From NCBI RefSeq assembly GCF_000021985.1, contig NC_011901.1, forward strand, positions 1,612,001-1,676,000: a DNA stretch of 64,000 nt, written 5' to 3'. Positions 1 through 64,000 of the stretch are shown here, piece after piece (positions within the stretch are counted from its first letter, which is position 1; each line of letters begins with the position of its first letter). The position numbers and the translations under genes are program-made. Source of the stretch: Thioalkalivibrio sulfidiphilus HL-EbGr7 (GTDB lineage: Bacteria > Pseudomonadota > Gammaproteobacteria > Ectothiorhodospirales > Ectothiorhodospiraceae). The notes below the pieces were generated by a model. It did no database searches, was not told where the DNA came from, and was given only the letters and a program-made list of their open reading frames with translations.

Positions 1-141
1 TTGCCGGCGCAGGGCGCGGCGTTCCAGGTAAAGCTCCAGGGAGCGTCGTGCGCCCGGGCGGTTTTTGGCGGTCTGATCCTGCTTCCATTCAGGACTGTCC
101 ATCTCTTCGTCCAGAGTCAGGATGTCTTCGGCCCGTGCCAT
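1..141 (-). CDS. Small RRxLExYLE-type protein (PA3496-like), partial
   Basis: Reading leftward from an ATG at 141 there is an open frame of 47 codons that runs off the left edge. It is acidic at first (EDILTLDEEMDS), then basic, with an RRSLELYLERRALRRQ stretch near residues 32-47. That RRxLExYLExRxLRR pattern is typical of a family of short gammaproteobacterial proteins annotated as PA3496-like putative envelope-integrity proteins. A GGAG motif lies about 10 bases upstream of the ATG. The C-terminus is outside the window, so length and stop are unknown. The family name rests on the motif alone. Confidence 0.55.
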   Translation of the reverse strand, partial: MARAEDILTLDEEMDSPEWKQDQTAKNRPGARRSLELYLERRALRRQ

Positions 142-347
142 GTGCGGAGGTCTCCAGGTTGGGGCGCCAATGTTTCATTGAGGTTTCACGACGCCCTTAT
201 ACCGCTGTGCAAAAAATCTGCAACAAGATTTTTTTTATGGATCCTCCAAAGTTCCACTGATGGATTTGCCATGAGGAAACCAAACGACACCAGCGGTATC
301 CAAGCACAGACGAGCGGTCATTTTGCCCAGTCAATCCGGAGCCTGCC

Positions 348-1298
348 ATGCTGATTCGAGTGCCTTCGCGCAACACCCCGCGCCCCTCCGAAATCACACC
401 GCCGGAGGTCTATCGTGACCGGCGCAGGTTTCTGCAGATGGGTCTTGCCGCAGGCCTTGGCCTGAGTATCGGCGCGTTGCACGGACCTGCGCGGGCGAGC
501 ACGACGCCCCCCCTGGCATTCACGACCGGTTCCTTCGGTACCGACGAGCCACTGACACCGCGCCAGGACGTGACCACTTACAACAACTTCTACGAACTGG
601 GCACCGGCAAGTCGGACCCTTCACGCAACGCCGAGCGACTGGTCACCGAACCCTGGACCGTCACCGTGGACGGCCACTGCCTGAACCCGGGTCGTTACCA
701 GTTGGAGGACTTCCTCAAGCCCCACGCCCTGGAGGAGCGCATCTATCGCATGCGCTGTGTGGAGGGCTGGTCCATGGTGATCCCCTGGGTGGGCTTCGAG
801 CTGAACCGCATCATCGAACAGGCGGAACCCACCAGCCGGGCGAAGTACGTGGCCTTCACCACCATTCTAGACCCGGAGAATCTGCCCGGTCAGCGTCTGC
901 GGGTGCTGGACTGGCCCTACGTGGAAGGCCTGCGTCTGGACGAGGCCATGCATCCACTGACCATCCTGGCCGTGGGCCTCTACGGCGAGACCCTGCCCAA
1001 CCAGAACGGTGCGCCCCTGCGCCTGGTGGTGCCCTGGAAGTACGGTTTCAAGAGCATCAAGTCCATCGTGCACATCCGTTTCACCGAGCAGGAACCACCC
1101 ACCAGCTGGAACAAGGCCACGCCCCGGGAATACGGTTTCTACTCCAACGTGAACCCGGATGTGGCCCATCCCCGCTGGAGCCAGCGCACCGAGCGTCGTA
1201 TCGGTGAGTTGCGCCGGCGGCCGACGCTCATGTTCAACGGCTACGCCGAAGAGGTGGGCCCGCTGTATGCCGGGATGGACCTGAGGAAGTACTTCTGA
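348..1298 (+). CDS. msrP: Protein-methionine-sulfoxide reductase catalytic subunit MsrP (YedY)
   Basis: Molybdopterin enzyme that reduces oxidised methionines in periplasmic proteins, working with the membrane haem subunit MsrQ. The 316-residue product has a twin-arginine signal (RRRFLQM at 25-31, a hydrophobic stretch, likely cleavage after ARA near 50). It then carries the sulfite-oxidase-like Mo-cofactor domain. Cys137 in [11 protein letters not shown] is the expected Mo ligand. The ATG at 348 has GGAG six bases upstream. The gene is followed with an overlap by msrQ, the normal pairing. Length and motifs match the family well. Confidence 0.95.
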
Positions 1299-1918
1299 AT
1301 CCGGCCAGGCTTCAGGGCCTGAAGGCCGCGGTCTTTGTCCTGTGCCTGCTGCCCCTGGTAGCGCTCATGGTGCAGGCCCTGGGCGGTCTGGGCGGGCTTG
1401 GCACCAACCCCATCGAGTACCTTACCCACGAGACCGGCATCTGGGCCCTGCGCCTGTTGTGTCTGACCCTGCTCATGACACCGCTGCGACGCATGACCGG
1501 CTGGTCATGGCCCATGCGGTTGAGGCGCATGCTGGGTCTGTTTGCCTTCTTCTACGCCTGCCTGCACCTGTCCATCTGGATCGGCCTGGACCTGTTCTTC
1601 GACTGGACGCTGATCTGGGACGATGTGCTGAACCGCCCCTACATCACCCTGGGCTTTACCGCCTGGCTGCTGCTCCTGCCGCTGGCCGTCACCTCCACGG
1701 ATGCCATGATGCGCAGGCTCAAGCGTCGCTGGGTTCAGTTGCACCGGCTGGTCTACCCGGCGGCGATCCTGGCCGTGCTGCACTTCTGGTGGCTGACCCG
1801 GGCGGACTACCGGGAGCCGATGCTCTATGGGGTCATCCTGGCGGTTCTGCTCGGCTGGCGGGTGATCCAGCGCTGGCCGTGGAAGGCGTGGTCAGGGTCG
1901 GCCCGCAGGTTGGGGTGA
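1295..1918 (+). CDS. msrQ: MsrQ (YedZ) haem-binding membrane subunit, apparent CTG start
   Basis: Inner-membrane b-type haem protein that passes electrons from the quinone pool or flavin reductase to MsrP. Several transmembrane helices are visible. Candidate haem histidines lie in YACLHLSIW and LAVLHFWWL. The first ATG (1367) would cut away most of helix 1, yet no ATG, GTG or TTG occurs upstream in frame. A CTG at 1295 overlaps the msrP stop (CTGA) and has GAGGAAG at 1283-1289, ideally spaced, so I place the start there. The last codons (RLG-stop) lie inside a REP-like palindrome. Function is secure; the start is an inference. Confidence 0.85.
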
Positions 1919-1986
1919 GCGCAGCGAAGCCCAACGCAGCGGTATTGAACGGATCGGCATGTTGGGGTTCGCTGCGCTCACCCCAA
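1910..1986. repeat. REP-like inverted repeat (TTGGGGTGAGCGCAGCGAA family)
   Basis: Left arm 1910-1935 starts TTGGGGTGAGCGCAGCGAAG. The right arm 1961-1986 is its near-perfect reverse complement. The left arm contains the msrQ stop codon. A single copy of the same unit occurs at 36639-36663. Confidence 0.8.
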
Positions 1987-2010
1987 GCTACGTGTGTGTA
2001 AGAGGGGGGT

Positions 2011-2086
2011 GTAGGAGGCCCGACCCCGGGCCGAACAGCGGTGGCCCTGCAGACACCGCTGTTCGCGACGAAGTCGTCGCTCCTAC
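2011..2086. repeat. REP-like inverted repeat (GTAGGAG...AACAGCGGTG family)
   Basis: Arms 2011-2043 and 2054-2086 both begin GTAGGAG and end CGAACAGCGGTG when read inward. The middles differ, but each forms its own mini-hairpin (GCCCGACCCCGGGC and GCGACGACTTCGTCGC). This is the classic layout of a paired REP unit. A half unit is found at 16354-16379. Confidence 0.75.
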
Positions 2087-2092
2087 CCAGGA

Positions 2093-3085
2093 TCAATCCA
2101 TGACCACGACCGCGCGACCGCGGACCTGGCCCATGAGGATCCTGTCCGCATAGTCAGGCAGGTCTTCCAGGCGGATCTCCGTGGTCATGGCATCGAGACG
2201 GCTGGCATCCAGCAGGCCGGTGAGCCGTTCCCAGGCCAGCACCCGTGTGTCGTGGTCGCACATCACGGAATCGATGCCCAGCAGCTTCACACCGCGCAGC
2301 AGGAAGGGCAGCACCGTGGTGTTCAGTCCCGGGCCTCCGGCCAGGCCGCAGGCGGCCACGGAACTCCCGTAGCGCATCTCCGCCAGCACGTGGGCCAGCA
2401 TGTCGCCGCCCACGGCATCCACGCAGCCGGCCCAGCGTTCACTCAACAGGGGCTTGTCCGGTGCGCCGGCCAGTGCCTCGCGCGGCACGATGGTGGTGGC
2501 ACCCAGGGACTTGAGATAGTCCGCGTTGTCCGGGCGCCCGGTGACTGCGGCCACCGAGTAGCCCAGCCGGCCGAGTAGCGAGACGGCAACGCTGCCCACG
2601 CCACCGGAGGCACCGGTGACCAGCACCTCGCCATCCTCAGGGCTCAGTCGATGGTCTTCCAGGGCCTGCACGGCCAGCATGGCGGTGAAACCCGCCGTGC
2701 CCACGGCCATGGCCTGCCTCGCCGTCAGTCCCTCGGGCAGCGGCACCAGCCAGTCGGCCTTGACCCGGGCCTTCTGGGCGTAGCCGCCCCAGTGCGCCTC
2801 GCCCACGCGCCAGCCGGTCAGCACCACGGCATCGCCTGGCTTGTAGCGAGGGTCACTGGAGGCCTCGACGGTGCCGGCGAAGTCGATGCCCGGCACGTGA
2901 GGATAGTGGCGCACCAGCCGGCCCAGACCCTTGAGGACCATGCCGTCCTTGTAGTTGAGCCCCGAATGGGACACGCGCACCAGGACCTCCCCCTCGGGGA
3001 GATCGGTCGTGTTCAGTTCCTTGATCTGGATGCTGGGTGCCTTGTCGGCCGCTTCGAGGACCAGGGCCTTGAAGGTGTCTGACAT
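2093..3085 (-). CDS. acuI: Acrylyl-CoA reductase AcuI / YhdH-type quinone oxidoreductase
   Basis: MDR-superfamily NADPH-dependent oxidoreductase of 330 residues. The AcuI/YhdH branch reduces acryloyl-CoA to propionyl-CoA. Visible features are the family N-terminal block (VSHSGLNYKDGMVLKG), HVPGIDFAGTV, and a Rossmann VTGASGGVGSVAV motif. No structural-zinc cysteine cluster is seen, as expected for this branch. The start is the ATG at 3085 because AAGGAG lies 7-8 bases upstream; a longer frame to 3118 lacks such a site. It is at the downstream end of a same-strand block with the methylcitrate genes, which fits production of propionyl-CoA. Confidence 0.85.
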   Translation of the reverse strand: MSDTFKALVLEAADKAPSIQIKELNTTDLPEGEVLVRVSHSGLNYKDGMVLKGLGRLVRHYPHVPGIDFAGTVEASSDPRYKPGDAVVLTGWRVGEAHWGGYAQKARVKADWLVPLPEGLTARQAMAVGTAGFTAMLAVQALEDHRLSPEDGEVLVTGASGGVGSVAVSLLGRLGYSVAAVTGRPDNADYLKSLGATTIVPREALAGAPDKPLLSERWAGCVDAVGGDMLAHVLAEMRYGSSVAACGLAGGPGLNTTVLPFLLRGVKLLGIDSVMCDHDTRVLAWERLTGLLDASRLDAMTTEIRLEDLPDYADRILMGQVRGRAVVVMD

Positions 3086-3121
3086 GGAGTGCTCCTTAAC
3101 TGAATTGTATTTTTTCATGAT

Positions 3122-3183
3122 ACCTCTGTGGCGATTACGCGCTTAAGAGAATTTATGCCACAGAGGTCACAGAGGTCACAGAG
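3122..3183. repeat. Inverted short-tandem-repeat hairpin, 9-bp unit (CACAGAGGT)
   Basis: Right arm 3157-3183 is three 9-bp units (GCCACAGAG, GTCACAGAG, GTCACAGAG). The short left arm ACCTCTGTGGC (3122-3132) is the reverse complement of its first 11 bases. It lies just upstream of acuI, in its 5' region. Same class as 37826-37917. Confidence 0.7.
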
Positions 3184-3240
3184 AAGAAAAGCCTGGTTTT
3201 CTCAGCTGCATCGGCTCGGTTCGAGGTATGAGGTCAGTTT

Positions 3241-3312
3241 CGTAGGTCGGGCTTCAGCCCGACAGCGATGCCTGACGAAGCCACCGCTTATCGGGCTGAA
3301 GCCCGACCTACG
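3241..3312. repeat. REP-like inverted repeat (CGTAGGTCGGGCTTCAGCCC family)
   Basis: Perfect 22-bp arms at 3241-3262 and 3291-3312 around a 28-bp centre. A second family member, with C for G in the core, is at 50445-50514. Together with the repeat at 3122-3183 it fills most of the 308-bp gap between the MBL-fold gene and acuI; I see no gene there. Confidence 0.85.
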
Positions 3313-3393
3313 GTTGCGCGTGGGCGCGGCGATCCCGCCGCGAAAGCCGATGCTTCATCCACCGGCGGGCTGTTCGGCCCGGGGGCGGGCCTC

Positions 3394-4356
3394 CTACTCG
3401 GCGCCCATCTCCTTGTCCAGCCAGACGCCGAGGCCCTGGACGTTCAGGCCCACGTCCGGCCCGAGCAGCCGGGTCATGTCCGCCTTGGGCAGCGTGCAGC
3501 CATGGGCACGGGCACGCTGCAGCAGCAGGGTCATCATTTCGCGGCACAGCTTCGCGTGGCGGGCCGTGCCCGCATGGGCATGCTCCCGCGCCATGGCCAC
3601 AAAGGCGTCGATCAGCTGGTGCATGTCCGCCTGCAGGCGGGGCAGGTCGCCCACCCGGCTGTAGTGGGTGAGGTACATGTAGGACAGCCCCTGACCCATC
3701 AGCCGGTCCACGGAGGCGTGCAGCGCGTCCGGGTCGAACTGGACGGGCGTGGTCGTGGGAAACACGAACGGACCGTTTTCGGTGTCGAATTCCCGGTAGG
3801 ACAGGCCGAAGGTGTCACCGGAAAAGATGCCGTCGCCGGTCTCGTCCACCACGCAGAAATGGTGCCGCGCGTGGCCCGGTGTGTCCAGAAAGCGCAAGGG
3901 CCGGCCGTTGAAATCCAGCTCGAATCCGTCGTGTGCCTCGATGATCCGATCCTCGGACACGGGAATGATCCGGCCGAACAGGCGTTCCATCTGCGTCTCG
4001 CCATACACGGCGGCGGCCCCCGCATTGAGTTTCGACGGGTCGATCATGTGCCGGGCGCCACGGGGGTGGATCACCAGGCGGGCATTGGGCAGGTGCTGCA
4101 TCAGGGCGCCGGCCCCACCGGCATGGTCCAGGTGCACGTGGGTGGGGATCACGTAGTCCACGTTCTCCCGGGGGATGCCCTTGAGATCCAGAACCTCCAG
4201 GAGCCCCGACACGGAATGGGCGGTACCCGTCTCCACGAACGCCGCCCGATCATCCTGGACCACCAGGTAGGTGGACACCTGGCCCTGACGATAGAGCTGG
4301 GCATCGATCATGGTGATGCCGTGGCCGAGATCTTCATGGTGAGGTTTGTTCTTCAT
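3394..4356 (-). CDS. MBL-fold metallo-hydrolase
   Basis: A 320-residue metallo-beta-lactamase-fold protein. The metal motif is THVHLDHAGG (His73, His75, Asp77, His78). Later ligand candidates are the His in TPGHARHHF, the Asp in FSGDTFG and the His in YLTHYSRVGD. No signal peptide, so it is cytoplasmic. The start at 4356 is chosen over 4380 because AAGAG lies about 10 bases upstream. It sits between acuI and prpD on the same strand. A hydrolase of a thioester or lactone in C3 metabolism is possible, but the fold alone does not give the substrate. Confidence 0.8.
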   Translation of the reverse strand: MKNKPHHEDLGHGITMIDAQLYRQGQVSTYLVVQDDRAAFVETGTAHSVSGLLEVLDLKGIPRENVDYVIPTHVHLDHAGGAGALMQHLPNARLVIHPRGARHMIDPSKLNAGAAAVYGETQMERLFGRIIPVSEDRIIEAHDGFELDFNGRPLRFLDTPGHARHHFCVVDETGDGIFSGDTFGLSYREFDTENGPFVFPTTTPVQFDPDALHASVDRLMGQGLSYMYLTHYSRVGDLPRLQADMHQLIDAFVAMAREHAHAGTARHAKLCREMMTLLLQRARAHGCTLPKADMTRLLGPDVGLNVQGLGVWLDKEMGAE

Positions 4357-4382
4357 GTGGATAGCTCTTGGGTTCGGCATTG

Positions 4383-4475
4383 AACGCAGAGGGCGCAGAG
4401 ACGCAGAGAACGCAAAGATGGTGAATTTTTAACCCATTCACTTTGCGCTCTCTGCGTCTCTGCGTCCTTTGCGTT
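4383..4475. repeat. Inverted short-tandem-repeat hairpin, 8-9-bp unit (ACGCAGAG)
   Basis: Arms 4383-4417 and 4441-4475 are each 35 bp, made of alternating 8- and 9-bp units ending in GAG or AAG. They are reverse complements with three mismatches. They lie between prpD and the MBL-fold gene. No T-run follows, so it is not a standard terminator. Confidence 0.85.
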
Positions 4476-4487
4476 AATGTTGGTGAA

Positions 4488-5936
4488 TCAGATCAAAAAC
4501 AGATCCATGAATTCGTGCACTGGCGTAGCGCCGAGTCGCTGCGGGTCCTTGCACAGGTCGTAGATGCGCGCGGCCTGGCCGCGGGGGAAACGGGTGCGCA
4601 GGGCGTCGCGGAACTTGTTCTCCAGGACCGGGATGCCCTCGGCGCGGCGGCGGCGGTGTCCGATCGGATATTCCACTTCCACCTTGTCGGTGCTGCTGCC
4701 GTCCTTGAAGAAGACCTGCACGGCGTTGGCGATGGAGCGCTTGTCCGGGTCATGGTATTCCTTCGAGTAGCGCGGATCTTCCACCACCCGCATCTTCTCG
4801 CGCAAGGCATCGATGCGCGGGTCGGCGGCCACCTCGTCCTCGTAGTGGCGGGCGGTGAGCTCGCCGAAGATCAGGGGCACGGCCACCATGTACTGCAGGC
4901 AGTGGTCCCGGTCCGCCGGGTTGTGCAGGGGGCCGTCCTTGCTGATGATGCGCACCGCGGATTCCTGGGTGCTGAGTTCGATGCGATCGATCTGGTCGAT
5001 GCGGTCCTTCACCTGGGCATGCAACTGCATGGCGCATTCCACCGCCGTCTGGGCGTGGAACTCGGCGGGGAAGCTGATCTTGAACAGCACGTTCTCCATC
5101 ACGTAGCTGCCGTAGTCCCGCTGGAAGCGGAACTTCTCGCCCTTGAACAGCACGTCATAGAAACCCCAGCGGGGGGCGGAGAGCACACTGGGCAGGCCCA
5201 TCTCGCCCTTCATCACCATCAGCGCCAGGCGCACCGCACGGCCGCAGGCATCGCCCGCCGCCCAGGACTTGCGTGAGCCGGTGTTGGGCGCGTGGCGATA
5301 GGTGCGCAGTGCCTGGCCGTCCACCCAGGCCTGGGACAGGGCATCGATCACCTGGTCACGGCTGGCGCCCAGCATGTGGGCGGCCACCGCCGCCGAGGCC
5401 ACCTTCACCAGCACCACGTGGTCCAGACCCACCCGGTTGAAGCTGTTCTCCAGCGCCAGCACGCCCTGGATCTCGTGGGCCTTGACCATGTAGCGCAGCA
5501 CGTCGTCGATGGTCATGGCTCGCTTGCCCTCGGCCACCGCCTTGCGGCTCAGGTGATCGGCCAGACCCAGGATGGTGCCCAGGTTGTCCGAGGGGTGGCC
5601 CCATTCCGCGGCCAGCCAGGTGTCGTTGAAGTCCAGCCAGCGCACCAGGGCACCGATGTTGAAGGCGGCCTGGATGGGGTCCAGCTGGTACGGGGTGCCA
5701 GGGATGCGGCTGCCATTGGGCACCACCGTGCCCGGCACCACGGGGCCCAGGTGCTTGGTGCATTCCGGATACTGCAGGGCCAGCATGGCGCAGCCCAGGG
5801 AATCCATCAGGCAGTTGCGCGCCGTGTCCAGGGCCTCGGCGGAATCGATGGGGTAGTCGCAGACGTAGTCCGCGATGGCTTTCAGTTCCGGATCGGGTTC
5901 GGGGCGGACGTTGGTGTCGGCGATGTGGTGACTCAT
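4488..5936 (-). CDS. prpD: 2-methylcitrate dehydratase PrpD
   Basis: Dehydrates 2-methylcitrate in the methylcitrate cycle of propionate oxidation. The 482-residue product has the MmgE/PrpD-family length and character: an N-terminal [13 protein letters not shown] helix, [19 protein letters not shown] and [18 protein letters not shown] segments. The start at 5936 (MSHHIADTN) has GGAGCAACC just upstream; the frame open to 6071 runs through repeat DNA and was rejected. It follows prpC on the same strand, but a heptamer-repeat hairpin separates them. Using PrpD rather than AcnD/PrpF is one of two known versions of the cycle. Confidence 0.95.
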
Positions 5937-5969
5937 TGGTTGCTCCGCAAAGAGGTGAGATGTGAGAAC

Positions 5970-6089
5970 GAAAGTGCGAAGTGGGAATTGGGAAGTGGGA
6001 ATGACACCACCCTCACCCCGGCCCTCTACTTGAGCGAGAGGGGGGCAGCAGGGTTTTATCTCACTTCCCAATTCCCACTTCGCACTTCA
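5970..6089. repeat. Inverted short-tandem-repeat hairpin, 7-bp unit (AAGTGGG)
   Basis: Left arm 5970-5999 reads GAAAGTGC then GAAGTGG/GAATTGG heptamers. Right arm 6061-6089 is its reverse complement over about 28 bp. The right arm overlaps the prpC stop codon (6087-6089). The 60-bp loop holds a CCCTC...GAGGG palindrome. Confidence 0.85.
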
Positions 6090-7247
6090 ACGCTTGTCCA
6101 TGGGCATCCAGGGCTGATTCTCCGGACCCGTGTAGTTGGCGCTGGGGCGGATGATCTTGCCGTCCTGGCGCTGTTCGATCACGTGGGCCACCCAGCCGGT
6201 GGTGCGGGAGATGACGAAGATGGGCGTGAACAGGGCGGTGGGGATGCCCATCATGTGATAGGAGACCGCCGAGAACCAGTCGAGATTCGGGAACATCTTC
6301 TTCAGCTCCCACATCACGCTCTCCAGGCGATCGGCCACCTCGAACATGGTCAGCGTGCCGCGCTCCTCGGACAGGCGCCGTGCCACTGACTTGATCACCT
6401 GGTTGCGCGGATCCCCGGTGGTGTACACGGGATGGCCGAAGCCGATGATGATCTCCTTGCGACCCACCCGCTCACGGATGTCCGCCTCCGCTTCGTCGGG
6501 GTTGTGGTAGCGCAGCTGGATCTCGCAGGCCACCTCGTTGGCGCCACCGTGTTTCGGCCCGCGCAGGGCGCCGATGGCGCCCGTGAGGGCCGAGTACATG
6601 TCGGCGTTGGTGCCGGCGATCACCCGCGCAGTGAAGGTGGAGGCATTGAACTCGTGTTCCGCGTAGAGGTTCAGCGAGGTGTGCATGGCGCGCACCCAGA
6701 TGTCCGGGGGCGTGCTTCCATGCATGAGATGCAGGAAGTGCCCGCCGATGCTGTCGTCGTCGGTCTCCACCTCGATGCGCTTACCGTCGTGGGCGTAGTG
6801 ATACCAGTAGAGCAGGGCGGAGCCGAGGCAGGCGATCAGCCGGTCTCCGATGGCTCGGGCCCCGGAAACGCTCATGTCCTCCTTCTCGGGTTCTAGGGCG
6901 CCGAGCACCGAGACCGCGGTGCGCATCACGTCCATGGGATGGGCCGAGGGCGGGATCTGCTCCAGGGTGTTGCGCAGCGCTGCGGGCAGGCCGCGCAGGG
7001 CACGCAGGCGGTCCTTGTAGGCGAGCAGTTCTGCGCGGCTGGGCAGGCTGCCGTGGATCAGCAGGTAGGCAATCTCCTCGAACTCGGCAATGTCGGCGAA
7101 ATCGAGGATGTCGTAGCCCCGGTAGTGCAGGTCATTGCCGGTGCGCCCCACGGTGCAGATGGCGGTGTTTCCCGCCACCGTGCCGGACAGGGCGACGGAT
7201 TTTTTCGGCTTTGGCGTCGTGGCCTGGCTCAGGTCTGCATCACTCAT
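6087..7247 (-). CDS. prpC: 2-methylcitrate synthase PrpC
   Basis: Condenses propionyl-CoA with oxaloacetate to 2-methylcitrate. The 386-residue citrate-synthase-fold protein carries catalytic-type segments [11 protein letters not shown] and [13 protein letters not shown], and the PrpC-typical start [13 protein letters not shown]. The ATG at 7247 overlaps the prpB stop by eight bases (ATGAGTGA) and has AGGGGAAA upstream, indicating translational coupling to prpB. Longer upstream frames are inside prpB and were rejected. The 3' end lies in a heptamer-repeat arm. Confidence 0.96.
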
Positions 7248-8139
7248 CGCGTTTCCCCTTGTCCTGGCTGTAGAGTGCGTCGAGCTTTTCCTCATAGGCG
7301 TGATAGCCCAGATGTTCATAGAGCTGGTCGCGGGTCTGCATCAGGTCGATCACCCCTTGCTGGGTACCGTCACGGCGGATGGCCTCGTAGACCCTGAGCG
7401 CGGCCTGGTTCATGGCGCGGAAGGCGGACAGCGGGTAGAGCACCAGTGACACGCCCGCGGACTTCAGTTCCTCGACGGTGAACAGCGGCGTCTTGCCGAA
7501 CTCGGTGATGTTGGCGAGCACCGGCACGCCGACGGCCTCCACGAAGCGCCGGTACTGCGCCAGTTCCGTGACCGCCTCAGGGAAGATCATGTCGGCGCCG
7601 GCCTCCACGCAGGCCACGGCCCGCTCAATGGCGGCATCGATGCCTTCCACCGCCAGGGCGTCGGTGCGCGCCATGATCACGAAGTCCCGGTCGCGGGCGT
7701 CGGCTGCGGCCTTGATGCGGTCCGCCATCTCGCCCTTGGTGACGATGGCCTTGCCGGGTCGGTGACCGCAGCGCTTGGCCTGCACCTGGTCCTCGATGTG
7801 ACAGCCGGCGGCCTCGGCACGGATCAGTTCGCGCACCGTGCGGGCGATGTTGAAGGCGCTGGGTCCGAAGCCGGTGTCCGCGTCCACCAGCAGCGGCAGC
7901 TCGGTGACGTAGGTGATGCGGCGCACGTCTTCCAGCACGTCGTGCAGGGTGCTGATGCCGAGATCCGGAAGGCCCAGGGAGCCGGCGGCCACGCCACCGC
8001 CGGAGAGGTACAGGGCGCGGTAGCCGGTCTGTTCGGCCAGCGTGGCGTGGTAGGCGTTGATGGCGCCCATCACCTGCAGCGGTGTTTCTTCCTGCACGGC
8101 CTGGCGCAGGCGCGCGCCCGGTGTCTGGCTTTGATTCAT
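7240..8139 (-). CDS. prpB: Methylisocitrate lyase PrpB
   Basis: Cleaves 2-methylisocitrate to pyruvate and succinate, the last step of the methylcitrate cycle. The 299-residue product belongs to the isocitrate lyase/PEP mutase superfamily, with the diagnostic KRCGHRPGK loop (catalytic Cys) and metal-binding DADTGFGPS and HIEDQ segments. The start at 8139 has AGGAG at the right distance. It lies only eight bases after the GntR regulator gene and overlaps prpC, so gntR-prpB-prpC look like one transcript. Confidence 0.96.
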
Positions 8140-8147
8140 GGTGACTC

Positions 8148-8846
8148 CTATCCCGCAGCCCGGATGCTGGGTGACTGGTTGGGGTGTTCGGCGAACTGGC
8201 GTGCCACGTTCTCCCGGGAGACACGCACATGGCGGCGCATGAGCAGTTCCGCCATCTCTGCGTCCCGGTCGGCGATGGCCTCGACGATGTGGCCGTGTTC
8301 GCGGAAGGCATTGCGCGCACGACTGCTGGCCATGCCGAACTGGTAGCGGTACATGCGCATCAGGTGGTAGAGGTCGTTGCACAGCAACTGGATCAGGCGG
8401 GCATTGCCGCTGCCCTGGATGATGCGGTAGTGGAAATCCATGTCGCCCTCCTTCTGGAAATAGGCGACGCCCTCCTGGAGTTCTGCGCGCTGCTCGTGCT
8501 GGTGCAGCAGGTCCCGTAACTCGCGGATCTCCGTATCGCTCATGCGCTCTGCCGCCAGGCGTGCCGCGAGGCCTTCCAGGGATTCACGCAGCAGGTAGAG
8601 CTCCATCAGATCTTCCAGGCTCAGGGACACCACCCGGGCGCCCACGTTGGCGCGCCGTTCCACCAGGTGGCAGGCCTCGAGCCGCCCGATCGCCTCGCGC
8701 AGGGGGCCGCGGCTGATGCCGTAGGCACTGGCCAGTTCCGGCTCGCTGATCTTGCTGCCGGCGGGAATCTCGCCTTCCACGATGGCCTGGCGCAGCCGGG
8801 CGAATACGCGGTCGGCGAGGGTGATGCCGTGTTCTTCTGATTTCAT
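8148..8846 (-). CDS. GntR-family (FCD domain) regulator, probable prp operon regulator
   Basis: A 232-residue transcription factor. An N-terminal winged helix (residues about 10-75, containing [21 protein letters not shown]) is followed by an all-helical FCD ligand domain with acidic and His residues ([26 protein letters not shown]). FCD-GntR proteins usually sense small carboxylates or acyl-CoA-type ligands. Being the first gene of the prpB-prpC cluster points to control by propionate or a cycle intermediate such as methylcitrate. This replaces the sigma54-type PrpR of enterics. The ligand is inferred from context only. Confidence 0.85.
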
Positions 8847-8892
8847 CGTCGCCTCGGTGTTGTGAGCATCGGCGTCACTGGAAAAAAAACCT

Positions 8893-8985
8893 GGACAGGA
8901 TTGACAGGATTAAAGACAAGGGCGGATACAGATTTAACCGGCCGATCATGACCTGACATGGGCATTAATCCCGTAAATCCTGTCC
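8893..8985. repeat. Inverted short-tandem-repeat hairpin, 9-bp unit (GACAGGATT)
   Basis: Left arm GGACAGGATTGACAGGATTA (8893-8912) and right arm (8966-8985) are reverse complements with three mismatches. They lie between prpE and the GntR regulator gene. Same unit family as 27251, 40248, 61382, 62591 and 63441. Confidence 0.8.
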
Positions 8986-9001
8986 ATTCCTTTCTGTCTT
9001 T

Positions 9002-10906
<1,905 letters not shown>

Positions 10907-10971
10907 GTCTCTCTCCTCGCTTCCCTGGTGTGGAGCCGCCCGGGATCAGGCGGCCCTGTTGTTATAGATGC

Positions 10972-11002
10972 ACGGGTCTGTTCCGTCTTGGTACAGACCC
11001 GT
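10972..11002. promoter_or_regulatory. Perfect 9-bp stem-loop in the prpE upstream region
   Basis: ACGGGTCTG (10972-10980) and CAGACCCGT (10994-11002) form a perfect hairpin with a 13-base loop, about 66 bases before the prpE start. No T-run follows on either strand, so it may be a leader structure or an operator rather than a terminator. The rest of 10907-11184 is AT-rich. It contains the small palindrome ATTGTCAACAAT (11037-11048), a plausible GntR-type site. Confidence 0.4.
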
Positions 11003-11184
11003 CAGGGGCTTTTAAGAAGGTAGACGATCCTGAAAGATTGTCAACAATATATGGCTAATATGGGCGGTATATACCGGTTAACCTGGCTTATATGGGGTAT
11101 ATTGATGACAACAATGGGTTGCTGACCGGGACTATCAAGCCAAAGAAGTATCTCGCCTTCTTTGGCGTTCCCACTTCCAAAATC

Positions 11185-12255
11185 TCACTTCGTCCTTTCA
11201 TCCAGCCACGCGCCGATGGCCGGCGGCACCTGCTTCTGTGCCTTGCCGCTCACGTAGATACCGATGTGACCGCCGGGGAAGGACAGCTCGGTGTAGTCCC
11301 TGGTGCCCACCTTGCCTTCCAGTGCCTTGGAGGCGGCGGGCGGCACCAGGTGGTCCTGCTCGGCGAAGATGTTGAGCACCGGCATGGTGACGTTGGCGAG
11401 TTTCGCCATGGCATCGCCGATCTGCACCCCGCCGTTGATCAGCTTGTTCTGCTGGTAGAAGTCCTTGATGAACTGCCGGTAGGCCTCGCCTGCCTGGTCG
11501 GGGCTGTCGAAGATCCATTTCTCCATGCGCAGGAAGTTGTTCACCTGGCTGCTGTCGTCAAGCAGGTCCACCATGTCCAGGTATTTCTGGCCGATGAGCC
11601 GGTAGGGCTTGAGCATCAGGAAGGTGGCATTGAGCAGTTCGCCGGGGATGTTGCCCAGGGTGTCCACCAGCAGGTCCACGTCCACGTGGCGCACCCAGCG
11701 GCTGAGCATGTTGTCGGGGGTGTGGAAGTCCACCGGCGTGACCATGGTGACCAGGTTCTTCACCTTCTCCGGGTGCAGGGCGCTGTAGCAGAGGCTGAAG
11801 GTTCCGCCCTGGCAGATGCCCAGGATGTTGATGGCGTCCAGCTTGTGGCGCCTGCGGATCACGTCCACGCAGCGGTCGATGTAGCCGTTGATGTAGTCGT
11901 CCAGGCCCAGGAAGCGGTCGGCCCGGTCCGGGTAGCCCCAGTCGATCAGGTAGACGTCCAGCCCCGCCTCCAGCAGGCCGCGCACCGTGGAGCGGTTCTC
12001 CTGCAGATCGGTCATGTAGGGGCGGTTCACCAGGGCGTAGACGATCAGCACCGGCACCGGGTTCTGCACCTTTTTGGTGGAGGGCTGGAAGCGGTACAGG
12101 GTGAGCTTGTCTTCCTGGTAGATGGCCTCCTTGGGGGTCACGCCGGTGGGGATTTCACCGGCCGCCATGAGGTTCTGGATTCCATGGCCCAGCTTGGTCT
12201 GGAACTCGCTGAGTTCGGCCAGGATCTGGTCGGGTCGGAGCTGCACGGGGATCAT
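11185..12255 (-). CDS. phaC: Class III PHA synthase catalytic subunit PhaC
   Basis: Polymerises 3-hydroxyacyl-CoA into polyhydroxyalkanoate at the granule surface, together with PhaE. The 356-residue alpha/beta-hydrolase matches the short class III subunit. The lipase-like box GICQGG places the nucleophile at Cys148. Asp301 (AEQDHLVPP) and His330 (FPGGHIG) complete the triad. The start at 12255 lies four bases after the phaE stop, with AGAGGA upstream; the longer frame to 12324 is inside phaE. Co-transcribed with phaE. Confidence 0.96.
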   Translation of the reverse strand: MIPVQLRPDQILAELSEFQTKLGHGIQNLMAAGEIPTGVTPKEAIYQEDKLTLYRFQPSTKKVQNPVPVLIVYALVNRPYMTDLQENRSTVRGLLEAGLDVYLIDWGYPDRADRFLGLDDYINGYIDRCVDVIRRRHKLDAINILGICQGGTFSLCYSALHPEKVKNLVTMVTPVDFHTPDNMLSRWVRHVDVDLLVDTLGNIPGELLNATFLMLKPYRLIGQKYLDMVDLLDDSSQVNNFLRMEKWIFDSPDQAGEAYRQFIKDFYQQNKLINGGVQIGDAMAKLANVTMPVLNIFAEQDHLVPPAASKALEGKVGTRDYTELSFPGGHIGIYVSGKAQKQVPPAIGAWLDERTK

Positions 12256-12259
12256 GACA

Positions 12260-13360
12260 TCAGGTCCTCTGGGTGTCTGTCTTTGCGGACTTTGCGGACT
12301 TTGCGGACTTGGCCGACTTGGCACGGCTGGCCTTGGCCTTCGGTGCCGCCTTGGGCCTGGCGGGCTGTGCGGGTGGGGGTGCCTCGGCCCTGGCCTCGAG
12401 CAGTGTCTCCACCTGGCTGCGCAGGCGCTGCATCTCCCGGCGGGTCTCCTGGAGGCGCTGCTGAAGGGTGCTCACCTCGCGCCGGGTGGGCATGTTCATG
12501 GTTTCCAGGGTCTCATCCACCAGGCGTGAGCCTTCCTGTTTCACGGCCATGAGGGCGTTGACCAGGTCACCGTAGTGGCGGGCGTGCTCCTCGGAGACGG
12601 CGTAGTCTCCGTAGACCTCTTCGCAGACATCCACCCATTCGTTGAACAGTTCGCGCAGGGAACTGATGGGCTGTTCCCGGTGCGAAGCCTCCTCCAGCCG
12701 GGCGCGAAAACGGTCCACGGAGTCCAGGGCGACCTTGGAGAGGGCGGCCTCGTAGGCCTGGTAGGCACGCTGATAGTCCAGCAGTCGCCGGCCGAAGTCC
12801 TGGACCTGGGCCTGGGACTCGCGGCTGTAGCCCAGGCCCGGCATGGACAGGAAACGGTCCATGTGCTCGCGCATGCCCTCGCCGAAAGCGGCGGCGCCTT
12901 CCGGCTGAAAGGCCTTCATCAGGTCGCCCGGCACCGGCATCACCGAGGAGGCGAAACGCTGCCAGGTATCCATGGGCAGTTGCCAGAAGGCCATGAAATC
13001 CTTCATGCCCGGCGCGGCGTCGGCCCCGGATGCGGGATTGCGCAGGGCCTCGGAAAGCTGGTCCATCCAGGTCTTGAACGCATCCACGGGGACCTCGGAA
13101 CCGCCGCTCTTGCGCATGAACTCCTCGGCCATGGAGAAGTAGCTGCGCCCCATCCCCACCATGCGGTCGTAAAACTCGCGGGCATCCGGGGCCACCGCGG
13201 GCGAAACCCCCTGCCACCAGCGCTCCAGGGCACCGGTCCAGGGGTTTTCCGCAGGCGCGCCGGCCTCCATGGCCCGGCGCGACATGTCGAACCAGGCGTT
13301 CCAGTACTTGCGCTGGGCCTTCAGCCAGTCCTCTGAGGAGAAGGGATTGGAATCAGTCAT
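12260..13360 (-). CDS. phaE: Class III PHA synthase subunit PhaE with Lys/Ala-rich tail
   Basis: Non-catalytic partner required for activity of class III PhaC. The 366-residue product begins MTDSNPFSSEDWLKAQRKYW, a typical PhaE start. Other segments are a Trp-rich N-terminal half, long helices, and a predicted coiled coil near 285-320 (STLQQRLQETRREMQRLR). It ends in a basic tail, APKAKASRAKSAKSAKSAKS, which resembles the Lys-Ala tails of histone H1-like and PhaF-type granule proteins. The SAK repeats come from a 9-bp DNA tandem repeat at 12281-12309. The ATG at 13360 has AGGAGCGG upstream. Confidence 0.93.
   Translation of the reverse strand: MTDSNPFSSEDWLKAQRKYWNAWFDMSRRAMEAGAPAENPWTGALERWWQGVSPAVAPDAREFYDRMVGMGRSYFSMAEEFMRKSGGSEVPVDAFKTWMDQLSEALRNPASGADAAPGMKDFMAFWQLPMDTWQRFASSVMPVPGDLMKAFQPEGAAAFGEGMREHMDRFLSMPGLGYSRESQAQVQDFGRRLLDYQRAYQAYEAALSKVALDSVDRFRARLEEASHREQPISSLRELFNEWVDVCEEVYGDYAVSEEHARHYGDLVNALMAVKQEGSRLVDETLETMNMPTRREVSTLQQRLQETRREMQRLRSQVETLLEARAEAPPPAQPARPKAAPKAKASRAKSAKSAKSAKSAKTDTQRT
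12281..12309. repeat. 9-bp tandem repeat inside phaE (SAK tail)
   Basis: The unit TTTGCGGAC occurs three times in a row, followed by degenerate copies, encoding Ser-Ala-Lys repeats on the minus strand. Such an in-frame repeat can change copy number without a frameshift. Confidence 0.75.
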
Positions 13361-13421
13361 GGGAACCGCTCCTGGGATTTGGTGATCTTCTGATTGGATG
13401 TCTGGGAGATTAGCATAAAAT

Positions 13422-13437
13422 TTGTGCACTGCAACAA
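13422..13437. promoter_or_regulatory. Candidate PhaR operator upstream of phaE
   Basis: TTGTGCACTGCAACAA is an imperfect palindrome 62-77 bases upstream of the phaE ATG. Its reverse complement shares TTGCAGTGCA with the sequence ahead of the phasin gene (17719-17732). Known PhaR sites are TGC/GCA-rich repeats. The 265-bp gap 13361-13625 between phaE and phaA holds this site and presumably divergent promoters; no gene is seen in it. Confidence 0.55.
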
Positions 13438-13625
13438 TCCGCGCGACCGGCAGAGTGCTTGAGCATCTGTTATAGATCAGGGTGTCAGGCCGAGCCTCCC
13501 GATCGGCTCCGGACCTGATCGTACGGACCTTGAGCCTGGTCAATATCAGCTTGTACCGGCGCGCTTATGGTCCGCCGGATACCCAGTCCTCATAACAACC
13601 CGAATGCCCATGCAGGAGACCCACC

Positions 13626-14810
13626 ATGAGTGATTCCGTCGTCATCGTCGAGGCCGTGCGAACCCCCGTAGGCAACTTCAACGGTGCCCTGGCGGGCATA
13701 CCAGCCAGCGAGCTGGGTGCGCGTGTGATCCGTGCGCTGCTGGAGCGAAGCGGTGTGTCCGGGGATCAGATTGGCGAGGTCATCCTGGGACAGGTGCTTC
13801 AGGCCGCCGCCGGTCAGAACCCGGCCCGCCAGGCGGCCCTGGCTGCGGGTCTGCCGGTCAGCGTGCCGGCCATGACCATCAACAAGGTCTGCGGCAGCGG
13901 TCTGAAGGCGGTGCACCTGGCCTGGCAGGCGGTGCGTTGCGGTGATGCCGAGGTGGTGATTGCCGGCGGCCAGGAGAACATGAGCATGGCCCCCCACGTC
14001 CTGCCCGGATCGCGCGTGGGCAAGAAGATGGGTGGCTGGGAGCTGGTGGACACCATGATCACCGACGGCCTCTGGTGCGCCTTCAACAACTGCCACATGG
14101 GCAACACCGCCGAGAATATCGCCAAACAGTTCGAGATCGGCCGCGCGGACCAGGATGCCTTCGCTGCCGAGTCCCAGCAGCGCGCGGAACGGGCCCAGAA
14201 GGCCGGGGTGTTCCGCGACGAGATCGTGCCGGTGGAGATCCCCCAGCGTAAGGGCGATCCCATCGTGTTCGACACCGACGAGTTCCCCCGTCACGGCACC
14301 ACGGCACAGACCCTTGCCGGCCTGCGCCCGGCCTTCGACAAGGAAGGCAGCGTGACCCCGGGCAATGCCTCGGGCATCAACGACGGTGCCGCCGTGGTGA
14401 TGGTGATGAGCGAGTCACGCGCCAAGGCGCTGGGACTCAAGCCCCTGGCGCGCATCGTCTCCTTCGCCGCCACCGGCGTGGACCCGGCGATCATGGGTAC
14501 CGGGCCGATCCCCGCCACCACCAAATGTCTGGAGCGCGCCGGCTGGAAGCCCTCGGATCTGGACCTGGTGGAGGCCAACGAGGCCTTCGCCGCCCAGGCG
14601 ATTGCGGTGAACCGTTCCCTGGGCTGGGATCTGTCCAGGGTCAACATCAGCGGCGGTGCCATCGCCCTGGGTCATCCCATCGGCGCCTCGGGGGCGCGGG
14701 TGCTGGTCACGCTGCTGCACGGCATGAAGCGCACCGGCGCCCGCAAGGGGCTGGCGACGCTGTGTATCGGTGGCGGACAGGGCGTGGCCATGGCGGTGGA
14801 GGGACTGTGA
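13626..14810 (+). CDS. phaA: Acetyl-CoA acetyltransferase (beta-ketothiolase) PhaA
   Basis: Condenses two acetyl-CoA to acetoacetyl-CoA, the first step of PHB synthesis. The 394-residue thiolase has nucleophile Cys89 in [13 protein letters not shown], the NEAFAAQA segment, active-site His in [10 protein letters not shown] and the second Cys in LCIGGGQG near the C-terminus. AGGAGA lies seven bases before the ATG. It is divergent from phaE-phaC and directly followed by phaB. Confidence 0.95.
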
Positions 14811-14811
14811 C

Positions 14812-15561
14812 ATGTGCGGTGATCTGAAGAACAAAGTGGCCCTGGTGACCGGCGGTACCGGCGGCATCGGCACGGCCATCTGCGCGCGCTTGAGCGACCT
14901 GGGCTGCCGGGTGGCCACCACCTACCGCAACCGGGAGAAGGCCGAGGCCTGGCAGGCACAGATGAAACAGAGCGGACACCAGGTGACCATCTACGCCTGT
15001 GACGTGGGCGACTATGAAGCCTGCGTGCAGCTGGCCGAGACCATCGAGAAGGATCTGGGGCCCGTGGACATCCTGGTGAACAATGCCGGCATCACCCGGG
15101 ACACGACCCTCAAGAAGATGACCCCGGGTCACTGGCGGGAGGTGATCTGCGCCGACCTGGACAGCGTGTTCAACATGACCCAGCCGCTGCTGCCGCGCAT
15201 GGCGGAGCGGGGCTGGGGCCGGGTGATCAACATCTCCTCCATCAATGGCCAGAAGGGCCAGTTCGGCCAGGCCAACTACAGTGCCGCCAAGGCCGGCATG
15301 CACGGCTTCACCATGGCGGCGGCCCAGGAGGTGGCCCGCAAGGGGGTCACCGTGAACACCATCTCCCCGGGCTACATCGCCACGGAGATGGTGATGGCCG
15401 TGCCGGAGGAGGTCCGGGAGAAGATCATCGCCCAGATCCCCGTGGGGCGGCTGGGACGACCCGAGGAGGTCGCCCATGTGGTAGCCTTTCTCGCTTCCGA
15501 GCATGCCGGTTTCATCACCGGCGCCAATTTCGCCGCCAACGGCGGACAGCACATGCACTAG
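14812..15561 (+). CDS. phaB: Acetoacetyl-CoA reductase PhaB
   Basis: NADPH-dependent reduction of acetoacetyl-CoA to (R)-3-hydroxybutyryl-CoA. The 249-residue SDR has TGGTGGIG (cofactor loop, near 13-20), NNAGITRD, SSINGQKGQFGQ and catalytic YSAAK. The ATG at 14812 follows the phaA stop by one base, with GTGGAGGG upstream, so phaA and phaB are coupled. An apparent longer frame from 14770 lies within phaA. A second copy is at 18194-18937. Confidence 0.95.
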   Translation: MCGDLKNKVALVTGGTGGIGTAICARLSDLGCRVATTYRNREKAEAWQAQMKQSGHQVTIYACDVGDYEACVQLAETIEKDLGPVDILVNNAGITRDTTLKKMTPGHWREVICADLDSVFNMTQPLLPRMAERGWGRVINISSINGQKGQFGQANYSAAKAGMHGFTMAAAQEVARKGVTVNTISPGYIATEMVMAVPEEVREKIIAQIPVGRLGRPEEVAHVVAFLASEHAGFITGANFAANGGQHMH

Positions 15562-15823
15562 TGTCGTGGCCGGTAAATATCTTGCCATTCAGAGCCCCGC
15601 AAAAGCGCCAAGACAAGGCGCACACCGCAGGCAATGGCAAGCCCTTGGCAAGGTGTGCAACGCCGTATCGGCGCTTTTGCGGGGCTCCCTTTGGGCGCGG
15701 CTGTGCGGGCATGTGGCGGTGTTAGGCTTGCTTGAAAGGGGAGTGGCCATTCCTGCCCAAGCGTGCCTGGCCACATGCCCGCACAGCCGCGCTGAATGGT
15801 AAGATATTTACCGGACACGACAC
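15561..15823. mobile_element. 263-bp nested-hairpin element between phaB and phaR
   Basis: Terminal arms 15561-15593 and 15791-15823 (33 bp, about two mismatches and a small offset) share GGTAAATATCTTGCCATTCA. Inside are two further inverted repeats. One has AGCCCCGCAAAAGCGCC near 15592 pairing with its complement near 15671-15687. The other is a perfect 23-bp stem starting GCGCGGCTGTGCGGGCATG near 15697, with its partner at about 15771-15793. No ORF fits it. The layout suggests a non-autonomous, MITE-like element able to fold into a multi-branched structure. The left end touches the phaB stop; the right end is 15 bp before phaR. Confidence 0.65.
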
Positions 15824-15837
15824 ATGGAGAGGACCGG

Positions 15838-16317
15838 GTGAAACCGCCGCGCATCATCAAGAAGTATCCCAATCGTCGGCTCTACGACACCGAGGAAAGC
15901 CGCTACGTGACCCTGGCGGACGTTCAGCAGCTGGTGCGCGGCGGCACGGACATCCAGGTGCTGGACAGCCAGAGTGGCGAGGATATCACCCGCAGCATCC
16001 TGATCCAGATCATCACCGACCAGGAGACCGGCAAGGATCCGCTGTTCTCCACCGAGATGCTCACCCGCTTCATCCGCTTCTACGACGACGCGGTCCACGA
16101 CGCCTTTTCCGGCTACCTGGAACAGAGCATGAAGTTCTTCGCCGATCAGCAGCAGCACTTCAGCCGCCAGATGCAGGAGGCCATGAGCGGCAAGGGCGCC
16201 TGGGACGTGGCGGAGATGACCCGCCGCAACCTGCAGTTCTGGCAGGACATGCAGGGGGAATTCCTCAAGGCTGCGGGACTGGGGGGGACACCGAAGGACA
16301 AGTCCGGAGGCAAGTGA
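15838..16317 (+). CDS. phaR: PHA synthesis repressor PhaR
   Basis: DNA-binding repressor of PHA genes that also binds nascent polymer. The 159-residue product has the hallmark PHB/PHA accumulation-regulator DNA-binding block RIIKKYPNRRLYDTEESRYV at residues 5-24. A second domain follows (about 60-105, STEMLTRFIRFYDD). The GTG at 15838 with GGAGAG ten bases upstream gives the usual family N-terminus. An in-frame ATG at 15796 lies inside the repeat element and is unlikely. PhaR probably controls phaEC and the phasin gene through the sites at 13422 and 17719-17747. Confidence 0.93.
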   Translation: MKPPRIIKKYPNRRLYDTEESRYVTLADVQQLVRGGTDIQVLDSQSGEDITRSILIQIITDQETGKDPLFSTEMLTRFIRFYDDAVHDAFSGYLEQSMKFFADQQQHFSRQMQEAMSGKGAWDVAEMTRRNLQFWQDMQGEFLKAAGLGGTPKDKSGGK

Positions 16318-16353
16318 CGCTCAGGCCAGGAGCGCAAGGGCGCAGAGGTTTGC

Positions 16354-16379
16354 GTAGGAGGCCCGACCCCGGGTCGAAC
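16354..16379. repeat. Half REP unit (GTAGGAGGCCCGACCCCGGG)
   Basis: Nearly identical to the left arm of the REP pair at 2011-2086. It lies between the convergent phaR and TPR-protein genes. Confidence 0.65.
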
Positions 16380-16440
16380 GTGCCTTCAGGTCTCAGCTCA
16401 TGCCCGTGATGCCCAGCACGGGGTTTACGGCCGTCGTCCC

Positions 16441-17589
16441 TCAACCATCCTGCCCAAGCCGCTGCAAGGCCGCGCGCGCCTCGGCGTTGTCCGGGTCGAG
16501 CGTAAGCGCCCTGCGTAGATCCGCAACCGCCCGTTCCGGCCGATCCAGCGCCAGGTGCGCCAGTCCGCGCTGTACATAGCCCAGGGTACTGCCGGGCGCC
16601 TGCGCCAGAAACCGGTCCAGCGACTCGATCCCTTCCTCGACCCTGCCCAGCCGTGTCAGGGCCATACCCCGGCCGAAATAGGCCTCATACAGGGCGGGGT
16701 CGATCTCCAGCGCCGCATCGTAGTGCGCGATGGCCTGCGGGTCGTCCCCTTTCAGGTACCAGGCATCGCCGGCCTTGACCCGCAGGTCCCCACGCAGGGG
16801 CGTGATGCGGCGCTTGTGTTCGTACTGGCTGATGAGCTGATCCAGTTCCGCCGCGCTTTCCGGGCGAATGGCCGGCCATTGGGCGGTCCCGCGCAGATGA
16901 TGCAGAGGGTCAATGTGCTCGCCGGCCTGTTCCTGGAGCATGCCGAAGCAGCGCCGGTAGGCGTCGCTCTCGACGACTGACTCATCCATCGGGAAGAACT
17001 CCGCATCCAGCCACAGGGATTCCCCCTCCAGTCTGCCCCGGCACTGTTCGTAACGCCGATTACCCGAGGCGTCGAACTGGCGGAAGGCACGCAGCTCACC
17101 GTGGTAGGCATGCAGGTTGACCAGGGTGTTCATGGGCGCATTGCGAAACACGGGCAGATAGGCGGCGTAGTAGTCCACCCGTACGCGACCCTCGTCATCG
17201 TGGAGGTAGACCTGGATGCTGTGGATGGTCTGCACCTGCGCCGTTTCCCACTGGATGCGGCTCAGCAGGCGTCCCGTGGCCGCGTCGTAGTAGTGCACTT
17301 CATGGAAGAAGTCCGGACCTCCCAGGCTGCCCTCGGGGTAGCCGCCCGCACGGGTCTCGGTCCGCACCTCCGTGTCGCGCAGGTGCTGCAGGTGCAGCTG
17401 GTAGATCCCGTCGGCAAAACGATTCCATGTGCGTACCGTGTCCGGGTTGGCGCGGATGGCTGGTGTTTCCTGGGCAGCAGCGTTGCTGATGCCGCTCAGC
17501 AAGAGGGCGGCGAGACAGGTGAGGGCGAGGGTCGTGTGGACCTTGGGGCTTCGGGGCGCGCAGGCGGGAATGGCTGAAGCAGGGGACAT
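16441..17589 (-). CDS. Secreted TPR-repeat protein of unknown function
   Basis: A 382-residue protein with a Sec-type signal peptide (hydrophobic TLALTCLAALLLSGI, cleavage likely after NAAA near 39). A novel-looking beta-rich middle region follows, rich in Tyr and His (PDFFHEVHYYDAATGRLLSR). Three TPR units lie at the C-terminus, from about 270 (KAGDAWYLKGDDPQAIAHYD; LYEAYFGRGMALTRLGRVEE; LGYVQRGLAHLALDRPERAV). It is exported, most likely periplasmic. It sits inside the PHA locus but on the opposite strand, which suggests it is an insertion rather than a PHA gene. I do not recognise the N-terminal domain. Confidence 0.75.
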   Translation of the reverse strand: MSPASAIPACAPRSPKVHTTLALTCLAALLLSGISNAAAQETPAIRANPDTVRTWNRFADGIYQLHLQHLRDTEVRTETRAGGYPEGSLGGPDFFHEVHYYDAATGRLLSRIQWETAQVQTIHSIQVYLHDDEGRVRVDYYAAYLPVFRNAPMNTLVNLHAYHGELRAFRQFDASGNRRYEQCRGRLEGESLWLDAEFFPMDESVVESDAYRRCFGMLQEQAGEHIDPLHHLRGTAQWPAIRPESAAELDQLISQYEHKRRITPLRGDLRVKAGDAWYLKGDDPQAIAHYDAALEIDPALYEAYFGRGMALTRLGRVEEGIESLDRFLAQAPGSTLGYVQRGLAHLALDRPERAVADLRRALTLDPDNAEARAALQRLGQDG

Positions 17590-17690
17590 GGGCTGGCCTG
17601 TTTCGATGAGTGTCCTCTATTCAACGGGCTGGCCCCCCGGTTTATTCCACGGAGCCAGGAACGGACGGCCAGTTTTTTATATCCGGGGGC

Positions 17691-17718
17691 TTGACACGGG
17701 TGCCCCATGGGCTATATG
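17691..17718 (+). promoter_or_regulatory. Sigma70-type promoter of the phasin gene
   Basis: Consensus -35 TTGACA (17691-17696), a 16-bp spacer, and -10 TATATG (17713-17718). The candidate PhaR sites begin immediately after the -10, so bound repressor would cover the transcription start. Confidence 0.6.
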
Positions 17719-17747
17719 TTGCAGTGCAACAATGCTGCATTGCAGCA
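17719..17747. promoter_or_regulatory. Candidate tandem PhaR operators upstream of the phasin
   Basis: TTGCAGTGCAACAA (17719-17732) is followed by TGCTGCATTGCAGCA (17733-17747), a palindrome with 7-bp arms. The latter contains CTGC-N3-GCAG, the published type of PhaR recognition sequence. The first half matches the site upstream of phaE. Confidence 0.65.
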
Positions 17748-17785
17748 TGACAGATCCAAACCTAACACCCGTGGAGGGTAGCGCC

Positions 17786-18160
17786 ATGAAAGAGATGATC
17801 GAACTGATGAACAAGATGACCCAGGACGCCTTCGAGAACAGCCGTCGCCTGGCCGAGATCAACCAGAGCGCCATGGAAAAGCTCATGGCCCAGCAGGTGG
17901 CCCTGATGGACGCCTGGGTGGAGACCGGCGTGAAGAACCTGGAATTGGTGGGCAAGGCCAAGGGTTACCAGGACGTGGTGGCCGGACAGGCCGAGCTGGC
18001 CCGCGAGTACGGCCAGAAGCTGATGGCCGGTGGCAAGTCCTGCGCCGAGGTGCTGACCGAGGCCCGCGAGGCAGCCGTGAAGCTGGTGGACACCGCCATC
18101 AAGAGCGCCGGTGAAGACGTCAAGCAGGCCTCTGCCGGCGCCACCAAGCGTGCCGCCTGA
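17786..18160 (+). CDS. phaP: Phasin, PHA granule-associated protein
   Basis: A 124-residue amphipathic, helix-rich protein of the phasin type: MKEMIELMNKMTQDAFENSR at the start, regular heptads of Leu/Met/Ala, no cysteine, and an Ala/Lys-rich C-terminus. Phasins coat PHA granules and set their size and number. GGAGGG lies upstream of the ATG at 17786. A strong promoter with PhaR-like sites precedes it, and a PhaB-type reductase follows 33 bases later. The family match is by size, composition and context, because phasins are poorly conserved. Confidence 0.85.
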   Translation: MKEMIELMNKMTQDAFENSRRLAEINQSAMEKLMAQQVALMDAWVETGVKNLELVGKAKGYQDVVAGQAELAREYGQKLMAGGKSCAEVLTEAREAAVKLVDTAIKSAGEDVKQASAGATKRAA

Positions 18161-18193
18161 AAGTCTGAAGACGCCCGAAAAGGAGGCGAAAAC

Positions 18194-18937
18194 ATGGTAA
18201 GGCGAGTCGCCCTGGTGACAGGCGGTACCGGTGGCCTCGGCACGGCCATCTGCCGGGAACTCACCCGGCAGGGCTGTCTGGTGGTCGCCAACTACCTGCC
18301 ATCGCTGGAGACCGAGGCCAGGGCCTGGCAACAGGCCCAGCTGGCCGAGGGCATCGAGGTGGAGATCGAGCCCGGTGACGTGTCCTCCTTCGAGGACGCC
18401 CGGGCCATGGTGGCATCGGTGGCAAAACGTATCGGCCCCGTGGACATCCTGGTCAACTGTGCCGGCATCACCCGGGACAAGACCCTGCGCAAGATGAGCG
18501 ACCAGCAGTGGCGCGAGGTCATGACCACCAACCTGGACAGCGTGTTCAACGTCACCCGCCATGTGATCGACGCCATGGTGGAACGGGGCTTCGGCCGGGT
18601 GGTGAACATCTCCTCGGTGAACGGCCAGAAGGGCCAGTTCGGCCAGTGCAACTACGCGGCGGCCAAGGCAGGGATCCACGGCTTCACCATGTCCCTGGCC
18701 CAGGAAGTGGCCACCAAGGGCGTGACGGTCAACTCCGTCTCCCCGGGTTACGTGGCCACGGCCATGACCCTTGCCATGCCTGATGAGGTGCGCAACGCGA
18801 TCGTGGCCCAGGTGCCCATGGGGCGCATGGGAACGCCGGAGGAGATCGCCCACGTGGTGGCCTTCCTGTGCGATCCCCGCGCCGCTTACATCACCGGGGC
18901 CAACATCCCCGTCAACGGCGGTTTGTACATGTCCTGA
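18194..18937 (+). CDS. phaB: Acetoacetyl-CoA reductase, second copy (PhaB-type SDR)
   Basis: A 247-residue SDR closely related to the PhaB at 14812-15561: the same TGGTGG(L/I)GTAIC, CAGITRD, NISSVNGQKGQFGQ, catalytic YAAAK and SPGYVATAM segments. It should produce (R)-3-hydroxyacyl-CoA. AAGGAGG directly precedes the ATG. It is co-directional with the phasin gene, 33 bases downstream, so it probably shares the PhaR-controlled promoter. The first PhaB is tied to phaA instead. Differences in the substrate region could mean a different chain-length or cofactor preference, which is not visible here. Confidence 0.92.
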   Translation: MVRRVALVTGGTGGLGTAICRELTRQGCLVVANYLPSLETEARAWQQAQLAEGIEVEIEPGDVSSFEDARAMVASVAKRIGPVDILVNCAGITRDKTLRKMSDQQWREVMTTNLDSVFNVTRHVIDAMVERGFGRVVNISSVNGQKGQFGQCNYAAAKAGIHGFTMSLAQEVATKGVTVNSVSPGYVATAMTLAMPDEVRNAIVAQVPMGRMGTPEEIAHVVAFLCDPRAAYITGANIPVNGGLYMS

Positions 18938-18964
18938 TGTGCCAATGACAGGACACCTCCTGCT

Positions 18965-18989
18965 GGGCCCCATCCGGGGCCCTTTTTTT
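18965..18989 (+). terminator. Rho-independent terminator after the phasin-phaB2 operon
   Basis: GGGCCCC, loop ATCC, GGGGCCC, then seven T residues. It starts 28 bases after the phaB2 stop. Confidence 0.9.
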
Positions 18990-19116
18990 GGTCCGGGTGA
19001 GGCGATAGGCGCAAGGAGAGCGGGGTGAAAGGCGGGGGACATCCCGGGGTTGATATACTCTGCGGCTGAACCATCCATTTCCCGCACCACGCCACAGATC
19101 CTCCAGGAGCGCACCC

Positions 19117-19701
19117 TTGGCCACCTTTGAACTGCATCTCTCCCCCAGCGAAACCTCCCCGGTGATGATCAGGACGGAGGGCGAACTGCCCGAGTACGGC
19201 CAGGTCTGGATCTGGGACATGCTCTATGCCCGGGTGATGCACGAACTGGGCGACTGCAGCGAGGCGCGGGAACTGCGCGAGCAGCTGGAGCTCTGGGCGG
19301 TCAACATGTCCAGCAAGATCTTCCAGCCCTTTGATCACATCCGCAGCAAGGGGCACCTGGATATCGACCCCAAACTGAAGCTGGGCGAGGTGAGCGGCCC
19401 GGCGCAGATGGTCAGGCTGGAGATCCACGGTGCCGCCGGCGAGCTGCCCAGCATCCGCATGGAGGCCGGCGAACTCTCCCGCGCCCTGCGCGCCCGCATC
19501 CCGCTGGCGCTGGCGCAGCACTTCATCAACGCCAACGAGCTGTTCGCCAAGGAACTGCCCATCCACATCCTGGCGTTTCGCAAGTACTACTCCGACGTGC
19601 GCACCCCGGATGCCGCCGAGAGCCTAGAAGAGGCACCCATGTTCGCCATCCAGAAGGCCCTGGAATACTTCCAGAGCGCCAATCGCGGCACGGTGCAGTA
19701 A
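19117..19701 (+). CDS. Hypothetical protein, 194 aa, TTG start
   Basis: Unrecognised cytoplasmic protein: no signal peptide, no membrane helix, mixed alpha/beta. The N-terminus (ATFELHLSPSETSPVMIRTE) looks beta-rich. The rest contains helical segments (YARVMHELGDCSEARELREQ; IPLALAQHFINANELFAKEL). The start is a TTG at 19117 with AGGAG ten bases upstream. Coding character (GC at third positions, clean frame) is good. It ends six bases before the DUF2007-like gene, so the two are probably one operon. No function is proposed. Confidence 0.75.
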   Translation: MATFELHLSPSETSPVMIRTEGELPEYGQVWIWDMLYARVMHELGDCSEARELREQLELWAVNMSSKIFQPFDHIRSKGHLDIDPKLKLGEVSGPAQMVRLEIHGAAGELPSIRMEAGELSRALRARIPLALAQHFINANELFAKELPIHILAFRKYYSDVRTPDAAESLEEAPMFAIQKALEYFQSANRGTVQ

Positions 19702-19707
19702 GGCTGC

Positions 19708-20016
19708 ATGAAGCGGGTGTTCTTCGCCAGCGACCCGGCCGCCGCGGGCTTCATCCAGGGGGTGCTGGAGAACGAGGGCATCCAGTGCATGGTGAAAAAC
19801 CGGCTGCTGTTCGGTGCCTCCGGTGAACTGCCGCCGACGGAGTGCTGGCCGGAGGTCTGGGTCATGGAAGACGGGGACGAGGACCGTGCCCGGGAGATCA
19901 TCGAGGCGGTCACGGCGGCGGGAGAAGAAGGCCCCGGCTGGACCTGCCCGGGCTGCGGCGAACAGCTTGACCCGGTCTTCACCCAGTGCTGGAACTGCGG
20001 CCGGGAGCGGAGCTGA
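19708..20016 (+). CDS. DUF2007-type small protein with C-terminal zinc ribbon
   Basis: A 102-residue protein. The first about 70 residues match the DUF2007 pattern, a small alpha/beta fold (MKRVFFASDPAAAGFIQGVL; EVWVMEDGDEDRAREII) sometimes annotated as a putative signal-transducing protein. The C-terminus is a zinc ribbon, CPGCGEQLDPVFTQCWNCG, with two CxxC pairs. It starts six bases after the upstream hypothetical gene. Metal binding is inferred from the cysteines. Confidence 0.8.
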   Translation: MKRVFFASDPAAAGFIQGVLENEGIQCMVKNRLLFGASGELPPTECWPEVWVMEDGDEDRAREIIEAVTAAGEEGPGWTCPGCGEQLDPVFTQCWNCGRERS

Positions 20017-20055
20017 CGTCCTTGCCTGTCTTCAGGATGCTGAGTCAAATGCCTT

Positions 20056-20144
20056 AACGCGAAGGCGCAAAGACACAAAGTTCGCAAAGGTTTTTTAACA
20101 AGAAGATCTTTTTCGCGTCCTTTGCGTCTTTGCGTCTTCGCGTT
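20056..20144. repeat. Inverted short-tandem-repeat hairpin, 8-9-bp unit (GCGCAAAG)
   Basis: Left arm 20056-20090 (ACGCGAAG, GCGCAAAG, ACACAAAG, TTCGCAAAG) and right arm 20114-20144 are complementary with a few mismatches. It lies between convergent genes (DUF2007-like and the YciK-like SDR). Same class as 4383-4475. Confidence 0.8.
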
Positions 20145-20165
20145 GAAGCTTTTGCTCCCGCGGCC

Positions 20166-20930
20166 TCACTCGACCGTTACCTTGCCCTCCAGCCGCACGA
20201 TCTCGCCCGTGGTGCGGCCGGCGTCGGGGCCGAGGAAATACAGGTAGGGGGCGATGACGCTCTCCGGTTTCGGATTCTTGTTGGGGTTTTCGCCCGGATA
20301 GTGCTGCACGCGCATCTGGGTGCGCAGGGGGCCGGAGTCCACGCCGTTGACACGCATGAAGCGCTCGCCCTGGTACTCGGCGGCGAGGATCTTCAGCATC
20401 GCCTCCTGGCCCGCCTTGGCCACGCCGAAGGCGCCCCAGTAGGCCTTTGCACTCTCGTGGGCGGAGAACACCACCGCAGGATCCCCGGCCGCCTCCAGCA
20501 GCGGCAGCACCGCCCGGGTGAGCAGGAAGGGGGCGTGCAGGTTGGCGGTGATCACCCGTGACCAGAGTTCCACGTCGTAGAGCTTGAGCGGGGTGAAGCC
20601 GCCGATCCAGCCGGCGTTGTGCACCAGCCCGTCCAGTCGGCCCAGTTCCTTTTCCACGTTCTGCGCCAGATCCTCGTGGTCCTTGGCGGTGGCGCCTTCC
20701 AGGTTCATGGGGTAGATGGCCGGCTGCGTGCCACCCGCCTTCTCGATCTCGTCATAGACCGCCTCCAGGGCACGGATCTCCTTGTCCAGCAGGATCACCG
20801 TGGCCCCCAGTCCCGCGCAGGCCAGGGACAGGGCGCGGCCGATGCCCATGCCGGCGCCGGTAACGAGGATCACCCGGTCCCTGAGCAGGTCGGGGGCGGG
20901 CTGATAGGCGAGCAGTTCTTCTGGGGTCAT
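20166..20930 (-). CDS. YciK-like short-chain dehydrogenase, catalytic Tyr replaced by Phe
   Basis: A 254-residue SDR related to YciK of enterics: cofactor loop TGAGMGIG, NAG motif HNAGWIGGFTPL, and the YciK-like SAHESAKAYWGAFGVAK. In YciK the last part reads WGAYAVSK, with the YxxxK catalytic pair. Here codon TTC gives Phe in place of that Tyr (F-G-V-A-K). The Lys and the cofactor loop are kept. It may therefore bind NADP(H) without normal reductase activity, or use the Tyr four residues earlier. It is upstream of and in the same direction as neighbouring hpnE, but the hpn genes precede it. The substrate is unknown. Confidence 0.85.
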   Translation of the reverse strand: MTPEELLAYQPAPDLLRDRVILVTGAGMGIGRALSLACAGLGATVILLDKEIRALEAVYDEIEKAGGTQPAIYPMNLEGATAKDHEDLAQNVEKELGRLDGLVHNAGWIGGFTPLKLYDVELWSRVITANLHAPFLLTRAVLPLLEAAGDPAVVFSAHESAKAYWGAFGVAKAGQEAMLKILAAEYQGERFMRVNGVDSGPLRTQMRVQHYPGENPNKNPKPESVIAPYLYFLGPDAGRTTGEIVRLEGKVTVE

Positions 20931-20954
20931 GGTTTCGCGTTGCGTCAGAGGAAG

Positions 20955-22271
20955 TCAGGTGACGGGGTGGCTGGCGAGGATGGCGCGGGCGCATTGTAAG
21001 CCATTGATCACCGCCCCTTCGAGGGTGGAGGGCAGGCCGTTCTGCACGTGATCCCCGGCCAGCCACAGGCCGGGCAGGGCCGTGCGCATGGAGGGACGGT
21101 GCGCCTCGCAGCCGGCAGCGGCCTGGAAGGTGGCGCGTTTTTCCCGCACCACCCAGGTCTCGCCGGCGGCGGGCCAGTCCGGGTAGAGCAGGGCCAGTTC
21201 CGCGGCCACCTGACGGGTCAGGGCGTCGTTGTCCAGCTCCATGTGGGGACCGGGACCCGAGATCACCACTGCCATCACGCCGGGATTGCCGGTGTGCCGG
21301 CGGTCGAAGATCCACTGGGCGGTGAGATCCAGCACGCCCACCATGGGCATGGGCAGGCGCACCTCGGGGGGATAGCGCAGGTAGACCGTGCAGATGGGTT
21401 CGTGGCCCAGGTGTTCCAGTCCGAGCACCACGTCCTTGAGTCCGGGCAGGCCGGTGCACAGGGCCGCGGTCACCCCGGCGGGGGTGGCCAGCACCACGTG
21501 CCGTGCCTCCACGGCCAGATCCCGCATGCGCACCCGCAAGCCGCCGCCATCGAGGGCTTCCAGGGCCGTGACCCGGTGGCCGGTGAGCAGGCGGCTGCCC
21601 CGGGCCTCCAGATAACGCCGCGCCGGTTCCGCCAGCACCCGGTCGAGATCCACCCGGGGGATCAGCAGGTCGCAGTGACGGCGATGGCCGGTGAAGGCCA
21701 GGTTGAGCACCCGGGTGAACAAGCGCGCCGAGGCCGTTTCCAGCGGGGTATTGAGGGCCGCCAAGCACAGGGGCGCCCAGAGTCCGCGGACCAGGTGCTC
21801 GGGCTGGCCGCAGCGCTGCAACAGGGTGGCGACCGTGATGTCCTCGGCCTCGTCCCAGCCCAGCATGCGTCGGATGCCGGGCAGGGCGCCCAGGGTCTCG
21901 AAGAAGCCCACACCCCGGGCGGAGAGCAGTCCGCCCAGCAGGTGCAGGGGAGCCGGCAGGTACAGGGTGGACAGGGACAGGCCGCGGTGTTCCGGGGCGC
22001 GCATGCTCAGGTCCAGAGGCAGGCGCAGCAGGACCTCGGCCTCCGGGATGTCCAGCGTGCCCAGCAGTTCCAGCATATGGCCGTAGGCGCCCAGCAGGAT
22101 GTGCTGGCCGTTGTCCAGGGTCTGGTCACCGAGGCTCACGCTGCGCGCCCGCCCGCCGGCCTGGGGCGCGGATTCCAGCACGGTCACCTCGCGGCCTGCC
22201 CGGGTCAGCTCCACGGCGGCGGCCAGTCCCGACCAGCCGGCGCCCACCACCACGGTATCCACGGGCCTCAT
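20955..22271 (-). CDS. hpnE: Squalene-associated FAD-dependent desaturase HpnE
   Basis: Hydroxysqualene dehydroxylase, the last enzyme of the HpnC-HpnD-HpnE route from farnesyl diphosphate to squalene. The 438-residue flavoprotein has an N-terminal dinucleotide motif VVVGAGWSGLAAAVELTRAG and GGRARS. At the C-terminus is LWLAGDHVQNGLPSTLEGA, the usual FAD-binding end of this amine-oxidase-like family. The ATG at 22269-22271 overlaps the hpnD stop (ATGA). It is the last gene of the three-gene operon. Confidence 0.95.
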   Translation of the reverse strand: MRPVDTVVVGAGWSGLAAAVELTRAGREVTVLESAPQAGGRARSVSLGDQTLDNGQHILLGAYGHMLELLGTLDIPEAEVLLRLPLDLSMRAPEHRGLSLSTLYLPAPLHLLGGLLSARGVGFFETLGALPGIRRMLGWDEAEDITVATLLQRCGQPEHLVRGLWAPLCLAALNTPLETASARLFTRVLNLAFTGHRRHCDLLIPRVDLDRVLAEPARRYLEARGSRLLTGHRVTALEALDGGGLRVRMRDLAVEARHVVLATPAGVTAALCTGLPGLKDVVLGLEHLGHEPICTVYLRYPPEVRLPMPMVGVLDLTAQWIFDRRHTGNPGVMAVVISGPGPHMELDNDALTRQVAAELALLYPDWPAAGETWVVREKRATFQAAAGCEAHRPSMRTALPGLWLAGDHVQNGLPSTLEGAVINGLQCARAILASHPVT

Positions 22272-23149
22272 GATGACGCGCCCTTTAGCGGTTTCCGGTG
22301 ACGCTTTTCACGGCGCTTTTCCTGGCGCGCCGTGCGCCAGGCGATCCACAGCTTGCGGATCGGCGTGAGCCGGATGCGTCGCTCCAGGACCCGGTAGCCA
22401 TCGGCCTCGATCTCATCCAGCAGGGTCTGGTAGATGGCCGCCATGATGATGCCGCTGCGCTGGGCGGGGCGGTCCACCTCGGGCAGGCGCTCGAAGGCGC
22501 GTTTGTAATAGTCCCGTGCCCGCCGGGCCTGGAACTCAAACAGGGACTTGAGGTGCTCCGAGGCCTGTGGCATCTGCAGTTCCCGGGGCTCGACGCCGAA
22601 ACGGCGCATCTCGTCCATGGGAATGTAGACCCGGCCGCGCAGGGCGTCCTCGTGGACGTCGCGCAGGATGTTGGTGAGCTGGAAGGCCATGCCCAGGTCA
22701 TGGGCGTAGCGGGTGGTCTGGCGGTCCTGGTAGCCGAAGATCTCCGCGGCCATCAGGCCCACCACCGAGGCCACCCGGTAGCAGTACAGGGACAGCTCCG
22801 TGAACGTGGGGTAGGCGTCGTAGTCCAGATCCATCTGCATGCCGTCGATGATCTCCCGGAAATGCTCTTCCGGTAGATTGTAGCGTTCGATGGCCGGCAG
22901 CAGGGCCTTGCCCACCGGGTGATTCGGGTTGCCGGCAAACACCCGAGCGATCTCCTCCCGCCACCAGTCCAGTTTTCGGCGCGCGATGTCCGGCTCCTGG
23001 CATTCATCCACCACGTCGTCCACCTCTCGGCAGAAGGCGTACAGGGCAGTGATGGCCCGGCGCTGTTGCTCGGGCAGGAACAGGAAGCTGTAGTAAAAGC
23101 TGGACCCGCTGCGCGCGGCCTTGTCCTGGCAGTACTGTTCCGGTGTCAT
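22268..23149 (-). CDS. hpnD: Presqualene diphosphate synthase HpnD
   Basis: Converts two farnesyl diphosphate molecules to presqualene diphosphate. The 293-residue trans-prenyltransferase has the two Asp-rich motifs (CREVDDVVDE near 40-50; YAHDLGMAFQLTNILRDVHEDA) and FYYSFLFLPEQQRRAI at the start. The ATG at 23149 overlaps the hpnC stop by four bases, and its own stop overlaps hpnE. Longer upstream frames lie inside hpnC. All three genes are probably co-translated. Confidence 0.95.
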   Translation of the reverse strand: MTPEQYCQDKAARSGSSFYYSFLFLPEQQRRAITALYAFCREVDDVVDECQEPDIARRKLDWWREEIARVFAGNPNHPVGKALLPAIERYNLPEEHFREIIDGMQMDLDYDAYPTFTELSLYCYRVASVVGLMAAEIFGYQDRQTTRYAHDLGMAFQLTNILRDVHEDALRGRVYIPMDEMRRFGVEPRELQMPQASEHLKSLFEFQARRARDYYKRAFERLPEVDRPAQRSGIIMAAIYQTLLDEIEADGYRVLERRIRLTPIRKLWIAWRTARQEKRREKRHRKPLKGASS

Positions 23150-24045
23150 GGTGTTCTCGCAGTGGCGATGCGGGCGGCGCGCGCCGGGAACAGGGCACCG
23201 CGCAGGATGACGGCGTAATCGGCCAGGCGCAGACGGGGCCGTGAGAACAGGTTCGACTGCTGACGCCTGAGATGCCAGAGCACCCGGGCACCGGCCAGGG
23301 TGATGAGGCGAATCTCCAGACCGAAGCGACCCTTGAGCACCCCGCCCAGGGGCGCACCGGAACGCAGCAGCCGATCGGCGCGGGTAAACTGCAGGTGCAT
23401 GAGGCGCTGCATACTCATGTCGGAGATGGCCTCGGCGATGTGCCGTTCGGTGACGCCAAAGCGGGCCATCTCGTCCTGGGGCAGGTAGATGCGACCCATC
23501 TCGTGATAGTCCTGGCTCAGGTCCTGGTAGAAATTGATCAGTTGCAGGCTGGAACAAATCGCATCGGACCAGGCCAGTGAACGCTTGTCCGTGTGACCCA
23601 CCAGGTGCAGCAGCAGGCGCCCCACCGGGTTGGCGGACAGCCGGCAGTACTGCATCAGTTCGCCGAAGTCCCCATAGCGCTTCTTGTTCACGTCCTGGCG
23701 GAAGGCATTGAGCAGATCCTGGAACAGGGCGACAGGAAGCCCATGGCTGCGGATGGCATGGGCCAGGGCCAGGAAGCCAGGATCGTCATCCAGCCGGGAC
23801 TCCGCGGCGGCCAGCAGCTGCTGCTCCAGTTCATCGAGGGCACGCAGGCGCGCCTCGGCGGGCAGCGAACCCTCGTCGGCCAGGTCATCGGCACGGCGGG
23901 CGAACAGGTAGATGGCCGCCACGGGACCGCGCAGCCGGGCCGGCAGCAGGCGGGAGGCCACGGGGAAGTTCTCGTAATGGGCCCGGGCCTTGTCTATACA
24001 CTGGGCATAGGCCCGGCGGATCTCACGGTCGGGTGGGGCTGGCAT
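23146..24045 (-). CDS. hpnC: Hydroxysqualene synthase HpnC
   Basis: Acts on presqualene diphosphate to give hydroxysqualene. It is a 299-residue squalene/phytoene-synthase-family protein with YLFARRADDLADEG (first Asp motif near 50-60) and SLQLINFYQDLSQDYHEMGR (second motif). It is the first gene of the hpnC-hpnD-hpnE operon; no clear ribosome-binding site is seen before its ATG. No squalene-hopene cyclase is in this window, so squalene or hopanoid as the end product is not settled here. Confidence 0.94.
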   Translation of the reverse strand: MPAPPDREIRRAYAQCIDKARAHYENFPVASRLLPARLRGPVAAIYLFARRADDLADEGSLPAEARLRALDELEQQLLAAAESRLDDDPGFLALAHAIRSHGLPVALFQDLLNAFRQDVNKKRYGDFGELMQYCRLSANPVGRLLLHLVGHTDKRSLAWSDAICSSLQLINFYQDLSQDYHEMGRIYLPQDEMARFGVTERHIAEAISDMSMQRLMHLQFTRADRLLRSGAPLGGVLKGRFGLEIRLITLAGARVLWHLRRQQSNLFSRPRLRLADYAVILRGALFPARAARIATARTP

Positions 24046-24167
24046 TGCGAAGCGGGTGCCGACGCCGCGGCACGGGAACGGGAGGGAAACAATGAGTCAG
24101 CATGGGCCTCTGCATGGGGGGCGAGTCTACCACAGGACACCCGGTCTCAAGCTGCGGAGGGCGCCCC

Positions 24168-24920
24168 ATGGATGAACTGGAGATCTACCGCGACACCCTG
24201 CTGTACCTGTTCCTGCTGATCGTCGTCACCCTGGTCACGGTGGTGCCCGCGCTCATCGCCCTGCGGCGCATGCGCGCCCGGGCCCGGCGCATGCGCACCG
24301 CTGGCAGCCGCCAGGGCTTCGAACCCTGGGCCGGCCAGCAGGTGCTGCTGCTCAAGGAACTGGTGCGCCTCGGCATCATCGAGTCCATCGAGGCGGGCAT
24401 GGTGTTTCATCCACAGTACCGGGAGGAGGGCGGACGTCGCTGGTGGCTGTTCGATCTGCTGAGCGGCCAGGCCCGCTGGCGGCGCTACCTGCTGCGCGAT
24501 CGCGCCGCCGGCCCCATGCGCACCGTGGTGCTCATCTACAGCGATATCCTGGATGCGCCCTATCTCATGGCGGAGCCGGAAAATCCCCGCTTTGCCGCCT
24601 TCGGTCATCTGGCCGACCGGGTGGAAACGCTCCATGACCTGGTGCCCATGGAACTGCCGCCGGGCGTGCGGCCCGTGCCGGGTCTGCGGCTGCGCACCCA
24701 TCCCGACGAGAAGGATGAGGCCCTGCGGGTGGTGATGGAGTCAGGCGTGCTGGAGAGCCTGCGGCGCGAGCATGACCTGGCCCTGCGTGCCAGCGCCCGG
24801 GCCTTCGCGGTGATCCGTCCCCTCAGTCCCACGGAACCCCGGGAGATCGCCACGCTCCTGGGCAGCGCCGAGGTCCTGATCTCGGAGCTTGAAACCGCAG
24901 CCCGCAGACGGGAGAGCTGA
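24168..24920 (+). CDS. Unknown single-pass membrane protein
   Basis: A 250-residue protein with one N-terminal membrane helix (LLYLFLLIVVTLVTVVPALIAL, about residues 10-32). A very basic juxtamembrane stretch (RRMRARARRMR) follows, indicating a cytoplasmic soluble domain. That domain has no motif I recognise; it contains EEGGRRWWLFDLLSGQARWR and a helical C-terminus. The ATG at 24168 has GGAGG about seven bases upstream. An earlier in-frame ATG (24102) overlaps the hpnC upstream region and is less likely. Divergent from hpnC. Confidence 0.7.
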   Translation: MDELEIYRDTLLYLFLLIVVTLVTVVPALIALRRMRARARRMRTAGSRQGFEPWAGQQVLLLKELVRLGIIESIEAGMVFHPQYREEGGRRWWLFDLLSGQARWRRYLLRDRAAGPMRTVVLIYSDILDAPYLMAEPENPRFAAFGHLADRVETLHDLVPMELPPGVRPVPGLRLRTHPDEKDEALRVVMESGVLESLRREHDLALRASARAFAVIRPLSPTEPREIATLLGSAEVLISELETAARRRES

Positions 24921-24973
24921 TGGACATTCCCGGCACGATTCACCCTTGGTCACCCGCCCCACTTTGTGGCTAA

Positions 24974-25528
24974 ATGGTGGCAAACAAGAGAGCTGTCCGA
25001 CCATCCATGGCGAATCCCCGCCCCAAGCGGCAGACCCTGAGCTTCCGTCCCCTGCAGGAATCCGACTTCGCGGCCCTGCCACGGCTTACCGTGGACGAGG
25101 CCGAGGCCGCGCTCGTCTACTGGGAATGCAGCGAGCCCGGCAAGGCCTGTGCAGTGCGTGATCTTTTGCGTTCCCGGCAGGACGTCACCGTGGCGGAGTT
25201 ACAGGGCCGGGTGGTGGCGCTGGGTGCCCTCTACGAGGTGGAGGAAAGCCGCCAGGGCTACCTGGGTCCGCTGGTGGTGGACCCGGATTTGCGCAACCAC
25301 GGCGTGGGCAGCGAACTCATGGAGCATCTGCTGGACATCGCCTTTCGCAAGTATCGGCTGCGCGAGGTCCGGGTGCGCCTGCTGGGCGAGAACGAGGATG
25401 GCATCATGCTGTGCTCGGAGATGGGCTTCCTGCCCTACAGCAACGAGGAACACCTGGGCTTTGACGGGCGCAGGCACGTGGTCGTGCAGATGCGCATCAA
25501 TCGCAAGCAACTGGAAGACCTGGACTGA
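24974..25528 (+). CDS. GNAT-family N-acetyltransferase
   Basis: A 184-residue GCN5-related acetyltransferase. It has beta strands with LSFRPLQESDFAAL and the acetyl-CoA-binding motif A LGPLVVDPDLRNHGVGSELM (about residues 98-117, with R/Q-x-x-G-x-G/A as RNHGVG). A C-terminal ENEDGIMLCSEMGFLPY follows. An alternative start at 25007 removes 11 residues; neither has a clear ribosome-binding site. The substrate is unknown. Downstream is a 395-bp stretch without genes, made entirely of repeat elements. Confidence 0.82.
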   Translation: MVANKRAVRPSMANPRPKRQTLSFRPLQESDFAALPRLTVDEAEAALVYWECSEPGKACAVRDLLRSRQDVTVAELQGRVVALGALYEVEESRQGYLGPLVVDPDLRNHGVGSELMEHLLDIAFRKYRLREVRVRLLGENEDGIMLCSEMGFLPYSNEEHLGFDGRRHVVVQMRINRKQLEDLD

Positions 25529-25575
25529 TCCGTCCGTATCGCCGCGCCGTGCTCAACGCACAGCGGGATCGGTTT

Positions 25576-25759
25576 CTAGCCCGCATATCTCACCACCGTT
25601 CGTCGCGAGGGCGCTGAGATGCCGCTGTGACGGGGCGCGTGGACCGCAAGACGGCGCTGGCGTAGCCGACACTACGTCAAGCTGGCTGGAGGGAGCACGC
25701 CCCGTCACAGCGAGCAGATCGGCGGCCGCAGTAGAAGGGTGGTGAGATATGCGGGCTAG
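25576..25759. mobile_element. 184-bp MITE-like element, copy 1 (22-bp perfect terminal inverted repeats)
   Basis: Terminal repeats 25576-25597 and 25738-25759 are perfect reverse complements (CTAGCCCGCATATCTCACCA...). Internally CCGCTGTGACGGGGCG and CGCCCCGTCACAGCG form a second inverted repeat. A copy of the same length lies in the opposite orientation at 59189-59372. It encodes no protein. It is probably a non-autonomous transposable or dispersed hairpin element. Confidence 0.75.
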
Positions 25760-25928
25760 GTGCCTGTCGGACTTAGCCTGCGCCTACTGCGCCGGTGGGA
25801 GAGCGGTCCATTTTTCCGATGCTTTTCGTCAAATAGCTACGGCTATTCTTCTCCTCAAACGATCGAAAAAATGGCCCCACTCTCCCACTCGGCTCGTTAC
25901 GGGCACCTAAGTCCGACAGGCTCCTAGC
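25755..25928. mobile_element. 174-bp MITE-like element abutting the previous one
   Basis: Terminal repeats 25755-25776 and 25907-25928 (GCTAGGTGCCTGTCGGACTT...) match at 21 of 22 positions. An inner inverted repeat pairs GTGGGAGAG and CCATTTTTCCGAT with their complements. It shares five bases (GCTAG) with the end of copy 1. Its right end contains the rmuC stop codon. Confidence 0.7.
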
Positions 25929-27177
25929 TTCCGTTGTCCTCTTCCTGGATCGGTGGCCTGGGGGCCTGTTCCAGCGGCACGGGCTCTTCCATCTGCTTCC
26001 TTGCCTGGATGCCCAGTTCGGCGAAACGCCGCGCCCCGGGCATGACGCTGCGCTCCAGCGAACCCACCGCCTTGTTGTAGTGGTCCACGCTGCTGCCCAG
26101 GCTCTTGCCGATGCGGCCGAGGTGTTCGGTGAACGTGGCCAGGCGCTTGTAGAGTTCCTCGCCCAGCTCGCGGATCTTCTCGGCATTCTCCGCCACCGCC
26201 TGCTGGCGCCAGCCGTAGGCCACCGCGCGCAGCAGCGCCACCAGGCTGCTGGGTGTCGCGAGGATCACCCGGTTGGACAGGGCGTCCTCCAGCAGGGCCG
26301 GGTCGTGTTCCAGCGCAGCGGACAGGAACTGGTCACCGGGGATGAACAGGATGACGAAGTCCGGCGATTCCTTGAACTGGGTCCAGTAGGCCTTGCTGGA
26401 GAGTTCACGCATGCGCTCGCGCAGCTTGCGCGCGTGGGTCTTCAGATGCTGTTCCCGGTGCTTGTCGTCCGGGGCGTCCACCGCCGCCAGGTAGGCATCC
26501 AGCGGGGTCTTGGCGTCCACCACCAGTTCACGTGCATCGGGCATGCGCACGATCATGTCCGGGCGCATGGCACCGTCCTCGGTGGCCCGGTGGGTCTGCT
26601 CCTGGAAATCGCAGTGCTCCACCATGCCCGCCAGTTCCGCCAGGCGCTTGAGGGTCATCTCGCCCCACTGGCCGCGCACCGTGGGACGTGACAGGGCCCG
26701 GGCCAGGTTGTGGGTCTCGTTCTGCAGCCGCTGCTGACCCTCGGCCATGATGCGCAGGTGCTGGGTCAGGGAACCGAAGGCCGACTCCCGGGCCTGCTCC
26801 ATGGCGCGGATCTGGGCCTCGGTCTTCTCCAGGGTCTCGCGGATGGGTTTAACCAGCCCCTCGAAGGACTTCTCCTTCTGGGTGAGTTCGGCACTGGCCT
26901 GCACCTGGAAGGCCTTGAGCTGTTCCTGGGCAAGCCGCAGGAAGGCCTCGTTGTTCTGGTGCAGGGCCTGGTTGGCCATGGCGGAGAAACTGTCGGCCAT
27001 CTGCCGGCGGGACTCCTCGAAGGCCGCGGCCCGTTCCTCGCCCCGGCGCCGCTCGGCGTCCAGTTCCGCCTGCAGCACCGCCACCAGCCGCTGGGCCCGC
27101 AGGTGCGCGATGCCGTAACCGAGCAGCGCACCGGTGGCGAGGGCAATCAGGCTGACGATGATCAGGGTCGTGTCCAA
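25924..27177 (-). CDS. rmuC: DNA recombination protein RmuC homologue
   Basis: RmuC-family proteins limit rearrangements at inverted repeats and carry a PD-(D/E)XK-like nuclease-type domain. The 417-residue product has an N-terminal membrane helix (LIIVSLIALATGALLGYGIA) and a long coiled coil (about 30-150). The conserved domain follows, with RPTVRGQWGEMTLKRLAELAGM, MRPDMIVRMPDARELVVDAKTPLDAYL and FVILFIPGDQFLSAAL. The stop codon at 25924-25926 lies in a repeat element, so the last few residues may have been altered by its insertion. Confidence 0.93.
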   Translation of the reverse strand: MDTTLIIVSLIALATGALLGYGIAHLRAQRLVAVLQAELDAERRRGEERAAAFEESRRQMADSFSAMANQALHQNNEAFLRLAQEQLKAFQVQASAELTQKEKSFEGLVKPIRETLEKTEAQIRAMEQARESAFGSLTQHLRIMAEGQQRLQNETHNLARALSRPTVRGQWGEMTLKRLAELAGMVEHCDFQEQTHRATEDGAMRPDMIVRMPDARELVVDAKTPLDAYLAAVDAPDDKHREQHLKTHARKLRERMRELSSKAYWTQFKESPDFVILFIPGDQFLSAALEHDPALLEDALSNRVILATPSSLVALLRAVAYGWRQQAVAENAEKIRELGEELYKRLATFTEHLGRIGKSLGSSVDHYNKAVGSLERSVMPGARRFAELGIQARKQMEEPVPLEQAPRPPIQEEDNGS

Positions 27178-27206
27178 GGTGTTTCCTGTTCAGGGATCAA
27201 TATCTG

Positions 27207-27371
27207 CCGCTGAGGCGCGGGGGCGCAGAGGAAAGGCGGAAAAAGATTTTGACAGGATTTACATGATTCACAGGATTAAACACATCATTGAACAGCGCCT
27301 TAAACTCGCTCTACATCATGTTAATCATGTAAATCCTGTCCATTCCCTTTATTTCTCTGCGCCTCCGCGGC
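27207..27371. repeat. Composite inverted short-tandem-repeat hairpin (8-9-bp outside, 9-bp inside)
   Basis: Inner arms GACAGGATTTACATGATT (27251-27268) and 27323-27340 are perfect complements. Outside them GGCGCAGAG/CTCTGCGCC-type units also pair (about 27207-27231 with 27355-27371). Two unit families are nested in one hairpin. It lies between rmuC and the mupP/gph gene. Confidence 0.8.
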
Positions 27372-27383
27372 AAGCATCTGGTT

Positions 27384-28088
27384 TTACCGATGCTCCACAA
27401 CCGGCAGCGGCTCATGGGTCCCCAGCATCCAGTCCAGGATCTCGCGGGGCTCGCGGATCATGCCGCTGGCGCCCCATTCGTCCGGGCGCTGGGTCTCGTC
27501 GATGTAGCCGTACAGGGCGATCAGGGTGGCCATGCCGGCGGCGCGGCCTGCCTGGATGTCCCGTTCGGCGTCGCCCACGTACAGGCATTCCACCGGCCGG
27601 GACCCGGCCAGTTCGCAGGCGTGCCACATGGGCATGGGATGGGGTTTGCGTTCATCCACGGTGTCGCCGCTGACGATGCAGGCGGCCCGCTGGGCCAGAC
27701 CCAGGGATTGCATCAGGGGATCGGTGAGGAAGGCGGGTTTGTTGGTCACCACCCCCCAGTTCAGCCCCTGGGATTCGATCCAGGCCAGCAGGGTCTCCAT
27801 GCCCGGGAACAGGACCGTGTCCAGAAACAGGTTCTGGGCGTAGATCTCCAGGAATCGTTCGCGCAGTTGCTTGAACACCTCCCCCTGGACCTCGGGGAAG
27901 GCGAGTTTCACCAGGGCACTGGACCCGTGGGAGACATGGTTGCGCACGGCCTCGAAGGGCAGGGGTTCGCGGCCCCGCTCCCGGGACAGCAGGGCCTGAG
28001 CGGCATAGAGGTCCGGGGCGGTATCGGCCAGGGTGCCGTCCAGGTCGAACAGGATCGTCCGGTACGGCAGGTCCAGGGGCGTCCTCAC
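27384..28088 (-). CDS. mupP: HAD phosphatase MupP / phosphoglycolate phosphatase
   Basis: A 234-residue haloacid-dehalogenase phosphatase. It has motif [14 protein letters not shown], motif II VVTNKP, Lys in DERKPHP and motif [15 protein letters not shown]. Proteins at this position beside ubiG are either phosphoglycolate phosphatase (Gph) or N-acetylmuramate-6-phosphate phosphatase (MupP of the peptidoglycan recycling shunt). In Pseudomonas the ubiG neighbour is MupP, which I favour. The stop region overlaps the start of nothing else; its start overlaps the ubiG stop by four bases, so the pair is coupled. Confidence 0.88.
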
Positions 28089-28798
28089 GATTCCCTCGTG
28101 GTGTGCATGAGGTAGTTCACCTGCACGTCGTCATCCAGGCGGTATTCCCGGGTGAGCGGGTTGTAGCTCAGGCCGCCCACATGCCGGGACTCGAGACCGG
28201 CGGCGCGCACCCAGCGATTCAGCTCCGAGGGCTTGATGAAGCGGGCGTACTCGTGGGTGCCCCGGGGCAGCAGGCGCAGCAGGTATTCGGCCCCCACGAT
28301 GGCGAACAGGAAGGCCCTGGGATTGCGGTTGATGGTGGAGAAGAACACGTGTCCGCCGGGCTTCACCAGGCGGGCACAGGCGGCCACCACCGAGGCGGGG
28401 TCCGGCACATGCTCCAGCATCTCCATGCAGGTGACCACGTCGAAGGCACCGGGCATCTCCTCGGCCAGCTGTTCCACCGGCATCTGCCGGTAGTCCACCT
28501 CGAGCCCCGATTCCAGCAGGTGCATGCGTGCCACCTCCAGCGGGCCCGAGGCCATGTCGATGCCGGTCACCGTGGCGCCGCGCCGGGCCATGGATTCAGC
28601 CAGGATGCCGCCGCCGCAACCCACGTCCAGCACCCGGGCGCCGGCCAGGGGCGCGCGGCGCTCCACGTAGTCCAGGCGCAGGGGATTGATCTCGTGCAGG
28701 GGCTTGAACTCGCCTTCCGGGTCCCACCAGCGGTGAGCCAGGTCGTCGAACTTGGATACCTCACGTGGATCCACGTTGGGGGCGGGATTGTTAGGCAT
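28085..28798 (-). CDS. ubiG: Ubiquinone biosynthesis O-methyltransferase UbiG
   Basis: SAM-dependent enzyme performing both O-methylations of ubiquinone synthesis. The 237-residue product has the family N-terminus [23 protein letters not shown] motif [17 protein letters not shown] (near 53-68) and [11 protein letters not shown]. The start at 28798 gives the usual length. In-frame starts at 28828 and 28852 exist but lie in or near repeat DNA, without a better ribosome-binding site. Upstream of mupP, with a four-base overlap. Confidence 0.94.
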
Positions 28799-28845
28799 GT
28801 CGGGTAAGGTCAGGGGTGTGGTGTACATGGTACAACATGGTGGGG

Positions 28846-28929
28846 AATTCAAAATTCAAAATTCAAAATTCAAAGCACGGCTGTGGATGTCCCCTTTGAA
28901 TATTGAATCTTGAATCTTGAATCTTGAAT
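28846..28929. repeat. Inverted short-tandem-repeat hairpin, 7-bp unit (ATTCAAA)
   Basis: Left arm 28846-28875 is four ATTCAAA heptamers. Right arm 28894-28929 is TTGAATC/TTGAATA heptamers, complementary. It lies between mtaD and ubiG. AT-rich, unlike the other heptamer elements here, yet with the same architecture. Confidence 0.85.
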
Positions 28930-28945
28930 TGCTGTTGTTCCGCCT

Positions 28946-30265
28946 TCATGCATTTGCCTTCAAGCGCTCCTGCCACGCCATCGCCCTGGCCTGGATCGCC
29001 TCCAGGTCCAGGGTCGTCAGGCGGCGGTCCTTCAGCAGGGCCTTGCCGGCCACCCAGACATGGGTCACCTGCTGTCGGCCCGTGGCATAGACCAGGTGTG
29101 AGACGGGGTGATACACGGGGCGGCTTTCGAGGGCGCCGAGATCCACGGCCACCACGTCCGCTGCCTTGCCGGGCACCAGGGAGCCGGTCTCCTCGCCGAG
29201 CCCCAGGGCCCGGGCGCCGTTCAAGGTCGCCATGCGCAGGGCCGCAGCGGCAGGCAGGGCGGCGGCATCCCCGGCCACCCCCTTGGCCAGCAGCGCGGCG
29301 GTGCGCATCTCGCCCATCAGGTCCAGGTCGTTGTTGCTGGCGGCGCCGTCGGTGCCCAGGCACACGTTCACCCCGGCATCCAGGAGTTTCTGGACCGGAC
29401 AGAAACCGCTGGCCAGCTTGAGGTTCGATTCAGGGCAGTGCAGCACGTGGGCGCCAGCCTCGGCCAGGTGGGCGATCTCGGCATCTTCCAGCTGGGTCAT
29501 GTGCACGGCCAGCAGGTTGGGGCCCACCAGGCCCAGCTGCGCCAGGCGCTCTAGCGGGCGCATGCCGAAGCGGGCCATGGATTCTTCCACCTCGTGGGCG
29601 GTCTCGTGCACGTGCATGTGTACCGGCAGGTCCAGCTCATTGGCCAGGGTCCGGATGCGCTTGAGGGGCTCGTCGGAGACGGTATAGGGCGCGTGGGGCG
29701 CGAAGCAGAATGACAGCAGGGCCTCGTCCTTGTGGTCGTCGTAGAGGGCCAGGCCCTTGGCGATGTACTCATCCGCATTGGCCGCCCAGGCGGTGGGGAA
29801 ATCGATGACGATCAGGCCCAGTGCCGCGCGCATGCCCGCCCGCGCGGCGGCGTGGGCGGTGATCTCCGGGAAGAAGTACATGTCGTTGAAGCAGGTCACC
29901 CCGCCGCGCAGCATCTCCGCCATGGCCAGCAGAGTGCCGTCCTCCACGAACTCCGCGCCCACCCAGCGGCCCTCGGCGGGCCAGATGTGGCCCTTGAGCC
30001 ATTCCATCAGGGGCAGATCATCGGCCAGACCGCGCATCAGGCTCATGGCGGCATGGGTGTGGGTGTTCACCAGCCCCGGGATCAGGGCGTGGTGGGGCAG
30101 TTCATGGACCTTGTCCGCCCGGTAGCGGTCATCGGCCTCGGCCGAGGGCAGGAGCGCCACGATGCGCCCGGCGCGGATGGCCAGGGCATGGTGTTCGAGG
30201 ACGGTGTCGTCGGGCTCCACCGGAATGATCCAGCGTGCCTTGATGAGGGTGTCGATGGTTTCCAT
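28946..30265 (-). CDS. mtaD: 5-methylthioadenosine/S-adenosylhomocysteine deaminase (MtaD-type)
   Basis: Amidohydrolase of the TRZ/ATZ group, 439 residues. Metal motif PGLVNTHTHAAMSLMRGLAD (about 62-81), HMHVHETAHEV, LAVHMTQL and the catalytic-Asp region CLGTDGAASNNDLDL are all present. It deaminates methylthioadenosine and/or S-adenosylhomocysteine. The start at 30265 (METIDTLIKARWIIPV) is the family N-terminus; the frame open to 30355 adds residues without support. With mtnA at 32755-33801 it would form a bacterial MTA salvage route through deamination. Confidence 0.9.
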   Translation of the reverse strand: METIDTLIKARWIIPVEPDDTVLEHHALAIRAGRIVALLPSAEADDRYRADKVHELPHHALIPGLVNTHTHAAMSLMRGLADDLPLMEWLKGHIWPAEGRWVGAEFVEDGTLLAMAEMLRGGVTCFNDMYFFPEITAHAAARAGMRAALGLIVIDFPTAWAANADEYIAKGLALYDDHKDEALLSFCFAPHAPYTVSDEPLKRIRTLANELDLPVHMHVHETAHEVEESMARFGMRPLERLAQLGLVGPNLLAVHMTQLEDAEIAHLAEAGAHVLHCPESNLKLASGFCPVQKLLDAGVNVCLGTDGAASNNDLDLMGEMRTAALLAKGVAGDAAALPAAAALRMATLNGARALGLGEETGSLVPGKAADVVAVDLGALESRPVYHPVSHLVYATGRQQVTHVWVAGKALLKDRRLTTLDLEAIQARAMAWQERLKANA

Positions 30266-30366
30266 GGGCGCAAACGATACAGGCGACGGGGCGCACCGAC
30301 AATCAGCGCCACCTCCAGGCTTCACCGGGGACGGAAGGCGGACACGAACGGACAAACGGCGCTTTC

Positions 30367-30384
30367 CCCCGGAAGAAGCCGGGG
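30367..30384. other. Hairpin in the 271-bp gap between mtaD and the HD-GYP gene
   Basis: CCCCGG, loop AAGAAG, CCGGGG. No T-run. The rest of 30266-30536 shows no ORF, no repeat of the classes found elsewhere, and no recognisable RNA gene. The divergent promoters must lie here. Confidence 0.35.
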
Positions 30385-30536
30385 TCGCTGCCTTGTGAGA
30401 ATTTGCACTGGATCACATAATTGCAGGGCGTGATGATGTGCAACAGTCCGGCCCGGTCTGACGCCTGATCGGGGCATCACCAGAAGCATCATTTCCCATC
30501 CCACCACCGCCCACGTCCCAGGAACGCCTCCCCAGC

Positions 30537-31778
30537 ATGCTGAAGAAGATTCATGTGAAGCATCTCGTGGAGGGCATGTACATCAAGGAGATGTGCGGCT
30601 CCTGGATGGAGCATCCGTTCTGGCGTACCAGTTTCCTGCTCGACGACCCGAAGGACCTTACCACCCTGCAGGCAAGCAGTGTCAGGGAGGTCTGGATTGA
30701 CACGGACCGCGGCCTGGACGTGCAGGAGGCGGCGAACGCGGTCATGGAGGCACAGAGCGAGGCCGAGGTTGAGGCGTCACTGGAAAGTGCCGCGGCCGGT
30801 GAGCGCATCCGGGAAGACGTGCCCATGGCCGAGGAGCTCACTCGCGCCGCGAAGGTCTGTGCCAAGGCCAAGCAGGCCGTGACCTCCATGTTCCAGGAAG
30901 CGCGCATGGGCAAGGCAGTGGACACCGCCCTGGCGCGCAAGGTGGTGGAGGAGATCACCGACTCGGTGACCCGCAATGCCGGTGCGCTCATCAGCCTGGC
31001 CCGGCTGAAGAATGCCGACGATTACACCTATATGCACTCCGTGGCGGTGTGCGCCCTGATGGTCGCCCTGGGTCGGCAGCTCGGGCTCGACGAGGCGCAG
31101 TTGCGCTCGGCCGGCATCGCCGGCCTGGTCCACGACCTGGGCAAGGCCGCCATGCCGCTCGAGGTGCTCAACAAGCCGGGCAAGCTCACGGATGACGAAT
31201 TCGCCATTATGAAGACCCACCCGGAGGCAGGTCATCGCATGCTCCTCGAGACGCCGGGGGGTGTTGACGAGGTGGCCCTGGATGTCTGTCTGCATCACCA
31301 CGAAAAGGTCAATGGCTCCGGGTATCCCAAGGGGCTGGCAGGAGACCAGATCAGTCTCTACGCCAAGATGGGCGCGGTCTGCGATGTCTATGACGCCATC
31401 ACCTCCAACCGTCCCTACAAGGCCGGCTGGGATCCCTCCGAGTCGATCCGCAGGATGGCGGAATGGGCCGACGGGCATTTCGATCCCGCCGTGTTCCAGG
31501 CCTTCGTCAAGAGTCTCGGCATCTACCCGGTCGGATCGCTGGTGCGCCTGGACTCGGGCAAGATCGCCGTGGTGGTGGAGCAGTCCAGGCGCTCGCTGCT
31601 GAAACCGGTGGTGAAGGTGTTCTACTCCACCAAGTCCAAGGGCCGGCTCGCGCCCAAGCTGGTGGATCTCTCCGCCCCCCTGTGCCAGGACAGCATCGCC
31701 GGCAGGGAAGACCCCGCCGCGTGGCAGTTCCCCGACATCAACGAGCTGTGGTCCGGTCTGCCGGGCGCCCCCTGGTGA
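30537..31778 (+). CDS. HD-GYP domain cyclic-di-GMP phosphodiesterase with DUF3391
   Basis: A 413-residue cytoplasmic protein. An N-terminal DUF3391-type domain (about 1-110, KIHVKHLVEGMYI...SVREVWIDTDRG) precedes an HD-GYP domain (about 155-340). Catalytic HD is in LVHDLGKAAMP and the signature is HHHEKVNGSGYPKGL. The conserved RPYKAGWDPSESIRRM helix follows. It should hydrolyse cyclic di-GMP. AGGAACG is a weak ribosome-binding site before the ATG. It stands alone, upstream of mscS. Confidence 0.92.
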   Translation: MLKKIHVKHLVEGMYIKEMCGSWMEHPFWRTSFLLDDPKDLTTLQASSVREVWIDTDRGLDVQEAANAVMEAQSEAEVEASLESAAAGERIREDVPMAEELTRAAKVCAKAKQAVTSMFQEARMGKAVDTALARKVVEEITDSVTRNAGALISLARLKNADDYTYMHSVAVCALMVALGRQLGLDEAQLRSAGIAGLVHDLGKAAMPLEVLNKPGKLTDDEFAIMKTHPEAGHRMLLETPGGVDEVALDVCLHHHEKVNGSGYPKGLAGDQISLYAKMGAVCDVYDAITSNRPYKAGWDPSESIRRMAEWADGHFDPAVFQAFVKSLGIYPVGSLVRLDSGKIAVVVEQSRRSLLKPVVKVFYSTKSKGRLAPKLVDLSAPLCQDSIAGREDPAAWQFPDINELWSGLPGAPW

Positions 31779-31844
31779 TCCATTGACCCACGCCTTGTAA
31801 GGGTGCAGTCTGCGGCGACCGCACCCTTAACCAAGGAGTCCTCC

Positions 31845-32675
31845 ATGGAACCGCTCGAGATCATCACCCAGCCCGGATTCGTCGAACAGTACGCCATCCC
31901 CTGGACCCTGCGCATCCTGGTTGCGCTGCTGATCTGGTTCATCGGTAAATGGATCGCCGGCAGGATCACCTCGGTAGTCAAGAAGGTCATGATCAAGACC
32001 GGCATGGACCAGATGCTGGTGCAGTTCCTGGGCAATATCCTCTACACCCTGCTGCTGATTGCGGTGATCATCGCCGCCCTGGACCACCTGGGGCTGCAGA
32101 CCACCTCCCTGCTGGCCATCTTCGGTGCCGCCGGCCTGGCCGTGGGTCTGGCCCTCAAGGACTCCCTGTCCAACTTCTCCTCGGGCGTGATGCTGATCCT
32201 GTTCCGGCCCTTCAAGGTGGGTGACTTCATCGAGGCCGCCGGCACCGCCGGGGTGGTGGAGGAGGTGCGCATCTTCTCCACCATGATCCGCTCCGGGGAC
32301 AACCGCCAGATCATCATCCCCAATGGCCAGATCTACGGCGGCACCATCGTCAATGTCTCCGCCAAGCCCACCCGGCGCATCGACCTGGTGTTCGGCATCG
32401 GTTACGGCGACGACATCAAAAAGGCCAAGCAGATCATCGCCGAGGTGATCGCCGCCGACGAGCGCATCCTCAAGGACCCGGCGCCCGGCATCGCCCTGGG
32501 CGAGCTGGGGGACAGCAGCGTGGACATCAACGTGCGCCCCTGGGTCAACACCCCGGACTACTGGCCGGTTCGCGCCGACCTGCTGGAGAACGTCAAGCTG
32601 GCCTTCGATGCCAATGGCATCAGCATCCCGTTCCCGCAGCGGGACGTGCACCTGCACGAGGTCAAGTCCGCCTGA
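31845..32675 (+). CDS. mscS: Small-conductance mechanosensitive channel MscS
   Basis: Inner-membrane channel releasing solutes on hypo-osmotic shock. The 276-residue product has three N-terminal membrane helices. The pore helix [20 protein letters not shown] (Gly/Ala packing) is followed by [20 protein letters not shown] and the cytoplasmic vestibule. The start at 31845 has AAGGAG seven bases upstream; an earlier in-frame codon at 31803 was rejected. Length is close to E. coli MscS (286). Confidence 0.95.
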
Positions 32676-32684
32676 TCCCGCCAT

Positions 32685-32713
32685 ACCCCGGGCATGCACG
32701 CCCGGGGTGTTTT
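32685..32713 (+). terminator. Terminator-like hairpin after mscS
   Basis: ACCCCGGGC, loop ATGCAC, GCCCGGGGT, then GTTTTG. A short T-run gives a moderate terminator. Confidence 0.7.
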
Positions 32714-32754
32714 GCGGTTTCGATGCCATCGGCTCAGGGGTACAATCCCGGCCC

Positions 32755-33801
32755 ATGAAACCGACCGATCTCGCCTTCGATACCGTGCGTGCCGTCCTCT
32801 GGGACGGCACGTCCCTCAAGCTCCTGGACCAGCGCCGCCTGCCCCGGGAGACCGTCTACCTGGACATTCCGGACGTCGGGGCCGCCGCCGACGCCATCCG
32901 CGAGATGGTGGTGCGTGGCGCGCCGGCCATCGGCATCACCGCGGCCTACGGCGTGGTGCTGGCCGCCCGTCGCCTGCCTGCCGACACCCCGGACTGGCTG
33001 GATGCCCTGACTCCGGACCTGGAGCGCCTGGCCGCCTCCCGGCCCACGGCGGTGAACCTGTTCTGGGCCCTGGCGCGCATGAAGTCCGTGATCGGGCAGG
33101 TCGGGGCGGATCTGCCTGCGCGCCTGGAGGCCGAGGCCCGGCGCATCCACGAAGATGATCTCGCCGACAACCGGCGCATGGGGGAACTGGGCGCGGCGCT
33201 GATGGACCCCGCCGAGGCGGTGCTGACCCACTGCAACACCGGCTCCCTGGCCACCGGCGGCTACGGCACTGCGCTGGGGGTGATCCGCAGCGCCTACGGT
33301 CAGCAACGCATCAAAAAGGTCTATGCCGACGAGACCCGCCCCTGGCTGCAGGGCGCCCGGCTCACAGCCTGGGAACTGGTCCAGGACGGCATCCCCGTAG
33401 ATCTGATCTGCGAGGGGGCGGCGGCGAGCCTGATGCGCTCCGGCCGGGTGGGCTGGGTGGTGGTGGGTGCGGACCGCATCGCCGCCAACGGCGACACCGC
33501 CAACAAGATCGGCACCTATGCCCTGGCGGTGCTGGCCCGCCACCACGGGGTGCGCTTCATGGTGGTGGCGCCCACCTCCACCATCGACATGGACACCCCT
33601 GACGGCGCCGGCATCCCCATCGAGGAACGCCCGGTCTCCGAGGTCCTGGGCCTGGCCGGCCAGCCGGTGGCCGCCGAAGGGGCAGGGGCCTGGAACCCGG
33701 CCTTCGACGTGACCCCGGCGGAACTGATCGACGCCATTGTCACGGAGAAGGGCGTGGTGGAGCGGCCTGATCGGGCGAAAATGACCGCCCTCATGAAGTA
33801 A
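32755..33801 (+). CDS. mtnA: S-methyl-5-thioribose-1-phosphate isomerase MtnA
   Basis: Methionine salvage enzyme converting methylthioribose-1-phosphate to methylthioribulose-1-phosphate. The 348-residue eIF2B-like protein has [33 protein letters not shown] (catalytic Cys region) and [20 protein letters not shown] (catalytic Asp). The start at 32755 gives the family N-terminus. No mtnP/mtnK is nearby; with the MtaD deaminase (28946) the pathway may enter through methylthioinosine. The last codons (LMK-stop) lie in a heptamer-repeat arm. Confidence 0.95.
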
Positions 33802-33924
33802 GAAGTCGGAATTTGGAAGTGTGAGTTTTAAGTAAGAAGTGGGAAGTAGGAAGCGGCTCCAAGACCGCATCAGACCGTCCGTTTCGCGATTTCGCACTTC
33901 GCAATTCCCACTTCTAACTTCATG
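33790..33924. repeat. Inverted short-tandem-repeat hairpin, 7-bp unit (GAAGTGG), overlapping the mtnA 3' end
   Basis: CTCATGAAGTAAGAAGTCGG (33790 on) pairs with the complement of 33880-33924, which reads CTCATGAAGTTAGAAGTGGG. The pairing includes the last four mtnA codons. Units are GAAGTxG heptamers. It lies between mtnA and gyrA. Confidence 0.82.
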
Positions 33925-34033
33925 AGAGCCCCTGAGAGGCGCTCTGAGCCGTTTTCTCAATCGACCCTGACCCCGGGGTCGTGGTACCATTTCGCCTTTG
34001 TCAGTCCCGCCACAGAAGAGGGTTTCCCCCGGC

Positions 34034-36628
<2,595 letters not shown>

Positions 36629-36638
36629 TACCCGTGGC

Positions 36639-36663
36639 TTGGGGTTCGCTGCGCTCACCCCAA
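36639..36663. repeat. Single REP unit (TTGGGGTTCGCTGCGCTCAC)
   Basis: An imperfect palindrome, identical in core to the right arm of the repeat pair at 1910-1986. It lies ten bases after the gyrA stop. Confidence 0.7.
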
Positions 36664-36733
36664 CCGACGCCCGGCGACGCCAAGACCTGACAGATTTCCA
36701 GACAACCACAGCGAACCACAACCCGAGGTCCCC

Positions 36734-37816
36734 ATGACGCGCGTGTTCAATTTCAGTGCAGGTCCCGCCATGCTGCCCGAGCCGGTGCTCGAAAAGGCCC
36801 GGGAGGAGATGCTGGACTGGAACGGTACCGGCATGTCGGTGATGGAGATGAGCCACCGGGGCAAGGCCTTCATGTCCATCGCCGAGGCCGCCGAACGTGA
36901 CCTGCGCACCCTCATGGAGATCCCGGACAACTACAAGGTCCTGTTCCTGCAGGGTGGCGCATCGGCGCAGTTCGCCATGGTGCCCATGAACCTGCTGCGC
37001 GGCAAAAAGCGCGTCGATTACGTCAATACCGGCGCCTGGTCCAAGAAGGCCATCGAGGAGGCCCGCAAGTACGCGGACGTGAACGTGGCGGCCAGCAGCG
37101 CAGCGGACGGTTTCAATTCCGTGCCCGCCTTCGAGACCTGGCAGCGCAGTGAGGACGCGGCCTATCTGCACTACACCCCCAACGAGACCATCGGTGGCGT
37201 GGAGTTTCCGTGGATCCCGGAGACCGGGGATGTGCCCCTGGTGGCGGACATGTCCTCCACCATCCTGTCCCGCCCCGTGGATGTCTCCCGCTTCGGCCTG
37301 ATCTACGCCGGCGCCCAGAAGAACATCGGACCGGCGGGCCTGACCATCGTCATCGTGCGTGAGGACCTGATCGGCGAGACCCTCGCCGGCACGCCCACCA
37401 TGTTCGATTACAAGGTGCACGCCGACAACGATTCCATGTACAACACCCCGCCCACCTACGGCTGGTACCTGGCCGGCCTGGTGTTCCAGTGGCTGCTGGG
37501 CCTGGGTGGCCTCAAGGCCATGGCACAGATCAACGAACGCAAGGCCCGCAAGCTCTACGACGCCATCGACGGCTCGGACTTCTACGCCAATCCCGTGGAC
37601 CCGGCCTGCCGCTCCTGGATGAACGTGCCCTTCACCCTGGCCAATCCCGACCTGGACGGCGAGTTCCTCAAGGAGGCCGCCGCGCTGGGCCTGACGACCC
37701 TCAAGGGCCACCGCTCGGTGGGCGGCATGCGCGCCAGCATCTACAACGCCATGCCCGAGGCGGGCGTAAGCGCGCTGGTGGATTTCATGGCCGACTTCGA
37801 ACAGCGCAAGGGCTGA
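36734..37816 (+). CDS. serC: Phosphoserine aminotransferase SerC
   Basis: PLP enzyme forming O-phosphoserine (and acting in pyridoxal phosphate synthesis). The 360-residue product has [10 protein letters not shown] at the start, [26 protein letters not shown] and the PLP-Lys segment [13 protein letters not shown]. The C-terminus [18 protein letters not shown] is typical. GAGG lies about eight bases upstream of the ATG. Directly followed by serA after a repeat hairpin, giving two consecutive serine-pathway enzymes. Confidence 0.97.
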
Positions 37817-37825
37817 AACAATTCA

Positions 37826-37917
37826 GCCACAGAGGACGCAGAGGTCACAGAGACAGAAACAAAACAATCTGGATTTCCTTGTTTTTTTAACTCTGTGACC
37901 TCTGTGACCTCTGTGGC
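37826..37917. repeat. Inverted short-tandem-repeat hairpin, 9-bp unit (CACAGAGGT)
   Basis: Arms 37826-37852 and 37891-37917 (27 bp, three units each) are reverse complements with two mismatches. They lie between serC and serA. Same family as 3122-3183. Confidence 0.87.
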
Positions 37918-37947
37918 AAAAATAAAAAATCATTCAGGCAACGACCC

Positions 37948-39111
37948 ATGTACAAGATACTGACGCTCAACAACATCTCCGTGAAGGGCCTGGATTGCTT
38001 TCCCCGGGACCATTACGAGATCGCCTCCGAGATGTCTCACCCGGACGCGGTGCTGGTGCGTTCCTTCAACATGCACGACATGGACCTGCCCGCTGATCTG
38101 AAGGCCATCGGCCGGGCCGGTGCCGGGGTGAACAACATCCCCGTGGAGGCCATGAGCGAGCGGGGCGTGGCGGTGTTCAACGCGCCCGGCGCCAACGCCA
38201 ACGCGGTGAAGGAACTGGTGCTGGCAGGCATGTTCATGGCCGCGCGCAATCTCTGCACCGCCTGGGACTATACCCGCAACCTGGATACCGCGGCCCCGGA
38301 CCTGGAACACCGGGTGGAGGCGGGCAAGAAGAAATTCGTGGGCTTCGAACTGCCCGGCCGGACCCTGGGCGTCATCGGCCTGGGCGCCATCGGCGTGCGC
38401 ATCGCCAACGCCGCCCGCGCCCTGGGCATGCATGTGATCGGCTACGATCCCAAGATCACCGTGCGCAGCGCCTGGCAGTTGTCGTCCGACGTGCAACATG
38501 CCGCCAGCGTGGATGACCTGCTGTCCCGCTCCGATTTCGTCACCTTCCACGTGCCGCTCAACGACGCCACCCGCAACATGATCAACGCCGACCGCCTGGG
38601 CCGCATGAAGTCGGGCGCGGTGCTGCTCAACTTCGCCCGCGCCGGCATCGTGGACGAGGAAGCGGTGTGCCGTGCCCTGGACGCGGGTCAGCTGCACGCC
38701 TACGTGTGCGATTTCCCGACGCCTGCCTTGCTGGCGAATCCCAAGGTCATCGCGCTGCCCCACCTGGGTGCCTCCACCCACGAGGCGGAAGAGAACTGCG
38801 CCGTGATCGTCGCCGAGCAGCTGCGGGAGTATCTGGAGAACGGCAACGTGCGTAACTCCGTCAACCTGCCCGAGGTGTTCCTGCCAAGGGCCGGCGACTC
38901 CCGGCTCGCGGTGATCAACCGCAACCTGCCCGACATGGTGGGTCAGATCTCCCACATCCTGGGCAAGGCCAGCCTGAACATCGTGCACATGGTCAACGAA
39001 TCCCGGGGCGCCATCGCCTACACGATCATGGACGTGGAAGGCGAGATCACCGAAGATGCCGCCCGGGAGATCTCCGCCATCGATGGCGTCCTGCGGGTAC
39101 GGGTGTTGTAG
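37948..39111 (+). CDS. serA: D-3-phosphoglycerate dehydrogenase SerA
   Basis: NAD-dependent first enzyme of serine synthesis. The 387-residue product has the D-2-hydroxyacid dehydrogenase fold: LGVIGLGAIGVRIANAARAL (NAD motif, about 138-157), LLNFARAGIVDEEAV (catalytic Arg region), and ALPHLGASTHEAEENC (catalytic His). A C-terminal ACT domain follows (about 315-387, VINRNLPDMVGQISHILGKA) for feedback by serine. The family usually places serA elsewhere; here it interrupts the common serC-pheA order and is bordered upstream by a repeat hairpin. Confidence 0.95.
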   Translation: MYKILTLNNISVKGLDCFPRDHYEIASEMSHPDAVLVRSFNMHDMDLPADLKAIGRAGAGVNNIPVEAMSERGVAVFNAPGANANAVKELVLAGMFMAARNLCTAWDYTRNLDTAAPDLEHRVEAGKKKFVGFELPGRTLGVIGLGAIGVRIANAARALGMHVIGYDPKITVRSAWQLSSDVQHAASVDDLLSRSDFVTFHVPLNDATRNMINADRLGRMKSGAVLLNFARAGIVDEEAVCRALDAGQLHAYVCDFPTPALLANPKVIALPHLGASTHEAEENCAVIVAEQLREYLENGNVRNSVNLPEVFLPRAGDSRLAVINRNLPDMVGQISHILGKASLNIVHMVNESRGAIAYTIMDVEGEITEDAAREISAIDGVLRVRVL

Positions 39112-39117
39112 AGACTC

Positions 39118-40206
39118 ATGAGCGAACAGGAATCACTGGAACAGATCCGGGCGCGCATCGATGCCCTGGACGATGAACTGCTCAGGCTGATCAGCGAGCG
39201 GGCCCGCTGTGCCCAGGCGGTGGCCAAGGTCAAGCGCGACGCGGATCCCAACGCCGAGTTCTATCGTCCCGAGCGCGAGGCGCAGATCCTGCGCAAGATC
39301 CAGCAGCGCAATCCAGGCCCTCTGGATGCCGAGGAGATGGCGCGCCTGTTCCGGGAGATCATGTCCGCCTGCCTCGCCCTGGAAGAACCCCTCAACGTCG
39401 CCTTCCTGGGTCCCGAGGGCACTTTCACCCAGGCGGCGGCCCTCAAGCACTTCGGCCACTCGGTGCACACCGTGCCCCTGGGTGCCATCGACGAGGTGTT
39501 CCGGGAGGTGGAGTCCGGCGCCGCCCATTACGGCGTGGTGCCGGTGGAAAATTCCACCGAGGGCGTGGTCACCCACACCCTGGACCGCTTCATGCAGTCG
39601 CCGCTCAAGATCTGCGGCGAGGTGGCCCTGCGCATCCATCATCACCTGATGGCGAAACCCGGCCTCGCCCGGGAACAGGTCAAGCGCATCTATTCCCACC
39701 AGCAGTCTCTCGCCCAGTGCCGGGAGTGGCTGGACGCCAACCTGCCCCAGGCCGAGCGCATCCCGGTGAGCAGCAACGCCGTGGCCGCGCGGCGTGCCGC
39801 CGAGGAGGAGGGCGCCGGTGCCATCGCCAGCCAGGCGGCCGCCGAACGTTACGTGCTCAATGTCCTCAACGCCAACATCGAGGATGCCCCGGACAACACC
39901 ACCCGTTTCCTGGTGATTGGTCAGCGGGCCAGCGGGCCGTCAGGCCGGGACAAGACTTCCCTGCTGCTGTCCACCCGAAACCGCCCCGGTTCCCTGTACC
40001 GCCTGCTGGAGCCCTTCGCCCGCGCGGACGTGAGCCTGACGCGCATCGAATCCCGTCCCTCCCACTGCGTGAACTGGGATTACGTGTTCTTCATCGACGT
40101 GGAAGGTCACGAGGAAGACGACAAGGTGCGCCAGGCCATCGCGGCCCTGGAACAGGAAGCGGATCTGGTCAAGGTGCTGGGGTCCTATCCCAGAGCGGTG
40201 CTTTGA
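39118..40206 (+). CDS. pheA: Bifunctional chorismate mutase / prephenate dehydratase PheA
   Basis: Phenylalanine pathway enzyme, 362 residues. It has an N-terminal AroQ-type chorismate mutase (about 1-90, IRARIDALDDELLRLISERA). The prephenate dehydratase domain follows (about 93-270, FLGPEGTFTQAAALKHFG; VPVENSTEGVVTHTLD; TTRFLVIG). The C-terminal ACT domain has RPGSLYRLLEPFARADVSL and the Phe-binding ESRPSH motif. The ATG lies six bases after the serA stop, so the two are co-transcribed. Confidence 0.96.
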   Translation: MSEQESLEQIRARIDALDDELLRLISERARCAQAVAKVKRDADPNAEFYRPEREAQILRKIQQRNPGPLDAEEMARLFREIMSACLALEEPLNVAFLGPEGTFTQAAALKHFGHSVHTVPLGAIDEVFREVESGAAHYGVVPVENSTEGVVTHTLDRFMQSPLKICGEVALRIHHHLMAKPGLAREQVKRIYSHQQSLAQCREWLDANLPQAERIPVSSNAVAARRAAEEEGAGAIASQAAAERYVLNVLNANIEDAPDNTTRFLVIGQRASGPSGRDKTSLLLSTRNRPGSLYRLLEPFARADVSLTRIESRPSHCVNWDYVFFIDVEGHEEDDKVRQAIAALEQEADLVKVLGSYPRAVL

Positions 40207-40247
40207 TTGAGAAAATGTCCAACGCAAAGACCTGAAAAGACTTTTCT

Positions 40248-40327
40248 GACAGGATTAACAAGATTTTCAAGATTAAAAGAAATAAGACGAAACCCTGTTT
40301 GACCTTGTGAATCCTGTTAATCCTGTC
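40248..40327. repeat. Inverted short-tandem-repeat hairpin, 9-bp unit (GACAGGATT)
   Basis: GACAGGATTAACAAGATT (40248-40265) and its complement at 40310-40327 differ at one of 18 positions. It lies between pheA and hisC. Confidence 0.85.
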
Positions 40328-40389
40328 GAGATTTTGTGTCTTTCATTGAACCGGTCTTCCGCCCCCTACATAACCACCGGAATTCAAAC

Positions 40390-41511
40390 ATGAGTTGCGA
40401 TTATCGGGCCCTGGCGCTGGCCGGGGTGCAGAACCTGACCCCCTATCAGCCCGGCAAGCCCATCGAGGAACTGGAGCGGGAACTGGGTATCCGCGAAAGC
40501 ATCAAGCTCGCCTCCAACGAGAATCCCCTGGGTCCGAGCCCGAAGGCGCTCGAGGCCGTGCGCGCCCAACTGGGCGGCATCGCCCTGTATCCCGACGGCA
40601 ACGGCTTTGCCCTGAAGCGGCGGCTGGCCGAGCAGTTCGATGTCGCTCCCTCGCGCATCACGCTGGGCAACGGTTCCAACGAGATCCTGGAGCTGGTGGC
40701 CCGTGCCTACCTGGCGCCGGCGCGCAATGCGGTGTTCAGCGCCCATGCCTTCGCCGTCTATCCCATCGTGGTGCAGGCGGTGGGCGCCGAGGCCCGGGTG
40801 GCCCCGGCCAACGGCCCCGACCATGCCATGCCCTACGGCCATGACCTGGACGCCATGGCGTCCCTCATCAATGCCGATACCCGGGTGGTGTTCGTGGCCA
40901 ACCCCAACAACCCCACGGGCACCTGGCTGGACGAGGACGCGGTACACGGCTTCCTCAAGCGGGTGCCCGAGGACGTCCTGGTGGTCATGGACGAGGCCTA
41001 TTTCGAGTACGTGGAGGCGGATGGCTACCCGGACAGCAGCCGCTGGCTGGATGCCTTTCCCAACCTGCTGCTGACCCGCACCTTCTCCAAGATCCACGGA
41101 CTCGCGGGCCTGCGCATCGGTTACGGCGTCTCCGGCGAGGCGGTGGCGGACATCCTCAACCGGGTGCGCCAGCCCTTCAACACCAACCTGCTGGCCCAGG
41201 CCGCCGCCGTGGCGGCACTGGACGACACCGACCACGTGAGCGAGAGCGTGCGCGTCAACCGGGAAGGCCTGGTCCAGGTGATGGACGCCTGCCGGGAACG
41301 GGGCCTGGGTTTCATCCCCTCGGTGGGCAACTTCCTGTCCATTGACATGGGCCGGGAGGCGGGCCCCGTGTACCAGGCCCTGCTGCGCGAGGGCGTGATC
41401 GTGCGTCCCATCGCCGGCTACGGCCTGCCCAATCACTTGCGGGTGACCATCGGCCGCGCGCACGAGAACACCCGTTTCATTGCTGCCCTGGACAAGGTGC
41501 TGCGCGCTTGA
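40390..41511 (+). CDS. hisC: Histidinol-phosphate aminotransferase HisC
   Basis: Fold-type I PLP aminotransferase, 373 residues. It has LASNENPLGPSP near the start, NPNNPTGTW, DEAYFEYVE and the PLP-Lys segment TRTFSKIHGLAGLRIGYG. Its position between pheA and tyrA suggests it may also transaminate aromatic amino acids, as noted for HisC homologues in this cluster type. The start at 40390 (MSCDYRALALAGVQ) gives the normal length; the frame open to 40336 is in the leader after the repeat. Confidence 0.95.
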   Translation: MSCDYRALALAGVQNLTPYQPGKPIEELERELGIRESIKLASNENPLGPSPKALEAVRAQLGGIALYPDGNGFALKRRLAEQFDVAPSRITLGNGSNEILELVARAYLAPARNAVFSAHAFAVYPIVVQAVGAEARVAPANGPDHAMPYGHDLDAMASLINADTRVVFVANPNNPTGTWLDEDAVHGFLKRVPEDVLVVMDEAYFEYVEADGYPDSSRWLDAFPNLLLTRTFSKIHGLAGLRIGYGVSGEAVADILNRVRQPFNTNLLAQAAAVAALDDTDHVSESVRVNREGLVQVMDACRERGLGFIPSVGNFLSIDMGREAGPVYQALLREGVIVRPIAGYGLPNHLRVTIGRAHENTRFIAALDKVLRA

Positions 41512-42365
41512 TCCGCAAGCTCGCCATCATCGGCGCCGGCCTGATCGGCGGTTCCCTGGCCCTGGCCCTGCGCCGGGCCGGCTACTGCAAACAGGTGGTG
41601 GCCTGTTCCCGTTCCGAGGCGCACCTCAAGCGGGCCGTGGAGTTGGGCGTGATCGACGCCTACAGCCTGGAACCGGCCGAAGCGGTGCGTGACGCGGACA
41701 TGGTGCTGCTGGCCGTGCCCCTGGGTGCCATGGAAGCGGTGTGCCGCGCCATTGGCGATGCCCTGGCCCCGGATGCGGTGCTCACCGACGTGGGCAGCGC
41801 CAAGGCGAGCGTGGTGGCCGCGGTGAGCGCCGCCTTCGGCGAGGCGCCGGCCAGCTTCGTGCCCGGACATCCCATTGCCGGCACGGAGAAGAGCGGCGTG
41901 GAAGCCGCCTTCCCGGAACTCTATCAAGGTCGCCGGGTGATCCTGACGCCGCTGGCGCACACCCGTCCCGATGCCGTGCGGCAAGTGCGCGCCATGTGGG
42001 AGGTGGCCGGCGCGGTAGTGGAGGAGATGGGCGTTGAACACCATGATGAGGTCCTGGCCGCCACCAGCCATCTACCCCACCTGCTGGCCTTTGGCCTGGT
42101 GGACAGCCTGGCGCGCATGGGCGAGCGCGACGAGATCTTCCGTTACGCCGCGGGCGGTTTCCGGGATTTCACCCGCATCGCCTCCAGCGACCCGGTCATG
42201 TGGCGGGACATCTGCCTTGCCAACAGCCAGGCCATCCTCAAGGTCATGTCTCACTACCGGGAGGACCTGGACGGCATCACCGAGGCCGTGCAGCAGGGCG
42301 ACGGCGACCGGCTGCTGGAGATCTTCCAGCGGGCCAAGGCGGCCCGGGACCGGTTTTGTCATTGA
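41508..42365 (+). CDS. tyrA: Prephenate dehydrogenase TyrA
   Basis: NAD(P)-dependent oxidative decarboxylation of prephenate in tyrosine synthesis. The 285-residue product has the N-terminal Rossmann motif LAIIGAGLIGGSLALAL, TDVGSAKASVV, FVPGHPIAGTEKSGVEAA and the catalytic-His region HHDEVLAATSHLPHLLAF. A TTG start overlaps the hisC stop (TTGA), implying coupling. In pseudomonads tyrA is fused to aroA; here they are separate, with a repeat-containing gap of 179 bases. Confidence 0.95.
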   Translation: MIRKLAIIGAGLIGGSLALALRRAGYCKQVVACSRSEAHLKRAVELGVIDAYSLEPAEAVRDADMVLLAVPLGAMEAVCRAIGDALAPDAVLTDVGSAKASVVAAVSAAFGEAPASFVPGHPIAGTEKSGVEAAFPELYQGRRVILTPLAHTRPDAVRQVRAMWEVAGAVVEEMGVEHHDEVLAATSHLPHLLAFGLVDSLARMGERDEIFRYAAGGFRDFTRIASSDPVMWRDICLANSQAILKVMSHYREDLDGITEAVQQGDGDRLLEIFQRAKAARDRFCH

Positions 42366-42382
42366 TATTTGATACTGGGATT

Positions 42383-42522
42383 CAACGCAGAGAGCGCAAA
42401 GGCGCGGAGATCGCAAAGAAGATTGCTATGGTCGGAAACATTGGGAGCAGTATCTAAAGTATTCCAGCATTTCCATCAGGCGAATTTTCCCAAGGTATTT
42501 TCTTGGCGTTCTCTGCGTTAAT
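42383..42522. repeat. Degenerate inverted short-tandem-repeat element, 8-9-bp unit (ACGCAGAG)
   Basis: Left arm 42383-42421 (AACGCAGAGAGCGCAAAGGC then more units) is longer than right arm 42502-42522 (CTTGGCGTTCTCTGCGTTAA). They pair over about 20 bp. The 80-bp centre is AT-rich. It appears to be a decayed copy, between tyrA and aroA. Confidence 0.65.
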
Positions 42523-42544
42523 AGATTTGAGGAAACAAGACTCA

Positions 42545-43870
42545 ATGTCACAAGCACAAGAACTCGCATTCGAGGTCCAATCCGGTGGCACGCTGACCGG
42601 GCGCATCCGGGTGCCCGGGGACAAGTCCATTTCCCATCGTTCCATCATGCTGGGCTCCCTGGCCGAGGGCACCACGGAGGTCACCGGCTTCCTCAATGGT
42701 GAGGACTGCATGGCCACCCTCGCCGCCTTCCGGGCCATGGGCGTGCAGATCGACGGGCCCAGGGAGGGCAGGGTGACCATTCAGGGCGTCGGCCTGCACG
42801 GCCTCAAGGCACCCGCCGGGCCCCTGGATCTGGGCAATTCCGGCACCTCCATGCGTCTCATGTCCGGCCTGTTGGCGGGGCAGGCCTTCGATACCACCCT
42901 GGTGGGCGATGCCTCCCTGACCAAGCGGCCCATGAAGCGGGTCACCGAGCCGCTGGCTGCCATGGGCGCCCGGATCGACACCAGCGCGACCGGCACGCCA
43001 CCCCTGCATGTGCACGGCGGCCAGACACTCAGGGGCATCGACTATCAAATGCCCATGGCCAGCGCCCAGGTGAAGTCCTGCCTGCTGCTCGCTGGCCTCT
43101 ACGCCGAGGGCAGCACCTGCGTCACCGAGCCGGCCCCCACCCGGGACCACACCGAGCGCATGCTCACCGGCTTCGGCTATCCGGTGAGCCGCGAGGGCAA
43201 CCGGGCCTGCGTCCAGGGCGGCGGGCGGCTCAAGGCCACCCGCATCGACGTGCCCGCGGACATCTCCTCGGCGGCCTTCTTCCTGGTGGGCGCCAGCATC
43301 GCCAAGGGCTCCGAGATCACCCTGGAACACGTGGGCATGAACCCCACCCGGGTGGGCGTGATCGACATCCTGCGGCTCATGGGCGCCGAGATCCACGTGG
43401 AGAACCCCCGGGAGGCGGGCGGTGAACCGGTGGCGGATCTGAGAGTGGTGAGCGCGCCGCTTCGGGGCGTGCGCATCCCCGAGGAACTGGTGCCCCTGGC
43501 CATCGACGAATTCCCGGCGCTGTTCATAGCCGCCGCCTGTGCCGAGGGGGAGACCCTGCTCACCGGGGCCGAGGAACTGCGGGTCAAGGAGAGCGACCGC
43601 ATCCAGGTGATGGCCGACGGCCTGCTGGCCTGCGGCATCGAGGCCGAGCCCACCCCGGACGGCATCCGCATCCGCGGCGGCCAGCTGCGCGGCGCCACCG
43701 TGGACAGCCACGGGGATCACCGCATCGCCATGAGCTTCGCCATGGGGGCCCTGCGCGCCGAGGGGGCCATGCACATCCGCAACTGCGCCAACGTGAACAC
43801 CTCCTTCCCGGGCTTCGTGGAACTCGCCGCAGGGGCAGGGCTCGCGATCACCCAGGGGCCCCAGTCGTGA
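42545..43870 (+). CDS. aroA: 3-phosphoshikimate 1-carboxyvinyltransferase (EPSP synthase) AroA
   Basis: Sixth step of the shikimate pathway. The 441-residue product has [20 protein letters not shown] near the start, [18 protein letters not shown] (PEP site; class II-like pattern NSGTSMRLM), and [29 protein letters not shown] lies near the C-terminus. The ATG at 42545 has GAGGAAA upstream. Its stop overlaps the cmk start by four bases. Confidence 0.96.
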
Positions 43871-44544
43871 CGGCGCCGGTCATCACCATCGACGGACCCA
43901 GCGGTTCCGGCAAGGGCACCCTGAGCCGCCTGGTGGCGGAACGCCTGGGCTGGCACTGGCTGGACAGCGGCGCCCTGTACCGCCTGGTGGCCCTGGCCGC
44001 CCTGCGCCGGGGCATGGCCCTGGACGACGTGGCGGCCGTGGCGGAACTGGCACGGAACCTGGATGTGCGCTTCGAGGTGGACGGGCAGGGGGCCCCGGTG
44101 ATCGTCCTGGATGGCGCCCCGGTGGGCGGGGAACTACGCACCGAGCAGGCCGGCAACGCCGCCTCCCGGGTGGCCGCCCTGCAGCCGGTGCGCGACGCCC
44201 TGCTGGACCGCCAGCGGGCCTTCCGGCAGGCCCCGGGGCTGGTGGCCGACGGCCGGGACATGGGCACCGTGGTGTTCAGCGATGCCCCCCTGAAGGTGTT
44301 TCTCACCGCCAGCTGCGAGGAGCGCGCCAGGCGCCGTTATAAGCAGTTGAAAGAACAAGGACTTAGTGCTAACCTTCACGCCCTTTCGGAAGAGCTGGCC
44401 GAACGCGACCGCCGGGATGCCGAGCGGAGCGTGGCGCCATTGAAGCCGGCCGATGACGCGGTGGTCCTGGATTCCACCCATCTCGACATCGAATCCGTGC
44501 TCGAACAGGTGCTGCGACTGGCCGAAGAAAGAAATTTGACCTAA
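43867..44544 (+). CDS. cmk: Cytidylate kinase Cmk
   Basis: Phosphorylates CMP and dCMP. The 225-residue product has P-loop [33 protein letters not shown] and [20 protein letters not shown]. The C-terminal [25 protein letters not shown] lid region completes it. GTG start overlapping the aroA stop (GTGA). The aroA-cmk-rpsA order is conserved in gammaproteobacteria. Confidence 0.96.
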
Positions 44545-44649
44545 ACATTAATGTTCAACGACCAGGACAGGATCGTCCCTCGGTCACAACACCATCAACC
44601 GGTCCGGGCAGGGAATGCACAGGATCCGCATTGCAGGTTCAATCAACTC

Positions 44650-46326
44650 ATGAGTGAAAGTTTCGCGCAACTGTTCGAAGAGAGCATGGCCTTCACGCAG
44701 ATGAAGCCAGGCAGCATCATCAACGGCACCGTCATTCACGTGACGCCCGACGTGGTGGTGATCAACGCAGGTCTGAAGTCTGAAGGCGTGGTCCCCGCCG
44801 ACCAGTTCCTCAACGAAAGAGGGGAAATGGAAGTCAAGGTGGGCGACGTGGTCGAGGTGGCTCTCGAGAGCCCCGAAGACGGCTTCGGTGAAACCCGTCT
44901 GTCCCGCGAGAAGGCCAAGCGCGCGAAGGCCTGGGAACGCCTGGAAACCGCCATGGAAAGCGACCAGACCATCACCGGCATGATCTCCGGCAAGGTCAAG
45001 GGCGGCTTCACCGTGGAACTCGGCGACATCCGCGCCTTCCTTCCCGGTTCCCTCGTCGATGTGCGCCCGGTGCGCGACACCGCCTACCTGGAAGGCAAGG
45101 AGCTGGAGTTCAAGCTCATCAAGCTCGACCAGCGCCGCAACAACGTCGTTGTCTCCCGCCGCGCCGTGGTGGAGAAGGAATACAGCGCCGAGCGCGACGA
45201 ACTGCTCAAGAACCTGCAGGAAGGCATGGTGCTCAAGGGCATCGTCAAGAACCTCACCGACTACGGTGCGTTCCTGGACCTGGGCGGCATCGACGGCCTG
45301 CTGCACATCACCGACATGGCCTGGAAGCGCGTCAAGCATCCCTCCGAGGTGGTGGAGATCGGTCAGGAGATCGAGGTCAAGGTGCTCAAGTTCGACCGCG
45401 AGCGTAACCGCGTATCCCTGGGCCTGAAGCAGCTGGGCGACGACCCGTGGGAGAACATCACCCGTCGTTACCCCATCGGCTCCCGCCTGTTCGGCAAGGT
45501 CACCAACATCACCGACTACGGCTGCTTCGTGGAAATCGAAGACGGCGTGGAAGGCCTGGTGCACGTGTCCGAGATGGACTGGACCAACAAGAACATCGCC
45601 CCCAACAAGATGGTCGCCGTGGGTGACGAGGTCGAAGTGATGATCCTCGACATCGACGAGGAGCGTCGCCGCATCTCCCTGGGCATCAAGCAGTGCAAGG
45701 CCAATCCCTGGGACGAGTTCGCCGCCACCCACAACAAGGGTGAGAAGGTCTCCGGCGTGATCAAGTCCATCACCGACTTCGGCATCTTCGTGGGCCTGGA
45801 CGGTGGCATCGACGGCCTGGTGCACCTCTCCGACCTGTCCTGGAACATGGAAGGCGAAGAGGCCGTGCGCAACTACAAGAAGGGCGACGAGATCGAGGCC
45901 GTGGTGCTGGCCGTGGATCCGGAGCGCGAGCGCATCTCCCTGGGCGTGAAGCAGCTGGACAAGGACCCCTTCTCCAACTTCGTGGCCGAACACGCCAAGG
46001 GCAGCATCGTCAAGGGCGTGGTCAAGGAAGTGGACGCCAAGGCCGCCATCGTGGAGTTGGCCGACAGCGTGGATGGCGTGCTGCGCGCCTCCGAACTGTC
46101 CCGCGACCGCGTGGAAGACGTGCGTTCTGTGCTCAACGTGGGCGATACGGTGGAAGCCAAGTTCATGGGCGTGGATCGCAAGAACCGCACCGTGACCCTG
46201 TCCATCAAGGCGAAGGATTACGCCGAGGAAGCCGAGGCGCTGCAGGACTACAGCAGCAGCTCCGGCTCCGCCACCACCTCCCTTGGGGATCTCCTCAAGG
46301 AGCAGATGGGCTCCAAGGACAAGTAA
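44650..46326 (+). CDS. rpsA: 30S ribosomal protein S1
   Basis: mRNA-binding protein of the small subunit, 558 residues (E. coli 557). It has six S1/OB-fold repeats, for example [60 protein letters not shown] and [20 protein letters not shown]. The start at 44650 ([14 protein letters not shown]) is preceded by no good Shine-Dalgarno sequence and a 105-base leader. In E. coli S1 likewise represses its own unusual leader. The upstream frame to 44551 was rejected. Confidence 0.97.
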
Positions 46327-46342
46327 GGCAATTCGTAACAAA

Positions 46343-46372
46343 GCCGGTCGGGCCTCAGCCCGGCCGGCCTTT
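46343..46372 (+). terminator. Rho-independent terminator after rpsA
   Basis: GCCGGTCGGGC, loop CTCA, GCCCGGCCGGC, then CTTTTGT. The stem is 11 bp with a single mismatch-type pair. Confidence 0.85.
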
Positions 46373-46466
46373 TGTGTGATGGACTGGCCGGATATCCGAT
46401 GCCGGCGTCCATGCTCCACAGTCCCGAGCGTGTTCTATCACGTAACCCAGTGGCGGAGACCCTGTG

Positions 46467-46757
46467 ATGACCAAGTCCGAACTCATCGAGATCCTTGCTC
46501 GCAAGCAGAGCCATCTGGCCTACAAGGACGTGGAACTCTCGGTGAAGACCATGCTGGAACATCTCAGCCAGGCCCTGGCCACCGGTGACCGCATCGAGAT
46601 CCGCGGTTTCGGCAGCTTTTCCCTGCATTTCCGGCCGCCGCGCGTGGGCCGTAACCCCAAGACCGGCGAGACCGTATCCCTGCCGGGCAAGTACGTACCC
46701 CATTTCAAACCGGGCAAGGAACTGCGTGAACGTGTCAATGCCGTCCACGAACAGTAA
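46467..46757 (+). CDS. ihfB: Integration host factor subunit beta IhfB
   Basis: DNA-bending nucleoid protein, 96 residues. [17 protein letters not shown] at the start, [17 protein letters not shown], and the DNA-arm [20 protein letters not shown] are all present. The ATG at 46467 has GGAG upstream; the GTG three bases earlier is in frame but less likely. The rpsA-ihfB order is classic in gammaproteobacteria. Confidence 0.97.
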
Positions 46758-46801
46758 ATCCGCACAGTCTTCCTGAAACACCAACCCATGGAGTCTCCAG
46801 A

Positions 46802-47095
46802 GTGCGCAAGCTGATCCTGCTGCTGGCCCTGGCTCTGGCCGTCCTGATCGGCGCGACATTCTCCCTGCTCAACGCGGGTTCCGTGGCGGTGAATCTCTAT
46901 CTGGGCGAGGTGCAGCTGCCCCTGTCCATCCTGATATTCCTGAGCATTCTCATCGGCGCGATCCTGGGCGCATTTGCCTGTACCGGATTCATCCTGCGCC
47001 ACCTCAACGACAACCGGAAATTGCGCAAGCGCATCCGGCTGGCGGAGGAGGAGCTCAACCAGTTGCGCAAGATCCCCATCAAGGACGCCTACTGA
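46802..47095 (+). CDS. lapA: LapA-family inner-membrane protein (DUF1049)
   Basis: A 97-residue protein with two membrane helices (LILLLALALAVLIGATFSLL and ILIFLSILIGAILGAFACTG). A short cytoplasmic coiled tail follows (RKLRKRIRLAEEELNQLRKI). LapA is a small partner of LapB in lipopolysaccharide assembly control. GTG start at 46802 with GGAG about 12 bases upstream. It ends two bases before lapB. Confidence 0.92.
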   Translation: MRKLILLLALALAVLIGATFSLLNAGSVAVNLYLGEVQLPLSILIFLSILIGAILGAFACTGFILRHLNDNRKLRKRIRLAEEELNQLRKIPIKDAY

Positions 47096-47097
47096 CC

Positions 47098-48291
47098 ATG
47101 ACCGAGTTGCTCTGGCTGCTACTTCCAGTCGCAGCCGCCTCGGGCTGGCTGGCCGCGCGCCGCACCGGGCGCAAATCCAAACGGACCCTCACTGGCGCCC
47201 TGTCCGAGGATTACATCAAGGGCCTCAACTATCTGCTGAACGAGCAGTCCGACCGCGCCCTGGCGGTGTTCATCGACATGGTGGACGTGGACTCCGACAC
47301 GGTGGAGACCCATCTCATCCTGGGCAGCCTGTTTCGTCGCCGGGGTGAAGTGGATCGCGCCATCCGCATCCACCAGAACCTCATTGCACGCCCCAACCTG
47401 GAGCCCCGCCAGCGGGCCAATGCCCTGCTGGAACTGGGTCGAGACTACATGAAGGCGGGCGTGCTGGACCGCGCCGAGGGACTGTTTCGGGAACTGATCA
47501 ACACCGGCTACCTGGAGGCCGAGGCCTATGGCCGTCTCAGGGCGCTCTACGAGCAGGAGAAGGAATGGGAGCGTGCCATCTGGGCCGCCGAGCACCTGCG
47601 CCGCTTCAGTGCCGAGCCCCAGTATGAACACATTGCCCACTATCACTGCGAGCTGGGTGAACAGGCGTTTCGCAACGGCGATCCCGCCAGGGCGGCGAGC
47701 CATGCCCGCAAGGCCCTGTCCAGCGATCGCAATTGTGCGCGTGCCAGTATCCTGCTGGGCGATCTGGCGGTGGCTGAACAGGACGATCGGCAGGCGCTCA
47801 AGCATTTCAGCCGTGTCCTGGAGCAGCATCCTGACTTCGCCATCCTGGTGCTTGATCGCGTACGCGCCGCCTATGCCAGACTCAACGACAATACTGGCTA
47901 CGAGCGCTTCCTGGCGCGCCTGCGTGAGCCGGACGCCTGCCAGACCACCTTGTTGGCGCATATCGACGCACTGCATGCGGAAGGGCGGGAAGCGGAGGTG
48001 GATCAGCTCATAGACCATGAGCTGTCCCGGGGCAAACTGACCCTGCCGGCACTTCAGGCCTATCTCAAGATCCAGTCCGGCAGGGCAGAGGATACGGCAG
48101 CGGGCGAGGTACTCAATCGCGCCGCGCACGCCCTGGAACATTACCTGCAACTGCGCCCCTTGTATCGTTGCAACCATTGCGGATTCAGTTCGCGCAGCCA
48201 TTTCTGGTGCTGTCCCGGCTGCCACCAGTGGAGCAGCATCAAGCCCCGGGAACTGCACGCAGAGCGACCCCAGACGGTCCTGAGCCCCTGA
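47098..48291 (+). CDS. lapB: Lipopolysaccharide assembly protein LapB (YciM)
   Basis: Regulates LpxC proteolysis by FtsH, balancing lipopolysaccharide synthesis. The 397-residue product has an N-terminal membrane anchor ([20 protein letters not shown]) and about nine TPR units on the cytoplasmic side. The C-terminal rubredoxin-like metal domain has cysteines in [12 protein letters not shown] and [13 protein letters not shown]. Start two bases after the lapA stop. lapA-lapB-pyrF is a common order. Confidence 0.95.
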
Positions 48292-48308
48292 CCAAGAGCC
48301 GATCAATC

Positions 48309-49034
48309 ATGCCTGCCATATACAACGACCCCCGTATCATTATCGCCCTGGATTTTCCGGATGCCGGCCAGGCCCTGGAATTCACCGCCCGGCTGGATCC
48401 CGCTGCCTGTCGTCTCAAGGTAGGCTTCGAACTGTTCGTCAGTGCCGGTCCGGCGCTGGTGGAGAAGCTGGTGGCAGCGGGCTTCGACGTGTTCCTGGAT
48501 CTCAAGTTTCACGACATTCCCAACACCGTCGCCTCCGCCTGCCGGGCAGCAGCCCAGCTCGGCGTGTGGATGATGAACGTGCACGCCTCCGGCGGCGGCC
48601 GCATGCTTCAGGCAGCCCGGGAGGCCCTGGACGGCCAGTCCCACCGCCCCAGGCTCATCGCCGTGACCGTGCTGACCTCCATGGACGAACGGGATCTGGA
48701 TGAGCTGGGGCTTGGCAAGGACGTGGGCCGGCTTGCCGAGGCCCTGGCCGGGCTCGCCGCGGCCAGCGGCCTGGACGGGGTGGTCTGCTCTGCCAGTGAG
48801 GCGCCGATGCTGCGCCAGCGACACGGCGAGGATTTCCTGCTGGTGACCCCGGGCATCCGTCCGCGCAGCGCGGAACAGGATGACCAGCGCCGGGTCATGA
48901 CACCGGCCGAGGCCATCCGCGCCGGATCGAGCTACCTGGTGGTGGGCCGTCCCATCACCCGTGCCGATTCGCCCATGGAGGTGCTGGAGGCCATGAACGC
49001 GGAGATCCGCGGGGCGCATTTGCATTCCGTGTAA
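48309..49034 (+). CDS. pyrF: Orotidine 5'-phosphate decarboxylase PyrF
   Basis: Last step of UMP synthesis. The 241-residue TIM-barrel protein has [16 protein letters not shown], the catalytic [14 protein letters not shown] (Lys and Asp of the charge network), [10 protein letters not shown] and [13 protein letters not shown] near the end. The start at 48309 gives the usual length; the open frame from 48168 is within lapB. Confidence 0.96.
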
Positions 49035-49126
49035 TGCCTGATAGACTCAGTCTCGTCCCGACCATGCAATCTGGAAGGTTCGGGATGACCAAGGATCGCC
49101 ATGGAAACCGAAAGGAGGCATAGGTC

Positions 49127-49396
49127 ATGAAACATCTGTCTGTCATTGCGTTTGCAATCCTGCTGTTCTTCTCCCTGCCGGTGTTCGCGGATGCGCCCGA
49201 CGCGCGCATCAACGTCAATACCGCCGACGCCCAGACCCTCACCCAATTGACTGGCATCGGTCCGTCCCGCGCGGAGGCAATCATTGCCCACCGGGAGCAG
49301 CACGGCCCGTTCCGCTCCCTGCACGAGCTGACTCAGGTCAGCGGTATTGGCGAACGGACTGTTCAGGAGAACCGGGAGCGCATCGCGTTCGAATGA
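49127..49396 (+). CDS. ComEA-like secreted helix-hairpin-helix protein
   Basis: An 89-residue exported DNA-binding-type protein: signal peptide ([18 protein letters not shown], cleavage near 22), then a single ComEA-type HhH domain ([36 protein letters not shown]). Such proteins bind incoming DNA in the periplasm during natural transformation, though many short homologues are uncharacterised. A strong AAGGAGG precedes the ATG. It stands alone, ending before a stable hairpin. Confidence 0.92.
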
Positions 49397-49432
49397 TCCG
49401 GTACCGGCCCTGCCGGTGAGGATCCATCACAG

Positions 49433-49464
49433 CGGCCCCGCCGGCCCTCCAGCCGGCGGGGCCG
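49433..49464 (+). terminator. Strong hairpin between comEA-like and galU
   Basis: Perfect 13-bp GC stem CGGCCCCGCCGGC / GCCGGCGGGGCCG with loop CCTCCA, followed by TTATGCT. The T-run is weak, but it is probably a terminator. Confidence 0.7.
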
Positions 49465-49514
49465 TTATGCTATCGTGTTCGTCCACACCCACAGCTCACG
49501 CATGCATGGACCCT

Positions 49515-50408
49515 ATGCACAAGAAGATTCGCAAGGCCGTGTTCCCTGTCGCCGGCATGGGCACCCGATTTCTGCCCGCGACCAAGGCCAATCCCAAGGA
49601 AATGCTGCCCATCGTCGACAAGCCGCTGATCCAGTACGCGGCGGAGGAGGCGGTGGCTGCGGGCATCGATGTGCTGGTATTCGTGACCGGACGCAACAAA
49701 CGCTCCATCCCCGATCACTTCGATAAGGCCTACGAGCTGGAGACGGAACTGGAGGAGCGTGGCAAGGAGAAGATGCTGGCCATCGTGCGCAACATCCTGC
49801 CGCCTCACGTGTCCTGTGTGTACATCCGCCAGGCCGAGGCCCTGGGCCTGGGGCATGCGGTCGGCTGCGCCCGGCCGGTGGTGGGCGATGAACCCTTCGC
49901 GGTGATCCTGGCCGACGACCTGGTGGATGGCCAGGGACACGGCGGCGCCCTGACCCAGATGGTGGAGATCTACAATCGCCACGGCTGCAGCGTCCTGGGC
50001 GTGGAGGAAGTCCCCCACGAGGACACCAACAAGTACGGTGTGGTCACGCCCGAGCCCCTGGAAGATGACCTGTGGCGGGTGAAGGGCATCGTCGAGAAGC
50101 CGGCCCCCAAGGACGCACCCTCCAATATGGCTGTGGTGGGTCGATACATCCTCACGCCGCGCATCTTCGAGTTGCTGGAAAACACGGGCCGTGGCGCCGG
50201 TGGCGAGATCCAGCTCACCGACGCCATCGCCAGCCTGCTCAAGGAAGAGCAGGTACTCGCCCATCGCTTCAAGGGCAAGCGCTATGACTGCGGCAGCAAG
50301 CTGGGCTACCTGCAGGCCACGGTGGAATATGCCCTGAAGCATCCGGAACTGCAGGATGACTTTGGCGCCTACATCGACGAGCTTTGTGCCGGGAGGCGCA
50401 AGGCCTGA
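49515..50408 (+). CDS. galU: UTP-glucose-1-phosphate uridylyltransferase GalU
   Basis: Forms UDP-glucose for lipopolysaccharide, glycogen-type polymers and osmolytes. The 297-residue nucleotidyltransferase has [20 protein letters not shown] (nucleotide loop), [28 protein letters not shown] and ILADDLVDG (metal Asp). KGIVEKPAP is also seen. The start at 49515 (MHKKIRKAV) matches the family; an ATG three codons earlier (49506) is equally possible because neither has a clear ribosome-binding site. Confidence 0.95.
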
Positions 50409-50444
50409 CCGGAAGCGCCAGCGGCCCTGGCAGACCACCACTGC

Positions 50445-50514
50445 CGTAGGTCGGCCTTCAGGCTGACTGCGCTGTTGATCAGACATCGCCAGTCGGCCTG
50501 AAGGCCGACCTACG
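50445..50514. repeat. REP-like inverted repeat (CGTAGGTCGGCCTTCAGGC family)
   Basis: Perfect 19-bp arms 50445-50463 and 50496-50514. Same family as 3241-3312. The right arm supplies the stop codon (50510-50512) of the BASS-type permease on the minus strand. Confidence 0.85.
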
Positions 50515-51475
50515 GTTTATCGGGAAGCAGGCGGGCGGGCACCCATCGCAGGTAGAGGGCCATGCCCAGCAGTTCCACCAGGCTCTGCAGCACGATCACC
50601 ACCACGGCAGCCTCCCAGCCCGCCGGCAGGGCAAGGGCCAGGGGCAGGACCACGAAGGAGTTGCGTGTCCCCAGGCTGAACACCAGGGTGCGCGAGGCGT
50701 GAATCCCCAGTCCGGCTCCCCTTGCCAGCCATCTTCCCGCCAGGGCCGTGATCACCAGGTAAGCGACGAACACGGCGGTGACGGTCCCCATGGCGGGGAA
50801 CCACTGCACCACCACCTGTACCTGGCTCGCCGCGATCAGGAACACCATCAGTGCCAGCAGCGGCACGGGCAGCCAGCCCAGGCGCGCGATGATCGCGCCT
50901 CGCTCGGCACGACCCGCGGCCCAGTGTTCCAGCACGGTGGCGAGGACAAGGGGCACGACGATCAGCCCCACGAACACCCCCACCAGACGCCCCGCATCCA
51001 GTTCGTTGGCAAAGATCGCCCCATCGAACAGCACCACCAGGTAGAAGGGCAGGAGCAGGATCTGTGCGAACAGCAGCAGGGGCGAGGCGGCGATGGCCCG
51101 GGCGGTGTCACCGCGGCCCAGGTGGGTGAAGCTGATGAACCAGTCGGTACAGGGCACCAGCAGCACTGCGGCCACCGCGAGGCGGATCACCGGATCATCG
51201 GGCAGGAACTGCACCAGCAGCCAGACCAGGGCCGGCACGAGCACAAAATTGGCGATCAGGAGCGTGCGGGTGAAGCGCGCATCCACGAAGGCCCGTCCCA
51301 GGTGTTTCATGGGCACCTGGGTGAAGGTGGCAAACAGCAGGAGACCCAGCACCGGCCAGAGCACCCAGTCCGGCAGACCCGCGAGGGCAGGAAACTGGAG
51401 GCCCAGGGCGAGTCCCAGGCTGATGACGGCGAGATAGAGCCAGAGCTGATGCCGTTCCAGTGACTCGCGGCTCAT
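50510..51475 (-). CDS. BASS-family permease, arsenite-resistance (Acr3)-like
   Basis: A 321-residue membrane protein with about ten hydrophobic helices. It belongs to the bile acid/Na+ symporter superfamily. VPCTDWFISFTHLGRGDTARA resembles the Cys-containing helix of Acr3-type arsenite carriers, but similar proteins are annotated only as arsenic resistance protein without proof. No arsR or arsC is next to it. The start at 51475 (MSRESLERHQLW) gives a normal N-terminus; the frame to 51535 runs through a REP. Its last residues (DKP) are encoded in a REP arm. Confidence 0.8.
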   Translation of the reverse strand: MSRESLERHQLWLYLAVISLGLALGLQFPALAGLPDWVLWPVLGLLLFATFTQVPMKHLGRAFVDARFTRTLLIANFVLVPALVWLLVQFLPDDPVIRLAVAAVLLVPCTDWFISFTHLGRGDTARAIAASPLLLFAQILLLPFYLVVLFDGAIFANELDAGRLVGVFVGLIVVPLVLATVLEHWAAGRAERGAIIARLGWLPVPLLALMVFLIAASQVQVVVQWFPAMGTVTAVFVAYLVITALAGRWLARGAGLGIHASRTLVFSLGTRNSFVVLPLALALPAGWEAAVVVIVLQSLVELLGMALYLRWVPARLLPDKP

Positions 51476-51500
51476 CACAGTGTCTCTGCCACCCCGTGTA

Positions 51501-51588
51501 ATAGGGCGGCCCATGGCCGCCATTCGGCCCACCACGTTGACCGGCTGTGTCAGCCTTGATGGTCAACGGCGGGCACGGCCCGCCCTAT
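51501..51588. repeat. REP-like inverted repeat (ATAGGGCGG...CCGCCCTAT family), copy 1
   Basis: ATAGGGCGGCCCATGGCCGC (from 51501) and GGCGGGCACGGCCCGCCCTA (to 51588) form the arms. An inner GTTGACC/GGTCAAC pair lies between them. Copy 2 is at 54493-54561. It lies between the permease and aminotransferase genes. Confidence 0.78.
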
Positions 51589-51642
51589 GACGAGGGATGG
51601 GTCACCCGTGATCCCGGGAGACCCGGGGCGTCAGGGAATGAT

Positions 51643-52824
51643 TCAGGCCCCGTAGACCGCCCGTGCGGCGGCGACGGCCCGACCGGGGACGATGTCCGCA
51701 CCCTGGGCCACCAGGGCGGTCTCCAGGGCGCCCAGGCAGAACAGCACGTTCTTGCGGTTCGCGCCGTAGCCCATCAGGCCGATGCGCCAGACCTTGCCCG
51801 CCAGGGGGCCGAGGCCGGCGCCGATCTCCAGGTTGAACTCATCCAGCAGCAGCTTGCGTACGGCGGCCTCGTCCACGCCCGCGGGCACCTTCACGGCGTT
51901 GAGCTGGGGCAGGCGATGCTCGGGGGCCACGATCATGCTTAGGCCCATGGTGTCCAGGCCGGCCTTGAGCGCCTCGTGCTGGGCGCGATGCCGTGCCCAG
52001 GCGTTCTCCAGGCCTTCCTCCTGCAGGACGACAAGGGATTCGTGCAGGGCGTAAAGGGCGTTGATGGGCGCGGTGTGGTGGTAGGCGCGCTTGGTGCCGC
52101 CGCCCCAGTAGCCCATCACCAGGCTCAGGTCCAGGAACCAGCTCTGAACCTTGTGCTTGCGGGACTTGATGCGTTCCACAGCGGCCTCGTTGAAGCTCAC
52201 CGGGGACAGGCCGGGGGTGCAGGAGAGGCACTTCTGGCTGCCGGAGTAGATGGCGTCCACGCCCCAGTCGTCGACGCGCAGTTCCACGCCGCCCAGGCCC
52301 GTGACGCTGTCCACGATCACCAGGCAACCGTGACGGTGGGCGATGTCGGTGAGGGTCTTCACGTCGGAGCAGGCGCCGGTGGAGGTCTCGGCGTGCACGA
52401 AGGCCACGGTGCTGGCCTGCGGGTGGGCCTTCAGGGCATCCTCGAGCTTCTGCGGATCGACAGGCTTGCCCCATTCGTCCTCCACCATCACCGGTGTGGC
52501 GCCGCAACGCTCCACGTTCTCCTTCATGCGTCCGCCGAACACCCCATTGGCGCACACCACAACGGTGTCACCGGGTTGCACCAGGTTCACGAAGCAGGTC
52601 TCCATGCCGGCGGAACCGGGGGCGGAGACGGGCAGGGTGAGCGCGTTGCGGGTCTGGAAGGCGTACTGCAGCAGGCCCTTCATCTCGTCCATCATGTCCA
52701 CGAATACCGGGTCCAGGTGACCGATGGTGGGGCGGCTCATGGCGGCCAGCACCCGGGGATTCACATCGGAGGGGCCGGGGCCCATGAGGGTGCGCACGGG
52801 AGGATGGAAGGACTTGAAGGTCAT
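51643..52824 (-). CDS. Serine-glyoxylate / alanine-glyoxylate aminotransferase
   Basis: Class V PLP aminotransferase of 393 residues. It has TLMGPGPSDVNPRVLAAMSR at the start, VSAPGSAGMETCF, IVDSVTGLGGVELRVDDWGV, and the PLP-Lys segment YSGSQKCLSCTPGLSPVSF. It converts glyoxylate to glycine with alanine or serine as donor. The start at 52824 has AGGTGA eight bases upstream. With gph/mupP at 27384 and glyA at 59511 it could take part in 2-phosphoglycolate salvage, as expected in an autotroph, but no RuBisCO is in the window. Confidence 0.9.
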   Translation of the reverse strand: MTFKSFHPPVRTLMGPGPSDVNPRVLAAMSRPTIGHLDPVFVDMMDEMKGLLQYAFQTRNALTLPVSAPGSAGMETCFVNLVQPGDTVVVCANGVFGGRMKENVERCGATPVMVEDEWGKPVDPQKLEDALKAHPQASTVAFVHAETSTGACSDVKTLTDIAHRHGCLVIVDSVTGLGGVELRVDDWGVDAIYSGSQKCLSCTPGLSPVSFNEAAVERIKSRKHKVQSWFLDLSLVMGYWGGGTKRAYHHTAPINALYALHESLVVLQEEGLENAWARHRAQHEALKAGLDTMGLSMIVAPEHRLPQLNAVKVPAGVDEAAVRKLLLDEFNLEIGAGLGPLAGKVWRIGLMGYGANRKNVLFCLGALETALVAQGADIVPGRAVAAARAVYGA

Positions 52825-53046
52825 GATTTCACCTGGATTTGGATTGGAAAAATACCTGATCAAATTCGTGGGGTCCGCAAGTATAGAGAGTGGGCCGTGT
52901 GAGTCACAAGTCTACAGAGTCCGTCATGGCATCCCCCCCTTACGGTTCAGATGCGCGCAGGCCTGCCCAGTGGCAAGGCTGCGAACGTGCCTCTCTCGGT
53001 ATGGGCGATCTGGCATGCCCCTCGCTGCCGTCGGGGCATGCGCGGC

Positions 53047-53793
53047 TCAGGCTGCCGGCTGTGCGGAGTCCGCGGTGGGAAACTCGATGAGCATGCGTTC
53101 GGGATGGATCTGCAGGATGCTCAGCTTGGCATCGTTGAGCACCTCGGCGTAGGCGGCCCCGGTGTCCAGATAATAGATATTGCCGGCATGCACCGCCTGT
53201 TGCAGAGGGGTGTGTCCCATCACCACCAGGTCGATGCCCGCGATCGGCGGGATCTCGCCGCCGGACTCGGACTGGGTGATGCGCCTGCGGGACCAGACCG
53301 CGTAGTCCCGCAGGCGCTGGTCGGTTTCCAGGCGGACGACGAAATCCTGCCAGCTCAGTTCCAGGGGGACATCCGCGTGGACGATGCCGACCCGTCCCTG
53401 GTCGGTGTCCACTTCCAGGATGTAGGGCAGGGCGCGGATGCGCTTGCGGTACTCGGGCTGTTCGGACTTAGGGATCTCGCGCCACCATTCACCGCCGTTG
53501 AGGGCGATCCAGGAACAGGCCATGTCCGCGTCCGATTCGGAATCCAGCAGCAGGCGCTCATGATTGCCCTGCACCGCGTAAAACCAGGACTTGTTGAGGA
53601 ACTCCAGGACCCGGTGCGACTCCGGGCCCCGATCGATGAGGTCGCCCACCGAGATGAGACGGTCGTGGTCCGGATCGAAGCAGAGGCTATCCAGGGCCTG
53701 TTCAAGCTGGCTGAACATGCCGTGGATATCCCCGACGGCAAAATCCCGCCCCAGGGGGTTGCGTTCAAGGCGGCGCATGATCTGCTCTGTCAT
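53047..53793 (-). CDS. PPP-family Ser/Thr phosphatase-like metallophosphoesterase
   Basis: A 248-residue calcineurin-like phosphoesterase. It has the three signature motifs: FAVGDIHGMFSQL, ISVGDLIDRGPES and VQGNHERLLL. A GIVHADVP His and a VMGHTPLQQ His follow. This pattern matches bacterial PrpA/PrpB and lambda-type phosphatases, which remove phosphate from proteins or small molecules. The start is at 53793 (MTEQIMRRLERN); 53805 is also possible. The 222-bp gap before the upstream aminotransferase holds nothing I recognise. Confidence 0.9.
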   Translation of the reverse strand: MTEQIMRRLERNPLGRDFAVGDIHGMFSQLEQALDSLCFDPDHDRLISVGDLIDRGPESHRVLEFLNKSWFYAVQGNHERLLLDSESDADMACSWIALNGGEWWREIPKSEQPEYRKRIRALPYILEVDTDQGRVGIVHADVPLELSWQDFVVRLETDQRLRDYAVWSRRRITQSESGGEIPPIAGIDLVVMGHTPLQQAVHAGNIYYLDTGAAYAEVLNDAKLSILQIHPERMLIEFPTADSAQPAA

Positions 53794-53903
53794 GGGGCTG
53801 ATCATACGATGTGCTGCACCAAAGCGGTGAGCATCCCGGTTAGACTGTGGCTTTCAACCTGACGAGCGGTCAAGCTGGCCGCACCACCGGACCCTATGCC
53901 TTC

Positions 53904-54431
53904 ATGAGCCAACCTGCCTGCCAACTGGGAATGCCCTGTTTCCTGGACTTCGAGGCCTCCAGCCTGTCCGGGGACAGCTACCCCATCCAGGTTGCCTGGT
54001 CCGACGCCCGCGGCCATATCGAATGCCACCTGATCCGCCCCGAAGCGGACTGGACCGACTGGGACGAGCACTCGGAAGAGGCCCACGGACTGGAGCGTGA
54101 ACGGGTGATCAGCGAGGGGGTCGAGGCCGAGGAGATCTGCCGGCGCATGAACGCGGTCCTGGGCGGGCTGACGGTGCTGACCGATGCACTCAGCATGGAC
54201 CGGTTCTGGCTGCTGCGCCTGTTCGAGGCAGGCAACCGCATGCCCAGTTTCCGCCTGGCCGACATCACGCCCCTGCTGCAGCAGCGCCTGTCCCTGAAGG
54301 GCGAGGAGGCCCAGGCGCGCATCCAGGCGCTGCAATCCCGGGCCTGGCGCAACGTGCCCGGGCATGCCCACCGGGCCGACCATGACGTGGCCTACCTGAT
54401 GGAGCTGTGGCGGCTTTCCGGGGAAGGCTGA
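53904..54431 (+). CDS. DEDD-type 3'-5' exonuclease-like protein
   Basis: A 175-residue protein with an RNase T/DnaQ-like layout. MPCFLDFEASSLSG is the Exo I-like Asp-x-Glu, DALSMDRFWLL supplies the second Asp, and HAHRADHDVAYLME supplies the His and final Asp (DEDDh pattern). It is short and has no extra domain. It could be a small exonuclease acting on RNA or DNA, or a degenerate relative; the substrate is unknown. The start at 53904 is taken; an in-frame open stretch extends to 53847. Divergent from the phosphatase gene. Confidence 0.75.
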   Translation: MSQPACQLGMPCFLDFEASSLSGDSYPIQVAWSDARGHIECHLIRPEADWTDWDEHSEEAHGLERERVISEGVEAEEICRRMNAVLGGLTVLTDALSMDRFWLLRLFEAGNRMPSFRLADITPLLQQRLSLKGEEAQARIQALQSRAWRNVPGHAHRADHDVAYLMELWRLSGEG

Positions 54432-54492
54432 GCTGACCCTTGTACCTACTGCGGACTCCGGCCAGTCTCGCACCCTCGTCTTACAGGAGAAG

Positions 54493-54561
54493 CATAGGGC
54501 GGGCCATGCCCGCCGTTTGCCGCGGGTATCCAGCCACCAGGCGGCCACGGGCCGCCCTATG
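54493..54561. repeat. REP-like inverted repeat (CATAGGGCGGGCC family), copy 2
   Basis: CATAGGGCGGGCCATGCCCG (from 54493) and GGCGGCCACGGGCCGCCCTA (to 54560) form the arms. Same family as 51501-51588. It lies between the exonuclease-like and beta-barrel genes (convergent). Confidence 0.78.
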
Positions 54562-54624
54562 AGCAAGCGAGACAGTCCCAGAGGCCTCGATCATTCGCGA
54601 TCCTGGATGCCATGTCCGGGCTGA

Positions 54625-55290
54625 TCAGAACTGGCGGGCGAACCAGATCCCGGCACTGCGCCGCCCACCGGACTCCACCTGGAAACTGATGCGGCCCGTG
54701 GCATCCACCAGCAGGTCCAGGGCGGCCCGGGCAGTGATCGTCTCATCCTCCGACAGGCTCAGGGTGCGCTGCACCGGGCCGCTGGATTTCTCGTCGCCGT
54801 CCACCCGGGTGTAGTCCGCCCCCAGACGCAGCTGGATGGCGTCGAAACGCAGGGCCGATTCCAGGCCTGCCCCGTAGGCATGCCAGCTGTAGCGGGTGTT
54901 CTGGTCCCCCAGGGTGTCGTCCGCCTCGTTGTAGGTGTACTGCCCCAGCAGGCTCAGCCCCAGGGGGCCCAGTTCCAGGAACCGCCAGCGTCCCGAGGCG
55001 CCCAGGTACCAACCGCTCAGGTCCATGCCCTGGGTGACGGGGTTGCCGCTCTGGGTCAGTTCCAGGTACCCGCCGTGAATTCCGACCCAGACGCGCTCAC
55101 CCACGCGATCGTGGATGCTCAGGCCCAGGCGGTTCATGCGGCTCTCCACGGTGCTGCCCCCCTCCAGGCGCCAGTCGCTTACCTCACGGCTGAGATAGAC
55201 CTCCAGTTCCGGGCCGGATGTCCGGGTCTGGGCCTGTGCAGCCAGGGGAAGGATCAGCAGGAGGAGAAGCGGCAGGATGCGTGGCGGCAT
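54625..55290 (-). CDS. Outer-membrane beta-barrel protein, unknown function
   Basis: A 221-residue exported protein. It has a signal peptide (MPPRILPLLLLLILPLAAQA), then alternating hydrophobic/polar strands rich in Gly, Tyr and Trp (WVGIHGGYLELTQ; GWYLGASGRWRFLELG). It ends in Phe (IWFARQF), the usual outer-membrane assembly signal. About eight strands are likely. The frame also opens at a GTG (55365) overlapping the upstream permease stop, but that extension is repeat-encoded, so 55290 is preferred. It lies directly downstream of the TRAP permease gene and could be co-transcribed. Confidence 0.8.
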   Translation of the reverse strand: MPPRILPLLLLLILPLAAQAQTRTSGPELEVYLSREVSDWRLEGGSTVESRMNRLGLSIHDRVGERVWVGIHGGYLELTQSGNPVTQGMDLSGWYLGASGRWRFLELGPLGLSLLGQYTYNEADDTLGDQNTRYSWHAYGAGLESALRFDAIQLRLGADYTRVDGDEKSSGPVQRTLSLSEDETITARAALDLLVDATGRISFQVESGGRRSAGIWFARQF

Positions 55291-55361
55291 TGTCGTGAGG
55301 GGGTAGGAGTGAGAGGGTGAGGTGTCTGGGGATTGTACTGCATCCTGAGAGAGAGAATTCT

Positions 55362-58145
<2,784 letters not shown>

Positions 58146-58167
58146 GCAGGGCTGGTCCCGGGCGTGT

Positions 58168-59154
58168 TCAGTCGCTGAGCAGGCCCGCTTCACGGAAGTA
58201 GCGACGGGCACCCTCGTGCATGGGCGCGGAGAGACCCTGGCTGACCATGGTCTCCTTCTCCAGCACGCCGAAGGCCGGGTGCATGCCCTTGAAGGTGTCG
58301 AAGTTCTCGAACACCGCCTTGACCAGGTGATAGACCGCCTCCTCGGAGGTGTCCGTGGAAGAGACCAGGGTGGCGCCCACGCCGAAGGTGCGCACGTTCG
58401 CATCCTGTCCCGGGTACATGCCTGCGGGGATGGTGGCGTGGAAATAGTAGGGGGTCTCGCTCACCAGGGTGTCGATGATCTCGCCCTCCACCGGCACGAT
58501 GCGCGCGCCGCAGGTGGCGATGGGCTCCTGGATGGCCGCGGAGGGGTGGCCCACGGTGAACAGCACCACGTCGATGCGGTTGTCGCACAGGGCCTGGCCC
58601 TGTTCCCGGGAGGGCAGTTCCGAGGCCAGGGCGAAGTCGGACATGCGCCAGCCGTAGACCTCCATCAGGCGCTCCACGGTGCCCCGCTGGCCGGAGCCGG
58701 GGTTGCCCACGTTGACGCGCTTGCCCTTGATGTCCTCGAAGCGAGTGATGCCGCTGTCGGGACGCACCAGCACGGTGAAGGGCTCCGGGTGAAGGGAGAA
58801 CACGGCGCGCAGGGACTCGTGGGGGCCCACGTCACTGAAGCGGTCGCTGCCATGGTAGGCGTGGTACTGCCAGTCGGACTGCGCCACGCCCAGGTTCATT
58901 TCCTTCTGCCGGATGGCGTTCAGGTTGAACACCGAGCCGCCGGTGGATTCTGCGTTGCAGCGGATGCCGTGGCTGGCCTGGTCACGGTTCATGAGCCGGC
59001 AGATGTTCTGGCCGGTGGGGTAGTAGACCCCGGTGACACCGCCGGTGCCGATGGTGACGAAACGCTCCTGGGCGTGCATGGGGCCGGCGAGGCCCAGGGC
59101 AAGGCCTGCGGACAGGAGCGTGAGCAGGGAACGACGCATGCGTGACAGGTTCAT
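58168..59154 (-). CDS. TAXI-family TRAP transporter substrate-binding protein
   Basis: A 328-residue periplasmic protein: signal peptide (MRRSLLTLLSAGLALGLAGPMHA, cleavage near 28), then the TAXI fold with VTIGTGGVTGVYYPTGQNIC. IRCNAESTGGSVFNLNAIRQ and GKRVNVGNPGSGQRGTVERL are also typical. It captures a solute, often a dicarboxylate or amino acid such as glutamate, and delivers it to the fused permease. AAGGAGATC lies upstream of the ATG at 59154. First gene of a permease operon; a MITE-like element lies just upstream. Confidence 0.93.
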   Translation of the reverse strand: MNLSRMRRSLLTLLSAGLALGLAGPMHAQERFVTIGTGGVTGVYYPTGQNICRLMNRDQASHGIRCNAESTGGSVFNLNAIRQKEMNLGVAQSDWQYHAYHGSDRFSDVGPHESLRAVFSLHPEPFTVLVRPDSGITRFEDIKGKRVNVGNPGSGQRGTVERLMEVYGWRMSDFALASELPSREQGQALCDNRIDVVLFTVGHPSAAIQEPIATCGARIVPVEGEIIDTLVSETPYYFHATIPAGMYPGQDANVRTFGVGATLVSSTDTSEEAVYHLVKAVFENFDTFKGMHPAFGVLEKETMVSQGLSAPMHEGARRYFREAGLLSD

Positions 59155-59188
59155 GGGGATGATCTCCTTGAGGGTTCGGGGCGCAGGG

Positions 59189-59372
59189 TTAGCCCGCATA
59201 GCTCACCACACTCCTACTGCGGCCGTCGATCTGCTCGCTGTGACGGGGCGTGCTCACTCCAGCCGGCTTGACGTAGTGTCGGCTACGCCTGCGCCGTCTT
59301 CCGCTCCGCGCGCCCCGTCACAGCGGCATCTCGACGCCCTCGCTACGAACCGTGGTGAGCTATACGGGCTAG
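59189..59372. mobile_element. 184-bp MITE-like element, copy 2 (inverted relative to 25576-25759)
   Basis: It is the same element as 25576-25759 in reverse orientation, with only scattered base changes and exactly the same length. The terminal repeats here are slightly diverged (TTAGCCCGCATAGCTCACCA and the complement of CTAGCCCGTATAGCTCACCA). It fills most of the 356-bp gap between the TAXI gene and glyA. Confidence 0.78.
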
Positions 59373-59439
59373 GAGTCGTGGTCCTGCGCCTTCAACACAA
59401 AATACGGGGTCTTATCCTGTGTGTTGGCTCAAAATACGG

Positions 59440-59445
59440 TATAAT
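59440..59445 (+). promoter_or_regulatory. -10 box of the glyA promoter
   Basis: Consensus TATAAT 66 bases upstream of the glyA start. No consensus -35 lies at 16-18 bp. A direct repeat AAAATACGG (59398-59406 and 59431-59439) precedes it and may be an activator site. Confidence 0.5.
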
Positions 59446-59510
59446 TCGGCTCTTTTTCTGGCGCCTCTACCGCTGGTCACCATACCAGACGTTTTCCCGG
59501 GAGTGTAAGC

Positions 59511-60764
59511 ATGTTTTCCATCCAGATGGGTATCGCAGGTTATGACGACGAACTCTGGCAGGCCATCGAATCCGAGGCCCGTCGCCAGGAAGAGCACATC
59601 GAGCTGATCGCCTCGGAAAACTATGCCAGCCCCCGGGTCATGGAGGCCCAGGGCTCGGTGCTCACCAACAAGTACGCCGAGGGCTACCCCGGCAAGCGCT
59701 ACTACGGCGGCTGCGAGTACGTGGACATCGCCGAGCAGCTGGCCATCGACCGGGTGAAGCAGTTGTTCGGTGCCGACTACGCCAACGTGCAGCCCCATTC
59801 CGGCTCCCAGGCCAATGCCGCCGTGTACATGGCCCTGCTCAACCCCGGCGACACCGTGCTGGGCATGAGTCTTGCCCATGGCGGTCACCTGACCCACGGC
59901 GCCAAGGTCAACTTCTCCGGCAAGATCTATCACGCCGTCCAGTACGGCATCGACGACCAGGGCTACATCGACTTCGACGAGGTGGAGCGCCTGGCCCTGG
60001 AACACAAGCCCAAGATGATCGTGGGCGGTTTCTCCGCCTACTCCCGTGAGATCGACTGGCAGAAGTTCCGCGACATCGCCGACAAGGTGGGCGCCTACCT
60101 GCTGGTGGACATGGCCCACGTGGCGGGCCTGGTGGCGGCGGGCATCTACCCGAGCCCGGTGCAGATCGCGGATGTGACCACCTCGACCACCCACAAGACC
60201 CTGCGCGGCCCCCGCGGCGGCATCATCCTGGCCAAGAGCAACCCCGACATCGAGAAGAAGCTCAACTCCCTGGTGTTCCCCGGCACCCAGGGCGGCCCCC
60301 TGATGCACGTGATCGCCGCCAAGGCCGTGGCCTTCAAGGAAGCGCTTGAGCCCGGCTTCAAGGACTACCAGAAGCAGGTGGTGGCCAACGCCCGCACCAT
60401 GGCCGCCACCCTGATGGAGCGCGGCTACAAGATCGTCTCCGGCGGCACCGACAACCACCTGTTCCTGGTGGACCTGATCGACAAGGGCCTGACCGGCAAG
60501 GCCGCCGACGCAGCCCTGGGCAATGCCAACATCACGGTGAACAAGAACGCCGTGCCCAACGACCCCCAGTCCCCGTTCGTCACCAGCGGCATCCGCATCG
60601 GCACCCCCGCCATCACCACCCGCGGCTTCGGCGAGCAGGAATGCAAGGACCTGGCCGGCTGGATCTGCGACGTGCTTGATGATCACGAGAACGGCGCGGT
60701 CATCGAGCAGGTCAAGGCGAAGGTCCTGGATGTCTGCGCGCGTTTCCCCGTCTACGGGCACTGA
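59511..60764 (+). CDS. glyA: Serine hydroxymethyltransferase GlyA
   Basis: Interconverts serine and glycine with tetrahydrofolate, the main source of one-carbon units. The 417-residue PLP enzyme has [51 protein letters not shown] and the PLP-Lys segment [24 protein letters not shown] lies eight bases upstream. Followed by nrdR and the rib genes, as in many gammaproteobacteria. Confidence 0.97.
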
Positions 60765-60780
60765 CCCGTGACTGGGAAAC

Positions 60781-60851
60781 AGTGGCAAGTCTCAAGTGGC
60801 AAGTGGCAAGGAAGACCTTTCCTTGCCACTTGCCACTAGCCACTTGAGACT
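60781..60851. repeat. Inverted short-tandem-repeat hairpin, 7-bp unit (AAGTGGC)
   Basis: Left arm 60781-60812 has three CAAGTGG-type heptamers and right arm 60817-60851 has four. They are otherwise perfect complements, with a loop of only a few bases. The unequal unit count suggests slippage. It lies between glyA and nrdR, ending six bases before the nrdR start. Confidence 0.87.
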
Positions 60852-60857
60852 GCGCTC

Positions 60858-61376
60858 ATGCGCTGCCCCTTCTGCGGAGCCCCCGATACCCGGGTGATCG
60901 ATTCACGGCTTGCAGGTGAAGGCGACCAGGTGCGCCGTCGTCGCGAGTGCCTCTCCTGTTCCGAGCGCTTCACCACCTACGAGAACGCGGAGCTGAACAT
61001 GCCCCGGGTGGTCAAGCGCGACGGCTCCCGGGAGCCGTTCAACGAGGACAAGCTCAAGTCCGGCATGACCCATGCGCTGGAGAAGCGCGCCGTGTCCACG
61101 GACAAGGTGGAAGAGGCGGTGGCGCGCATCAAGCGCAAGCTGCTGGGCCAGGGCGAGCGGGAGGTGGATTCCCGGCGCATCGGCGAGTGGGTCATGGAAG
61201 AACTGCGCAACCTGGACCAGGTGGCCTACATCCGCTTCGCCTCGGTGTACCTGAGCTTCGCCGACGTGCAGGCCTTCCGGGAGGTGATCGAGCGCCTGGA
61301 GAAGGACCTGACCCCTGAGATGCGCAAGCACCAGATCCCGCTGCTCGGTGACGAGGAGGGGGAGGGCAAAGACTGA
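60858..61376 (+). CDS. nrdR: Transcriptional repressor NrdR
   Basis: Represses ribonucleotide reductase genes in response to ATP/dATP. The 172-residue product has an N-terminal zinc ribbon ([33 protein letters not shown]). An ATP-cone follows (about 50-140, [20 protein letters not shown]). Length is slightly above the usual 150-160 because of a charged tail. It lies downstream of glyA and upstream of ribD, the usual neighbours. Confidence 0.96.
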
Positions 61377-61381
61377 AAATA

Positions 61382-61461
61382 ATTTTGACAGGATTTACAT
61401 GATTAACATGATGTTATAAATACTTTTTAATCTTGTTAATCATGTAAATCCTGTCAAATAT
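61382..61461. repeat. Inverted short-tandem-repeat hairpin, 9-bp unit (GACAGGATT)
   Basis: Left arm from 61382 (GACAGGATTTACATGATTAA within it) and right arm 61427-61461 are complementary at about 25 of 26 positions. It lies between nrdR and ribD, with the ribD ATG 12 bases after it. Confidence 0.86.
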
Positions 61462-61472
61462 TTTAAGCCTGA

Positions 61473-62582
61473 ATGACCACGGAAACTGACACTCGCCACA
61501 TGGCCCGGGCGCTGCAGCTGGCGCGGCGGGGTCTGTACACCACGGATCCCAATCCGCGGGTGGGCTGTGTCATGGTCCGCGACGGGCAGGTGCTGGGCGA
61601 GGGCTTTCATGTGCGCGCCGGCGAGCCCCATGCGGAGATCCTGGCCCTGCGCCAGGCCGGCGAGGCCGCCCGGGGCGCCACGGTCTACGTGACCCTGGAG
61701 CCCTGTGCCCACTTCGGCCGCACACCGCCCTGCGCCGACGCGCTGATCCATGCGGGCGTGGCCCGGGTGGTGGCCGCCATGGTGGACCCCAATCCCCGGG
61801 TTGCAGGGCAGGGTCTGGCACGACTGACCGCCGCCGGCATAACGACCGCCAGCGGCGTACTGGAGGCCGAGGCACGGGCGTTGAACCCGGGGTTCATCAG
61901 CCGCATGGAGCAGGGCCGGCCTTATGTCCGGGTGAAGCTCGCCATGAGCCTGGACGGGCGAACCGCCATGGCGAGCGGGGAGAGCCGCTGGATCACCGGC
62001 GAGGCCGCGCGCCGGGACGTGCAGCGCCTGCGGGCCCGCGCCGGCGCGATCCTCACGGGCTCGGGCACCGTGCTCGCCGACAATCCGGGTCTGGATGTGC
62101 GGCTCTCTGCGCAGGAACTGGGCATCGAGGGGCCTGTACGTCAGCCCCTGCGGGTGGTGCTGGACACACGGCTTGCCTGCACGCCCGAGGCGAAACTGTT
62201 CACCACAGGCGGTCCGGCGCTGGTGCTGACAGCCGAGCAGGACACTGCCCGCTACACACAACTTCAGGCGTGCGGCGCCGAGGTGGAGGCCGTGGCCTCC
62301 GCCCCCCGCGGACTGGATCTGCACGCGGTCCTGGAACTGTTGGCCCGGCGCGGGATCAATGAGCTTCACGTCGAAGCAGGCCCGATCCTGTGCGGTTCCC
62401 TGATGCAGGCGGGCCTGGTGGACGAACTGGTGATCTACATGGCCCCGCACCTGATGGGCAACGATGCCCGGGGCCTGCTGAACCTCGGACTCGAACACAT
62501 GGACGAGCGGGTCCCACTCAGGATCGAGGACATCCGCGCCGTGGGCGGAGACTGGCGCATCGTGGCGCGTCCGACGGCATGA
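61473..62582 (+). CDS. ribD: Bifunctional pyrimidine deaminase/reductase RibD
   Basis: Two consecutive steps of riboflavin synthesis. The 369-residue product has an N-terminal deaminase (zinc site EPHAEILAL; LEPCAHFGRTPPCADALI, about 50-90). A DHFR-like reductase domain follows (about 147-369, VRVKLAMSLDGRTAM; LHVEAGPILCGSLMQAGLVD). No FMN-riboswitch-like leader is evident upstream, where a repeat hairpin sits instead. First rib gene of a ribD-ribE-ribB order. Confidence 0.95.
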   Translation: MTTETDTRHMARALQLARRGLYTTDPNPRVGCVMVRDGQVLGEGFHVRAGEPHAEILALRQAGEAARGATVYVTLEPCAHFGRTPPCADALIHAGVARVVAAMVDPNPRVAGQGLARLTAAGITTASGVLEAEARALNPGFISRMEQGRPYVRVKLAMSLDGRTAMASGESRWITGEAARRDVQRLRARAGAILTGSGTVLADNPGLDVRLSAQELGIEGPVRQPLRVVLDTRLACTPEAKLFTTGGPALVLTAEQDTARYTQLQACGAEVEAVASAPRGLDLHAVLELLARRGINELHVEAGPILCGSLMQAGLVDELVIYMAPHLMGNDARGLLNLGLEHMDERVPLRIEDIRAVGGDWRIVARPTA

Positions 62583-62590
62583 TTCTTAAA

Positions 62591-62743
62591 TGGACAGGAT
62601 GCACAGGAATAAAAGGACTGAAAAGGACTCGACAGGATTAACATGATTTACAGGATTTTTGGTTCTTTTCATCAAGTAAATCATGTTAATCCTGTCCGAT
62701 CCTGATCTTTTTGGGGTCCAAATAATCCTGTTCATCCTGTCCA
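62591..62743. repeat. Double nested short-tandem-repeat hairpin, 9-bp unit
   Basis: Outer arms GGACAGGATGCACAGGAAT (near 62591) with 62720-62743, and inner arms 62631-62657 (GACAGGATTAACATGATTTA then more) with 62675-62697. Two hairpins of the same unit family, one inside the other. It fills most of the 193-bp gap between ribD and ribE. Confidence 0.8.
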
Positions 62744-62775
62744 TTGTTTTCGTTTTGAACACAGAGATCACGAGC

Positions 62776-63438
62776 ATGTTCACAGGCATCATCCAGGCGG
62801 TCGGCGAGGTGGCGGGCATCGAGCCCAGGGGCGGCGACTGCCGGCTGCGCATTCGCACCGGCAAGCTGGACCTCTCCGATGTGCAACTGGGCGACAGCAT
62901 CGCCGTGAACGGCGTGTGCCTGACCGCCGTCGAACTGCCTGGGGATGGATTCGTGGCCGATGTCTCCGGGGAGACCCTGTCGCTCACCAGCCTGGGCGCA
63001 CTGGGCAAGGGCAGTGCCGTGAACCTGGAGAAGGCCCTGACGCCCACCACGCGCCTGGGCGGGCACCTGGTGAGCGGTCACGTGGACGGACTGGGCGAGG
63101 TGCTGTCCCTGAAGGACGACGGCCGCTCCGTGCGCTACGAGATCCGCGCCCCGGCAGGCCTCGCACGCTACATCGCGCCCAAGGGCTCCATCTGCATGGA
63201 TGGCGTGAGCCTCACCGTCAACCGGGTGGATGGTGCGGTGTTCTCCGTGAACATCGTGCCCCACACCCAGCAGGAGACCACCATCCGCTTCTACCGGGCC
63301 GGCACCCGGGTGAACCTGGAGGTGGACCTGATCGCCCGCTACCTGGAACGCCTGCTGCTGGGCGAGAAGGCCGCCGAGTCCGGCAGCGGACTGACCGAGG
63401 CCTTCCTGGCGGAACACGGATTTCTTGGAAAGAAATGA
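62776..63438 (+). CDS. ribE: Riboflavin synthase (alpha chain)
   Basis: Forms riboflavin from two 6,7-dimethyl-8-ribityllumazine. The 220-residue product has MFTGIIQAVGEVAGIE at the start. Two similar beta-barrel halves follow (about 1-95 and 96-200), each with a G(D/H)S/G-type motif: LGDSIAVNGVCLTAVEL and GSICMDGVSLTVNRVDG, with ALTPTTRLGGHLVSGHVDG between. The start at 62776 is the family N-terminus; the frame to 62683 is repeat DNA. Confidence 0.96.
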   Translation: MFTGIIQAVGEVAGIEPRGGDCRLRIRTGKLDLSDVQLGDSIAVNGVCLTAVELPGDGFVADVSGETLSLTSLGALGKGSAVNLEKALTPTTRLGGHLVSGHVDGLGEVLSLKDDGRSVRYEIRAPAGLARYIAPKGSICMDGVSLTVNRVDGAVFSVNIVPHTQQETTIRFYRAGTRVNLEVDLIARYLERLLLGEKAAESGSGLTEAFLAEHGFLGKK

Positions 63439-63440
63439 TC

Positions 63441-63507
63441 GGACAGGATTTACATGATTAACCGGATGAAATTCTTTTAAAATCATAATAATCCTGTTAA
63501 TCCTGTC
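63441..63507. repeat. Inverted short-tandem-repeat hairpin, 9-bp unit (GACAGGATT)
   Basis: Left arm GGACAGGATTTACATGATTA (from 63441) and right arm 63481-63507 (AATCATAATAATCCTGTTAA then more) are complementary with several mismatches. It lies two bases after the ribE stop and 30 bases before ribB. Confidence 0.8.
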
Positions 63508-63537
63508 TAATTTACTTTAATCATTTATCCCACTCGG

Positions 63538-64000
63538 ATGACCATGGCATTCAACACCACAGAAGAGATCATCGACGACCTGCGCCAGGGGCGCATGGTG
63601 GTCATCCTGGACGACGAGGACCGTGAGAACGAGGGCGACCTGCTCATGGTGGCCTCCATGGTGCGCCCGGAGGACGTCAACTTCATGGCCCGGTATGGCC
63701 GAGGGTTGATCTGCCTGACCCTCACCCGGGAGCGCTGCAGGCAGCTCAAGCTGCCTCTGATGGTCACCGACACCAACGACCAGCACGGCACCAACTTCAC
63801 CGTCTCCATCGAGGCGGCAGAAGGGGTGACCACGGGCATCTCCGCCTACGACCGGGCCCACACCATCCGCACCGCCGTGGCGCCCAATGCCCAGCCCACC
63901 GACGTGGTGCAACCCGGACACGTGTTCCCGCTGATGGCCCAGCCGGGCGGCGTGCTGGTGCGCGCCGGCCACACCGAGGCGGGCTGCGACTTCGCCCGTC
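63538..64000 (+). CDS. ribB: 3,4-dihydroxy-2-butanone 4-phosphate synthase (RibB or RibBA), partial
   Basis: Makes the four-carbon precursor of lumazine from ribulose 5-phosphate. The 154 codons before the right edge contain [15 protein letters not shown] (metal/acidic loop), [29 protein letters not shown] and [20 protein letters not shown]. These are all DHBP-synthase signatures. Two in-frame ATGs (63538 and 63544) are possible. Whether a GTP cyclohydrolase II-like domain follows (RibBA) cannot be seen. No ribosome-binding site is obvious. Confidence 0.93.

Follow-up and report, generated by a model that had tools for sequence, protein, structure and literature searches.

Several families of bacterial MITEs, including RUP, Correia and ERIC, are characterized by a TA duplication and have been linked to IS630-type elements. 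Conservation in miniature transposons ordinarily resides in the ends. Passages of PMC2170065 describe duplication of TA as characteristic of IS630-family elements, and a title in its reference list states that an IS630 transposon prefers the TA within CTAG. A table in PMC2817692 gives a GTAG REP for Thioalkalivibrio sp. HL-EbGR7. The window considered here, i.e., the whole stretch of 64,000 nucleotides analysed from Thioalkalivibrio sulfidiphilus HL-EbGr7, contains a 263-bp hairpin element between phaB and phaR. This element was interpreted, with moderate confidence, as a MITE-like non-autonomous transposon that would depend for its movement on a TA-targeting transposase (IS630/Tc1-mariner type) supplied in trans. 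The features of the locus, in window positions, were as follows:

14812..15561, + strand: phaB, acetoacetyl-CoA reductase (NCBIfam TIGR01829, 382.4 bits against a cut-off of 302.1)
15559..15560, no strand: target dinucleotide TA, left copy, within CTAG (from element-free relatives and the flank table)
15561..15823, no strand: mobile element, 263 bp (limits common to other aligned copies)
15561..15591, + strand: left arm of the outer stem, a terminal inverted repeat (helix 1; 31 pairs, 98.9% of cells paired)
15590..15691, + strand: hairpin unit A (covariance model R1, 105.1 bits, E = 1.4e-24)
15687..15696, no strand: linker CCCTTTGGGC between units A and B (equivalent position in aligned copies)
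15691..15794, - strand: hairpin unit B, of unit A's type, inverted (covariance model R1, 70.7 bits, E = 1e-15)
15793..15823, + strand: right arm of the outer stem, a terminal inverted repeat (inverted repeats, A2 alignment)
15824..15825, no strand: right flank of the element (AT here, TA in G004, CACTAGGAG)
15838..16317, + strand: phaR, PHA synthesis repressor, GTG start proposed (NCBIfam TIGR01848, 145.8 bits against a cut-off of 109.45)

The stop codon of phaB (TAG, 15559-15561) sits within the target CTAG (15558-15561), and the first G of the element (15561) doubles as the last base of that codon. An earlier note, made from the sequence alone, had named the genes on either side of the gap as phaB and phaR, and both names stand because both NCBIfam scores exceed their cut-offs. 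It had placed a structure at 15561-15823, which was right almost to the base; these limits match those of other copies and, if the duplicated target is TA, are the limits of the element. Its outer stem enclosing two inner hairpins was found as described in architecture, although the stem measured 31 bp here rather than 33 bp, and the perfect 23-bp inner stem was located in hairpin B (15695-15717 with 15770-15792). The element runs from an inverted end through a + strand hairpin unit, a short linker and a - strand hairpin unit to a second inverted end, and as the two units are oppositely oriented, each reads inward from its own end. Within a unit, the order is stem, CAAGGCGC, stem, GCAGGNAATGGC, loop, CCCTTGNCAAG, stem, GCAACGCCG, stem. 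A search for inverted repeats delimited the outer arms at 15561-15595 and 15789-15823 (35 nt, 91% complementary), the arms of hairpin A at 15592-15614 and 15665-15687 (23 nt, 91%), and those of hairpin B at 15688-15717 and 15770-15799 (30 nt, 90%). The multi-branched fold that the earlier note foresaw for a single strand was recovered when 15550-15840 was folded as RNA: the energy was -188.7 kcal/mol, against -117.4 +/- 4.8 for 200 dinucleotide shuffles, none of which was as low (z = -14.8). No gene was recognised inside the element; a mechanical frame of 99 aa does cross it.

The element is a dispersed repeat. The earlier note had proposed looking for further copies of the ends; GGTAAATATCTT did not occur a third time in the window when up to two mismatches were allowed, and the whole element was found at 14 further places in the genome. 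Using 15545-15840 as the query, the 15 places in the single contig of 3,464,554 bases comprised the window copy, five more that are nearly full length (88-93% identity), a truncated one (90%) and eight from a second subfamily, which aligned over parts at 70-88% identity. When aligned with their flanks these copies had common limits, and CTAG adjoined both ends in 10 of the 15; another 4-mer stood on the left side in four copies and on the right side in one, i.e., the window copy. The exact tip CTAGTGTCSTG occurred 32 times in this genome, against three for the reversed control pattern, while covariance model R1 identified 30 units at E <= 0.01, one of which belonged to an element that has different ends (AAACGGCAGTTGA).

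Beyond this genome, relatives of the element were present in all four other genomes of the genus that were searched, in 12 of 58 related genomes and in 27 of 369 genomes drawn from across the class (the own genome being included in the last two counts). The core pattern occurred in at least 117 stretches of named genome contigs. Among 80 loci listed, several of which share one genome, 75 had gammaproteobacterial labels, one was labelled Rhodocyclales, and four only Proteobacteria or Pseudomonadota; the gammaproteobacterial labels included Thiohalobacter, Stutzerimonas, Pseudomonas, Gilvimarinus, Thioalkalivibrio and many uncultured bins. Carriage by viruses was rejected, since the core pattern had no exact match in viral contigs. 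Exact end strings gave no relevant match in literature text (there was a chance match in papers on human disease), and the available portions of the REP, MITE and IS literature held no description of this family of hairpin elements.

Some other structures were observed alongside these copies. The loop of hairpin A carried about 70 extra nucleotides (ACCCATCTG...), at an identical position, in L021 and L022 (own genome) and L057-L059 (G003), which represent both subfamilies. Palindromic elements with different ends were seen in the left flank of L015 (CAGGCTGTTGAAAA), in L320 (AAACGGCAGTTGA) and in L269 (GAGGCTGTGAAAAA); each seems to contain one unit whose core, CAAGGC / CAACRC, is similar, L320 being the one among them with a model score. 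At 60780-60852 the window also contains a palindrome of AGTGGCAAGTCTCAAG units, and the left flank of L012 includes a similar stretch that had many matches in genomes of the genus, so the palindrome is another dispersed repeat.

A position between phaB and phaR, coupled with a very stable fold, might indicate an element that regulates the PHA operon, i.e., a terminator, a processing site or the phaR promoter, and the earlier note had indeed assigned the structure to control of read-through or to the phaR promoter. Persistence at the identical site in G004, where the right end is CACTAGGAG as against CACATGGAG in the window, agrees with such a role. However, this explanation is very improbable given the 14 further genome places, and because the same gene pair in G001 and G002 is separated by an ordinary, element-free spacer of 59 nt, which begins CACTAGCACTG at the phaB stop. 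G003 had a different stretch upstream of phaR and no element in the part read. A consensus scan of 15400-16000 identified no sigma-70-like promoters and no intrinsic-terminator-like sites, and Rfam produced no match above gathering score across 15000-16500 (three microRNA matches were all far below theirs). There is no support for the element serving as a phaR promoter or in read-through, although an incidental influence on phaR expression is possible; the idea of a regulatory hairpin peculiar to the PHA locus was rejected on account of the copies elsewhere and of the element-free relatives. The locus is a caution that gene regulation is easily misread into a repeat insertion. Separately, a tip (CTAGTGTCGTGTCCCG) was seen at the phaR stop codon in G002 (L062), though this genome has no element between phaB and phaR, and the ORF list placed a second frame closely resembling phaB at 18194-18937 of the window, after a phasin-like frame.

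Element-free sites were sought with the flanks of six of the 14 other copies, in four genomes of the genus. A clean one was found for L014, where a single CTAG in G004 corresponded to CTAG-element-CTAG in the own genome. Two relatives lacking the element at the L009 site were uninterrupted and read CGAG rather than CTAG; similarly, G004 was uninterrupted at the L010 site and read GTTG. At the L011 site, G004 held a 30-nt insert made up of nothing but the two tips, joined back to back; at the L012 site it retained part of the left arm, and the L013 flanks were on two of its contigs. The clean site at L014 and the remnants at L011 and L012 demonstrate that the element inserts, and decays by internal deletion. 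Insertion polymorphism between relatives was observed both at L014 and at the phaB-phaR site. Reduced forms were also encountered: one-hairpin copies, as in L218, and single ends of about 24 nt or tip-only palindromes of about 30-36 nt (L043, L044, L045 and L046 in the own genome; L070, L073 and L091). The single end at L043 lay just before a cold-shock-like reading frame and L046 lay within a reading frame. Spurious GC-rich frames meant that insertion sites could not reliably be classed as genic or intergenic.

To characterise the target, 91 opposed unit pairs were examined and 76 were kept, after removal of nine repeats and of six pairs with fewer than 18 of 22 end places matching. Among these, 66 were GT-tip elements. 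CTAG was found on both sides of 31 of the 66, on one side of 23 and on neither side of 12; for TA alone, the corresponding values were 40, 20 and 6. Nine elements had TA on both sides with unequal outer bases (CTAG/TTAG, CTAG/ATAG or CTAG/GTAG), as a 2-bp copy of TA gives, and none of the 66 displayed a mirrored non-CTAG 4-mer. In three copies from the own genome, of which two differ little from intact copies, CAG replaced TAG on one side. Judged by sequence, the flanks appear to fit best a TA duplication with a preference for CTAG.

The flanks also bear on a second possible origin, which is that the element is a MITE of an IS5-type transposase duplicating the 4 bp of CTAG. IS5-like (DUF772) genes were present in four of the five genus genomes, several with CTAG or TTAA at both ends, and MITEPsy1, which duplicates CTAG/YTAA, is attributed, with a question mark, to IS5 in passages of PMC3189936. 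However, genuine 4-bp copies (TTAA and CTAA among them) flank IS5-like elements in this genome, whereas none of the 66 hairpin elements gave a mirrored non-CTAG 4-mer, and IS5-like groups with readable ends had GGCATCTCTGAA, GGGATGGTCTGAAG, GGAACGTCTGATTAAG, GAGACTGTCGAATAAC and CAGGCCGTTGAAAAAC, all differing from the hairpin element (L285, L287 and L294 excluded). An IS5-type origin was considered distinctly unlikely on this basis. It was observed that a broken DUF772-type frame in L294 (G002:C1:1736941-1737147) holds a CTAGTGTCGTG tip.

Conservation of the fold was evaluated with two alignments. A pattern search, which predefines some loop letters and none of the stems, returned 108 non-redundant units; six with truncated or not stem-like flanks were removed by hand, leaving 102 units in alignment A1. 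Both sides had changed in 29 of 32 base pairs, with 90.0% of cells nonetheless being paired (62.6% when shuffled), and covariation was 0.706, compared with 0.204 +/- 0.007 for shuffled alignments and at most 0.166 for slid ones. Alignment A2 contained the full element from the genus and one relative, and included 20 of 21 genus elements found (L019 was omitted). Its outer stem had changed on both sides at 17 of 31 pairs, with 98.9% of cells paired, and covariation for the whole structure was 0.329 (0.123 shuffled; at most 0.053 slid), although many changes split the two subfamilies and so the independent events are fewer than the cells. In these alignments, it is the fold that is conserved, not the stem sequence. 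The cells of A1 also included 292 G-U against 67 A-C, and 84 of the 102 units had more G-U, three had more A-C and 15 were tied, bearing in mind that the paired columns were picked by an energy model that allows G-U. The two should be roughly equal without selection on one strand; hence, one defined strand of each unit, that carrying the motif, has probably been selected to fold.

The ends, by contrast, varied widely across species (GTGTCCTG, GTGTAGTG, GTACTCC, GTGGGCC, CTAAGACAATCG and others), those of Pseudomonadaceae copies being CTAGGGTCTGTTGACGTTTCG. A first measure of end agreement gave 22.9 of 44 within elements and 16.0 between them, a result weakened by too small an offset range; furthermore, agreement within elements was partly selected because pairs needed at least 18 of 22 matches to be kept. 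A structured core is common to elements with unrelated ends in many gammaproteobacterial genera. A mobile element with changing ends but a constant folded core is unusual, and the core offers a handle for finding the factor that reads it; it may also account for other unexplained intergenic hairpins. Conceivably, the hairpin unit of about 100 nt could itself be what an as yet undescribed mobilisation system recognises, acting as strand-specific folded ssDNA or RNA, and this is put forward tentatively. Such a system would account for the conservation of the inner loops across the Gammaproteobacteria, for the free replacement of terminal repeats, which need only pair, and for the failure to find a transposon with matching ends.

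A related proposal is that the element is REPIN-like and moves as ssDNA through an HUH enzyme (Y1, RAYT-like), in which case the inverted units would be recognised in folded form, cleavage would take place at the end tetranucleotide and the outer arms would need only to pair. Consistent with this are the two inverted structured units, each reading inward from its own end, the conserved unpaired letters beside covarying stems, the predominance of G-U over A-C, the persistence of pairing where the end sequence varies, and the presence of Y1_Tnp genes in all five genus genomes. G003 and the genome behind L219 had the same eight Y1_Tnp places, by which Thioalkalivibrio denitrificans ALJD belongs to this genus. 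REPs too retain their palindromes through sequence change, according to passages of PMC2817692. Such an origin is nevertheless unlikely. No unit or tip was found within the 20 Y1_Tnp loci examined in the genus, which rules out RAYT linkage there, and two of 16 element-bearing genomes had no Y1_Tnp match. The flanks appear to fit a TA duplication, and the one-sided constancy of CTAG that is expected if one CTAG belongs to the element was not in excess among the GT-tip elements. REPs have the end tetranucleotide GTAG (or GTGG), whereas the element ends in CTAG or variants. Finally, the REP already known in this genus has another sequence; the window contains two inverted pairs of this GTAG REP, at 3242-3311 and 50446-50513 (0-3 mismatches, 0 expected by chance), and they constitute a separate repeat family.

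A search for an autonomous parent identified no exact-tip pair 0.6-6 kb apart in the own genome, and no suitable end pair for the ends of one Thiohalobacter element. Two candidates were rejected: L218, where two opposed units 1.3 kb apart were two separate one-hairpin copies, and a match on an Azotobacter plasmid, a deleted copy in which only one end matched. For the IS630/Tc1-mariner interpretation, these results mean that the own-genome tips and the Thiohalobacter ends led to no autonomous element with matching ends, though the other attributes of a MITE are present, i.e., a length of 263 bp, 15 genome places, 31-bp outer arms, no recognised gene and insertion polymorphism. Counted against it are the lack of a transposase with matching ends among the tip pairs examined, the restriction of TA on both sides to 40 of 66 elements, the CAG-sided copies, and the CGAG and GTTG sites. 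The variety of terminal sequences between species, being atypical of one transposase, also argues against it.

Under the preferred interpretation of a TA-targeting MITE, the element would have inserted into the TA of the CTAG holding the phaB stop, in a common ancestor of the own genome and G004. The phaB stop was retained because the element begins with G and ends with C, such that insertion into CTAG restores TAG. A cut-and-paste transposase of the IS630/Tc1-mariner type would have worked in trans on the inverted ends of about 31 bp, while the hairpin units would have been retained because one defined strand must fold, either as ssDNA during mobilisation or as RNA. Later internal deletion of copies would then have given rise to one-hairpin forms, tip-only palindromes or single ends.

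Comparison with known systems reveals partial likenesses. The terminal inverted repeats of TIRYT tyrosine transposases, as presented in passages of PMC3733652, are likewise long and partly self-complementary and belong to moderately abundant families; however, they flank tyrosine transposase genes, whereas the hairpin unit and tip were absent from the 20 Y1_Tnp loci of the genus. MITEPsy1 of Pseudomonas syringae, on the account given in parts of PMC3189936, is also a CTAG-targeting miniature element without a gene, but it is 100 nt long, has ends GGAAGGTCTGAAAAAGCC and makes a 4-bp duplication. With REP, BIME and REPIN sequences the element shares a doublet of inverted structured units and a conserved end motif, and REP palindromes, as reported in parts of PMC2817692, are preserved by compensatory change as they are here; it differs in being much larger (263 bp), in having CTAG rather than GTAG, in its apparent TA duplication and in lacking a linked RAYT in 20 loci. 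Like the TA MITEs linked to IS630, the element is short, non-coding and dispersed, its copy number ranging mostly from a few to some tens, with inverted ends and, in 40 of the 66 GT-tip elements, TA at both ends. It differs from them in containing two inverted structured units of about 100 nt with conserved loops, and in having a core that is constant across genera where the ends are not.
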